Positions 1-47,737 of a stretch of DNA of 47,737 bases are shown here, piece by piece (positions within the stretch are counted from its first letter, which is position 1; every line of letters begins with the position of its first letter). Position numbers and translations under genes: made by a program. Source of the stretch: an uncultured beta proteobacterium (GTDB taxonomy: Bacteria > Pseudomonadota > Gammaproteobacteria > Burkholderiales > SG8-41); assembly GCA_903913965.1 (NCBI GenBank), contig CAIWNB010000170.1, forward strand, positions 1 through 47,737. Direction: 5' to 3'. The notes beneath the pieces were generated by a model, which had not been told where the DNA came from, did no database searches, and saw only the letters and a list, made by a program, of their open reading frames with translations.

Positions 1-102
1 GGCAAAGGTGAGGTAGCGCCGATTTCGCGTCAGTAGATAAGTGACAAGCGAGCCACCCATGGCGATCAGCAGCAGAAAACCGACGATGCGCAGCACCAAC
101 AC
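1..102 (-). CDS. Small membrane protein, N-terminal part only
   Basis: This is the first 34 codons of a gene that runs off the left edge of the window. Translation begins at a GTG preceded by GGAGGTGAG six bases upstream, a strong ribosome binding site. The first 25 residues are mostly hydrophobic (LVLRIVGFLLLIAMGGSLVT) and are followed by a basic turn (TRNRR), so the N-terminus is a membrane anchor or signal anchor. It lies 51 bp after lpxC on the same strand and is probably the last gene of the cell-division operon or co-transcribed with it. I do not recognise the family and cannot assign a function from so short a fragment. Confidence 0.6.
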   Translation of the reverse strand, partial: MLVLRIVGFLLLIAMGGSLVTYLLTRNRRYLTFA

Positions 103-153
103 TAGCGCCTCACCTCCAAGAGCATGACCAGTCGCACGGCGGGCGGTGCAAAC

Positions 154-1068
154 TCAGGCCAATGCCGGCTGAATCGAGGCAACACAGGCCGGCGCATCCT
201 CAACCCGATCGAAAGTCACGTATTCCCAGGCGCCCTCGGTTTCGAGCATCCGCCGCAACAACGTATTATTTAGTGCGTGACCGGATTTGTGCGCGGTAAA
301 GGTACCGATCACGGGGTGCCCCAGCAGATAAAGGTCGCCAATGGCATCGAGCACCTTGTGCTTCACGAACTCGTCGTCGTAACGCAAACCATCGTTGTTA
401 AGCACGCGGTATTCGTCGAGAACAATCGCGTTGTCCAGCGAACCACCCAACGCGAGCCCCTGACCGCGCATCCATTCGACCTCATGCATGAAGCCAAAGG
501 TCCGCGCGCGACTGACTTCCTTGACGTAAGAGGTATCGGCAAAATCAACGAGGACCCGGTTCGACGAACTGTCGAAAACCGGATGATTGAAATCAATGCT
601 GAACTCAACCCGAAAGCCGTTGTGCGGAGAAAACTTCGCCGACTTGTCGCGCTCGGTGACTTCCACCGTTTTCAGAATACGGATGAATTTTTTCGCCGCT
701 GGCTGCTCTTCGATCCCCGCAGACTGCAGAAGAAAGACGAAGGGTCCGGCGCTGCCGTCCATGATCGGCACTTCGGGTGCGGAAACATCGACGTACACAT
801 TATCAATACCGAGGCCAGCCAGAGCCGACATCAAATGTTCGATCGTCGAAACGCGCGCGCCGTTCTGCTCAAGACAGGTTGACAACCGGGTGTCGCCAAC
901 GTGATACGGATCGGCACGAATCTCGGCGGGCGCCGGCAAATCAGTACGCGTAAAGACAATACCCGTGTCGGGCGCAGCGGGACGCAAGGTCAGATAGACC
1001 TTTTCCCCGGTGTGCAGGCCGACCCCGGTAGCGCGGATCACGTTTTCTAGAGTGCGCTGCTGAATCAC
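154..1068 (-). CDS. lpxC: UDP-3-O-acyl-N-acetylglucosamine deacetylase LpxC
   Basis: LpxC is the zinc-dependent cytoplasmic deacetylase that commits UDP-3-O-acyl-GlcNAc to lipid A synthesis. The protein has 304 residues against 305 in E. coli. The zinc ligands are visible at H78 ([10 protein letters not shown]), H237 and D241 ([10 protein letters not shown]), and the catalytic H264 lies in HKSGHALNN. Each is one residue earlier than its E. coli counterpart. The start is a GTG with only a weak purine stretch upstream. The gene is 146 bp downstream of ftsZ, its usual place at the end of the dcw cluster. The intervening DNA is full of inverted repeats, which may set its expression apart from ftsZ. 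Confidence 0.97.
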
Positions 1069-1096
1069 TTGATTTGTCTTCTGTTTTACCGCTTTT

Positions 1097-1169
1097 AGGC
1101 GGGCATTTTAGCATGCTGGCCCGCCTGCCATGCCGGGCCAGCCCGGACGCAACACCCTTGTTGCGTCCG
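1097..1169. repeat. Cluster of three inverted repeats between ftsZ and lpxC
   Basis: Three hairpin-forming sequences are packed together. The first, 1097-1126, has an 8 bp GC stem (AGGCGGGC/GCCCGCCT). The second, 1133-1146, is a 6 bp near-palindrome (CCGGGC-CA-GCCCGG). The third, 1144-1169, has a perfect 10 bp stem (CGGACGCAAC/GTTGCGTCCG) with a six-base loop. The second and third share three bases, so they cannot form fully at the same time. None is followed by a T-run in the direction of transcription. They could act in attenuation, mRNA processing or stabilisation of the ftsZ 3' end. Confidence 0.7.
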
Positions 1170-1214
1170 CACGCCGCTCAAATCACACGTCACGCACCGA
1201 TAACAACCCTGGCT

Positions 1215-2375
1215 CTAATCCGCCTGTTTGCGCAAAAACGCCGGAATGTCGAGCATCTCCACGCCGGAATTTTTCATCGCTTCGACAGTTTGCCGGCGGT
1301 TGCTGCGGATCATGGCCGGCGCATCGAGTTCTTCATAATTCACGTGCGCAGAAAGAGGGCCGTCGGTGCCTGTCGCCTGCTGCACCACGAGCTGCGGCTT
1401 TTGCTGAACGCGTGCCGGGTTTTTGCCCAGACCGGTGGCAACGATCGTCACCCGCAGCTCATCTTCCAGACTATCGTCGTAAACAGTGCCGGTAATAATG
1501 GTGGCGGTATCGGAGGCAAACGCCTTGATCACCTCCATCACGTCATACATTTCCTGCAACTGGAACAGCGAACGGCTGGCCGAAATATTCACCAGAACGC
1601 CGCGCGCATCAGCGATATCAATGTCTTCGAGCAGCGGGCAGGCCACGGCCTGCTCTGCAGCGAGGCGCGCGCGGTCGGTGCCGGCGGCTTTGGCCGAACC
1701 CATCATCGCCATACCGGTTTCCGACATCACCGTCTTCACGTCAGCGAAGTCGACGTTGATCATGCCCGGGCAGGAGATGATCTCGGCAATCCCTGCCACC
1801 GCGCCGTGCAACACGTCGTTAGCGGCACGAAAGGCTTCATCGAGGGTGATCTGGTTACCCAGCACCTGCATCAGCTTGTCGTTGGGGATCACAATCAGTG
1901 AATTCACATGCTGCGCCAGTGCCTCCATGCCCTCCATGGCGATACGCTGGCGTTTGCCTTCAAAAGCAAACGGCTTGGTCACCACGGCGACCGTCAGGAT
2001 CCCGAGTTCGCGGGCAATTTCAGCCACCACCGGTGCGGCGCCTGTGCCAGTACCGCCCCCCATACCGGCGGTTACGAACAACATATCGGTGCCGGAGATC
2101 AATTCAATAATACGATCGCGGTCTTCGAGCGCCGCCTGGCGTCCCATTTCGGGATTAGCACCTGCGCCAAGGCCCTTCGTAATATTCGTGCCCAGCTGCA
2201 ACTGTATGCGTGCCTGAGTCCGCCGCAACGCCTGCACATCGGTATTGGCGCACACAAACTCGACGCCCTTGACGCCATTGGCAATCATGTGATCAACCGC
2301 ATTGCCTCCGCACCCGCCAACCCCGATTACCTTGATGACCGCATCCTGCGACGGAACTTCCATGATTTCGAACAT
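1215..2375 (-). CDS. ftsZ: Cell division GTPase FtsZ
   Basis: FtsZ is the tubulin-like GTPase that assembles the cytokinetic ring at midcell. It has 386 residues (E. coli 383). The tubulin signature GGGTGTGAAP is at about residues 106-115, and the catalytic T7 loop NVDFADV lies near residue 210. A variable linker from about residue 320 leads to a conserved C-terminal peptide (DIPAFLRKQAD) that docks on FtsA and ZipA-type partners. The ATG is set by AGGAGG five bases upstream. It lies 83 bp after ftsA, the first real gap of the cluster, which leaves room for a separate promoter or processing site to raise FtsZ above its neighbours. Confidence 0.99.
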   Translation of the reverse strand: MFEIMEVPSQDAVIKVIGVGGCGGNAVDHMIANGVKGVEFVCANTDVQALRRTQARIQLQLGTNITKGLGAGANPEMGRQAALEDRDRIIELISGTDMLFVTAGMGGGTGTGAAPVVAEIARELGILTVAVVTKPFAFEGKRQRIAMEGMEALAQHVNSLIVIPNDKLMQVLGNQITLDEAFRAANDVLHGAVAGIAEIISCPGMINVDFADVKTVMSETGMAMMGSAKAAGTDRARLAAEQAVACPLLEDIDIADARGVLVNISASRSLFQLQEMYDVMEVIKAFASDTATIITGTVYDDSLEDELRVTIVATGLGKNPARVQQKPQLVVQQATGTDGPLSAHVNYEELDAPAMIRSNRRQTVEAMKNSGVEMLDIPAFLRKQAD

Positions 2376-2394
2376 CGTTGCCTCCTGTGACTGA

Positions 2395-2423
2395 AATTAA
2401 GACCAATAACTGCGATTAATCAA
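2395..2423 (-). promoter_or_regulatory. Weak candidate promoter in the ftsA-ftsZ gap
   Basis: On the minus strand a TTGATT (2418-2423) is followed after exactly 17 bp by TTAATT (2395-2400), a poor -10 match. A transcript starting from it would begin almost at the ftsZ ribosome binding site, leaving a very short leader. The gap is AT-richer than the flanking genes. Extra ftsZ promoters are common in other bacteria, but this match alone is weak. Confidence 0.22.
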
Positions 2424-2458
2424 CGTGGTCGTGCCCCACTGCGCTACGCGACCAAAAC

Positions 2459-3694
2459 CTAAAAATTACCTTTGAACCAATTTTTCATGCGCTCCAGCAA
2501 GCCGGAGAAAGAACTGATCTGTGCCTGCTCGACGGCATGCTGGCGTTGCTCCAACAATCCGAGCAACAGCAGGCCGACGGCGGTGGCGTGCCGCGGATTA
2601 CGTACCACTTCTGCCAACCCACCGTGGTATTGCGGCTGGCCGATGCGCACCGGCATATGAAAGATTTCCTCGCCCAGCTCGACCATGCCCTGCATCGAAC
2701 TCGACCCGCCCGTGATGACAATGCCGGAAGAGAGCAAATCCTCGTAGCCCGAGCGGCGTAATTCGGCCTGCACCAGCGAATACAACTCCTCGATACGCGG
2801 CTCAATAACCTCGGCAAGCATCTGTCGCGACAACTGGCGGGCGCCGCGCTCACCGATGCCCGGCACTTCGACCATTTGCTGCGGATCGGCAAGCTGGCGC
2901 AAAGCACAGCCGTAACGCTGCTTGATATCTTCGGCATCCTTGGTCGGCGTGCGCAGAGCCATGGCGATATCGTTGGTAATCTGGTCGCCGGCAATCGGAA
3001 TCACGCCGGTATGGCGGATCGCACCCTGGGTAAAAATCGCAATATCGGTGGTGCCGCCGCCAATATCCACCAGACAGACGCCGAGCTCTTTTTCGTCCTC
3101 TGACAACACAGCAGTGGCGGATGCCAGCGGCTGCAGAATCAGATCGCGTACCTCGAGCCCGCAACGGCGCACGCATTTGATGATGTTCTGTGCCGCCGAA
3201 ACCGCACCCGTGACGATATGCACATTGACTTCAAGCCGCACGCCGCTCATACCCAACGGCTCACGTACATCGCCCTGGCCATCGACGATGAACTCCTGAT
3301 TAAGGATGTGCAGCACCTGCTGGTCGGTCGGAATCGGGATCGCCTTCGCCGTTTCAATCACGCGCTCGACATCCTGCTGGGTCACTTCACGGTCCTTAAT
3401 CGGCACCATGCCCCGCGAATTCAGACTCTTTATATGACTGCCGGCGATCCCCGTATAAACATCGACGATCTTGCAATCGGCCATCAACTCGGCCTCTTCC
3501 AGCGCGCGCTGAATGGCGCCGACCGTCGCCTCTATGTTGACGACGACGCCTTTCTTCAGCCCCTTCGAAGGATGCGTGCCCATGCCGATGACTTCGTAAC
3601 CGTCACCTTTCGCCTCGGCGACCATGGCAACGATCTTCGAAGTGCCGATATCGAGCGCGACGATCAGCGCTCTTTCTTCTTTTGCCTTGCTCAT
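2459..3694 (-). CDS. ftsA: Cell division actin-like protein FtsA
   Basis: FtsA is the actin/Hsp70-fold ATPase that tethers FtsZ filaments to the inner membrane and recruits later divisome proteins. It has 411 residues (E. coli 420). Nucleotide-binding motifs are visible: phosphate-1 VALDIGTSKIVAMV near residue 15, phosphate-2 LVDIGGGTTDIAIF near 207, and the adenosine motif ITGGSSSMQGM near 328. The C-terminal GLLERMKNWFKGNF is the amphipathic membrane-targeting helix. Its ATG overlaps the ftsQ stop by four bases (ATGA), so translation is probably coupled to ftsQ. Confidence 0.98.
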   Translation of the reverse strand: MSKAKEERALIVALDIGTSKIVAMVAEAKGDGYEVIGMGTHPSKGLKKGVVVNIEATVGAIQRALEEAELMADCKIVDVYTGIAGSHIKSLNSRGMVPIKDREVTQQDVERVIETAKAIPIPTDQQVLHILNQEFIVDGQGDVREPLGMSGVRLEVNVHIVTGAVSAAQNIIKCVRRCGLEVRDLILQPLASATAVLSEDEKELGVCLVDIGGGTTDIAIFTQGAIRHTGVIPIAGDQITNDIAMALRTPTKDAEDIKQRYGCALRQLADPQQMVEVPGIGERGARQLSRQMLAEVIEPRIEELYSLVQAELRRSGYEDLLSSGIVITGGSSSMQGMVELGEEIFHMPVRIGQPQYHGGLAEVVRNPRHATAVGLLLLGLLEQRQHAVEQAQISSFSGLLERMKNWFKGNF

Positions 3695-4458
3695 CCCTTT
3701 TTCTCCGGCTTCACTGGACTGCGTGCGGCGGTGCCGCGAACGTTTTCACGCGGCTCGCCGCGCAACTCCTGAATGCGTACGGCAAAACCGTTTGAATAAC
3801 GCAAATCCACATAATTGATCCGCCGTTGCAGCGCACCGATCGTGCGTGCATAAGCACCGACAAAGCGTTCCAGTCGCGACTCGACGTTTTCGCGGCCGAG
3901 TTCTATGGTCAACCCGTTATTGGCACGCACCTGCCAGGCGCGACGCGGTGAGACGCCGATTTGCACCGGCTCCAGTCCGAGCGCGGCAAGGTTGCGGCGG
4001 AAGAATTCGTATTGAATCGTGATTTCCTTCATGCTCTCGCGCGCACCGACAAAATGCATCAACTTGCCGTCGTACGCGGCGGTGAACACTTCGCCATGGG
4101 TATTCACCAGCGCCTCGGTGCCCCAGCGCGCCAGCGGAACATGCTCTTCGAGCGACACCTCGAGACGATCCGGCCATTGACGACGCAGATCCACCTTGCG
4201 TACCCACGGCAGCCGTTCGAATGCCGTCCGCACACGCGGCAAATTAACGGTGAAAAAATTGCCCTCGATCTCGCCGCGAACGATCGCTTCAATCTGTTCC
4301 GGCGTGACGCGTTCCGAGGCGACCGTCAGACGCAGCTCGCGCAACTCAAACACCGGCAGACGCACCGCGTAATGCAGTGCAACGTAACCCGCCATCAAAA
4401 ACGCCGCGGCAAACAACGCGTTTGCCAGCCCGTTGAGCATGTCCGGTCTATCCCACAT
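3691..4458 (-). CDS. ftsQ: Cell division protein FtsQ
   Basis: FtsQ is a bitopic inner-membrane protein that links early and late divisome parts through FtsB and FtsL. With the start at MWDRPDML it has 255 residues. It has a short cytoplasmic head, one transmembrane helix (about residues 8-28, [19 protein letters not shown]), a POTRA domain beginning [10 protein letters not shown], then the FtsQ beta domain. This start is preferred over an upstream in-frame one because GGAG lies eight bases before the ATG and it leaves an 11 bp overlap with ddl. A longer start would push 54 bases further into ddl. The C-terminus is basic and ends in KPEKKG. Confidence 0.95.
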
Positions 4459-5359
4459 GCGCGAGCTCCAATATGCGCAACGCCAGATCATCAAAATCGA
4501 TACCGGCGGCACGCGCCGCCATCGGCACCAGGGAATGGCCGGTCATCCCGGGGATGGTATTCATTTCCAACAAACGGGGGCTGCCGTCATCGCGCAAAAT
4601 CAAATCGGCACGTCCCCAGCCGCTGCAGCCCAGCGCGTGCACCGCGCGCATGACGAGAGCCTGGATTTCACTCTCCTGCGCTGCGGGCAGGCCGCTCGGG
4701 CAGTGATAGCGCGTGTCATCGTTGAAATATTTATTCTGGTAATCGTAATTGCCCTGCGGCGCTTCGATCCGCACCAGCGGCAGCGCACGCTCACCGAGAA
4801 AAGCCGCGGTCAGTTCGCGACCGGCAACGAACTCTTCGGCAATCACCAGCGTATCGTGTTTGGCCGCCAGGACATAAGCTGCCTGAAGATGCTCCACCGC
4901 GCTGACCTTGGTGATGCCGATGCTTGATCCCTCATGCGCCGGCTTGACGATCAGCGGCAGCCCAAGCCGTTGCGCCAGCGCCGCCCAATCGGTCTCAGCG
5001 TTGATCGTTTCACCGCGCGGCGTGGGCACGCCGCTCGACTCCCAGACCAGTTTGGTGCGCAACTTATCCATACAAAGTGCCGACGCCATCACGCCACTGC
5101 CTGTGTACGGTATGCCCATCCACTCGAGCGCACCCTGTACCGTGCCATCTTCACCGTAGCGTCCATGCAGGGCGATGAACACGCGCTGCACACCTTCCTG
5201 ACGCAGCTCACTGAGCGCGCGTGCGGCCGGATCAAAGCGCAACACGTCGAGACCTTTGCGCTGCAGGGCTTCGATCACGTTGCCGCCGGTCATCAGCGAA
5301 ATCTCGCGCTCGGCGCTTTTCCCGCCGAGCAGCACGGCGACTTTTCCAAAATCAGTCAT
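4448..5359 (-). CDS. ddl: D-alanine--D-alanine ligase
   Basis: This ATP-grasp ligase joins two D-alanines for addition to UDP-MurNAc-tripeptide by MurF. Starting at [20 protein letters not shown] it has 303 residues, the DdlB length (E. coli 306). Visible motifs are the N-terminal [11 protein letters not shown], the ATP-grasp segment [17 protein letters not shown] near residue 145, and the metal/D-Ala site [17 protein letters not shown] near residue 270. GGAGGT lies six bases upstream of the chosen ATG, and the start overlaps the murB stop by 8 bp, which fits coupled translation. Its place between murB and ftsQ is that of ddlB. Confidence 0.97.
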
Positions 5360-6299
5360 ACGCACCTCCAACGCTCGCGGCAGCACCGAGGATGCGCACT
5401 TCGGGTTCGAGGACGATAGAAAATTTTTCACGCACGGTCCGTGCCGCCAGCTCAATCAGTGTCTCGATATCGGCGGCGGTTGCCTGACCACGATTGACGA
5501 TGAAATTGGCATGCTTGTCGGAAATCATCGCGCCGCCGTTGACGTGACCTTTGAGTCCGCAGGCTTCGATCAGGCGCGCGGCATGATCGCCGGGCGGGTT
5601 GCGGAAAACCGAACCCGCGTTTGGCTGACCCAGGGGTTGCGCAGCAATACGCTGCTCGAGCAGCCGGCGGATGACCGCACGTGACTTCTCAGTGTTGCCG
5701 CGCGGCAGGCTGAAGCGCGCGGCGAGAAACCATTCTTCACTGCCATCGAGCAGACCAACCTGGCGATAGGCAATTTTGTAATGGGCTGGTGTGCGCTCAC
5801 GAAGACGCCCCTGCCGATCGACCGTAGTCACACTTTCCACGATCTGCCACGTCTCGCCGCCGTAACAACCCGCATTCATCGCCAGCGCGCCACCGATGGT
5901 GCCCGGAATACCGGCCATGAATTCAGCGCCGCTGTGCGAATGGTTAGCGGCAAAACGCGCGAGCTTCGGACTCGGCACACCCGCCTCGGCGTAGATCGTG
6001 CGACCCTCAAGACGGATGGCCTTGAGCACGCCATGGGTAAAAATCACCGTGCCCTCAAAGCCGGTGTCTCGCACCAACAGATTACTGCCCAGACCAACCA
6101 ACACCAGCGGCTCGGCAACAGGCGTGGTGGCCACGAAAGCGCACAAGTCGTCGAGATCGGCCGGCACATACGCGCGGCGCGCAGTGCCGCCAGCGCGCCA
6201 GCTGACATGGCGCGCCATCGGCTCGTCCAAACGCAGCTCGCCGCGCAACGCCGTGGGCGGACGGCTGCTCTGCGTTGTGAACTGTTCGCTCATGTCCAT
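5352..6299 (-). CDS. murB: UDP-N-acetylenolpyruvoylglucosamine reductase MurB
   Basis: MurB is the FAD enzyme that reduces UDP-GlcNAc-enolpyruvate to UDP-MurNAc with NADPH. The ORF has 315 residues from ATG 6299, or 313 from the in-frame ATG at 6293. FAD-binding motifs are [14 protein letters not shown] near residue 70 and [19 protein letters not shown] near 130. [10 protein letters not shown] near 225 carries the catalytic serine. The first 20 or so residues are outside the conserved fold. The 6293 start forms an ATGA overlap with a 25-codon upstream ORF and could be reached by reinitiation. Only a weak GGGA precedes 6299. The true start is therefore uncertain by two codons. Confidence 0.96.
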
Positions 6300-6367
6300 G
6301 ACAATCCCGTCAGATCCGGCAGCGCGACATCCCGCGCGTTAGACCACGATTGGAAACGACGGCTCAT
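6290..6367 (-). CDS. 25-codon bridging ORF between murC and murB
   Basis: This unannotated short ORF has its ATG overlapping the murC stop (ATGA, 6364-6367) and its TGA overlapping the second ATG of murB (ATGA, 6290-6293). GGAGG lies six bases before its ATG, inside the murC end, and is a much better ribosome binding site than anything in front of murB. The peptide starts [10 protein letters not shown] and ends LTGLSWT, with no known motif. It is in a different frame from murB. It could be a coupling leader that hands ribosomes from murC to murB, or the remnant of a longer murB N-terminus shifted out of frame. The geometry is certain; translation is inferred. Confidence 0.45.
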
Positions 6368-7791
6368 GCCCTGCCTCCAACGGCCCGACTGGCCAGCGTA
6401 GCGGCCAGCGTAGCGGCCAGCGTGCCGATCGAGCCGGCACCCATGATCAGCATCACGTCACCGGCCTTCACGACCGCTTCAATTGCGACCGGAAAATCCG
6501 CTGACTGCTCGACAAAAATCGGTTCGGTCCTGCCACTCACCCGCACCGCTCGCATCAGCGCACGGCCATCGGCGGCGACAATCGGCGCTTCGCCAGCGCT
6601 GTAGACCTCGGTCAGCAACAGCACGTCAACCGTAGACAAGACCTTGACGAAATCCTCGAAACAATCGCGCGTGCGCGTGTAACGGTGCGGCTGGAACGCG
6701 AGCACTATGCGCCGACCGGGGAAGGCTCCGCGCGCAGCGGCCAGCGTCGCCGCCATTTCAACCGGGTGATGGCCGTAGTCGTCGATCAGCGTGTAACTGC
6801 CACCGGCGGCGAGCGGAATATCGCCGTGGCGCTGAAAGCGACGACCGACGCCGCGAAAATCCGCGAGTGCCTTGATGATCGCGGCATCGGGGACGCCCAC
6901 TTCCATCGCCACCGCGATCGCCGCCAGTGCATTGAGTACGTTATGCGTACCGGCAAGGTTCAGCACCACATTCAGGTCCGCCAATGCGGTGCCCTGGGCG
7001 TCGCTGCGCACCACTCGAAACCGCATGCGACCACCATCGGCTTGTACATCAACGGCGCGGATCTGCGCCGCCTCTGACAATCCGTAGGTCGTCACCGGCT
7101 TGGTTATTGCAGGCAAAATTTCGCGCACATTGGCGTCATCGATACACAACACCGCGGTGCCGTAGAACGGCAGATGCTGCACGAAATCGAGAAAGGCCTG
7201 GCGCAGACGGCCAAAATAATGGCCGTAGGTTTCCATATGATCAGCGTCGATGTTGGTCACCACCGCGAGCACCGGCGCCAGATAGAGGAAGGACGCATCG
7301 GACTCGTCGGCTTCGACGACGATGAATTCACCGCTGCCAAGTTTGGCATGCGAACCGGCGGCCTCCAGCCGTCCGCCAATGACAAAGGTCGGATCCATGC
7401 CAGCCTCGGCCAGCACGCTCGCCACCAGACTGGTCGTGGTGGTCTTGCCGTGAGTACCGGCAACCGCGATACCCTGCTTCAAACGCATCAACTCGGCGAG
7501 CATCATGGCGCGCGGCACCACTGGAATCTTGTGCGCACGCGCAGCAATCACCTCGGGGTTATCTTCCTTCACCGCGCTTGAGACCACCACCGCATCCACC
7601 CCGGCGACGTTTTCAGCGGCGTGGCCCTTAACGACGGTCGCGCCAAGGTTTTTCAGGCGCAGGGTGGCAGCCCCATCGTTCAGATCGGAGCCACTGATCT
7701 CATAGCCAAGATTCAGCATCACCTCGGCGATGCCGCTCATGCCGGCGCCGCCGATGCCGACGAAGTGTACTTTTTTGACTTTGTGTTTCAT
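6364..7791 (-). CDS. murC: UDP-N-acetylmuramate--L-alanine ligase MurC
   Basis: MurC is the ATP-dependent ligase that adds L-alanine to UDP-MurNAc, the first amino acid of the stem peptide. From [10 protein letters not shown] it has 475 residues. The Rossmann-like N-terminal domain shows [14 protein letters not shown] near residues 10-23. The ATP loop GTHGKTT is at 112-118, followed by the central domain with EADESDASF. The chosen ATG overlaps the murG stop as ATGA. A start six codons earlier is in frame but less well placed. GAGG lies eight bases upstream of the chosen ATG. Confidence 0.98.
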
Positions 7792-8861
7792 GCCGCCAGC
7801 CTCATGCATTCTTCAGCCACGGTTTGCGTTGCGTCCGGCTTGGCGACGCTGCGTGCCTTGTTAGCCATCTCGAGCAACCCGTCGCGATTGATGGTCTGCA
7901 AGAACTCGGCGAGTTTTTGCGCGGTCAGTTCATGCTGCGGGATCAACACGGCGGCACCGCGTTCGGCCAGAAAGCGCGCGTTATGCGTTTGATGATCATC
8001 GACCGCATGCGGAAACGGCACCAGCACACTGGCGACACCAGCGGCGGCCAACTCAGCGATGGTCGAGGCGCCGGCGCGGCAAATCACAAGATCGGCCTCG
8101 CCGTACTGGGCGGCCATGTTGTCAATGAAGGGCAGCAAGGTCGCCTCGACACCGGCCTCGCGGTATTGCTGCTCGACCGCGGCCAGATGACGTTCGCCGG
8201 ACTGATGCGTCACCTGCGGTCGCACACCAGGCGGAATTAATGCAAGCGCCTGCGGCACCGTGCTGTTCAATGCCTGCGCACCCAGACTGCCGCCGATCAC
8301 CGTCAAGCGCAGCGGGCCGCTGCGGCCGGCATAACGTTGCGCCGGCTCCGGCAACGCGGCGATGTCGGCGCGCACCGGGTTACCGGTCCACACGCCACGA
8401 CCGTCGGCAAACGCCGCAGGGAATCCGGCGAGTACGCGGTCGGCGAGCTTCGCCAGCACGCGATTGGCCAACCCGGCGACTGAATTCTGTTCGTGGATCA
8501 CCAGCGGCGTATTGAACAAGGCCGCCATCATGCCACCCGGAAACGAGATATAGCCGCCCATGCCCAGCACCACCTGCGGACGGTGCGCCAGTATGCCGCG
8601 CGCCGCCTGCCAGAATGCAATCAAGAGATGCAGCGGCAACATGGCCACACGCAGCAGACCTTTACCGCGTACCCCGCTCATGCTGACCCACGCCATGGTG
8701 TATCCATGTTGCGGCACCAGCCTTGCTTCCATGCCGCTCGGCGAACCGAGCCAGACAATCTTCCAGCCGCGGGCTTCGAGCACCGCGGCCACCGCCAGCG
8801 CGGGGAAGATATGACCGCCCGTACCACCGGCCATCATCATGATGGTGGGGTTGGCGCTCAT
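7788..8861 (-). CDS. murG: Lipid II synthase MurG
   Basis: MurG is the GT-B glycosyltransferase that transfers GlcNAc from UDP-GlcNAc to lipid I on the cytoplasmic face of the inner membrane, giving lipid II. From [10 protein letters not shown] it has 357 residues. The glycine-rich [12 protein letters not shown] near residue 13 and the second-domain loops [10 protein letters not shown] near 185 and [11 protein letters not shown] near 260 are the family G-loops and donor site. The ATG overlaps the ftsW stop by four bases (ATGA). An upstream in-frame extension of 135 codons is only a shadow of ftsW read in another frame. Confidence 0.98.
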
Positions 8862-10033
8862 ACCTTGGTTCCCCGCATCATGCTGCGGTTTTCCCAATCG
8901 ATGCGTAGCAACACCGCCAGCGCACAACAATTCGCGGCGATACCACTGCCGCCGTATGAAAGCAGCGGCAGGGTCAGACCCTTGGTCGGCAACACGCCCA
9001 TGTTGACGCCCATGTTGATGATAGTCTGCACGCCGATCCAGATGCCGATACCCTGCGCTGCCAGCGCGGCAAAATGCAGCCCGAGTTGTGACGCCTGGCG
9101 GCCGATTGCAAATGCACGCACAACAATGAATGAGAAAGCCAGAATCACCATCAGGACACCGACGAAGCCGAGTTCCTCGGCAATCACGGCGAGCAGGAAG
9201 TCGGTATGCGCCTCCGGCAGGTAGAAAAGTTTTTCGACACTGGCACCCAGCCCGACACCCAGCCACTCGCCGCGACCAAAGGCGATCAGTGCGTGCGAGA
9301 GTTGATAACCCTTGCCATACGGGTCGGCCCAGGGGTCCATAAAACCGACCACGCGCTGCAGTCGATACGGCGAAAACCAGATCAACAGAATGAAGCCAAC
9401 CACCAGCAACAGAATCAGGCCGACAAACAGACGCACGCTCATCCCGCCAAGGAAAAGAATCCCCATTGCGATCACGGTAATCACCGCAAACGCGCCAAAA
9501 TCCGGCTCGCGTAACAACAAGGCACCAACCAGAAACATCACGCCGAACATGGGCAGAAAACCCTTGCTGACGCTATGCATATCGCCGGCCTTGCGCACGG
9601 TGTAATCAGCAGCATAAATCACGGCAAAAAACTTCATGATCTCGGAGGGCTGAAAATTCACCACGAACAACGACAGCCAGCGCTGGCTGCCATTGACTTC
9701 ACGCCCGACTCCGGGAATCAGCACCAGCGCGAGCAAACCGACGCCGAGCAGGAACAGATAAAGTGCGCCTTTCTGCCATACCGCGACTGGCACCTGGAAC
9801 GCCGCCATCGCAAGCACAAAACTGACCGCCAGATAAACGCCCTGCCGCAGCAGAAAATAAGCCGGCTGCTGGCCGTATGAACGGCCGCCTTCGGCAATAG
9901 CGATCGACGAGGAATACACCATGACCAAACCGAGTGCGAGCAACAACAACACCGCCCACACCAGTGCAAAGTCATAGGTACCGCTAACCGAACGGTCTTT
10001 GACATCGCTATAGAACAAAGTCTCAGCGCCCAT
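8858..10033 (-). CDS. ftsW: Septal peptidoglycan polymerase FtsW
   Basis: FtsW is the SEDS-family glycosyltransferase that polymerises lipid II at the septum together with FtsI. It has 391 residues and about ten transmembrane helices, the first being [20 protein letters not shown]. Family motifs include the QPSEIMKFF region near residue 120 and the segment [21 protein letters not shown] near 270. The C-terminal [14 protein letters not shown] is the SEDS signature. The start overlaps the end of murD by 11 bp. Confidence 0.97.
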
Positions 10034-11405
10034 GACCGGCCCGCTTTCTCACCGCGTCGGCAAACACTTCGCCACGATGGTTGTAATTGCGGAACATGTC
10101 GAAACTCGCGCAGGCCGGCGACAGCAGCACGGCGTCACCGTCTTTAGCCAGCGCCTGGGCGTGACCAATTGCATCATCCATATCGGCGGCGTTGACACAG
10201 GGCACGCCGCAACCGTCGAGCGCCGCGGCAATCAATCCGGCATCGCGACCGATCAGCACCACCGCGCGGGCACGCCGGCTCACCGGCTCACGCAGCGGGG
10301 TGAAATCCTGCCCCTTGCCGTCGCCGCCTGCGATCAACACCACTGGCTGCGTCAAGCCACCCAGCGCCGCTACGGTTGAACCAACGTTGGTCCCCTTGGA
10401 ATCGTCGTAGTAGGTCACACCGGCGATGGTGGTGATTTTTTCGACCCGGTGCGGCAGGCCCTTGAAGACACGTAACGCCTGCGCCATGGCAGCGTCATCA
10501 ATACCGATGGCGTGGCACAACGCGCCTGCTGCCAGCGCATTGGCTGCGTTGTGCAATCCGGCCACCGGCAATTGCGTCAGCGGCAGCAGCGCGCGGTCGT
10601 TACGCATCAGTGCAGCGGCGTCACCTTCGCCGGCGATTCCCCATTCACGCTCACCGTGCGGCGCATCCGTGCCAAAGCGATGCACGGCGCGTCCGGCCAA
10701 TGCCATGCCCGCGCTGCGCGCATCGGCACGGTTAATAATCTGTGCGCCATTGCCAATGAAGACACGCTGCTTGGCTTTGACGTAGTCATCCATGCCGTCG
10801 TAGCGGTCCAAATGGTCTTCCGACACATTCAGCATGGCCGCCGCATCGGCATCAAGGCTTGCGGTACTTTCCAGCTGAAAGCTCGACAGTTCGAGCACAA
10901 ACACCTCGGGAGGCTCGCCGCCGCTTTGCGCCGCGTCGAGCGCCTCGAGTACCGGGGTGCCGATATTGCCGGCGACGATAGTGCGGCGGCCGGCGGCGAC
11001 ACAGATATCGCCCGCCATTTGTGTCACCGTGCTTTTACCGTTAGTACCGGTGATGGCAATCACGCGTGGCCGCACGCGCATCTGACGCAGCGCCTGCGCC
11101 AGTAATTCAACATCACCGGCCACCGGGATGCCACGCGCCACGGCGTCGGCCACCGCCGGCAGGCGGCGATCGATACCGGGACTGATGGCGATGAGATCGG
11201 CATTCCTTACGCTGGCGTCGGCAATCTCACCACACTCAAGTGTGACCTGCGGCAGCTCGCGCGCCAGCCATGCGGCATGCGGCGGACGGGCACGCGTGTC
11301 GGCGACGGTGACGCGGGCGCCGCGCGCGCTGAGCCAGCGCGCCATCGACAATCCGGTGTCACCCAATCCGAGCACAATTACCTTTCTGCCGTCCAATGCC
11401 AGCAT
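10023..11405 (-). CDS. murD: UDP-N-acetylmuramoyl-L-alanine--D-glutamate ligase MurD
   Basis: MurD adds D-glutamate to UDP-MurNAc-L-Ala using ATP. It has 460 residues. The N-terminal domain starts with [17 protein letters not shown], the ATP loop GTNGKST is at 120-126, and later motifs include the [11 protein letters not shown] region and YYDDSKGTN near 335. The start lies three bases after the mraY stop and the end overlaps ftsW. This is the canonical place between mraY and ftsW. Confidence 0.98.
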
Positions 11406-11408
11406 TTG

Positions 11409-12494
11409 CTACCGCAATTTGAGCGTCGACAAACCAACCAATACCAGCATCATCGTGATGATCCAGAAACGCACGACGACCTGATTCTCTTTCCAGCCCT
11501 TCAATTCATAGTGATGGTGCAACGGCGCCATGCGGAAGATGCGTTTGCCGGTGAGCTTGAATGACCCCACCTGCAGCATGACCGAGAGCGTCTCCACCAC
11601 AAACACGCCGCCCATGATGAAGAGGACAATTTCCTGGCGCACGATGACCGCCACGGTGCCCAGCGCCGCCCCCAACGCAAGTGCACCGACATCCCCCATA
11701 AAAACTTCAGCGGGATAGGCGTTGAACCAGAGAAAAGCGAGACCGGCACCGGAAATCGCACCGCAGAACACCGCCAACTCGCCGGCACCCGGGATGTACG
11801 GAAAGCCTAGATATTTGGCAAATACCGCATGGCCGGCGACATAGGCAAAGATCCCCAGCGCGCCGCTGATCATCACCGTTGGCATGATCGCCAACCCGTC
11901 GAGTCCGTCGGTGAGATTGACCGCATTGCTGGTGCCGACAATGACGAAATAGGTGAGCACCATAAAACCGATAATGCCCAGTGGATAGCCGACGTTCTTG
12001 AAAAACGGCACGATGAACTCGGTCTGCGCCGGCAGGTTGGTACTGAAGGTAATTACATAGGCGGCGCCGACACCGATCAGCGACTGGTAGAAAAACTTGG
12101 CTCTTGCCGACAGGCCCTTTGGATCGCGATTAACGACCTTGCGATAGTCATCGACCCAGCCGATGGCACCGAAACCCAGCGTTACCGCCAGCACCACCCA
12201 GACAAAACGATTTTCAAGATCGGACCACAACAGCGTGGTAATCCCGACCGCGACCAGAATAAGCGCGCCGCCCATGGTCGGCGTGCCGGCTTTCGACAGA
12301 TGCGATTGCGGGCCGTCGCTGCGCACCGCCTGACCGATCTTGTATGAGGTCAGGCGGCGGATCATCGCCGGACCGACCAAAAAAGTAATCATCAGCGCGG
12401 TCAGGCAGGCCAGCACCGCACGCAGGGTGATATAGCCAAACACGTTGAAGGCACGGATGTCCTTTGCCAGCCACTGCGCGAGTTCTAGCAGCAT
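11409..12494 (-). CDS. mraY: Phospho-N-acetylmuramoyl-pentapeptide transferase MraY
   Basis: MraY is the integral-membrane enzyme that moves phospho-MurNAc-pentapeptide to undecaprenyl phosphate, forming lipid I. From [16 protein letters not shown] it has 361 residues (E. coli 360) and ten predicted helices. Catalytic motifs are [10 protein letters not shown] near residue 70, WVDDYRKV with the paired aspartates near 115, and [13 protein letters not shown] near 190. GGAG lies seven bases upstream of the chosen ATG. The frame stays open upstream for 30 codons, but the family N-terminus matches MLLELAQW. The 67 bp between murF and this start hold a separate 25-codon ORF. Confidence 0.98.
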
Positions 12495-12562
12495 GTATGC
12501 GCTCCGCTTGCCGGTGCTGCACCAGTCGCCCGGGGTTGGCTTGGGTATTCCACCATTCTCAT
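12485..12562 (-). CDS. 25-codon bridging ORF between murF and mraY
   Basis: This short unannotated ORF starts with an ATG sharing one base with the murF stop (TGATG) and ends with a TAG ten bases inside mraY, just past its ATG. A strong GGGAGGAG lies seven bases before the ATG, inside murF. The peptide begins [10 protein letters not shown] and ends GAHTCC, with two terminal cysteines and no known motif. It has the same length and the same bridging geometry as the ORF at 6290-6367. These are the only two gaps over 10 bp between mraZ and ftsA. A coupling role is inferred; the sequence shows only the signals and positions. Confidence 0.42.
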
Positions 12563-13923
12563 CAGTGCGCTCCTCCCGCCTCACCCGTCAGGGCCTGCAC
12601 CACGCGCTCCATGCGCATGAAACGCGATCCCTTGACGAGTACTGTTGTGTGCGGCGTCGCGACTGCGCGTACCGCATCGAGTAATTCTTCGATCGAGCCA
12701 GACTTTGTGGCGGCGGCCCCGAATGCCTCAACCGCGGCGGCGGTGTGCTCACCAAACGCACACAGTGCCGAGACCTGGCGGCTGCGCGCGTAAGCGCCGA
12801 CCTCCTGATGGAAAGCGGCGGCCTGATCACCGACCTCGCCCATATCGCCCAGCACCAGCAGCGTTGGCGGCGCACAGCGCGCCAGCACATCGATGGCGGC
12901 ACGCACCGAATCGGGATTGGCGTTATAGGTGTCGTCGATCACGGTTGCGCCATTGACGGCGCGCTTGACCTGCAGACGGCCGGTATAGGGACGGAAATTT
13001 TCCAGCCCTGCACGCATCACCGCTGGCGTTATGCCGACAGCGTGCGCGCAGGCGCAGGCGGCGAGTGCATTACGCACATTGTGCAGCCCTGGGATGGCCA
13101 GCGTCAGCGCGGCTTCACCGGCCGGCGTGCGCAAGCGGATTTCACTCGACAGATTTTTCAGCACATAACCGCCGCTGATCGCTGCCGGCTGCTCTAATCC
13201 AAAGTCGACAATACGATGCGCGCCTGCGGCCTCGCGAAAATAATCTGCATAGGCGTCGTCGGCATTGACTACGGCGGTACCATCGGCGGGCAACGCCTCA
13301 AACACCGCCGCATTTTCGCGCGCCACTGCTTCGACGCTCGCCATGAATTCCATGTGTTCGCGCTGCGCATTATTGACCAGCGCAACAGTGGGCTGACCAA
13401 TGGTGGCGAGTTGAGCGATCTCGCCCGGATGGTTCATGCCCATCTCGATGGCGGCATAGCGATGAGCCTCGCGCAACTCCAGCAGCATCAAAGGCACACC
13501 GATGTGATTGTTCAGATTGCCGCGCGTCGCCAGCACACTGTCGCCCCCAGCCTGCGCGCGCAAAATCGACGCCAGCATTTCCTTGACCGTCGTCTTGCCA
13601 TTGCTACCGGTGAGAGCGATCAGCGGAATATTGAAGCGGCCGCGCCAATGCGCACCCAGCGTCGCCAGCGCCTCCAGCGTGCTGCCTACCACTATCTGCG
13701 GTATCGCCGCTTCAACGGCGTGCTCGACCAACGCGGCCACCGCACCGGCTTTGGCAGCCTCGGCAACAAAAGCGTGGGCGTCAAAGCGCTCGCCCTTTAA
13801 TGCAACAAACAAATCACCCGACCGTATGTTGCGGGTGTCGGTACTCACCGTGTCGAATCCAACATCGGCGTCACGCAAAGGCGCAGCCAGCACGGCCGCC
13901 AGTTCGGACAGGCGCATCATCAT
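12562..13923 (-). CDS. murF: UDP-MurNAc-tripeptide--D-Ala-D-Ala ligase MurF
   Basis: MurF attaches the D-Ala-D-Ala made by Ddl to the UDP-MurNAc tripeptide, completing the pentapeptide. It has 453 residues. The ATP loop GSNGKTT is at 106-112; [10 protein letters not shown] near residue 155 and [11 protein letters not shown] near 325 are family motifs. The first of three consecutive ATG codons overlaps the murE stop by four bases (ATGA), though the other two cannot be excluded. The C-terminus carries the strong ribosome binding site used by the following short ORF. Confidence 0.98.
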
Positions 13924-15422
13924 GCCGCCACCTCCCGCAACACTTGCCGCGCAACCAGCACATCACTGAACGGATGGCGCACGCCGCGGATTTCCTGATA
14001 AGACTCATGTCCCTTGCCGGCGATCAGCACAATATCGCCACGCCGCGCGGAGCCAAGCGCGGCTGCGATCGCACGATGACGGTCCAGCTCCACACTGCAA
14101 CGACCGCGCAAGCCGCGACGCACTTCATTGATGATGCTGCGCGGATTTTCAAAACGCGGATTATCGCTGGTGACAATCACGCGATCGGCCAGCCTTGAAG
14201 CGGCCTCGCCCATCTGCGGACGCTTGCCGCGATCGCGGTCACCGCCGCAACCAAACACGCACCACAATTCACCCGTAGTGAGATCCCGCAGGGTGCGCAA
14301 CACGTTTTCAAGCGCGTCCGGCGTGTGCGCGTAATCAACCACCACCAGCGGTCGACGGCCACCACCGATGCGCTGCATGCGTCCGGGCACCGCCTCGACC
14401 TCGGCCAAGGCCGCCACCGCGTCCTTCAGTTTCACACCACAGACGAGCAAGACGGCAAGCGTTGCGAGCAAATTCGACGCATTGTGTCGACCCAGAACGC
14501 GGCTGCTCACAACGGCGTCACCCCACGGCGTTGAGACCTCGAAATTCACGCCATCGGCGGCACAACGTAAACCGCTACCGCGCACCTGCGGCAGCCGACG
14601 CAACGCCGGCACGACCGCCTCAAAACCATAACCAACGATCTTCAAGCCGCGTCGCTTGATCTGGCCGGCAAGTTCAACACCAAACGGATCATCGAAATTC
14701 AGCACCGCATGCGTGAGCGTCTCGGCGGCAAACAACTGCGCCTTGGCACGCTTGTATTTCGCCATTGTGCGGTGGTAATCGAGATGATCGCGCGTCAGAT
14801 TGGTAAACAACGCGATCTCAAACGGCACGCCGCTGACCCGCCCTTGATCGAGACCAATCGATGACACTTCCATGCTGACGGCGGCGGCACCACGCTCGAC
14901 AAAGCGGGCGAGCTGCGCCTGCAACCACAGGCCGTCGGGTGTTGTGTTGACGAGGGGACGCAATCTGCCGTTCAAACCATAGCCCAGCGTGCCGATGACC
15001 GCAGTACGCACCGTACGTTGGTTAAGCGCACGCGCAATCCACTGACTGCAGGTGGTCTTGCCGTTGGTACCCGTCACACCAATCATGCGCAGGCGGCGCC
15101 CTGGATGCGCGTAGACATGGCCGGCAATCAACGCGGCGCGGGTACGTAATGCAGGCACAGCGAGATTCGGCACCTTCCACGCCGCATTCCATTTGAAGCC
15201 GCGTTGCTCCCACAACACGGATGAGGCGCCGGCGGCGATCGCCTGACCGATGTATTCACGCCCGTCGCGCGACTCTCCGCAGTAGGCGACAAAGGTATCG
15301 CCGCGCTTAACCGCTCGACTATCCGACGTCAGGTGGCGGATGTGCAGTGCGTCGATTGCCGCGCGCTCTGCAGCGGTCATCTTGGCAACACCTGCCAAAG
15401 AACGGTCACGAGAGAGAGTCAT
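13920..15422 (-). CDS. murE: UDP-MurNAc-L-Ala-D-Glu--meso-diaminopimelate ligase MurE
   Basis: MurE adds the third amino acid of the stem peptide. It has 500 residues. The N-terminal domain includes HLTSDSRAVKRGDTFVA near residue 30, and the ATP loop GTNGKTT is at 118-124. DNPR at 420-423 is the motif that marks specificity for meso-diaminopimelate rather than lysine, as expected for a Gram-negative bacterium. The start shares one base with the ftsI stop (TGATG). Confidence 0.98.
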   Translation of the reverse strand: MTLSRDRSLAGVAKMTAAERAAIDALHIRHLTSDSRAVKRGDTFVAYCGESRDGREYIGQAIAAGASSVLWEQRGFKWNAAWKVPNLAVPALRTRAALIAGHVYAHPGRRLRMIGVTGTNGKTTCSQWIARALNQRTVRTAVIGTLGYGLNGRLRPLVNTTPDGLWLQAQLARFVERGAAAVSMEVSSIGLDQGRVSGVPFEIALFTNLTRDHLDYHRTMAKYKRAKAQLFAAETLTHAVLNFDDPFGVELAGQIKRRGLKIVGYGFEAVVPALRRLPQVRGSGLRCAADGVNFEVSTPWGDAVVSSRVLGRHNASNLLATLAVLLVCGVKLKDAVAALAEVEAVPGRMQRIGGGRRPLVVVDYAHTPDALENVLRTLRDLTTGELWCVFGCGGDRDRGKRPQMGEAASRLADRVIVTSDNPRFENPRSIINEVRRGLRGRCSVELDRHRAIAAALGSARRGDIVLIAGKGHESYQEIRGVRHPFSDVLVARQVLREVAA

Positions 15423-17155
15423 CAGACTTCCTCCCGTATTTCGGGCGCGCTGGGCGGCGGCAGAATCACATTATTGAGCGGGGCGTCCTGTTTGACACCG
15501 AGTAATCTGAGCGCACCGGCCATGACATTGCTGAAAGCGGGTGCCGCCACTACGCCGCCGTAATAGCCTCCGGCCGATGGTTCGTCAATCATGACGGCGA
15601 CGATCAGGCGTGGCGCCGACGCTGGCGCCAGACCGACAAACGAACCCACGTATTTATTGGCGGCATAAGAAGCGCCGTCGAGTTTGTGCGCGGTGCCGGT
15701 TTTGCCGCCGACGCGATAACCGGCGACCTGCGCTTTGGGTGCCGTGCCACCGGGGAGCACCGCGAGCTCTAGCATTTTGCGCACCTGCTGCGCAGTCGCT
15801 GCGGACATCACGCGGGTCGCCTCGGCCTGGCCCTCGCGGCGAAACAACGATAACGGGCGAATCTCGCCGTCGCTGGCGAACACCATGTAAGCATGAGCCA
15901 GTTGCAACAGGCTCACTGAAATGCCGTGTCCGTACGACATCGTCGCCTGCTCGATCGGTTTCCACCCGGCGTGCGGCCGCAGACGGCCCTTACCCTCGCC
16001 TGGAAAGCCGGCGTTCGGCAAGGCGCCGAAGCCAACGCCTGTAAACATCTCCCACATCTTGACCGATGGCAACGCCAGCGCCATCTTGGCAGCACCCACG
16101 TTGGAAGATTTTTGGATAACCTGCGCGACCGTCAACGCACCCGCCGGATGAGCGTCATGGATCGTGGCAGTGCCTATGGTTAAGGTACCGTTACCGGTCT
16201 GGATCACAGTGTCAGGGCGGAATAAACCGGCCTCCAGTGCCGCGGCCGCCGTAAAAGGCTTGAGCGTTGAACCGGGCTCGAACAAATCAGTCACCGCGCG
16301 ATTACGCATGCGCTTGGGATCCAGGTTGACGCGATTGTTCGGGTTGTAGGTGGGCAGATTCGCCAGCGCCAAAATCTCACCCGTAAGCGCATCGAGCACC
16401 ACCACGCCGCCGGCCTTGGCCTGATATTGGGCGACGGCATTTTTCAATTCGCGAAAAGCGATGTTCTGAATACGGGCGTCGATCGAGAGCACGGTGTCGC
16501 GACCATCCTGGGGCTTGCGGATGCTTTCAACGTCCTCAATGATGTAACCGCGACGGTCACGAATCACGCGGCGGCTACCTGGCTTGCCGGCGATTTCCGA
16601 CTCGAGCGCCAACTCAAGGCCCTCCTGGCCCTTGTCATCGACGTCGGTAAAACCAACCAGATGCGAGAACAGCTCGCCGCCCGGATAGTAGCGCCGGTAT
16701 TCACGCTGCAAGGAAATTCCGGGCACACCAAGCGCCATCACCTTCGCCGCCTCCTCCGGCGGCAGATGGCGCTTCAGGAAGACGAAATCACGCTGCGGAT
16801 CAGCAAGTTTTTTCGCCAGTTCGGTCGGACTCATTTCGAGCAAACGCGCCAGCGGTCGGATATTTTCAGCGCCAAGATCCAAGGCCGAGGGGGTGGCCCA
16901 CACGGATTCAACCGGCGTTGAAATGGCAAGTGGTTCGCGATTGCGATCGGTAATCATGCCGCGCGTTGCCGGCATCTCCAGTACCCGGCTGTAGCGTGAC
17001 TCGCCCTTCTGCTGCAGGAAATCGTTATGCATGCCCTGCAGGTAAACAGCACGCACGATTAACAAGGCGAAGGTGAACAAGAGCAGGCCCAGCACCGACC
17101 GTGCGCGCCAGCGTGCGTGCGCGATCACCGGCCTCTGCATTGCGCGCACGCTCAC
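15422..17155 (-). CDS. ftsI: Septal transpeptidase FtsI (PBP3)
   Basis: FtsI is the class B penicillin-binding protein that crosslinks septal peptidoglycan with FtsW. From the GTG at 17155 it has 577 residues: a short basic cytoplasmic tail, one transmembrane helix at about 20-38, a pedestal domain, and a transpeptidase domain. The active-site motifs are STLK (296-299), SSN (350-352) and KTG (485-487). The GTG overlaps the ftsL stop (GTGA) and has GAGGTG five bases upstream. An ATG five codons later lacks a ribosome binding site. The frame stays open further upstream only as a shadow of ftsL and rsmH. Confidence 0.97.
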   Translation of the reverse strand: MSVRAMQRPVIAHARWRARSVLGLLLFTFALLIVRAVYLQGMHNDFLQQKGESRYSRVLEMPATRGMITDRNREPLAISTPVESVWATPSALDLGAENIRPLARLLEMSPTELAKKLADPQRDFVFLKRHLPPEEAAKVMALGVPGISLQREYRRYYPGGELFSHLVGFTDVDDKGQEGLELALESEIAGKPGSRRVIRDRRGYIIEDVESIRKPQDGRDTVLSIDARIQNIAFRELKNAVAQYQAKAGGVVVLDALTGEILALANLPTYNPNNRVNLDPKRMRNRAVTDLFEPGSTLKPFTAAAALEAGLFRPDTVIQTGNGTLTIGTATIHDAHPAGALTVAQVIQKSSNVGAAKMALALPSVKMWEMFTGVGFGALPNAGFPGEGKGRLRPHAGWKPIEQATMSYGHGISVSLLQLAHAYMVFASDGEIRPLSLFRREGQAEATRVMSAATAQQVRKMLELAVLPGGTAPKAQVAGYRVGGKTGTAHKLDGASYAANKYVGSFVGLAPASAPRLIVAVMIDEPSAGGYYGGVVAAPAFSNVMAGALRLLGVKQDAPLNNVILPPPSAPEIREEV

Positions 17156-17424
17156 TGTGCCACCTCGGTCGGCAGAACCTGTATGCGTGTAGCGGGGGGG
17201 ACGCGCATCATCAATTGACCACCGGCGATTTTTTCGATGCGCGAATGCATCGCCCAAGTACTCTGCTCCAGTTGCAGCTGCCCGAATTCGACTTCGAGCT
17301 TGCGCGCCATCTCCTGCTCTTTCTGCAATTCGATATACAACTTGCGCGCGCGGTGCTGTGAAGTCACCACCGACAAGGCGCAAACCACCAGCGCGGCGAG
17401 CAGGATCAGATTCAATCGTGCCAT
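17152..17424 (-). CDS. ftsL: Cell division protein FtsL
   Basis: FtsL is a small bitopic protein that forms the FtsQLB complex controlling FtsWI. From [12 protein letters not shown] it has 90 residues. One transmembrane helix covers about residues 4-22, followed by a periplasmic coiled coil rich in Glu, Gln and Leu (HRARKLYIELQKEQEMARKL). The ATG shares a base with the rsmH stop (TGATG). A GTG five codons upstream is in frame but would lie inside rsmH. Its position between rsmH and ftsI is the strongest evidence, as FtsL sequences diverge quickly. Confidence 0.93.
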   Translation of the reverse strand: MARLNLILLAALVVCALSVVTSQHRARKLYIELQKEQEMARKLEVEFGQLQLEQSTWAMHSRIEKIAGGQLMMRVPPATRIQVLPTEVAQ

Positions 17425-18368
17425 CAGACCGGCCCGCACTTCTCGGCGATGCGCATCACTGCACTGCGGGCGCGCGGGTTGGCAGAAACTTCCTCAGCGG
17501 TCGGTCGCTGCAACTTTCCAACCAGGGCCAAGGTCGGCAAGGGCAGCTCGGACGCGCGCAAAGGCAAACGCGTTGGCAAACGCGGCGGCTGCGAGTGCTC
17601 ACGCATAAATCGTTTGACGATGCGGTCTTCCAGGGAATGAAAGCTGATCACCGCAAGCCGTCCACCCGGCGCGAGTGCGGCTAGGCATTGAGGCAGCACA
17701 CGGCTCAACTCTTCGAGCTCCTGATTGAGGTATATCCGAAGAGCCTGAAAAGTCCGCGTCGCCGGATTCTGGCCTGGCTCACGCGTGCGGACAACGGCGG
17801 CCACGATCCCGGCAAGCTGACGTGTGGTTGCGATAGGCCCGAGCGCCCGTGCAGCAACAACCGCTGCTGCAATCTGCCGAGCAAACCGTTCTTCGCCATA
17901 ATCGCGGATGACCTCACTTATCTCGCCTTCTTCAGCGACGGCGAGCCACTGCGCCGCGGTTTGACCGCGACTGGTGTCCATGCGCATGTCGAGCGGTGCG
18001 TCAACGCGAAAGCTGAAACCGCGCTGCGGATCATCGAGTTGCGGTGATGAGACACCGAGGTCGAACAAAATGCCATCGACGGTTTTGATGCCGCGCGCGG
18101 CGAGCACCCCGGCGAATGCGCTAAAACTGCTGTGCACCAGTTCAAACCGTTGGTCATCATGCATCCCGTCCACTGCGGCGCCCGCGAGCATCGCCTGCGG
18201 ATCACGATCCATCGCAATCAGCCGGCCGCGCGCGCCCAAACGCGCCAAAATCTCGCGGCTGTGTCCACCGCGTCCAAACGTGCAGTCGACATACACGCCG
18301 TCTGCACGCACCTCTAGTCCATCTACCGCCGCCCGCAGCAATACCGTGACATGTGAGCCGCAGCTCAC
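17424..18368 (-). CDS. rsmH: 16S rRNA (cytosine-1402-N4)-methyltransferase RsmH
   Basis: RsmH (MraW) uses SAM to methylate N4 of C1402 in the 16S rRNA decoding centre. Its partner RsmI, which 2'-O-methylates the same base, is encoded nearby at 21952-22842. The protein has 314 residues. The SAM-binding region is [16 protein letters not shown] near residue 26 with [10 protein letters not shown] near 50; [19 protein letters not shown] near 105 and [14 protein letters not shown] near 255 are diagnostic. It starts at a GTG that overlaps the mraZ stop as GTGA. Confidence 0.97.
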
Positions 18369-18811
18369 AACGAGAAACCCTCCAGCTCGGGCGGCAAATC
18401 AGCATCACCAAAACCGGCACTGCGCTCGAGCGCAGCCTCCCATTTTTCACGATCCCACAACTCGAATTTGCTGCCCTGACCGACGAGCACCACGCTTTTC
18501 GTCAGCCCGGCAAAATTACGCAGCGCCGGAGAAATCAAAACGCGGCCTGCGGAATCGAGCTCGATGTCCTCGGCATAGCCAACCAGCTGCCGTTGCAAAT
18601 CGCGGATGCGTGGATTAAGACTCGACAAACCCATCAGCTTTTGCTGAATCGGCTCCCAGTCGGGCAAGGGATAAAGCAACAGGCATTTATCAAAGTCTGC
18701 AGTCATGACGAGGCGTCCTGCGCAGCGCGCAAGCAAAGCCTCGCGGTGGCGTGCAGGGACTGCAAGCCGACCTTTGCTATCCAGACTGAGTTGAGCAACG
18801 CCTCGAAACAC
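18365..18811 (-). CDS. mraZ: Transcriptional regulator MraZ
   Basis: MraZ is an AbrB-like DNA-binding protein that represses its own dcw operon. It has 148 residues and two copies of the SpoVT/AbrB-type fold. The first starts at the N-terminus ([20 protein letters not shown]), the second near residue 78 ([18 protein letters not shown]). The start is a GTG aligned to the family N-terminus, with GGGGGA only about three bases upstream, a tight spacing that may keep MraZ levels low. It is the first gene of the cluster, directly behind a promoter carrying three MraZ boxes. Confidence 0.97.
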
Positions 18812-18847
18812 GATTCCCCCGAATAGACGTGGAAAACGTCCTTATTA

Positions 18848-18872
18848 CCCACTTTTTCCCACCAATGCCCAC
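18848..18872 (-). promoter_or_regulatory. MraZ operator: three TGGGN boxes
   Basis: On the minus strand three GTGGG sequences stand exactly 10 bp apart (18868-18872, 18858-18862, 18848-18852). They give the arrangement TGGGN-N5-TGGGN-N5-TGGGN reported for MraZ operators. The first box overlaps the -10 element and the others cover the expected transcription start, so bound MraZ would block the promoter. The period of one helical turn suits a ring-shaped multimer contacting one DNA face. Confidence 0.88.
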
Positions 18873-18899
18873 TATATGAAAATACCCCTCCGTGGTCAA
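18871..18899 (-). promoter_or_regulatory. Sigma70 promoter of the dcw cluster (Pmra)
   Basis: The minus strand carries TTGACC (-35, 18894-18899), a 17 bp spacer and TATAGT (-10, 18871-18876), a near-consensus sigma70 promoter. The expected start is about 18864, giving an untranslated leader of roughly 50 bases before the mraZ GTG. This is the only strong promoter seen for the roughly 17 kb of minus-strand genes that follow. Confidence 0.85.
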
Positions 18900-19312
18900 G
18901 CACGGCGAGCGTGTTTTTTGTATTTAGGACAAAGACTTATGAGGGAAAACCAAGACTCAAAGCCAGAACAAATCAGGATAAAAATTATTTTTTTATTTAT
19001 AAACAATGAAATGCATAACTATTTAAAAGTTATACATTAACTTTGTTTTTCTGATTCAATGAGTTAGCGATCAACACCGCCGTTGCACAAATACGACGCC
19101 TTAGCAGCGCATATTTTTCTCTCAATTGCCAGAAAATCGACTTTTGCAGGCGATTTCAGCCAAGTTTAGGCGGCAATTACCCCACATTTCGGGGCAGGAT
19201 CGAGGTTTCTTGACCTTGGGAAGGCCAGGCTGACAGATTCTTTCGTTACAGCGAAACCAGCACAAAACAGACGCGTGGCAGTCGGCACTGCGACCACCGC
19301 GCGCCTGCCGGT
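18900..19312. other. Intergenic spacer with an AT-rich block
   Basis: No gene is visible in these 413 bases. Positions 18921-19066 are strikingly AT-rich compared with the surrounding 60% GC, with a run of seven T's and several A/T tracts. They include an AAAGTTA/TAACTTT hairpin at 19026-19044 followed by T5 on the plus strand. The block lies just upstream of Pmra, where an UP element, a nucleoid-protein site or bent DNA would act. From 19070 on the sequence returns to mixed composition with nothing recognisable. Confidence 0.6.
19275..19297 (-). terminator. Possible terminator after the tartrate dehydrogenase-like gene
   Basis: Sixteen bases past the stop of the minus-strand gene at 19313, a hairpin with stem GCAGT/ACTGC extended by GTG/CAC across a three-base bulge is followed shortly by GTTTTG. 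The stem is short and interrupted and the T-tract is weak, so this is a tentative call. Confidence 0.3.
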
Positions 19313-20371
19313 CTAGAGCGCTTCAGCGATTGCGCGGCCAAGATCCGAGGTCGTGGCTTTGCCGCCAACGTCTGGCGTGCGCGGCCCCTCCACCAGCGCC
19401 ACCTCAATGGCGTCGACGATGGCCTTGGCCGCCTCCGGATGACCGAGGTGTTCGAGCATCATCGCCCCCGACCAGATCTGGCCGATCGGATTGGCAATAC
19501 CCTTGCCGTAAATGTCCGGAGCCGAACCGTGCACCGGTTCGAACAGCGAAGGAAACTCACGCTCGGGATTCATATTGGCCGAAGGGGCAATGCCAATCGT
19601 CCCGGTACAGGCCGGGCCGAGATCGGACAAAATATCGCCGAACAAATTCGAACCGACCACCACGTCAAACCAGTCGGGATGCATGACGAAATGTGCGGTC
19701 AGAATATCGATGTGGTACTGGTCGGTACGAATGTCCGGATACTGCGCCGACATCGCCTTGAAACGCTCGTCCCAATACGGCATCGAAATGGAAATGCCGT
19801 TCGATTTGGTGGCTGAAGTCACATGCTTGCGCTTGCCTTTGCGGGCCAGTTCAAAAGCAAACTTCATGATGCGATCAGTGCCGCGCCGCGAAAACACCGC
19901 CTGCTGGGTGGCGAATTCGTTTTCAGTGCCGCCATACATACGCCCGCCGATCGAGGAATATTCGCCCTCGCTGTTTTCCCGCACGACCCAGAAATCAATA
20001 TCACCGACCTTGCGATCAGCCAGCGGACATTTGACGCCAGGCATTAGACGCACCGGGCGGAGGTTCACGTACTGATCGAAATTACGACGGAACGGAATCA
20101 ATAAACCCCAGAGGGAAATATGATCGGGTACGGTCGCAGGCCAGCCGGCCGCGCCGAAAAAAATCGCATCATGCTGACGCACCTGATCGAGGCCATCCTC
20201 CGGCATCATGCGGCCATGTTTCTGGTAGTAGTCGCAGCTCCAGTCGTATTCGTCAAACTTCAATGCAAAACCGAATTTGCGCGCGGCGGCTTCGAGAACA
20301 CGTAACCCCTCGGGGCCGGTTTCCTTGCCGATACCATCGCCCGGAATGTAGGCAATCCTGTATTGCTTCAT
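19313..20371 (-). CDS. Tartrate dehydrogenase/decarboxylase-like enzyme (isopropylmalate dehydrogenase family)
   Basis: This is an NAD- and metal-dependent beta-decarboxylating dehydrogenase. From MKQYRIAYIPGDGIGKE it has 352 residues. It has the nucleotide loop IPGDGIGKE, the substrate arginine region YVNLRPVRLMPG near residue 105, and SNLFGDILSDLG near 250 with the metal aspartates. EPVHGSAPDIYGKGIANPIG near 290 is the NAD site. The WPATVPDHISLWGLLIPFRR segment and lack of leuB neighbours favour tartrate/D-malate dehydrogenase (TtuC/DmlA) over LeuB, but substrate cannot be fixed by eye. GGGGA lies seven bases before the ATG. It sits alone between rnpB and the dcw promoter. Confidence 0.82.
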   Translation of the reverse strand: MKQYRIAYIPGDGIGKETGPEGLRVLEAAARKFGFALKFDEYDWSCDYYQKHGRMMPEDGLDQVRQHDAIFFGAAGWPATVPDHISLWGLLIPFRRNFDQYVNLRPVRLMPGVKCPLADRKVGDIDFWVVRENSEGEYSSIGGRMYGGTENEFATQQAVFSRRGTDRIMKFAFELARKGKRKHVTSATKSNGISISMPYWDERFKAMSAQYPDIRTDQYHIDILTAHFVMHPDWFDVVVGSNLFGDILSDLGPACTGTIGIAPSANMNPEREFPSLFEPVHGSAPDIYGKGIANPIGQIWSGAMMLEHLGHPEAAKAIVDAIEVALVEGPRTPDVGGKATTSDLGRAIAEAL

Positions 20372-20460
20372 GTGTTTTCCCCAAAACGAAACATGCGAAA
20401 AAAATCCGCGCACCTCATCAACTGCAAGGCACCTCGAACGCCGGCAAAAACCAAATACTG

Positions 20461-20801
20461 CAGGGAGTCAGTCGATAAGCCGGGTTCTGTCGACAGCTTG
20501 CGCCATCGTGACAGTCATTCCTCTTGGCGCGTGGTTACCCGCGCGCTCCAGCCACCTACCCGCAAGCTCGGCGGGCCACGTCGACGCTTGCCTATTTGGT
20601 GTTGCTCCGGGTGGAGGTTACCGCGTTTCACCCTGTTACGAACCTCGCCGGAAGACCGGGTCGATACGCAACAGACTCGTCTCTGTGGCCCTATTCCTCG
20701 CCTCGCGGCGGACGGCCGTTAACCGTCACCCTGCCCTATGGAGCCCGGACTTTCCTCTACCGGCGTAAACATCACCGGCAGCGACTGCCTGACCAACTCC
20801 C
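20461..20801 (-). ncRNA. rnpB: RNase P RNA (class A)
   Basis: This is the catalytic RNA of RNase P, which matures tRNA 5' ends. On the minus strand the 5' part reads GGGAGTTGGTCAGGCAGTCGC. It is followed by the universal P4 sequence GAGGAAAGTCCGGGCTCC, the GTAACAGGGTGAAA-type J region near the middle, and the 3' strand GACAGAACCCGGCTTATC. GGGAGT at the 5' end pairs with ACTCCC at 20463-20468 to close helix P1, which sets the ends. A TACAAT -10 element stands at 20808-20813. Ends are good to a few bases. ORFs overlapping it are not genes. Confidence 0.95.
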
Positions 20802-20807
20802 GCGGGG

Positions 20808-20813
20808 ATTGTA
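20808..20813 (-). promoter_or_regulatory. -10 element for rnpB
   Basis: TACAAT on the minus strand lies about seven bases before the inferred 5' end of RNase P RNA. The -35 region is GC-rich and does not match consensus well, so only the -10 is claimed. Confidence 0.5.
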
Positions 20814-20848
20814 CCATGGCGCCCCACAGCACCCGCGCCAACGCCGCC

Positions 20849-21880
20849 TTAGAGCAAGCGCCAGCCGACGCTGCCACCGCTACGAAAAGGCACCAGCGTG
20901 TCGTGGTGATAAGGAATCTCCCCGGGTACGTCCCAGGTTTCCTTGATCAGGGTTATTTTTTCCGCATTGCGCGGCAGACCATAAAACACCGGCCCGAAAA
21001 TACTGGCAAAACCCTCGAGCCGTTCGATCGCACCACAGGCTTCGAACAGTTCGGCATAGAGCTCGATCCCGGCATGCGCTGTATAGACGCCGGCACAACC
21101 GCAGGCAGCCTCCTTGGTATCCCGCGCATGCGGTGCACTGTCGGTACCCAGAAAAAACTTCGGGTTGCCACTGATCGCTGCCTCGATCAGGGCCTGACGA
21201 TCTTCCTCGCGCTTGAGCACCGGCATGCAAAAGTGGTGGGGCCGTATGCCGCCGGCAAACATTGCATTGCGATTGAGCAACAAATGGTGCGCGGTAATGG
21301 TTGCAGCCACGCGCGGCGGTGAGGCCAGCACAAAACGCGCCGCCTCGCGGGTGGTGATGTGCTCCATGACCAGCCGCAATTTCGGATATTTCTGCAACAA
21401 CGGAATCAGCACCCGATCGATGAACACCTTCTCACGATCAAAGATATCGACATCCGGAAACGTCACCTCGCCGTGCACCAGCAAGGGCATGCCACACTCC
21501 GCCATCGCACTGAGCGCGTCGTCGCATTTTTCAAGTCCAGTCACACCGGACTCCGAGTTGGTCGTGGCACCAGCCGGATAATATTTCACTGCATGCACCA
21601 TACCGCTGGCTCTGGCGCGGCGAATTTCATCACCCGTTGTATTGTCAGTGAGGTACAGCGTCATCAGGGGTTCGAAAACCATCCCCTCGGGCAGCGCCGC
21701 CAGTATGCGTTCGCGATAAGCCAGCGCCATCTGCGTAGTGGTCACCGGCGGCTTCAAATTGGGCATCACAATCGCGCGCGCAAAGCGCTGCGCGGCATGC
21801 GGCAGTATCGCCCGCATATGATCACCGTCACGCAGGTGCAGATGCCAGTCATCGGGGCGGGTCATGGTAATACGGCTCAT
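20849..21880 (-). CDS. pyrC: Dihydroorotase PyrC
   Basis: PyrC is the zinc amidohydrolase that closes carbamoyl-aspartate to dihydroorotate in pyrimidine synthesis. It has 343 residues, the class II (E. coli-like) length. Metal ligands are [10 protein letters not shown] near residue 12, the bridging lysine in [13 protein letters not shown] near 100, LVHGEV near 135, [13 protein letters not shown] near 173, and the aspartate in [10 protein letters not shown] near 248. The ATG has AAGGAA about nine bases upstream. It lies 71 bp after rsmI on the same strand and runs toward rnpB. Confidence 0.97.
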
Positions 21881-21951
21881 CGTCTTCGGTTCCTTCTGCT
21901 GCGTTGTCTGTGCCGGCTCACCGGCGGTTCATGAGTTGCTGTCAGCGTCGA

Positions 21952-22842
21952 TTATGACGCGGATTTCTTCAGTTCAAGCGCGCGCTTATACAGCGTGTTA
22001 CGCGCCCCGCCGCTGATTTCAACCGCCAGCTGCACCGCCTGCTTGAGCGGCAGTTCACGCAGCAGGATTTCAAGCACGCGGCTAGCCGCCTCATCCTCAA
22101 CGCCCTCGACCGCCACGGCCGGCTCAACCAGCAGCACAAACTCGCCGCGTATCCGATTGGCGTCACCGGCAAACCACGCCGGAGCCTCGCCCAAGGCGCA
22201 ACTGTGTATCGACTCGAACAATTTGGTCAACTCGCGGGCAATGGTCACACGGCGCTCCGCACCAAACACGGCCAGCATGTCATCAATGCAGGCCACGACG
22301 CGATGCGGCGCCTCGTAGAACACCAGCAGATAGGGCTGCGCCTTGAGCAATTCGAGTTCGCGGTTGCGCGCCGAGGATTGCTGCGGCAGGAAACCATAGA
22401 ACAGAAAATGCGGCGTCGGACTACCGGCCGCAGCAAGCGCACACAAAGCTGCATTCGCGCCGGGCACGGCAATCACCGGATAGCCCGCCTCGCGTACCGC
22501 AGCAACCGCCAGCGCGCCGGGGTCCGAAATCGCCGGCGTACCGGCGTCACTGACCAGGGCCACGGATTTTCCCGCCGCCAGCAGATCTATTAATTTTTCC
22601 GCGGCACGCCGCTCATTGTGTTCGTGCAAAGCGAACAACCGCGTGGCGATACCGTAATGTTTGAGCAAATGACTGGTGACCCGGGTGTCCTCCGCAGCGA
22701 TCACATCCACCTGCTTGAGCACTTCCAGCGCGCGCAGCGAGATATCGGCGAGATTACCAATCGGCGTCGCCACTACATATAATGAGGATCGTGTCCCGCC
22801 GACCGATCCGACATGCACTGTCTCGTTCATCAAACCAGTCAT
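21952..22842 (-). CDS. rsmI: 16S rRNA (cytidine-1402-2'-O)-methyltransferase RsmI
   Basis: RsmI 2'-O-methylates C1402 of 16S rRNA, the base also modified by RsmH. It has 296 residues of the tetrapyrrole-methylase fold. The N-terminal SSLYVVATPIGNLADISLRAL (near residue 20) and AEDTRVTSHLLKHYGI (near 50) are typical. The SAM loop LVSDAGTPAISDPG lies near 100, and YEAPHRVVACIDDM near 178. It is divergent from yraN, the common arrangement. The first 18 residues precede the conserved fold, so an internal start is possible. Confidence 0.96.
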   Translation of the reverse strand: MTGLMNETVHVGSVGGTRSSLYVVATPIGNLADISLRALEVLKQVDVIAAEDTRVTSHLLKHYGIATRLFALHEHNERRAAEKLIDLLAAGKSVALVSDAGTPAISDPGALAVAAVREAGYPVIAVPGANAALCALAAAGSPTPHFLFYGFLPQQSSARNRELELLKAQPYLLVFYEAPHRVVACIDDMLAVFGAERRVTIARELTKLFESIHSCALGEAPAWFAGDANRIRGEFVLLVEPAVAVEGVEDEAASRVLEILLRELPLKQAVQLAVEISGGARNTLYKRALELKKSAS

Positions 22843-22873
22843 TTATGCGCCAGTCCAACGCGCCAGGGCCATC

Positions 22874-22879
22874 ACTATA
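22874..22879 (-). promoter_or_regulatory. Candidate -10 element for rsmI
   Basis: TATAGT on the minus strand lies about 32 bases before the rsmI ATG in the rsmI/yraN divergent region (22843-23011). No convincing -35 hexamer stands 17 bp upstream, so the call rests on the hexamer and its place. Confidence 0.35.
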
Positions 22880-23011
22880 CGGGGCGCTCGCGCACCGCGC
22901 CAGCCGCGCCCTTAATCGGTCGTCTTGGGTTTTGACAGTGAACAGTCTTCGCCACGCCGTTGTTGTTGATGGCTACGACGCATCATCAACCCTGCGCCGG
23001 CGTCATGATTG

Positions 23012-23350
23012 ATGCGCGCACACGGTGATCGTGCCGAAGAGGCGGCGGCAATATTCCTGCAACAGCAGGGCCTCATCATTACCGAGCGAAATTACCACTG
23101 CCGCTTCGGTGAAATCGATCTGATCGCACGCGACGGCGAAACGCTGGTTTTTATCGAGGTCCGCATGCGCAACAGCAACGCCTTTGGCGGCGCCGCCGCC
23201 AGCATCACGCCGAGCAAACAGGCAAAACTGCTGCGCACCGCGCGCCACTATTTATCGGGCTGCCGGCAGCTGCCGGCCTGCCGCTTCGACGCGGTCTTGA
23301 TAAACGGCAGCCACCGCCCGGAGTGGCTGAAGAACGTGTTCGGCGAATGA
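23012..23350 (+). CDS. yraN: YraN/UPF0102 family endonuclease-like protein
   Basis: YraN proteins have a Holliday-junction-resolvase-like nuclease fold of unknown cellular role. This one has 112 residues. The core motif is visible: an early glutamate in GDRAEEAAAIFL, then NYHCRFGEIDLIARDGETLVFIEVRMR at about residues 28-53, containing the E-D-E-V-R pattern of the PD-(D/E)XK superfamily. The ATG at 23012 is preceded by an in-frame TTG at 23009 that could also serve; neither has a clear ribosome binding site. It is followed after 40 bp by the phosphoheptose isomerase gene. Confidence 0.9.
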   Translation: MRAHGDRAEEAAAIFLQQQGLIITERNYHCRFGEIDLIARDGETLVFIEVRMRNSNAFGGAAASITPSKQAKLLRTARHYLSGCRQLPACRFDAVLINGSHRPEWLKNVFGE

Positions 23351-23357
23351 AGTGTGC

Positions 23358-23363
23358 GATAAT
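23358..23363 (+). promoter_or_regulatory. Candidate extended -10 upstream of the SIS-domain gene
   Basis: GATAAT preceded by TGTGC resembles an extended -10 element and lies 28 bases before the ATG at 23391. No good -35 is visible. Confidence 0.3.
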
Positions 23364-23390
23364 TTCGCCGTCTCAACGAGGCCTGAATAA

Positions 23391-23981
23391 ATGAACCTTA
23401 TTAATCGCATCAGTGAGCATTTTTCGGAAAGCGCCCATCTCAAGCTGCAAAGCATGGACGCTCTGGCGGCACCGATCGCCGCTGCTGCAGAACGCATGGT
23501 TCAATGCCTGCGTCAGGACGGCAAGATACTCGCCTGCGGCAATGGCGGCTCGGCGGCAGATTCACAGCACTTTGCAGCCGAACTGTTGAACCGTTTTGAA
23601 ATGGAACGTCCGGGGCTGGCGGCGATGGCACTGACCACCGATTCATCCACCATGACGTCGATTGCCAACGATTACGATTTTGAACAAATCTTCTCCAAGC
23701 AAGTACGCGCGCTTGGACAGAAAAACGATTTACTGCTCGCCATATCGACCAGCGGCAATTCGAAGAATGTGCTGGCCGCCATGCATGCGGCACATGAAAA
23801 CGGCATGAGCGTGATTGCATTGACCGGTCGCAATGGCGGCGTCATGGCAGAGGCGCTCGAACCTTCTGACATCCAAATCTGCGTCGCAGCGCAAAGCACG
23901 GCACGCATTCAGGAGGTGCACCTGCTAACGCTGCACTGCCTGTGCGACGCCATTGATTGTCTTTTACTGGGAGTTGAATAA
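23391..23981 (+). CDS. gmhA: Phosphoheptose isomerase / DiaA-type SIS-domain protein
   Basis: This SIS-domain protein of 196 residues converts sedoheptulose 7-phosphate to heptose 7-phosphate if it is GmhA, or stimulates DnaA if it is DiaA. The sugar-phosphate site is [17 protein letters not shown] near residue 50 and [10 protein letters not shown] near 120. The glutamate in [10 protein letters not shown] and the histidine in [12 protein letters not shown] correspond to the catalytic pair of E. coli GmhA; DiaA lacks the glutamate. Gene order (yraN before, dolP after) is that of diaA. With rfaE2 close by at 25259, the isomerase reading is favoured. GAGG lies nine bases before the ATG. Confidence 0.85.
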
Positions 23982-24545
23982 ATGAAGGCTCTTCGACTCA
24001 TCACGATATTGCTGGCGGCTTCACTGTTGACAGGTTGCGTTGCGGCAGTGATTGGCGGCGCCGGTGGCGCGGCACTCATGGGTGCAGACCGGCGTACCGT
24101 CGGCACGGTCACCGAAGACCGCGGCATTGAAATCAAGGCAGCCAGCCGGATTTCCGATAAATATCCCGACGCCCACATCAACGTCAACAGTTTCAACCGC
24201 ATGATCCTGGTCACCGGTGAGGTGGCATCGAATGCCGGGCGCAGCGAGATCGAAAAAATCGCGCGTGCGGTTGAAAACGTACGCGGCATTTACAACGAAC
24301 TGGCGGTGGTCGGCAACAGTGACCTGAGCAGCCGCACCAACGACACCTACCTTACAGGCAAGATCAAGGCGCGCTTCGTCGACGGCCAGAAATTCAACGC
24401 GGTGCACGTCAAAGTGGTAACCGAAGCAGGCAACGTTTATTTACTCGGCATGGTCAGCCGCAAGGAGGCTGACGACGCCACCGAAATTGCACGCACCACC
24501 AGTGGCGTGCAAAAAGTCGTGCGCCTGTTTGAGTTCATCGACTAA
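23982..24545 (+). CDS. dolP: BON-domain outer-membrane lipoprotein DolP (YraP)
   Basis: This is a lipoprotein involved in outer-membrane integrity. It has 187 residues. Residues 1-18 form a lipoprotein signal peptide with lipobox LLTGC, so Cys18 is the lipidated residue. Two BON domains follow: one around residues 45-105 (INVNSFNRMILVTGEV) and one around 115-180 (NAVHVKVVTEAGNVYLLGMV). The gene starts directly after the upstream stop codon, and the two are surely co-translated. Hairpins with no coding potential follow. Confidence 0.93.
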   Translation: MKALRLITILLAASLLTGCVAAVIGGAGGAALMGADRRTVGTVTEDRGIEIKAASRISDKYPDAHINVNSFNRMILVTGEVASNAGRSEIEKIARAVENVRGIYNELAVVGNSDLSSRTNDTYLTGKIKARFVDGQKFNAVHVKVVTEAGNVYLLGMVSRKEADDATEIARTTSGVQKVVRLFEFID

Positions 24546-24594
24546 AAACGTTTTTTTGTCACAACCGTTGCCCGGACCATGAGCGGGTAACGGT
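24544..24594. terminator. Hairpins between convergent dolP and the Gly/Arg-rich gene
   Basis: Just past the dolP stop is AAAAACGTTTTTTT, a small A/T hairpin ending in a seven-T run on the plus strand, a plausible weak terminator. It is followed by a strong inverted repeat at 24564-24594 with arms ACCGTTGCCCG and CGGGTAACGGT (11 bp with one G-T position, nine-base loop) that lacks a T-run on either side. Together they fill the 75 bp between two convergent genes. Confidence 0.55.
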
Positions 24595-24620
24595 CAAACA
24601 CTACCGCTAAACTTAAACAA

Positions 24621-25109
24621 TCACGCCGGTCCACGGTCTCCACCGCCACCCGCGCCTGGTGCGCCGCCCGCGCCACGGCGCTTGTTACGTCCGCGCCGTC
24701 TCGCCTGACCTGGGTTGGACCCCGGCCCCTGATCCGGACTGCGCGCCTGATTAGGCACTCGCCCTTGATTCGGCGCACGCCCCTGTGCATGACCCTGGGA
24801 GTACTGGCGTGGCAGCTGTTTTTTCTGGCCACCGCCGCCGGCGCGTCGATGGTTGCCGCGCCCACCCTGACCACCACCAGCGAAACGCTTGACGCGGGCG
24901 ATGTCATTATTCACCGCAGCGATGTTTGCAGCACGTACATCAGGCGGATCCTCGGCGTTGGCGTTGATCTCTTCGAGCAGGGCCTGCAACTTGGGCAGGG
25001 CTTGCGCACACGCAACACCGGCGCCACTTTCCTTCGCCGCCTCCTGCCTGTGCATTTCGATGAATGCAATCGCATCGATCACTTCATCACTGACATTAAC
25101 GCCGATCAT
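24621..25109 (-). CDS. Unclassified protein with Gly/Arg/Gln/Pro-rich tail
   Basis: I do not recognise the N-terminal family. From MIGVNVSDEV the protein has 162 residues. Residues 1-75 look folded and helical (VIDAIAFIEMHRQEAAKES, ALPKLQALLEEINANAEDPP). From about 78 on it is low-complexity: RGG-like GGGQGGRGNHRRAGGGGQ, then imperfect six-residue units around APNQGR, VPNQAR, SPDQGP, and a basic Gly-rich end (RRRGRNKRRGAGG). Such tails often bind RNA or other polyanions. GGAGG eight bases before the ATG fixes the start; the longer frame runs into rfaE2 on the other strand. It is convergent with dolP and divergent from rfaE2. Confidence 0.7.
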   Translation of the reverse strand: MIGVNVSDEVIDAIAFIEMHRQEAAKESGAGVACAQALPKLQALLEEINANAEDPPDVRAANIAAVNNDIARVKRFAGGGQGGRGNHRRAGGGGQKKQLPRQYSQGHAQGRAPNQGRVPNQARSPDQGPGSNPGQARRRGRNKRRGAGGAPGAGGGGDRGPA

Positions 25110-25258
25110 CCAGTCTCCCTCCAACGCACTTGCCACGCGGGTTTCGCCACAAATCAACACACACAGCCGCCGGCACAACGCGCAGCCACAGATCTTCGCA
25201 ACGGCCGAAGACCACGACTTCGAATGCCGTTTGCGCGCGCGTTTGCTACACTCCGCGC

Positions 25259-25741
25259 ATGAATACCGCCCCCGCGTTCGAAACCAAACTGTGTCCGCCG
25301 GAACAGCTGCAAAGCCGTATCGCCACGTTGGCACGTCCGCTGGTATTTACCAACGGCGTCTTTGATATTCTGCATCGCGGCCACGCCAACTATCTGGCGC
25401 AGGCACGCGCCCTGGGCGCCAGCCTGCTGGTGGCGATCAACAGCGACGATTCCGTGCGCCGGCTCGGCAAGGGCCCCGAACGTCCCATCAATCCGCTCGA
25501 CGACCGCATGGCACTGTTAGCCGCGCTCGAGTCGGTCAGCCTGGTCACCTGGTTCGATGACGACACACCCCTTGCCCTCATCCAGCTCGTGCAGCCCGAC
25601 GTTCTCGTCAAGGGCGGCGACTGGTCGGCCGACAACATCGTCGGCGCTGCCGACGTTAAAAACCGTGGCGGCAGCGTACACTCCATCCCGTTTATACACG
25701 ACCGTTCTACGACGGCCACACTGCGCCGCATACGCGGCTAA
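25259..25741 (+). CDS. rfaE2: D-glycero-beta-D-manno-heptose 1-phosphate adenylyltransferase
   Basis: This enzyme forms ADP-heptose for the lipopolysaccharide inner core. It is a stand-alone form of the C-terminal domain of HldE. It has 160 residues. The nucleotidyltransferase motif TNGVFDILHRGHANYL (about 31-46) contains the HxGH site, and the ISSTxx-like end reads IHDRSTTATLRRIRG. KGPERPINPLDDR near residue 75 is also typical. No ribosome binding site stands before the ATG, and a TACACT hexamer is only a few bases upstream, so a leaderless or very short-leader mRNA is possible. It ends eight bases from the convergent SPOR gene. Confidence 0.94.
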   Translation: MNTAPAFETKLCPPEQLQSRIATLARPLVFTNGVFDILHRGHANYLAQARALGASLLVAINSDDSVRRLGKGPERPINPLDDRMALLAALESVSLVTWFDDDTPLALIQLVQPDVLVKGGDWSADNIVGAADVKNRGGSVHSIPFIHDRSTTATLRRIRG

Positions 25742-25749
25742 ACAACTCT

Positions 25750-26418
25750 CTAGTTCGATACCTGATTTTTGGCGGCCTGCACATCGGTGCAGGCAACAGC
25801 CTTCAGCGCTGCAGACGGAAAGCCGGCTTTCATTTCAGCCAGTCTCATCGTCACTGCATCGTCCGGATCACGAATTAAAAACGTGGAGGACGTCGCGCCA
25901 TAAGGCGCTGCAAGGGCGGAGCGTATCCCCTTTGCCCGAAGTTGTGCAAGCTGGCTGTTGGCCGCCTCTTCGGTTTTAAACACACCAAGCGATATCGCAA
26001 ACTGTAAGGCGGCCGGCTCCTGCAAGATGAAAAAATCGGTAATTCCGAGCCCGCGCACTTCCCCGGCTTTTTTTTCCGCATCCGCACGCGACTTCAACGG
26101 CGGAATGTAAACCCAGTAGGTTTCAGCGGCATCATGCTGCGACAAACGACCGCCCAGATCGAGTTTGGCCAGCGCCGTCGCAGCCCGCGCCACATCGCTG
26201 GCAATCACGGGCCCCCACTCGGCACACACGGCGGGCACGGCTAGCTTGTTATTGGCCGCCGCCGGCACCGCGGGTGGCGCTTTGACCAGCTTGACCTTAT
26301 CCGGACTAATCTGCAGCAGTGCGATCTGCGCCTCAGCGCCTGGCCGTCCCCCGGCGTAATGCAGATAGGCAAAGGTCACCACATTGGCCAGCAACAGAAA
26401 CAGGAAGATTGTTCTCAT
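25750..26418 (-). CDS. SPOR-domain membrane protein
   Basis: This 222-residue protein has an N-terminal transmembrane anchor (FLFLLLANVVTFAYLHY), a Pro/Ala linker, and a SPOR domain at about residues 100-180. The domain shows YWVYIPPLKSRADAEKKAGEV and LQFAISLGVFKTEEAANSQLAQL, the family's repeated aromatic-x-(V/I) pattern. SPOR domains bind denuded septal peptidoglycan, so a periplasmic role at the septum is likely. It is the third gene of a birA-coaX-SPOR operon, starting six bases after coaX. The exact partner is unknown. Confidence 0.85.
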   Translation of the reverse strand: MRTIFLFLLLANVVTFAYLHYAGGRPGAEAQIALLQISPDKVKLVKAPPAVPAAANNKLAVPAVCAEWGPVIASDVARAATALAKLDLGGRLSQHDAAETYWVYIPPLKSRADAEKKAGEVRGLGITDFFILQEPAALQFAISLGVFKTEEAANSQLAQLRAKGIRSALAAPYGATSSTFLIRDPDDAVTMRLAEMKAGFPSAALKAVACTDVQAAKNQVSN

Positions 26419-26424
26419 CGAATT

Positions 26425-27195
26425 TTAGGACGCCGTGTCACGACAGATTACCGACAAGCCCTCGAGCACCAGATTATCCACGACCTTAAGCTCAAGGTTA
26501 AGCTGCGGCGCAATCAACCCGGCAGCGCCACCGGACAATACGCATAACACCTCCTGTCCGCCGCCGGCCTCAAGATTACGTGCCATGCGCTCGATCGCGC
26601 CGCACAGCGCGTTAACCGCGCCACTCACAATGGCGTCGCCCGTGTTATCCGGAAAAAAACTGAAGACCCCAGGACGCCGGCGCAATCCAGCGGTATCACG
26701 TGCAAGCGCACTACGCATTAATTCGGCGCCAGGCACGATGATGCCGCCGACAAACACGCCATCGGCGCTCAGCGCATCGACCGTCAATGCGGTACCGGCA
26801 TTCACCACCACCGCCGCACCACGATGCACGTGACGCGCGCCGATCAACGCGGCCCAGCGGTCGCACCCGAGTTGCGCCGGTTTCGCATACGAGTTGCGCA
26901 CACCACACTGCGCGGCGGCACTGCGTATCCAGCGCGCGGCCGGTGCCTTCGGCAATGCGCGTTCGAGCGCGGCACGCGCGGCCGCGCCGGCGACATTCGA
27001 AACCAACACCGCCGAGAGTGCCGGCAGTCGCGAAAAAACTGTTTTTAATTGAGCCGCCTTCGCGGTCTCAATATGACCCGACTTCAACCAGTGCGTGCCG
27101 TCGTGCAAACCCCATTTCACACGCGTATTGCCGGCGTCGATGGCGAGCACCCGGCTGGCGACCGGGTGAATGCCGCGCGTGCGATTACGCGCCAC
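26425..27195 (-). CDS. coaX: Type III pantothenate kinase CoaX
   Basis: CoaX phosphorylates pantothenate, the first step of coenzyme A synthesis, in the ASKHA fold. The protein has 256 residues. The P-loop-like phosphate motif LAIDAGNTRVKWGL is near residue 18, the pantothenate region GCDRWAALIGARH near 110, and VVVNAGTALTVDAL near 130. In many CoaX proteins the residue before xGTAxTxD is a catalytic aspartate; here it is asparagine. It starts at a GTG with GAGG seven bases upstream and overlaps the birA stop by 11 bp. Confidence 0.92.
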   Translation of the reverse strand: MARNRTRGIHPVASRVLAIDAGNTRVKWGLHDGTHWLKSGHIETAKAAQLKTVFSRLPALSAVLVSNVAGAAARAALERALPKAPAARWIRSAAAQCGVRNSYAKPAQLGCDRWAALIGARHVHRGAAVVVNAGTALTVDALSADGVFVGGIIVPGAELMRSALARDTAGLRRRPGVFSFFPDNTGDAIVSGAVNALCGAIERMARNLEAGGGQEVLCVLSGGAAGLIAPQLNLELKVVDNLVLEGLSVICRDTAS

Positions 27196-28168
27196 GCTGC
27201 AACCTCAGACTAACGTCCCCGCTGTGGATGCGCCGCACACCGCCCGCAGTCTGCAAACGCAGCGCGCCGTCGTCGTCTACGCCCAGGCACAGACCGTCGA
27301 GCACCGCCCCATCCGGCAGACTCAGACGCACCGCTTTATTTTGATACACGTGACATCCCTCCCATTCAGCGCGCAGCGCGGCAAATCCGGTCTGCGCAAA
27401 TGCGCCGAGCACCGCCGCCATCTCGCGCAACAACAGCGCCAGCACCCGATTGCGATCGGGCACCGATGCGCAAATCTGCGCCAGATCAACCACGGGCTGG
27501 TCGATACGATCACGCAGCGTATCGGGCAGCCGGCAATTGAGCCCGAGACCGATCACCACCGCACCAGGCCCGGTGACTTCACCATGCATTTCAATCAACA
27601 TACCGGCGAGTTTACGACCCTTCCAGATAATGTCGTTGGGCCACTTCAATCCGGCATCGACAACCCCGCAGCGCGCGAGCGCACGGATTACCGCCACACC
27701 GATGGCAAGGCTCAGCCCCGACAACGCGCTCGCCCCGAGTTGAAAACGCCACAACAGGGAAAACGTCAATGCCGCCCCCGGCGTGGCATGCCAGACGCGG
27801 CCGCGACGACCGCGCCCCTGCGTCTGCCATTCAGCGGCGATCACGCTGCCGCCCGGCGCGCCGGCGGCAACGCGTTCCATCAGCAGCGTATTGGTTGACG
27901 GCACCAGATCGAGCACCTCGACGGAAAATCCTCCTGCATCGGCACCGAGTTCCCGTTCAATCGCGTCCCGCTCCAGCCATACCAGCGGCTGCGATAAACG
28001 GTAGCCGCGACCGTGCACCTTGAAAATCTCCAGTCCCGTACCATCAAGAGCATGCAAAGCGTTCCAGATGCTTGCACGCGACACGCCCAGCATGCGCGCC
28101 ATTGCCTCGCCGGAACGGAATTCACCGTCGGCGAGCAGGCGCAGGGTTTGAAAGGTCAACGGTGTCAT
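27185..28168 (-). CDS. birA: Biotin--protein ligase / biotin operon repressor BirA
   Basis: BirA makes biotinyl-AMP and attaches biotin to acetyl-CoA carboxylase. Forms with an N-terminal helix-turn-helix also repress biotin genes. This one has 327 residues. The HTH lies at about residues 5-60 (GEAMARMLGVSRASIWNALHAL). The catalytic domain has the biotin loop TQGRGRRGRVWHA near 120, KWPNDI near 178 and GRKLAGMLIE near 188, and a small C-terminal SH3-like domain ends the protein. So both ligase and regulator functions are plausible. No ribosome binding site is obvious before the ATG. Confidence 0.95.
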   Translation of the reverse strand: MTPLTFQTLRLLADGEFRSGEAMARMLGVSRASIWNALHALDGTGLEIFKVHGRGYRLSQPLVWLERDAIERELGADAGGFSVEVLDLVPSTNTLLMERVAAGAPGGSVIAAEWQTQGRGRRGRVWHATPGAALTFSLLWRFQLGASALSGLSLAIGVAVIRALARCGVVDAGLKWPNDIIWKGRKLAGMLIEMHGEVTGPGAVVIGLGLNCRLPDTLRDRIDQPVVDLAQICASVPDRNRVLALLLREMAAVLGAFAQTGFAALRAEWEGCHVYQNKAVRLSLPDGAVLDGLCLGVDDDGALRLQTAGGVRRIHSGDVSLRLQRGA

Positions 28169-28371
28169 ATTGATTTAATCGCTGCATAGAATAGAGGATA
28201 AACCGCTCACTGAGGAAATCCTCGTTGCCGGACAGGGAAGCTGCGGCGCCACGACAACCATCGGCAGACAGCGAGAAGTTTGCAACCAGTCCGCGACGTC
28301 CGGCGTTGTTCACTACAATCCGACGCTGACGGTGCTCGCAGGGCCCCGCACAAAACCAACAGGATGACGCC

Positions 28372-29076
28372 TTGAAAAAACAAATCATCGCCATGGGCGG
28401 CGCCGCACTGCCGCTCGAACTCGACAACCTGCTGCTGGTTGAATACTTCCTCGCGCAAACACACAAGCGCAATCCGCGCGTCTGCTTTATCGGTGCCGCG
28501 CATGGTGACGCCGATGCAGGCCGCCTGCGTTTCTACGCCGGCTTCAGCCGTTTTACCTGCCGCCCTGCACATCTGCCGCTGTTCGCGCGCACGCCCTGCG
28601 ACCTTGAGGATTTCGTGCTTGGGCACGACGCGATCTTCGTCGGCGGCGGCAATACGCGCAGCATGCTCGCCGTCTGGCGCGAATGGTCACTTGATCTTTA
28701 TCTGCGTAAAGCCTGGGAAGGCGGCGTCGTGCTCGGTGGCGCCAGCGCCGGTTCGATCTGCTGGTTTGAGTCGGGCGTCACTGATTCCGTGGCCGGTGCG
28801 CTGACCGCCATGCCCTGCCTGGGATTTCTACCCGGCAGCAACTGCCCGCATTACGACAGCGAAATACAACGCCGCCCTTCCTACCGCAAGATGGTCGCCG
28901 GCGGCGCGCTGGCCAGTGGCGTGGCGGCCGACGACGGCGTGGCGCTGCATTTCGAGGGCACGCAACTCAAACACATTGTTTCCAGCCTGCCGCGGGCGAG
29001 CGCCTGGCGCGTCACGCAGACGGGACGCCGCACACTCGAAACCAAACTGCCAACGCGTTATCTGGGGACGCGCTAA
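28372..29076 (+). CDS. Peptidase S51 (dipeptidase E) family protein
   Basis: This 234-residue protein belongs to the S51 serine peptidases, which cleave Asp-X dipeptides or cyanophycin-derived peptides. The nucleophile serine is in GGASAGSICWF near residue 124. The region IFVGGGNTRSMLAVWRE near 86 is the family GGGN motif, and CPHYDSE near 162 carries the expected histidine. The start is a TTG with AGGA seven bases upstream; no ATG fits the family N-terminus KKQIIAMGGAA. It is divergent from birA by about 200 bp and convergent with a small membrane-protein gene. Substrate cannot be told from sequence. Confidence 0.85.
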   Translation: MKKQIIAMGGAALPLELDNLLLVEYFLAQTHKRNPRVCFIGAAHGDADAGRLRFYAGFSRFTCRPAHLPLFARTPCDLEDFVLGHDAIFVGGGNTRSMLAVWREWSLDLYLRKAWEGGVVLGGASAGSICWFESGVTDSVAGALTAMPCLGFLPGSNCPHYDSEIQRRPSYRKMVAGGALASGVAADDGVALHFEGTQLKHIVSSLPRASAWRVTQTGRRTLETKLPTRYLGTR

Positions 29077-29083
29077 CACGCAC

Positions 29084-29287
29084 TCAATCGAACATCTGTC
29101 CGATCACCCAGACAAACCCGGCGGCACACAGCGTGCCGAAAAATAGCTGGCGCAGATTACTTTTCGCTTGCGAAGTAAGCGGCCGCGAACGGCGGCGCTT
29201 GTCTTTCGGATCCGGTTTGGTTTCCGCACGATAATCAAAAATGATGATGCAAGCGCCCAGCGCCAGCGTAATCCATACCCCGATCAT
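29084..29287 (-). CDS. Small two-helix membrane protein
   Basis: This 67-residue ORF starts MIGVWITLALGACIIIF, a transmembrane helix. It has a very basic cytoplasmic-type middle (DPKDKRRRSRPLTSQAKSN) and a second helix (LFFGTLCAAGFVWVIGQMF). AGGA lies about five bases before the ATG. It fills the gap between the S51 peptidase and glnS without overlapping either. The family is not recognised. The two-helix hairpin with a basic loop and a usable start make it likely to be real. Confidence 0.5.
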   Translation of the reverse strand: MIGVWITLALGACIIIFDYRAETKPDPKDKRRRSRPLTSQAKSNLRQLFFGTLCAAGFVWVIGQMFD

Positions 29288-29462
29288 TTTTCCTGCCCCC
29301 CGTTATAACTTCAATCGAGATGACAATAGCAGCGCAAGCCGTACGGTTCAACAGGCGGATCACACCGACCGCAAACGGCATCACCCCCTTGCCATGAAGC
29401 ACGAACGTCATCGCGCCACATCCCATCGTTTAGAATAGGGCCTTCAACATCAAGCCCAAACC

Positions 29463-31223
29463 ATGTCCCAGCCCGCCAACAAAGCTCCTGCAGCCCACGT
29501 CACCAATTTCATCCGCAATATTATTGAAGCGGATCTGGCCAGCGGCAATTACGACACCCGTCTGTGGGGCGGCAAGCCCGGCGCAGCCTCCAGCCATGCC
29601 GGCGGCAACCCCGACGCGGCAAAAATACGCACGCGTTTTCCGCCCGAGCCCAACGGCTACCTGCATTTTGGTCATGCCAAATCAATCTGCCTGAATTTCG
29701 GCCTGGCGCGTGATTTTGGCGGCGCCTGCCACATGCGCTTCGACGACACCAATCCGGAAAAGGAAGAGCAGGAATACGTCGACTCCATCCTTGCCGCCGT
29801 CAAATGGCTGGGCTTCGGCTGGCACAACCACGATGACGACAACCTCTATTACGCCAGCGATTACTTCGGCTTCATGTACGAAGCAGCCGAACACCTGATC
29901 GGCGCCGGCCACGCCTACGTCGATCAGCAGACCGCCGAGGAAATGCGCATCAACCGCGGCACACTCAAAGAAGCGGGCAAAAACAGCCCGTGGCGCGACC
30001 GCCCACGCGAAGAATCCCTCGCGCTGTTCCGCGAAATGCGCGACGGCAAACATGCCGACGGTGCACTGATACTGCGCGCGAAGATCGATATGGCCTCGCC
30101 CAACATCAATCTGCGCGACCCGGCGATCTACCGCATCAAACGCGCCGAGCACCATCGCACCGGTAACACCTGGTGCATCTATCCGATGTACACCTATGCG
30201 CACCCGATCGAGGACGGACTCGAACGGATCACGCACTCCGTCTGCACACTGGAATTCGAAGACCAGCGGCCGTTCTACGACTGGTTGCTCGACAAACTCG
30301 CCGAAGGCAACATGCTCGCGCGCCCGTTGCCTAAACAGATCGAATTCGCGCGTTTGAACCTTAGCTATGTCGTGCTCTCCAAGCGCAAGCTGATCCAGCT
30401 CGTCGAAGAAAAACACGTCAGCGGCTGGGATGATCCGCGCATGCCCACGCTGGTCGGCGCACGCCGCCGCGGTTACACCCCCGAAGGCTTCCGCGCGTTC
30501 GCCGAACGTATTGGCGTCGCCAAGGGCGATTCGTGGATCGATTACGCCACGCTCGAAGACTGCATGCGCGAACATCTCAACGAGATCGCGCCGCGCCGCA
30601 TCGCGGTGCTCGATCCGCTGAAACTCGTGATCGACAATTATCCCGACGGCCAGACCGAAGAATGTCAGGCTCCCAACCATCCGCAGCAGCCAGAACTCGG
30701 CAAACGCGCCGTGCCGTTTTCCAAAGAATTGTGGATCGAACGCGAAGACTTTAGCCAAACACCACCCAAGGGTTACTTCCGCTTGTTCCCCGGCAACAAG
30801 GTGCGCCTGCGTTATGGCTTTGTCGTCGAATGCACCGGTTACGACGCGGCAACCGACACCGTGCACTGCACTTATGACGCCGATACCAAGTCCGGCACGC
30901 CGGGCTCTGACAAGGTTAAGGTCAAGGGCAACATCCACTGGGTCAGCGCGCAGCATTCCTATGCCGCCGAGGTGCGTCTCTTTGATCGCCTCTTCGGCGC
31001 CGAACATCCGGGAGCGGGCGAGCGCGATTTCCTGCTCGACCTCAATCCGGATTCAGTCAAAACCATCACCGCACAGCTCGAGCCCTCGCTCAGGGACGCG
31101 ACCGCCGAAGAGCGTTACCAATTTGAACGCCACGGCTACTTTGTGGCTGATCTGCGCGACTCGAGAGCGGGTGCGCCTGTCTTCAATCGCGCGGTCACGC
31201 TGCGCGACGCCTGGCAAAAATAG
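29463..31223 (+). CDS. glnS: Glutaminyl-tRNA synthetase
   Basis: GlnS charges tRNA-Gln with glutamine in the cytoplasm. It has 586 residues, a class I synthetase. The HIGH motif is HFGH at 68-71 within PPEPNGYLHFGHAKS, and the KMSKS equivalent is VLSKRK near 308. WCIYPMYTYAHPIEDGLERITHS near 240 is diagnostic. Compared with the E. coli protein there are about 22 extra residues between LASG and TRFPPEP (residues 29-56, containing RLWGGKPG). A rho-independent terminator follows the stop codon. A 441-codon antisense frame in the gene is a composition artefact. Confidence 0.98.
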   Translation: MSQPANKAPAAHVTNFIRNIIEADLASGNYDTRLWGGKPGAASSHAGGNPDAAKIRTRFPPEPNGYLHFGHAKSICLNFGLARDFGGACHMRFDDTNPEKEEQEYVDSILAAVKWLGFGWHNHDDDNLYYASDYFGFMYEAAEHLIGAGHAYVDQQTAEEMRINRGTLKEAGKNSPWRDRPREESLALFREMRDGKHADGALILRAKIDMASPNINLRDPAIYRIKRAEHHRTGNTWCIYPMYTYAHPIEDGLERITHSVCTLEFEDQRPFYDWLLDKLAEGNMLARPLPKQIEFARLNLSYVVLSKRKLIQLVEEKHVSGWDDPRMPTLVGARRRGYTPEGFRAFAERIGVAKGDSWIDYATLEDCMREHLNEIAPRRIAVLDPLKLVIDNYPDGQTEECQAPNHPQQPELGKRAVPFSKELWIEREDFSQTPPKGYFRLFPGNKVRLRYGFVVECTGYDAATDTVHCTYDADTKSGTPGSDKVKVKGNIHWVSAQHSYAAEVRLFDRLFGAEHPGAGERDFLLDLNPDSVKTITAQLEPSLRDATAEERYQFERHGYFVADLRDSRAGAPVFNRAVTLRDAWQK

Positions 31224-31224
31224 C

Positions 31225-31244
31225 GCCGCAGGATTGCGGCTTTT
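31225..31244 (+). terminator. Rho-independent terminator of glnS
   Basis: Two bases after the glnS stop, GCCGCA-GGAT-TGCGGC forms a 6 bp GC stem with a tetraloop and is followed by TTTT. It separates glnS from the following reductase gene. Confidence 0.65.
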
Positions 31245-31280
31245 GCTGTTAATACCTTCAACCGAACCAACGGAACCCGT

Positions 31281-32318
31281 ATGAACAAAAAAATCGCAGT
31301 AGTCGGCGCCGGCGCCATCGGCAGCAGCGTGAGCGCCGATCTGACCAAGGCAGGACTCGACGTCACGGTCATCGATCAATGGCCGGCGCAGGTTGAAAAG
31401 CTCAAAGCTGACGGCATCATCATCCGTATGCCGGACGGCGAAGTCGTCACACCGATCCGCGCCCTGCATCTGTGCGAGCTGTCGTCCGCCCGCCTTGAAT
31501 TCGACATCGTGCTGCTGGCGATCAAATCGAACGACCACCGCTGGCTGACCGAATTCATCAAACCGTATCTGAAAGCCGACGGCGTGCTGGTGCCAGTGCA
31601 AAACGGCTTCAACGACGACTCCATCGCCTCCATCATCGGCCGCAACCGCGTCATCGGTTGTGCACTCGAACTGTCAGCGGAAATCTTCACGCCCGGCGAG
31701 GTCAAGCGCAACACGACGCACCAAACCACCTGGTTTGGCGTCGGCGAACTCGACGGCTTTTATACACCGCGCCTGAAAGAAATCGAATCCATCCTCGGCC
31801 ACGTCGGCCGCGTCGAGGCCACCGGCAACATCTACAGCACCAAGTGGACCAAGCTCGTCGCCAATACCATGACGATGGGTCCGTTCGGCCTGCTCGGTAT
31901 GGGGAACAAGGACGCCGCCGCACTGCCTGGCATGTTCGAAATGTCGATCGCCATGGGCAAGGAATCGCTCGCTGTCGGCACCGCACTCGGTTACCGCATG
32001 GAACCAATCTTCGGTCTGCGTGCCGACGAAATGGTCGGCCCCGGCGAAGAGATCCTGATCAAAGCGATGAACACCCTGCTCAGCCACATCACCCGTGGCC
32101 GCACTGCGCCGATCCACGATCACATGAAGGGTCGCACCAGCGAAATGGAATTCATCCCCGGTGCCGTTTCCAAGCGCGGCCGCGAACTTGGTATCCCCAC
32201 GCCGTTTAACGATGCCATTGTTGAAATCGATCGCATGATCAACAGAGGCGAACTGGCGATGAGTGCCGACAACTTCAAGCTGCTGCAGGAGAAGGTCGGC
32301 CTGAAACCACAGGCTTAG
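31281..32318 (+). CDS. Ketopantoate reductase family protein (PanE/ApbA), paralogue 1
   Basis: This NAD(P)H-dependent reductase family includes 2-dehydropantoate 2-reductase. It has 345 residues, longer than the usual 290-310. The Rossmann loop is VVGAGAIGSSVSADL at about residues 6-20; DIVLLAIKSND near 75 carries the family lysine; PVQNGFND is near 107; and STKWTKLVANTM near 190 holds the catalytic lysine. Its neighbour is a Bug receptor 124 bp downstream, and a second paralogue lies at 39019. That setting suggests reduction of some imported or catabolic 2-oxoacid rather than pantothenate synthesis, but this is inference. Confidence 0.85.
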   Translation: MNKKIAVVGAGAIGSSVSADLTKAGLDVTVIDQWPAQVEKLKADGIIIRMPDGEVVTPIRALHLCELSSARLEFDIVLLAIKSNDHRWLTEFIKPYLKADGVLVPVQNGFNDDSIASIIGRNRVIGCALELSAEIFTPGEVKRNTTHQTTWFGVGELDGFYTPRLKEIESILGHVGRVEATGNIYSTKWTKLVANTMTMGPFGLLGMGNKDAAALPGMFEMSIAMGKESLAVGTALGYRMEPIFGLRADEMVGPGEEILIKAMNTLLSHITRGRTAPIHDHMKGRTSEMEFIPGAVSKRGRELGIPTPFNDAIVEIDRMINRGELAMSADNFKLLQEKVGLKPQA

Positions 32319-32442
32319 TCGACGCTGCGGGACACTGCGCACGCTAAGCGCGCTAACCGCGCTGCTCGCCCGCAAAAACCTATATCTGCCAAAAATACCG
32401 TCATGTGGTCGAGCGTGGCGGGATAGACACAGCGAGATTGCA

Positions 32443-33420
32443 ATGCTCTTAACGCAGCGCCATTGGGCCGCACTTTTTATCGCATTAGGCATCGCCTGCA
32501 CCGCGCAAGCGCAGGACGTGAAAAATTATCCGAACCGGCCGGTGCGCTTGGTCGTGCCCTACGCGCCAGGCGGTACCGCCGACACCATCGCCCGCATCGT
32601 CTCCGACGGTTTATACACGCGCCTCGGGCGCCCGGTCGTGCTCGACACACGCTCGGGGGCGAACAGTGTGGTGGGGTGCGAGATCGTCGCCAACTCCACG
32701 CCCGACGGCCACACGCTGATCGTGGTCGCCGCCGGTTTCGCCGTCAATCCGAGCCTGCGCAAAACCCTGCCCTACGACAGCGTACGCGATTTCGCGCCGG
32801 TCGGTCTGGTCGGCACCGGCCCTTATCTCTTGGTGATACACGCGTCGATTCCGGCCAAAACGGTCGCCGAATTCATCGCCTGGGGCAAGGCGCGGCCGGG
32901 TGAAATCAGCTACGCCTCCACCGGCGTCGGTAGTCCACCGCATCTGGCGATGGAATTACTGAAGACCATGACCGGTGTGAATTTCACGCATATTCCCTAT
33001 AAAGGCGGCGGCGCAGTGCTGCCCGACCTGCTCTCGGGCCGCGTGCCATTGCATTTCAGTTCAATCTCCACCGGAGCGCCGCATGTGCGCGCCGGTCGCC
33101 TGCACGCCATCGCGATGACCACGCCGAAACGTTCGCCATCGATGCCGGAAGTGCCGACCTTTGATGAGGCGGGCTTAAAGGGCTACGACGTCTCGGGCTG
33201 GTACGGCTTGCTGGTCGCCGGTAAAACACCGCCGGCGCTGGTCAATCGCATCAATCAGGAATTGCAGCAGGTGCTCGCCGATGGCGACGCCGGCAAACGT
33301 TTTTTCCAGGCTGGCATCGAACCCGCACCGACCACACCGGCGCAATTCTCGGCGCTGATCAAAGCGGAAATTCCAAAGTGGGCAAAAGTTTTGAAAGCGG
33401 CCGGCGTCGAGCCCGAATAA
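32443..33420 (+). CDS. Bug/TctC-family periplasmic substrate-binding protein 1
   Basis: This is a tripartite tricarboxylate transporter receptor of 325 residues. A signal peptide covers about residues 1-23 (LFIALGIACTAQA, then QD). The mature protein begins YPNRPVRLVVPYAPGGTADTIAR, the family's first ligand loop. YASTGVGSPPHLAMEL near 155 is the second, and GWYGLLVAGKTPPALVNRIN near 248 is also typical. Bug proteins bind carboxylates or amides in the periplasm. No TctA or TctB membrane gene lies in the window. It follows a ketopantoate-reductase-like gene on the same strand and may be co-transcribed. Confidence 0.93.
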   Translation: MLLTQRHWAALFIALGIACTAQAQDVKNYPNRPVRLVVPYAPGGTADTIARIVSDGLYTRLGRPVVLDTRSGANSVVGCEIVANSTPDGHTLIVVAAGFAVNPSLRKTLPYDSVRDFAPVGLVGTGPYLLVIHASIPAKTVAEFIAWGKARPGEISYASTGVGSPPHLAMELLKTMTGVNFTHIPYKGGGAVLPDLLSGRVPLHFSSISTGAPHVRAGRLHAIAMTTPKRSPSMPEVPTFDEAGLKGYDVSGWYGLLVAGKTPPALVNRINQELQQVLADGDAGKRFFQAGIEPAPTTPAQFSALIKAEIPKWAKVLKAAGVEPE

Positions 33421-33453
33421 GACAAGGCCCCGCCTGCTAAAGCGGGCGGCATG

Positions 33454-33471
33454 GGCCCGCCCATGCGGGCC
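33454..33471. repeat. Inverted repeat between convergent genes
   Basis: GGCCCGC-CCAT-GCGGGCC is a perfect 7 bp stem with a four-base loop, in the 60 bp between the Bug gene and the convergent pirin gene. It is preceded by a looser CCCGC/GCGGG pair at 33429-33446. No T-run follows on either strand, so it may stop transcripts only in part or protect 3' ends. Confidence 0.5.
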
Positions 33472-33480
33472 GGCGACGCT

Positions 33481-34362
33481 CTAATCAGCGAGGGCAGACA
33501 CCGCGATGTGCCCCATCTTGCCACCGCGATAATCCTCGATTGCGCTACGGATCTCCACCTCGCTATTCATCACGAAGGGCCCGTAACCAACGATCGGTTC
33601 GTCGAAGGGCTGGCCGCTCAACAACAAGAGCTTGGTTTCTTCGACGACGTCGAACACGAGTTCGCTGCCGGCACGTTCGAACACCGCCAACGTCGCCTCA
33701 CCCGCCGTTTCGCCACCGGCAAATTTCAACTCGCCGTTCATGACGAACAACGCGGCGCTATCGCCGTCGTTCAGATTGAAGGACACGCGCGCGCCCTTTT
33801 TCAGGCGCACGTCCCATACCTGCATCGGGCTGTGGGTGCGCGCCGGGCCCTCGGCACCGCGATAACTGCCGGCGATCACACGCACACTGCCGACCGCCTC
33901 GGCAATTTCCACCTGCGGAATCTGCGTCGCGGTGATGCCCTGATAGCCGGGCGCCACGCCCTTGTCTTTCGCCGCCAGATTGACCCAAAGCTGGATGCAC
34001 TCAAAGGCACCGCCACGCGCTGAAAATTCACGGCTGTGAAACTCTTCATGCACGATGCCCGCCGCCGCCGTCATCCATTGCACATCACCCGGCCCGATCA
34101 CGCCGCCGGCACCGGTTGAATCGCGGTGCTCGACCTCGCCGTCGTAGACGATGGTGACGGTCTCGAAGCCGCGATGCGGATGTTCGCCAACGCCGCGACG
34201 TTTCGCCGACGGCGGAAACTGATAGGGCCCCGCGTAATCGAGCAACAGAAACGGCGACAGTTCGCTCGCCAGATCGGCATAGGAAAACATCGTGCGCACC
34301 GGAAAGCCGTCGCCGACCCAATGCCGCTGGTTGTTACGATGAATCAACGAAACTTTTTTCAT
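33481..34362 (-). CDS. Pirin family protein
   Basis: Pirins are bicupin iron proteins; bacterial ones include quercetinases and metabolic regulators. From MKKVSLIHRNNQRHWVG it has 293 residues. The N-terminal cupin shows VGEHPHRGFETVTIVYDGEVEHRDS near residue 60 with two metal histidines, and AGIVHEEFH near 105 with the further His and Glu. The C-terminal cupin is around 185-275. AGGTGG lies four bases before the chosen ATG; an ATG seven codons earlier is less well placed. It is convergent with the Bug gene and divergent from the alpha/beta hydrolase. The actual activity cannot be decided. Confidence 0.9.
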   Translation of the reverse strand: MKKVSLIHRNNQRHWVGDGFPVRTMFSYADLASELSPFLLLDYAGPYQFPPSAKRRGVGEHPHRGFETVTIVYDGEVEHRDSTGAGGVIGPGDVQWMTAAAGIVHEEFHSREFSARGGAFECIQLWVNLAAKDKGVAPGYQGITATQIPQVEIAEAVGSVRVIAGSYRGAEGPARTHSPMQVWDVRLKKGARVSFNLNDGDSAALFVMNGELKFAGGETAGEATLAVFERAGSELVFDVVEETKLLLLSGQPFDEPIVGYGPFVMNSEVEIRSAIEDYRGGKMGHIAVSALAD

Positions 34363-34483
34363 AAACCACCTGATCGACAACAATCATGACACAAGCACCC
34401 GCGGCACAGCGCGCGGAAACCCCGTTTGCCCACGATTCATTAGAATAGCAGCAGTTGAACCCTAACCCCACCCCGGAGCTTGA

Positions 34484-35317
34484 ATGGCACACGCATCGAT
34501 ACGCGGCGTCACACTGCACTACGACATCATCGGCAACAGCGGCCCGTGGGTGGCGATTGCCCCGGGCGGGCGGCGCGGCATCGAAGGCGTTGCTTCAATC
34601 GCACAACGCATCGCCGCAGCAGGATACCGCGTGCTGGTACACGACCGGCGCAATTGCGGCGCCTCCGATGTATCGATCGACGGCGAAGGTTCCGAATACG
34701 AAATCTGGGCCGACGATCTTCACGCTCTGCTGACCCAACTCGGCGCCACGCGCGCCTTCGTCGGTGGCAGCTCGTCGGGTTGTCGCATGGCGATCCTCTA
34801 CGCACTGCGCTTCCCGCAAGCGCTACAGGGTCTGTTGATCTGGCGCGTCACCGGCGGCGGCACCGCAGCGCGGCGCCTCGCGCGCAATTACTACACGCAA
34901 TACATCGAAGCGGCGCAACAGGGCGGCATGACAGCGGTTTGTGACACCGAACACTTCAAGGCACGCATCGCCGAGCGCACTGAAAACCGTGCACGGCTGA
35001 TGGCGATGGAGGTGCCACGTTTCATCAGCGTGATGGAACGCTGGAACCGCTATTTCATTGACGGCATCGATCTGCCGATCATCGGCGCCACCGAAAAAGA
35101 ACTGCGTTCGATCAGCACACCGGCCTGCGTGATACCGGGCAATGACAACAGCCATCCTCGCCGCGTTGGCGAAAATCTGGCCACCTTGCTACCGGCTGCT
35201 GAATTACACAGTCTCGGGCTGGCGGATTACGATCTTGATCTAAGCCCGCGCGACGAATGGCAGGAACGCGAAGCCGCGCTGGCGAGCATCTTCACCGGCT
35301 TCATGGCAGATCACTAG
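34484..35317 (+). CDS. Alpha/beta-fold hydrolase
   Basis: This 277-residue protein has the alpha/beta hydrolase layout. The oxyanion-side loop is AIAPGGRRGIEG near residue 27, VLVHDRRNCGASD near 51 is the strand before helix A, and the nucleophile elbow GGSSSGCRMAILYALRF is near 93. The acid is likely in the VIPGNDNSH segment near 228, which also has a histidine; the expected terminal histidine is not obvious (the end reads GLADYDLDLSPRDEW). It may therefore be a variant. The start has GGAG five bases upstream. No signal peptide is seen. Confidence 0.8.
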   Translation: MAHASIRGVTLHYDIIGNSGPWVAIAPGGRRGIEGVASIAQRIAAAGYRVLVHDRRNCGASDVSIDGEGSEYEIWADDLHALLTQLGATRAFVGGSSSGCRMAILYALRFPQALQGLLIWRVTGGGTAARRLARNYYTQYIEAAQQGGMTAVCDTEHFKARIAERTENRARLMAMEVPRFISVMERWNRYFIDGIDLPIIGATEKELRSISTPACVIPGNDNSHPRRVGENLATLLPAAELHSLGLADYDLDLSPRDEWQEREAALASIFTGFMADH

Positions 35318-35538
35318 CAAAAGGGGGGACGCGCACACTTTTCCCCGCCTCGCACGATGTAAAAAAAGAATGAACGCCAGCCATTGGTGCGCCACGCTGA
35401 ACAATACAGCCGCTGGCAAAACGGATCAGTGCCGGCTCTTTGAATAAACCAGGCCTGGCATAGGGACACTACAATGAGACACATTTACAAGACGCCGGAT
35501 CCGCGAACTGCAACAGCGTCGTCCACGAGGAGATAGTC

Positions 35539-36501
35539 ATGCCCATGCTGGTGATCCTGCTCATTACACTACTGGCCACAGCGCCCTCCGCAGGTGCGGC
35601 CGATGCGTTCCCATCCAAACCGATCCGCCTGCTGGTTCCCTTCACCCCGGGCGGCGGCGCTGATCTGGTCGCACGCATGCTTGCACCCCGCCTGGCCGAA
35701 CGCCTCGGGCAGTCGGTAGTGGTGGATAACCGGCCGGCGGCCGGCGGAGTACTGGCTGCAGAAATGGCGGCACGCGCGACGCCCGACGGTCACACCCTGT
35801 TTGTCGCCACCAGCAACTTCTCCGCAAACTCCGCATTCATGAGCAAACTTCCCTACGACACGCTCAATGATTTCTCGCCAGTGACTCAGGCCGTGCTTTC
35901 ACCGCTGGTGATGGTCATCCATCCGTCGATTGCAGCCACCAATCTGCAGGAATTCATCAGCTATGCAAAAAACAATCCAAGCAAACTTAACTACGGCTCG
36001 ACCGGTAATGGCAGCCCCCCCTATCTCGCCACTGAACTGTTCAAGCACATGGCGAAAATCCAGATCACACACATCGTCTACAAAGGCATCTCGCAGGCCC
36101 TGACCTCCACACTCAGCAACGAAGTGCAGGTTTTGTTTCCCAATATTTTTATTGCCCAGCCGCATATCCGCGGCAACCGTCTGCGCGCACTCGGCATTAC
36201 CAGCCTGAAGCGCTCGGAAGCTGCACCCGACTGGCCGACGATCGCCGAGGCCGGACTGCCGGGCTATGAAGCGAGCATCTGGTACGGTTTTCTTGCCCCG
36301 GCCAAAACTCCGCGCCCGATCACCGCGCGGCTACAAAAAGAAATCACCGCGATTCTGCAAACACCGGAAGTCCGTCAGACCATTATTTCGCAGGGCGGCA
36401 CGCCCGTTGGCAATACGCCGGAAGAGTTCTCCATTCTGCTGCGCGAAGACGTCGGGCGTATCGCCGCCCTCGTCAAGAGCGCAGGATTGCGGGCCGACTA
36501 G
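35539..36501 (+). CDS. Bug/TctC-family periplasmic substrate-binding protein 2
   Basis: The protein has 320 residues, with a signal peptide ending near PSAGAADAF (about residue 23). The first ligand loop is SKPIRLLVPFTPGGGADLVARM, and DNRPAAGGVLAAEMAARATPDGHTL near 65 is typical. The second loop is YGSTGNGSPPYLATEL near 155. GAGGAGA before the ATG is a strong ribosome binding site, and a TACAAT hexamer at 35470-35475 may be its -10. It ends 37 bp before the pyroglutamyl peptidase gene on the same strand, so the two may form an operon. No permease subunits are nearby. Confidence 0.93.
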   Translation: MPMLVILLITLLATAPSAGAADAFPSKPIRLLVPFTPGGGADLVARMLAPRLAERLGQSVVVDNRPAAGGVLAAEMAARATPDGHTLFVATSNFSANSAFMSKLPYDTLNDFSPVTQAVLSPLVMVIHPSIAATNLQEFISYAKNNPSKLNYGSTGNGSPPYLATELFKHMAKIQITHIVYKGISQALTSTLSNEVQVLFPNIFIAQPHIRGNRLRALGITSLKRSEAAPDWPTIAEAGLPGYEASIWYGFLAPAKTPRPITARLQKEITAILQTPEVRQTIISQGGTPVGNTPEEFSILLREDVGRIAALVKSAGLRAD

Positions 36502-36538
36502 GCACGCAGTTTCCTTCAATAGCGAACCAGCCGCAGCT

Positions 36539-37156
36539 ATGCGCGCCCTCGTCACGGCATTCGACGCTTTTGGCGGCGAACGCGTCAACGCCTCACAGGC
36601 GGCGATCAAACGGATGCCGCCAGCCATCAAAGGCATGACATTCGAGACCCTGGTGCTGCCGACTTCATTCGCCCGTGCACCGCTGGTCCTCGCCGACGGC
36701 ATTGCAGACTTTGCGCCGGATGTCGTCTTGTGCGTGGGCGAGGCCGGTGACCGCCATAACCTCTGCCTCGAACGCGTCGCCATCAACTGCTGTGACGCGC
36801 GCGTCGCTGATAACGATGGCGTCCGTCCGGCAGGAAGTCGCTCCATCGACGGCGGACCGGCGGCCTATTTTTCAACCCTGCCGCTGAACCCCATGCTCGC
36901 CGCGCTGCGCGAAGCCGGACTGGCATCGGAAATTTCAAACAGCGCCGGCAGCTTTGTTTGCAACCACGTGTTCTACGCGCTGATGCATCTGGCCTCGGCA
37001 CAGGGAAACCGCTGGCGCGGCGGTTTTCTGCACGTGCCCTACGCCTTTGACCCGGTGGCGAGACCGCAAGCGCGTCTGCGTGTCGACGATATTGTGCGCG
37101 CTATCGTCCTCGCGCTCGACGCAGCGGCACACACACCCAATAGCGCGTTCAATTAA
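36539..37156 (+). CDS. pcp: Pyroglutamyl peptidase I family protein
   Basis: Pcp (peptidase C15) removes N-terminal pyroglutamate from peptides. From MRALVTAFDAFGGE it has 205 residues, slightly short of the usual 215. The catalytic triad is visible: glutamate in CLERVAINCCDAR near residue 80, cysteine in SAGSFVCNHVFYALMH near 140, and histidine in GGFLHVPYAFD near 163. The N-terminal phosphate-like motif TAFDAFGGERVNAS is typical. There is no clear ribosome binding site, and the frame is open upstream inside the Bug gene; the chosen start matches the family N-terminus. Confidence 0.9.
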   Translation: MRALVTAFDAFGGERVNASQAAIKRMPPAIKGMTFETLVLPTSFARAPLVLADGIADFAPDVVLCVGEAGDRHNLCLERVAINCCDARVADNDGVRPAGSRSIDGGPAAYFSTLPLNPMLAALREAGLASEISNSAGSFVCNHVFYALMHLASAQGNRWRGGFLHVPYAFDPVARPQARLRVDDIVRAIVLALDAAAHTPNSAFN

Positions 37157-37158
37157 CC

Positions 37159-37190
37159 GCGGTAGCGGCGGCCTGAGCCACCGCTACCGC
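37159..37190. terminator. Strong hairpin between convergent pcp and cupin genes
   Basis: GCGGTAGCGG (37159-37168) pairs perfectly with CCGCTACCGC (37181-37190), and GG/CC inside the loop may extend the stem. It fills the 38 bp between the two convergent stop codons. There is no T-run, so it may act as a bidirectional roadblock or transcript-end protector rather than a classical terminator. Confidence 0.55.
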
Positions 37191-37194
37191 ACGA

Positions 37195-37785
37195 TCAATG
37201 CCCGTCGTCCTTGCCGAACCAGCCTTCGAGCTGCTCATCGAACTGCCCGTCGATCAACACGTAGAGCATGCGACAGACCTTGCCGGATCGGTTGCTCCAG
37301 GCGTGACTGTTGCCACGCTGGATCACCACATCGCCGGCCTTCAGCAAGACGTCTTCATCATCGAGCACCAGCGTGATTTCCCCTTCGAGCACGACAGCGT
37401 AATCGAGCGACTCGGTGCGGTGCATCATCGGGTGGCGTCCGCCCTTGCCGAATTGCGCGGCATTGGCATTACCCGCGGCAGCAAACACTTCGCGCGCTTT
37501 TTCCGGCGACAGATTACGAATCTCTTCGGACTCGGGCTGCAGTTCGGCAATACGCAACACCGTACCGCCCTTGGGCGGATGGATGGTGCGCGGCCCCTGC
37601 GCGGTGGGATCATCTTCGCCCGCCTTGATAATCACCGGCAGCGCGCCGGTCTTCCAGATATCACTCGACCGATGACCGGGGCGCAGCGGATTGGTTTTGA
37701 CATGCGGTGCCAGACCATCGGACAACACCACGGCCTTGCCATTCTTGTCGTGGCCGGCGACCACGCGGCGGATAAATCCTGACAT
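37195..37785 (-). CDS. Cupin-domain protein
   Basis: From MSGFIRRVVAGHDKNGK this protein has 196 residues. The single cupin barrel is in the C-terminal half. GKGGRHPMMHRTESLDYAVVLEGEI (near residues 113-137) holds the usual two histidines and a glutamate-like ligand position, and AGDVVIQRGNSHAWSNRSG (near 150) holds the third histidine. The N-terminal 100 residues are not recognised as a domain. GAGGA lies before the ATG. It follows a Bug-receptor gene on the same strand after 76 bp, so a role in the same substrate pathway is plausible; no specific reaction can be assigned. Confidence 0.85.
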   Translation of the reverse strand: MSGFIRRVVAGHDKNGKAVVLSDGLAPHVKTNPLRPGHRSSDIWKTGALPVIIKAGEDDPTAQGPRTIHPPKGGTVLRIAELQPESEEIRNLSPEKAREVFAAAGNANAAQFGKGGRHPMMHRTESLDYAVVLEGEITLVLDDEDVLLKAGDVVIQRGNSHAWSNRSGKVCRMLYVLIDGQFDEQLEGWFGKDDGH

Positions 37786-37861
37786 ACATTCCTCGCTTGT
37801 TAATGAAATGATCGAATCAATACGGCATTCAAAATAACCGGCCCTGCAGACCGGCCCTTTG

Positions 37862-38827
37862 TTATTCGGGTTCGACCCCGGCGACGCGCGCGGCTTCACC
37901 CATGCGCTTGATCGCAATCGCGACAAAGGGTTTGAAATCAGCCGCCGCGCCACCAATTGGATTGAGACCGAGTTTGCTGAAACGCTCGCGCACTTCAGGC
38001 AACGTGAATGCACGACGCACCTCGGCTTCCAGTTTCGCCAGCACCGCACGCGGTGTTTTCGCCGGCGCAAACAGGCCGTGCCAGCTCGCATCAATTTGCG
38101 TCAGGGGTCCGCCGGCCTCGGCGAGTGTCGGCACCTCGGGCAAAAACGGTGCGCGCGTCGGCGCGTCGTAGCCAAGCGCGCGCAGCTTGCCACTTTTGAT
38201 CAGCGGCAGACCGAGCGTCGGTGTAACGAACATCACCTGCACTTCGCCGCCGGCCACCGCCGTCATCGCCGCCCCCGAACCCTTGTACGGGATATGCACC
38301 ATGTTGGTCCCGGCTTTGGCATTAAACAATGCCGAGGTCAGATGAATGGTGTTACCGATGCCGGGCGAACCATACGAAATTTTGCTCTCGGGCTTTTTCG
38401 CCAGCGCGATCAATTCCTTCACGTTTTGCGCCGGTACTGAGGGATTCACCACCAATATGTGGCCGTCCGACGAACACAGATGCGACACCGGTTCGAGATC
38501 CCGCAGCGGGTCGTAGGGCATTTTCTTGTAGATCGCCGGATTCACCGCATACGACGCCGAGGTCACCAACAGCGTATAGCCGTCGGGCACAGCCTTGGCA
38601 ACGAGATCAGCACCAATCATGCCGTTGGCCCCCGGCCGGTTGTCGACAATAAAAGACTGGCCGGTCTGCACGGTGAGTTGTTGCGCCACGATGCGCGCAG
38701 TGGTGTCGGGTCCGCCGGCACCGAAGCCGACCACGATACGCACCGGTTTTGCCGGCCACTCCTGGGCGAACGTATTGGCTGTGGCGAGGGCCGCAGTCAA
38801 AGACAACAGCATTGCAACTGAACGCAT
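37862..38827 (-). CDS. Bug/TctC-family periplasmic substrate-binding protein 3
   Basis: The protein has 321 residues. The signal peptide is [17 protein letters not shown], with cleavage near residue 22. The first loop is [43 protein letters not shown] is near 62, and [16 protein letters not shown] near 152 is the second loop. In the first loop GFGAGGPDT replaces the more usual PYxPGGxxD, which may alter ligand choice. It is upstream of the cupin gene on the same strand and divergent from a ketopantoate-reductase-like gene. Confidence 0.93.
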
Positions 38828-39018
38828 GGGCTTGCTCGCTAATGAAGGCGGGGGACGACTGCCGCCGGGTTGAAAAAAAGCGCCCGAGTATAGTCACCGC
38901 CTGCGGCGCAGGGCAAGAAGACGCGGCCGGCGTCTGCCGCAATCGGCGAAAACCGCTATGATTGCGCCCTTCGTATCAACACCGCGGCGTTTGCGCTGCG
39001 CTTCATCGGGGAACACAC

Positions 39019-39996
39019 ATGAAAGTCTGCATATTCGGCGCAGGTGCCGTCGGTGGTCATATTGCCACGCGTTTGATCAATGCCGGAGCCGATGAGATTT
39101 CCATCGTCGCGCGCGGCGCCATGTTGAAAGCCATCCGTGAACGCGGTCTTACACTGCGCTCGAACGGCAAAGAAGAAATCCACGTCCAGCCGAAAATCGC
39201 CACCGATGATCCGTCGACACTGCCGCCGCAGGATGTGGTGTTGGTGACGGTGAAGGCGCATGCACTGTCGGCCGCCGCACCGGCGATCGGCAAACTGCTC
39301 GCCGCCAACGGCGTGGCCGTATTTCTGTTGAACGGCATTCCCTGGTGGTTCCAGCATGGTTTCAAAGCCGGCGCGAGCACACTGCCGCTGCTCGATCCGG
39401 ATGGCGCGTTGTGGCGTGAGGTCAAAGCTGAACGTGCGCTCGGTTGCGTGGTGCTCTCGCCCAACGACATGGTCGAGCCGGGTGTCATCGTGCACAACGG
39501 CGCGCACAAACTGGTGATCGGCGAACCCGACAATACGACCACACCGCGCCTGCAGGCCGTCGTTGAGATGCTGAAGCGGGGCAACATGGACGCGCAAATA
39601 TCGAACGATTTGCGCAAGGACATCTGGCAGAAACTCAGTCTGAACGCCTCGGGCAACACCGTCACCGCCATCACCCTCAACGATCTGGCGCAGGTCGGTG
39701 CCGATGAAGGGCTTGTCACCGTCTCAGTCAATGTGATGAAAGAAACCCTCGCCGTCGCCGCCGCACAGGGCTGGGACCTGCGCGCGGAAACCGATTGCGA
39801 CGCCGCGGCACGTCGCGGCCGCCCCGGCCAGCGCACCTCGATGATGCAGGACGCACTGGCCGGTCGCGCCATGGAATGCGAGGCGCTGATGGGACAAACC
39901 CAGGCCTTCGCGCGCGAACTCGGCATCGCCACGCCGACCATCGACGTCATGCTGCCGCTGCTGCGCGGACTCGACCGCTCGTTCCGCACAAAGTAA
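39019..39996 (+). CDS. Ketopantoate reductase family protein (PanE/ApbA), paralogue 2
   Basis: The protein has 325 residues. The Rossmann loop is CIFGAGAVGGHIATRL at about residues 4-19. VVLVTVKAHALSAAAPAIGKLL near 77 includes the family lysine, FLLNGIPWW is near 105, and IWQKLSLNASGNTV near 207 holds the catalytic lysine and asparagine. It is a distant paralogue of the protein at 31281, and each lies next to a Bug receptor. GGGG lies about seven bases before the ATG. A strong terminator follows. Pantothenate synthesis is possible but the context favours catabolism. Confidence 0.87.
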   Translation: MKVCIFGAGAVGGHIATRLINAGADEISIVARGAMLKAIRERGLTLRSNGKEEIHVQPKIATDDPSTLPPQDVVLVTVKAHALSAAAPAIGKLLAANGVAVFLLNGIPWWFQHGFKAGASTLPLLDPDGALWREVKAERALGCVVLSPNDMVEPGVIVHNGAHKLVIGEPDNTTTPRLQAVVEMLKRGNMDAQISNDLRKDIWQKLSLNASGNTVTAITLNDLAQVGADEGLVTVSVNVMKETLAVAAAQGWDLRAETDCDAAARRGRPGQRTSMMQDALAGRAMECEALMGQTQAFARELGIATPTIDVMLPLLRGLDRSFRTK

Positions 39997-40011
39997 AAGC
40001 GATCGAAAAAT

Positions 40012-40044
40012 AAAAAACGGGGCCTCGCGGCCCCGTTTTTTATT
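40012..40044. terminator. Bidirectional rho-independent terminator
   Basis: AAAAAACGGGGCC, loop TCGC, GGCCCCGTTTTTT is a 13 bp perfect hairpin flanked by A6 and T6. It ends the reductase gene on the plus strand and, read on the minus strand, ends the lipoprotein gene that stops at 40076. This is the best terminator in the window. Confidence 0.92.
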
Positions 40045-40075
40045 CAGCCGCCGCCGAAACGCGGCGGCGCCAACC

Positions 40076-41131
40076 TCAGCGCACCGTCTTGCGTGCGATC
40101 ACCACGTTATCGAGCACCAGATTCTGTGTCCAGATCCAGCGCGCGCCGTCGAACAACTCCGGGTAACGCGTATAAGCCGGCAGTGCCGTAACGCCGATTT
40201 CCTGATCGGTGAACTCCCAGGCACGCGGCCAGTTGCTGTCGTTAAACCGCGGCGACTGCCAGTTGGCTGGAATTGGGTAATGCACCGCGTAGCACTTCGC
40301 CTCACAGTTGGGCTTGCGTGCAAACGGATGCGTGCGCCCACCCAGGTTCGGCGTGTCGTGAATGTTGCCGCGCTCAACCACTTCCTTCGGATCCATCAAC
40401 GGCGCGATAAAGAAAGTCTGTGCCTTCCACGAACTATCGGTCATGGTGCCGTCGCTGAAGCGGGCGATCAGGCCGCCATCGCCCGGATACCACTGACTGG
40501 TGGCCGGTGTGACGGGCACCGGAAACTGTTCCATGCCCAAACCAAGGTGCTCATCCCAGTCCACCAGCAGGAAAGCCATGGTGTAGGGCCGCTTCACCTT
40601 GAACTTGACGATCGCGGAATTGAACGGCGTATACGGCGTGTTATCGACCGACACCAGTTTGCCGTTAACCCACATCTCGTAATAGTTATCGGCAACGATA
40701 TAGCCGGTGATGACTTCGCCATCGGCATCGATCTCAACCACCGGCACTTTGGCCGCTGAAGTCGCTGCTGTGTTCTCCGGCAGCACCTGATTACACTCGT
40801 TGTAGAGGTCAAAGCTCTTTGGCCCCAGTCCCCTGCCCGCTGCAGTATCCGCCGGCACCGTGATGACCGTGCCGTCCGTTGCGGTGATCTGACCGACCGC
40901 ACTCTTGCGGATATTCATGCGCGGATTGTGCGCAGTGCAATCCGGATAAATATTCGGATTGATGATCTTGGTAGCCGGCCCCTGGGTCACCATCCTTTTG
41001 TACGACGTGTTGTCGGCATCGACGCCGGCATTGCCGCCCATCGACTGGCAACCGGCCAGCACAGCGCCGCAAGCGGCAAGAAGAAGCATATTGCGAAGCG
41101 CAGCGAAGCGCGGGAGCGCCGGACTTTTCAT
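40076..41131 (-). CDS. Unclassified lipoprotein, possible jelly-roll domain
   Basis: I do not recognise a named family. The protein has 351 residues with a lipoprotein signal (MLLLAACGAVLAGC; lipidated Cys near residue 28). The rest is beta-rich and full of aromatics, Asn and Pro. NYYEMWVNGKLVSVDNTPYTPFN near residue 148 and AFLLVDWDEHLGLGMEQF near 185 resemble sheet edges of galactose-binding-like domains. Four cysteines (DCTAHNP, NECNQ, NCEAKCYAV) could form disulfides. AGGAGGAA seven bases before the ATG is a very strong ribosome binding site, suggesting abundant synthesis. It is probably outer-membrane anchored. Confidence 0.75.
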   Translation of the reverse strand: MKSPALPRFAALRNMLLLAACGAVLAGCQSMGGNAGVDADNTSYKRMVTQGPATKIINPNIYPDCTAHNPRMNIRKSAVGQITATDGTVITVPADTAAGRGLGPKSFDLYNECNQVLPENTAATSAAKVPVVEIDADGEVITGYIVADNYYEMWVNGKLVSVDNTPYTPFNSAIVKFKVKRPYTMAFLLVDWDEHLGLGMEQFPVPVTPATSQWYPGDGGLIARFSDGTMTDSSWKAQTFFIAPLMDPKEVVERGNIHDTPNLGGRTHPFARKPNCEAKCYAVHYPIPANWQSPRFNDSNWPRAWEFTDQEIGVTALPAYTRYPELFDGARWIWTQNLVLDNVVIARKTVR

Positions 41132-41159
41132 GACTATTCCTCCTGATTGGAAAACCCTG

Positions 41160-41184
41160 AAACACCGGCTGGACCGGCGTGTTT
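41160..41184. repeat. Hairpin between the antiporter and lipoprotein genes
   Basis: AAACACCGG and CCGGCGTGTTT pair to a 9-10 bp stem with one bulged base and a five-base loop. The plus strand has a T5 run at its end but no plus-strand gene comes before it. On the minus strand it lies between the antiporter stop and the lipoprotein start, about 30 bases before the latter, where it would form part of the leader. Confidence 0.4.
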
Positions 41185-41283
41185 TTCTTCAACGCCAGCT
41201 TAACCAAGCCGGCACGGTGTGGCAACACAAGCGGACGCTTACATTTCCTTGCCCTGAATCAAATGTCTGGTCGGGCGCTGCGC

Positions 41284-42372
41284 TCAGGGCACGATGGCGA
41301 GAAAGAGAAAAGCTGCAAACAGCACCAGATGTACAGCGCCCTGCATGATGGTGGCGCGACCGGTAGCCAGCGTAATCGCACTAATAAACAAGGTGAGGGC
41401 AAGCATCACCGCTTCTTTCGGCGCCAGCCCCAGTTCCAACGGCAGCCCGATCGCAATCGACACCACCGCCACTGTCGGTATCGTCAGACCGATGGTCGCC
41501 AGCACCGAACCCAGGGCGAGATTCAAACTGGTCTGCATACGATTACAAACGGCGGCGCGCACTGCCGCCCAGGTTTCCGGCAACAACACCAGCAAGGCAA
41601 TCGCAATCCCCACCACCGCCAGCGGCGCACCGGCGCTTTCAACGCCGCTTTGAATCGCCGGTGCCAGCAGCTTGGCCAGGCCCACGACCGTGATCAGGCT
41701 GATGAAGAGCAGTACGGTACTGGCAACCGCGGTGACGGTTGTTGGCGGCGGCGCGTGATCGTGTTCGGCGTCGGGTTCGATCGGCAGAAAATAATCACGG
41801 TGGCGGACCGTCTGCACAAACACGAACACCGCATAGAGCGCGAGCGACACCACGCCGACGAACAACAGCTGCGCAGTGGACAACAACGGGCCCGGGGTGG
41901 TCAGCGTGTAATCGGGCACGATCAGGGTCAGCGTTGAGAGCGCCGCCAGCACCGACAGCGCCGGGCCGGTACCGTCGATGCGAAAGGTCAGCACGCGGTG
42001 ACGCATTCCGCCGGCCACCAGACACAGACCGATGACCCCGTTACAAACGATCATCACTGCCGCAAACACCGTGTCACGGGCCAAGGCGCCGGCGCCCTCG
42101 CCGCCCGACAGCATCATCGAGACGATCAAGGCCACCTCGATCACTGTCACCGCTACCGCCAGCACCAGCGTGCCCAGCGGTTCGCCGATACGATGAGCGA
42201 TTACTTCGGCGTGATGGACGGCCACCAGAACAGCGGCAATCAACACCGCCGCCACCAATGCGATCAATAACGCGCTGGGAGCCGGCCCCCAGGCGAGCAC
42301 CAACGTCGCGCACGCCACCAGCGGTGCGAGTACGCTCCATAACGGCAATCCGAACCAGGTCTTGTTCAACAT
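41284..42372 (-). CDS. Calcium/proton antiporter (ChaA/CaCA family)
   Basis: This inner-membrane antiporter exports Ca2+, or Na+/K+, in exchange for protons. From MLNKTWFGLPLWSV it has 362 residues and about eleven helices in two homologous halves. The alpha-1 repeat is GEPLGTLVLAVAVTVIEVALIVSM near residue 63. The alpha-2 repeat is PETWAAVRAAVCNRMQTSLNLALGSV near 263. Both have the conserved glutamate. A His/Asp-rich loop (EPDAEHDHAPPP, near residue 207) separates the halves. GAGGA six bases before the ATG supports this start. It starts 31 bp after the GMC oxidoreductase stop on the same strand. Confidence 0.9.
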   Translation of the reverse strand: MLNKTWFGLPLWSVLAPLVACATLVLAWGPAPSALLIALVAAVLIAAVLVAVHHAEVIAHRIGEPLGTLVLAVAVTVIEVALIVSMMLSGGEGAGALARDTVFAAVMIVCNGVIGLCLVAGGMRHRVLTFRIDGTGPALSVLAALSTLTLIVPDYTLTTPGPLLSTAQLLFVGVVSLALYAVFVFVQTVRHRDYFLPIEPDAEHDHAPPPTTVTAVASTVLLFISLITVVGLAKLLAPAIQSGVESAGAPLAVVGIAIALLVLLPETWAAVRAAVCNRMQTSLNLALGSVLATIGLTIPTVAVVSIAIGLPLELGLAPKEAVMLALTLFISAITLATGRATIMQGAVHLVLFAAFLFLAIVP

Positions 42373-42403
42373 ACACAGTCCTCTTTGCGTAGCGGGATCA
42401 ATT

Positions 42404-44089
42404 TCACGCCCCGGCAAGGATTGCCGCGGCCATCTTCTCGGCGACCATGATCACCGGGACATTGGTATTACCGGCGATCAGGTTGGGCATCACCGACGCA
42501 TCCACCACGCGCAGTCCGGCAACGCCATGCACACGGCCGGCGGCATCGACCACCGCATAACGGTCATCAGCGCGCCCCATGCGGCAGGAACCCGCGGGGT
42601 GAAACATGCCGGCGATATTGTCGCGCACATGCGCCTTCAAGCGTTCGCGATCGCGCGCCAGCGCTACCAGATCCGTGCGCTTGCCGGTCAGCAAGCCAAG
42701 GGCGAAATCGCTCAGGCCCGGCACAATGTTGAGCATGCTCGCGATCAGCGAAGTCTTCACAGCGTTTTTGCGATTGAGCTCGTTCAGCTGGCGCAGCTTG
42801 TCGGTGAAACGCACCGGGAACGGCGTGCCCATCAGCGCACGCACACGCTCCCAGGCGATGATCTGCACCGTACGTTCATAGGCCATGGTGAGGCGCTCGA
42901 GATCGCGCGGATCGCCGAGGAAATTAAATTCGATCAGCGGATGCACCGCGGCGTCCTTCGCGCGCAGCGTGATGCGGCCGCGCGACATCGGCCGCAACAG
43001 ACAGGGCGCGAGGTTGCCGATCTGCTGGCCGAGCGCATTCCATGACGTCTTGCTCTGCACATTGATATAGAGGTCGGCGGGCGCACAACCGGCCACCCCC
43101 GACGAATAGCGAAACGCCGAAGTAACATGGGTGTTGAGCGCAGGCGACTGCCGCGATTCTCGGTTCAGATGAAAGCCGACAAACAGGATGGCGTGGTTCT
43201 GTAAATTCGCGCCAACGCCGGGCCGGTCGGCGACGACATCAATCCCCAGCGCACGCAATTCCCCGGCCGGACCGATACCGTTACGCATCAGCAACGTCGG
43301 CGAAAACACGCCGCCGCCACAGACGATGACTTCACGTGCATGGAAGGTTTGTTCGGCGCCATCGACCAGCGCGGTGACACCGGTAACGCGCGTGCCGTCG
43401 AAGTTGATTTTGCGCACGACGGCCGACGAGGTGATGGTGAGGTTGGGACGCCGGCGCACCTCGGGCGTCAGATAGGCCATCGCACTCGAAACCCGCTGCT
43501 GCGGCGTGTTGGTCATTGGTACCGAGCAATAACCGTCGCGGAAATCGCCATTCATGTCGGCGACATAGGGAATGTCATGCGCGACGGCGTAATCGTAGAG
43601 CGTGCGCGTCAACGGCGGCCATTGCTCGCGCGGCAGGCGGCGCAGCGGAATCGGCCCGGCATCACCGTGAAATTCGTTTTTATAATCCCAATCCGTTTCC
43701 ATCTTGCGATAGAAGGGCAGCACGCCGTCCCAGTCCCAGCCGGTGGCGCCGGCGGCGGCCCACTCGGCGTAATCGGCCGGCGTGCCGCGCAGCGCCACCA
43801 TACCCATCACCGAACCGCCACCGCCCATCACGCGGCCCTGCGGAAAACCGGTCGGCGCACCATCCTTCGCCGTCAGCCAGTGCGCCTTGAGTTCCGGCCA
43901 GACATACGATTTGTTGTAGTAGGACGACGGATAGTTGTCGCGCACATCGGCGGGTTCGGTGCCCGGCGCGAAATCGCGACCGGCTTCAAGCAGCAATACG
44001 CTGCAGGATGAACGTTCAGACAAACGGCTGGCGGTGACGCAACCGGCGACACCTGCGCCGATGACTATGTAATCAAAACTGCCGGGCAT
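42404..44089 (-). CDS. GMC-family FAD oxidoreductase
   Basis: This is an FAD-dependent alcohol/choline dehydrogenase-type enzyme. From MPGSFDYIVIGAGVAGC it has 561 residues. The FAD Rossmann loop is VIGAGVAGCVTASRLSE near residue 9. The GMC-1 signature is GRVMGGGGSVMGMVALRG near 83. GMC-2 is GVFSPTLLMRNGIGP near 265. The catalytic histidine is in MFHPAGSCRMG near 495, and NTNVPVIMVAEKMA is near the end. No signal peptide is seen. The longer upstream frame is an artefact of a repeat-rich intergenic region. The natural alcohol cannot be named. Confidence 0.93.
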   Translation of the reverse strand: MPGSFDYIVIGAGVAGCVTASRLSERSSCSVLLLEAGRDFAPGTEPADVRDNYPSSYYNKSYVWPELKAHWLTAKDGAPTGFPQGRVMGGGGSVMGMVALRGTPADYAEWAAAGATGWDWDGVLPFYRKMETDWDYKNEFHGDAGPIPLRRLPREQWPPLTRTLYDYAVAHDIPYVADMNGDFRDGYCSVPMTNTPQQRVSSAMAYLTPEVRRRPNLTITSSAVVRKINFDGTRVTGVTALVDGAEQTFHAREVIVCGGGVFSPTLLMRNGIGPAGELRALGIDVVADRPGVGANLQNHAILFVGFHLNRESRQSPALNTHVTSAFRYSSGVAGCAPADLYINVQSKTSWNALGQQIGNLAPCLLRPMSRGRITLRAKDAAVHPLIEFNFLGDPRDLERLTMAYERTVQIIAWERVRALMGTPFPVRFTDKLRQLNELNRKNAVKTSLIASMLNIVPGLSDFALGLLTGKRTDLVALARDRERLKAHVRDNIAGMFHPAGSCRMGRADDRYAVVDAAGRVHGVAGLRVVDASVMPNLIAGNTNVPVIMVAEKMAAAILAGA

Positions 44090-44483
44090 TGCGGATACTC
44101 CAGGTTCTGGGATGACCGTTCGAAATGCATGCGCTCGCCCCCGGCTTGGGGTGCTGACCCTGGACTGGCAAAACCAGCCGTCTGCGGGAAGCACCACAAG
44201 CGATCTCTGTCGCCTCAATTGCGTCGCAATCGCCGTGTCGCGATTACCTTCCTCCGCGAGCGCAGTGGAAGGCAACCCATAAACGCGGCCATCAGTTCGC
44301 CCCCTCCCCTGCGCAGCTAATGCGCGGGGGAGGGTTGGGGTGGGGGCGTGCAGCGCATGCAATACCAATAATTTCGATCCGAAGGCTACCGCATCGTCCG
44401 CATGCTGACAACGCGCGCGCAGCCGAAACATGGGCGGCGCGGAGTATCATGGGCGCCTCGTTCAATTTATCGATGGAATTTCC
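44090..44483. other. Intergenic region with REP-like hairpin, no gene
   Basis: These 394 bases separate divergent GMC and SDR genes. No convincing ORF is present. The main structure is the GC-rich hairpin at 44299-44348, and several short purine- or pyrimidine-rich tracts precede it. Promoters for both genes must lie here but no clear consensus is seen. Confidence 0.6.
44299..44348. repeat. REP-like intergenic hairpin
   Basis: CCCTCCCCTGCGCA pairs with TGCGCGGGGGAGGG around a five-base loop (14 bp, one G-T position). Outer arms CGCCCC and GGGGCG bracket it. C-rich and G-rich intergenic hairpins of this form are commonly found in many copies in proteobacterial genomes. Only one copy is in this window, so its repeat nature cannot be proved here. 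Confidence 0.6.
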
Positions 44484-45239
44484 ATGAGCACATCGAACAA
44501 AGTCGCCATCGTCACCGGCGCCGGCAGCGGCATCGGCAAAGCCACCGCGTGTGCGCTACTCAACGCCGGTTACTGCGTTGGTCTCGCCGGCCGCCGTGCT
44601 GAACTGCTCGCACAAACCGCCGCCGAATCCGGCGCCGGTTCGCGCGCCCTGCCGCTGCCCACCGACGTCAGCAAATCCGATTCAGTCAACGCGCTGTTCA
44701 GCAAAACCCGCGACACCTACGGCCGCATCGACGTGCTGTTCAACAACGCCGGCGCCAATGCCCCGGGCATTTTGTTCGAAGATCTCACCTACGAAAAATG
44801 GCAGTCGGTGGTCGACGTCAATCTGACCGGCATGTTTCTTTGCGCGCAAGCCGCCTATCGCATGATGAAAGAGCAAAGCCCGCGCGGCGGCCGCATCATC
44901 AACAACGGCTCGATCTCGGCGCACGCGCCGCGTCCCGACTCGGCGCCCTACACCGCGACCAAACACGCAGTGACGGGCCTCACCAAATCGATTTCCCTGG
45001 ACGGCCGCAAATACGACATCGCCTGCAGCCAGATCGACATCGGCAACGCGCTGACCGAACTGGCCAAGCGCATGTCCACGGGCGTCAAACAGGCTGACGG
45101 CACGGTGAAAGTCGAAGCGATGATGGATGTGAACCGCGTCGCCGATGCGGTGGTGCACATGGCCGGACTGCCGCTCGATGTGAACATCCAGTTCATGACT
45201 ATCATGGCCTCGAAGATGCCGTTCGTCGGCCGCGGCTAA
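44484..45239 (+). CDS. Short-chain dehydrogenase/reductase
   Basis: This NAD(P)-dependent oxidoreductase has 251 residues. The cofactor loop [10 protein letters not shown] is at about residues 12-21, NNAGANAPG near 90, the catalytic serine in [10 protein letters not shown] near 145, and [10 protein letters not shown] (the YxxxK pair) near 158. These are all hallmarks of classical SDRs. The arginine pair after strand 2 (AGRRAEL) hints at NADP preference. GGAA five bases before the ATG is a weak ribosome binding site. It is divergent from the GMC oxidoreductase and followed by an EamA permease gene; substrate unknown. Confidence 0.92.
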
Positions 45240-45298
45240 GTTAGCCGTTCACGCATGCCCGATCCTCACGCCATAACCAGCCCATACGGAACACGGCG

Positions 45299-46216
45299 TT
45301 GACCGCGCCGGACTGGTTGTGGATCGCGCTGACCATCGGCGCGGCCCTCGCACAGACCTTCCGCAACGCGGCGCAACGCCAACTCACCGCAACCCTCGGC
45401 ACGCTGGGGGCGACCCTGGTGCGCTTTCTCTACGGCCTGCCGTTCACGCTGGCCTGGCTGGCGGCCGTCAGCCTGTATGGCGGTTACCACTGGCCGGCAT
45501 TCACGCCGGTGTTCATGGGCTGGGCGCTGCTTGGCGCAGCCAGCCAACTGACCGCCGCCGCGCTGCTCTTGCAAGTCATGGAGGAGCGCAACTTCGCACT
45601 CGGCATCGCCTACTCGAAAACCGATGCGATTCTGGTCGCGCTATTTGCCTTTTTGATCCTCGGTGAATCGGTGGCGGCCGGCGTGGCGCTGGCGATCGGC
45701 ATCGGCACGCTGGGCGTGATGCTGCTGGCACCGGCCGATCCGCAACGCCCGCTGCGCGCCATGCTCGAAGGTTTAACCAGCCGCAGCGCCCTGCTCGGTG
45801 TGGGCAGCGGCGCCTGCTTTGCCTTTAGCGGCGTGTGCAACCGCGCCGCTGCGCTGTCGGTGCCGGAAACGCATTTCCTCTTGGCAGCGGCCATCATTCT
45901 GGCGATCGCGCAAAGCGTGCAAACCTTTGCCCTCGGCGGCTGGCTGCTGGCCCGCCGCGCCGGCACCCTGACCTTGATCTTCCGTGCCTGGCGCCCGTCA
46001 TTGTTCGCCGGCTGCATGGGTGCGACCGCCTCGATCGGCTGGTTTACCGCGGTGGCGATCGAACCGATCGCGCATGTGCGCACGCTGGCCTTGATCGAAC
46101 TGGTGTTTGTTTACGCGGTGTCGCAACGCATCTTCCGCGAAAAAATCACCCGACGCGAAATCACCGGCATGGGCATGTTGGCGGCCGGCCTCTTGATGGT
46201 CACGCTGACGCGCTAA
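45299..46216 (+). CDS. EamA/DMT-superfamily transporter
   Basis: This is an inner-membrane permease of 305 residues with ten predicted helices in two EamA repeats, about residues 7-143 and 163-302. The pattern includes LQVMEERNFALGIAYSKTDAILVALFAFLILGE and the second-half equivalent AVAIEPIAHVRTLALIELVFVYAVSQRIF. Members export amino acids, nucleotides or other metabolites; the substrate is unknown. The start appears to be a TTG, overlapping a TGA (TTGA) that ends a 15-codon frame beginning at 45255; neither has a strong ribosome binding site. A later internal start cannot be excluded. Confidence 0.85.
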   Translation: MTAPDWLWIALTIGAALAQTFRNAAQRQLTATLGTLGATLVRFLYGLPFTLAWLAAVSLYGGYHWPAFTPVFMGWALLGAASQLTAAALLLQVMEERNFALGIAYSKTDAILVALFAFLILGESVAAGVALAIGIGTLGVMLLAPADPQRPLRAMLEGLTSRSALLGVGSGACFAFSGVCNRAAALSVPETHFLLAAAIILAIAQSVQTFALGGWLLARRAGTLTLIFRAWRPSLFAGCMGATASIGWFTAVAIEPIAHVRTLALIELVFVYAVSQRIFREKITRREITGMGMLAAGLLMVTLTR

Positions 46217-46294
46217 GACATTGTGGTAGCGGTGACGGCACGGCCGCTGTCGCAGAATTCCTAGAAAAACCAAGAAAAGGCTAGAATTCCAATC

Positions 46295-47737
46295 ATGGAA
46301 AAAAAGCCCGCCTCTACTCTGCTCGGTCTGCCGCGCAAACTCGCCCTCATCGGCGCCGCCACTGTTGCCGCTCTCGTCTTACTCTACACCGTGGGCGGCT
46401 TTGTACTCCTGCCATGGTATGCGCAACGCGAACTGCCGCGCCTGCTCGAACAACAACTGCATCGCCCGGCGAAAATCGGCGCGATCCGTTTCAATCCATT
46501 CACGCTGACGCTGGAGGCCGACGACTTCGCGCTGACCGAACAGGATGGCCGGCCGCTGGTTTCCTTCAAGCGCGCGCTGATTGATCTGGAATGGCGCTCG
46601 ATCGCCCAACGTGCGGTGGTGCTGGGTGCGATCCGGCTGCAAACACCAGCGGTGCATATCGGCATCGCCGCCGATGGCAGCCTCAATCTCGCCGCGCTGG
46701 GCGGCAAGAAAGCGGACGCAGCGCAGGCGCAACCCGCGAAGCCGGCGTCACCGCCACGGGTTGCGATCGGCGAACTCGACATCAGCAACGGCAGCCTGTC
46801 TTTTGCAGACGAACGGGTCGGCTACAAAAACCGCTTCGAAGAGCTCTCATTCAAACTCTCCGCGCTGTCGACCTTCAGCGAAAACAAAGGTCCGTATGCA
46901 CTGACCGCCACCACGCCCGGCGGCGCCATACTCAAATGGCAGGGCGAGGCCTCGGTGACACCACTGGCGGCCAACGGCACGCTGGCACTCGAACACAGCG
47001 CGCTGGCAGAACTGCAACCGCTACTGAAAAACAGTCTGCCGGGCACCCTCAGTAGCGGTCGCGCCAGTGTTGAGCTGCCCTATGAGTTCGCGCTCGCTGC
47101 AGGCAAACCGCAGCTCACCGTGCGCAATGGCAAACTCTCGATCGAGTCCTTTGCTCTCGACGGCGCGAGCGCGGATAAGCCCTCGATCAAACTCGCCGCT
47201 CTCAACCTCGACGATCTGGCGGTCGACTTCAAAGCGCAGCCGGAGGGCGCACCGCTGATCGATGTGAAAAGCAGCGCACTTGCGCTCAAGGGTATCGCCT
47301 TCGGTGCGGCCGCCGCCGGCACACCGGTGTTCGCACTCGACAACCTGCGCCTGGAGGACATCGCGCTACACATGGCGACCGCCACCAACGGCAAGACTGC
47401 GGTCGATCTTAAGAGTGCGAAGCTCGCCGCCGAAACCTTCTCGCTGAAAGCGGCCGGCAATGACGCATCGCTGGTGACACTCGCCGCACTGACGCTCGAC
47501 AACATCGGCCTCGATATGAACGCCCGCGCGGTCAATATCGGTGCGCTGCAGCTGGCGGCCCCCGACATCAAGGTCAGACGCGAAGAGAACGGCGACATTG
47601 ATCTGCTCAAACTGTTTCCACCGAAGGACGAACCACCGTCAGCGCCGTGGCTGGTCGGCGTCAAGCAGGTTGAAATCAGCGGCGGTGCGGTGGCACTCGA
47701 CGATCGTGCGCTGGGCCTCGCGCCCGCACTCAAAGAC
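46295..47737 (+). CDS. DUF748/AsmA-like protein, N-terminal part
   Basis: This frame runs 481 codons and off the right edge of the window with no stop. It begins with a short cytoplasmic tail (MEKKPASTLLGLPRK) and one transmembrane helix at about residues 17-40. A DUF748-type periplasmic region follows: LPWYAQRELPRLLEQQLHRPAKIGAI, then VAIGELDISNGSLSFAD near 152 and WLVGVKQVEISGGAVALDD near 455, the repeated beta-strand units of AsmA-like proteins. These proteins are thought to form long periplasmic bridges for lipid transport. It starts 78 bp after the transporter gene. Confidence 0.88.
   Translation, partial: MEKKPASTLLGLPRKLALIGAATVAALVLLYTVGGFVLLPWYAQRELPRLLEQQLHRPAKIGAIRFNPFTLTLEADDFALTEQDGRPLVSFKRALIDLEWRSIAQRAVVLGAIRLQTPAVHIGIAADGSLNLAALGGKKADAAQAQPAKPASPPRVAIGELDISNGSLSFADERVGYKNRFEELSFKLSALSTFSENKGPYALTATTPGGAILKWQGEASVTPLAANGTLALEHSALAELQPLLKNSLPGTLSSGRASVELPYEFALAAGKPQLTVRNGKLSIESFALDGASADKPSIKLAALNLDDLAVDFKAQPEGAPLIDVKSSALALKGIAFGAAAAGTPVFALDNLRLEDIALHMATATNGKTAVDLKSAKLAAETFSLKAAGNDASLVTLAALTLDNIGLDMNARAVNIGALQLAAPDIKVRREENGDIDLLKLFPPKDEPPSAPWLVGVKQVEISGGAVALDDRALGLAPALKD

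Follow-up and report, generated by a model that had tools for sequence, protein, structure and literature searches.

The window, i.e., the whole stretch of 47,737 nucleotides analysed here, carries a minus-strand gene for a protein of an undescribed family (Table 1). The initial annotation had placed an open frame at 24621-25109 without giving a strand. This frame proves correct, and we add that it lies on the minus strand, where it fills the interval exactly with 162 codons plus stop from an ATG at 25109. The claim of a strong ribosome-binding site stands as well: GGAGGG precedes the ATG, and the four clade relatives L022-L025 have an equally purine-rich GGAGGG or GGAAGG at this site. The gene converges with a BON-domain gene and diverges from a cytidylyltransferase-like gene (Pfam CTP_transf_like), which we take to be rfaE2. 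Plus-strand frames overlap the ORF. A search for a sigma-70-like promoter found none, the one terminator-like site found equals the shuffle mean and the downstream hairpin does not exceed shuffles (z -0.44). An RNA element at the ORF was rejected, the sole Rfam match in the window being a bacterial RNase P class A RNA at a distance of 4 kb. The ORF is real.

Table 1. Features of the gene, its protein and its surroundings, in window coordinates (residues count from the start of the 162-aa protein).
Feature	Position	Strand	Basis	Remark
ORF, 162 aa + stop	24621-25109	minus	open frame, translation, homologues	undescribed family
GGAGGG ribosome-binding site	25117-25122	minus	read from sequence	7 nt upstream of ATG
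Predicted acidic three-helix bundle, residues 8-77	24879-25088	minus	AlphaFold2 on 29-row alignment; conserved columns	
Predicted disordered Gly/Gln/Pro/Arg linker, residues 78-136	24702-24878	minus	low pLDDT	
APNQGR-like stretch, residues 112-129	24723-24776	minus		within linker; repeat not beyond composition
RRRGRNKRRG, residues 137-146	24672-24701	minus	alignment, motif count	window-clade counterpart of RN(K/R)GRRTMGR
Glycine-rich end, residues 147-162	24624-24671	minus	alignment	variable in family
BON-domain gene	23982-24545	plus		convergent neighbour
Cytidylyltransferase-like gene	25262-25741	plus	Pfam	divergent neighbour
RNase P class A RNA	20460-20800	minus	Rfam	

Homologues, taxonomic spread and chromosomal site

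The family is carried by uncultured Burkholderia-related bacteria. In the fetched loci, 111 matching frames reduce to 53 distinct homologues, all from three families of one bacterial order. Public genome contigs contributed 28 named loci, most of them from metagenome assemblies under the title Betaproteobacteria or Burkholderiales. The assemblies of L022 and L024, both with close relatives, are titled Bordetella parapertussis and Chitinophaga pinensis, titles that look like mislabelled bins. Of 60 related genomes, 19 (the own one among them) matched in a first search, or 16 after removal of three matches in G004, G007 and G025. There, residues 38-76 matched inside a protein that, from its sequence, is presumably guanylate kinase; profile search gave no match in these genomes and the three were taken as chance. 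A match in G410 (E 6e-4) inside a 1398-aa open frame was also taken as chance.

The initial annotation had looked to an absence of the ORF from close relatives as a counter-sign. Instead, profile searches of genomes, many of them incomplete, revealed a patchy presence: the gene occurs in 10 of the 15 genomes of the window's genus (own included) and was not found in five, while its family counts 19 positives among 74 genomes (own included), a second family 31 among 98 and a third two among three. For the wider samples (order, phylum and class) full scoring covered no more than 14-15 candidates per genome, which makes absence less certain; here 11 of 399 genomes of the order were positive, one probably by chance, and the own genome was the sole match in both the phylum (1/398) and the class sample (1/369). 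Copy number is one in 12 of the 13 genomes searched behind the named loci and two in the remaining one. L047, from the same genome as G213, has two copies about 4 kb apart (1488-2000 and 5944-6306), both of which end in a short serine-rich stretch and lack the arginine motif. Viral contigs, plasmids and phages (the latter searched with one relative as query) contained no relative, and a mobile gene was rejected on these grounds.

A fixed operon was likewise rejected, as neighbours differ between groups. To compare the site itself, the BON gene was sought in 14 genomes and 15 loci (L080-L094) were examined, nine of which show both BON and rfaE2. The family gene lies between the two in L083; in L080, L084, L087, L088, L092 and L094 the gap is about 40-100 bp, with no room for it, and in L082 and L090 other ORFs occupy the interval. 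The L082 ORF in this interval (24545-25262 in the window) resembles by eye a TctC-type receptor. L086 has the family gene beside BON with rfaE2 outside the stretch, and five further loci show BON only. Genome G009 combines an empty BON-rfaE2 site with a family gene on another contig. In addition, a supported fork of the gene tree (98/94) places L015 beside L017 and L033, the members coming from two families of the order. The variable or empty sites and this cross-family fork suggest a dispensable chromosomal gene that has been gained, lost and moved, transfer falling short of proof. Among the neighbour proteins, a subset of 29 was scanned by Pfam. One group has a hemerythrin-domain gene 28-42 bp downstream on the same strand, in seven of the 28 named loci (L029, L030, L031, L034, L036, L037 and L040).

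Predicted folded domain and disordered tail, and an arginine-rich motif

The initial annotation had described a helical N-terminal domain of about 75 residues, and as a prediction this is upheld: AlphaFold2 places three helices at residues 8-28, 30-50 and 56-77. By ten-residue block the bundle has a pLDDT of 82-96 (74 in the first block), the model as a whole reaching a mean pLDDT of 68.4 and a pTM of 0.47. A compact relative is modelled alike, as a bundle with a disordered tail (mean pLDDT 75.4, pTM 0.57). D12, I17, R21, A37, L38, L41 and L44 are invariant in the 29-row alignment and the net charge of the domain averages -4.6 (range -10 to +1). Within the families listed by the fold tools, comparison finds generic helical bundles only, and neither Foldseek nor the viral model fold search gave a match with an E value of 0.001 or below. 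Tubulin cofactor C (Z 9.6, rmsd 5.6 over 74 residues), the translin-like NeC3PO (Z 8.7, rmsd 2.4 over 70 residues, amid unrelated bundles at similar Z), MIT and BAG share the helix arrangement, at Z values which, as the tool warns, may mean a common helical arrangement only.

Sequence libraries give a similar picture. The window protein has no match in Pfam or PHROGs and sub-cut-off matches only in NCBIfam (E 0.068 and 0.074); the Pfam, NCBIfam and PADLOC scans of 29 full-length members returned only scattered weak matches (best E 0.0068). The PADLOC anti-phage defence models account for two families with one match each among these 29 (best E 0.045). For known RNA-binding families in Pfam and NCBIfam (Hfq, ProQ/FinO, cold-shock, KH, S1 and others) neither the window protein nor the 29 members gave a credible match. 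A sequence search of the PDB found weak repeat- or coiled-coil-like matches only, with an engineered protein at the top (E 0.0027), and the motif peptide had no match there. The motif strings are absent from the literature searched, and among the matches listed we found no description of the family. The designation as an unknown protein thus holds, since the profile searches run gave no credible match of the N-terminal domain to a known family. The family is new and unnamed in the libraries searched; its architecture is of a known, ordinary kind. In its Gly/Arg/Gln composition it resembles RhlE helicase tails and SSB linkers, with a sub-threshold NCBIfam match to RhlE in two of the 29 members (best E 0.032) and a match to SSB in one (E 0.017), but these matches are at chance level and neither a helicase nor an OB-fold domain is present here.

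The disordered, basic character ascribed to the tail agrees with the model: its pLDDT of 43-57 by block predicts disorder, and its net charge is +15 over 83-84 residues. The emphasis on an RGG-like stretch, repeats and a glycine-rich end was misplaced, as these form the variable, lineage-specific part, and what the members have in common is a short arginine-rich motif. No RGG tripeptide occurs in the window tail, and four other members counted have 0 to 3. The reported APNQGR/VPNQAR/SPDQGP units are visible by eye, and TRF detects an 18-bp unit in 1.9 copies in the window gene, yet as repeats they do not go beyond composition, the self-match score of the tail being reached by 462 of 5000 composition-preserving shuffles. 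A comparison of repeat number between relatives had also been proposed; in the 29-row alignment such units are seen in the window clade only.

Tail length varies from 25 to 155 aa among the 51 complete members. The 49 tails of at least 35 aa divide into 32 compact ones (mean 43 aa, +10.6) and 17 longer ones (mean 84 aa, +13.1); length and charge correlate (Spearman 0.72), yet charge grows far less than length. On the gene tree (81 columns; L106 and L049, which both run off the contig end, were left out of the tail-length count), long tails need four changes at a cut-off of 58 aa, three of them forced by well-supported branches, and six at 65 or 70 aa, four of them forced; the changes may be gains or losses. 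The tree thus needs four to six changes depending on the cut-off, and filler length has changed more than once. Against L023-L025 the domain has a dN of 0.12-0.14 at a dS of 1.7-2.0, and is thus under purifying selection; the tail has a dN of 0.29-0.32 at a dS of 1.6-1.9. For the L031/L037 pair the tail ratio is about 0.5. Between the window gene and its closest relative, L022, the domain dN/dS of about 0.7 rests on very few changes and says little. Domain and tail are both constrained, the tail less so.

The arginine-rich motif [RK]x[KR]GRRxxGR, most commonly in the form RN(K/R)GRRTMGR, is present in 38 of the 53 members. In 26 of these it lies 3-5 residues away from the C-terminus, and in the other 12 it lies 11-37 residues away; at fixed positions, M occurs in 31 and T and N each in 28 of the 38 rows. 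In the five window-clade members RRRGRNKRRG takes its place, without the TMGR half. Ten members have neither form: L106 and L049 are those cut by the contig end, L122 is one residue off, L075, L123, L126 and L129 carry variant Arg/Gly stretches, and three of the 51 complete members (both L047 copies and one in L124) lack the motif. The motif region is of low confidence in the models of both the window protein and the compact relative, which gives no sign of the motif docking on the bundle.

Proposed function and competing readings

We tentatively propose, with rather less than even confidence, that the family consists of accessory nucleic-acid-binding proteins, most likely RNA-binding. In this model a small stand-alone protein uses its acidic three-helix bundle probably to self-associate or to hold a partner, and the bundle would carry the arginine-rich linear motif on a flexible leash, so that the arginines of the motif could bind nucleic acid, most likely RNA. 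The Gly/Gln/Asn-rich filler, lengthened in some lineages with little added charge, would have more effect on reach or self-association than on the binding tip. Nucleic-acid binding, the choice of RNA over DNA, self-association and a cytosolic location are what we infer here; no evident signal sequence was seen by eye. The RNA reading is supported by the motif in 38 of 53 homologues with a basic counterpart in five more, by the opposition of a basic tail to an acidic domain, by the constraint on the domain and, to a lesser degree, the tail and by the disorder predicted for the tail in the window protein and the compact relative. The lack of a conserved operon partner across groups fits the expectation for a stand-alone binder. 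Against it stand the missing match to a known RNA-binding domain, a motif more sequence-specific than charge alone needs, the three complete members without any such motif and the absence of the TMGR half from the window clade. A bolder version, which we regard as unlikely, would see here a new, condensate-capable RNA-binding family, in which a self-association bundle is combined with RN(K/R)GRRTMGR as a new linear motif that recognises a single conserved RNA or ribonucleoprotein and growth and loss of the Gly/Gln filler tune self-association.

The closest precedents are the DUF1127 proteins, which are likewise small, bacterial and equipped with an arginine-rich segment, and for which binding of both RNA and protein is reported. 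RNA binding of CcaF1 is reported to be tied to the arginines of its DUF1127 domain, and the arginine-rich YjiS is reported to show no transcript association (PMC11707872). Agrobacterium DUF1127 proteins are reported to act by interaction with the kinase PhoR (PMC12501420). Our family differs in having, ahead of the disordered tail, a distinct acidic helical domain some 75 residues long, and DUF1127 is not among the four families that a Pfam hmmscan of the 29 full-length members returned (E up to 0.1). These precedents cut both ways, and the arginine motif as a docking peptide for one protein (e.g., a kinase, a polymerase or a ribosomal protein), with the bundle as effector part, stays a strong rival, if on balance a doubtful one. 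The reported PhoR interaction, the residues fixed beyond charge and the position of most motifs close to the C-terminus all speak for docking; conversely, no conserved neighbour gene hints at a partner, the hemerythrin-domain gene being confined to a quarter of the named loci, and the basic motif of the window clade is a different one.

A minor nucleoid-associated DNA binder is an unlikely reading too. A small helical domain with a basic disordered tail would suit DNA as well as RNA, but one of the 53 tails, not that of the window protein, contains an AT-hook core (RGRP or GRP[KR]), and the patchy presence in the window's family (19 of 74 genomes) fits a core nucleoid protein poorly. Quite improbable is neutral drift, in which the Gly/Gln-rich filler would reflect a GC-rich genome and a dispensable gene of minor or decaying function: patchy presence, empty sites, a tail that changes faster than the domain and repeats within compositional expectation would all agree with it, yet in the comparisons with L023-L025 tail dN still falls far short of dS, and the motif persists in three families of the order. 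A spurious, unexpressed ORF can practically be dismissed, for although overlapping plus-strand frames exist and GC-rich antisense frames often look Arg/Gly-rich, 53 distinct homologues occur in differing surroundings, dN is low against a near-saturated dS and the clade shares a purine-rich ribosome-binding site.

If RNA binding, the reading we prefer, is true, an RNA-binding family missing from the searched libraries exists in uncultured bacteria of groundwater and soil. Independently of this, the 51 complete members offer a ready-made comparison: the folded domain stays constant, the basic motif is shared and the disordered tails vary from 25 to 155 aa, and the effect of glycine-rich filler in bacteria is therefore testable. 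L123 and L126 have extremely glycine-rich tails of 155 aa around their variant motif.
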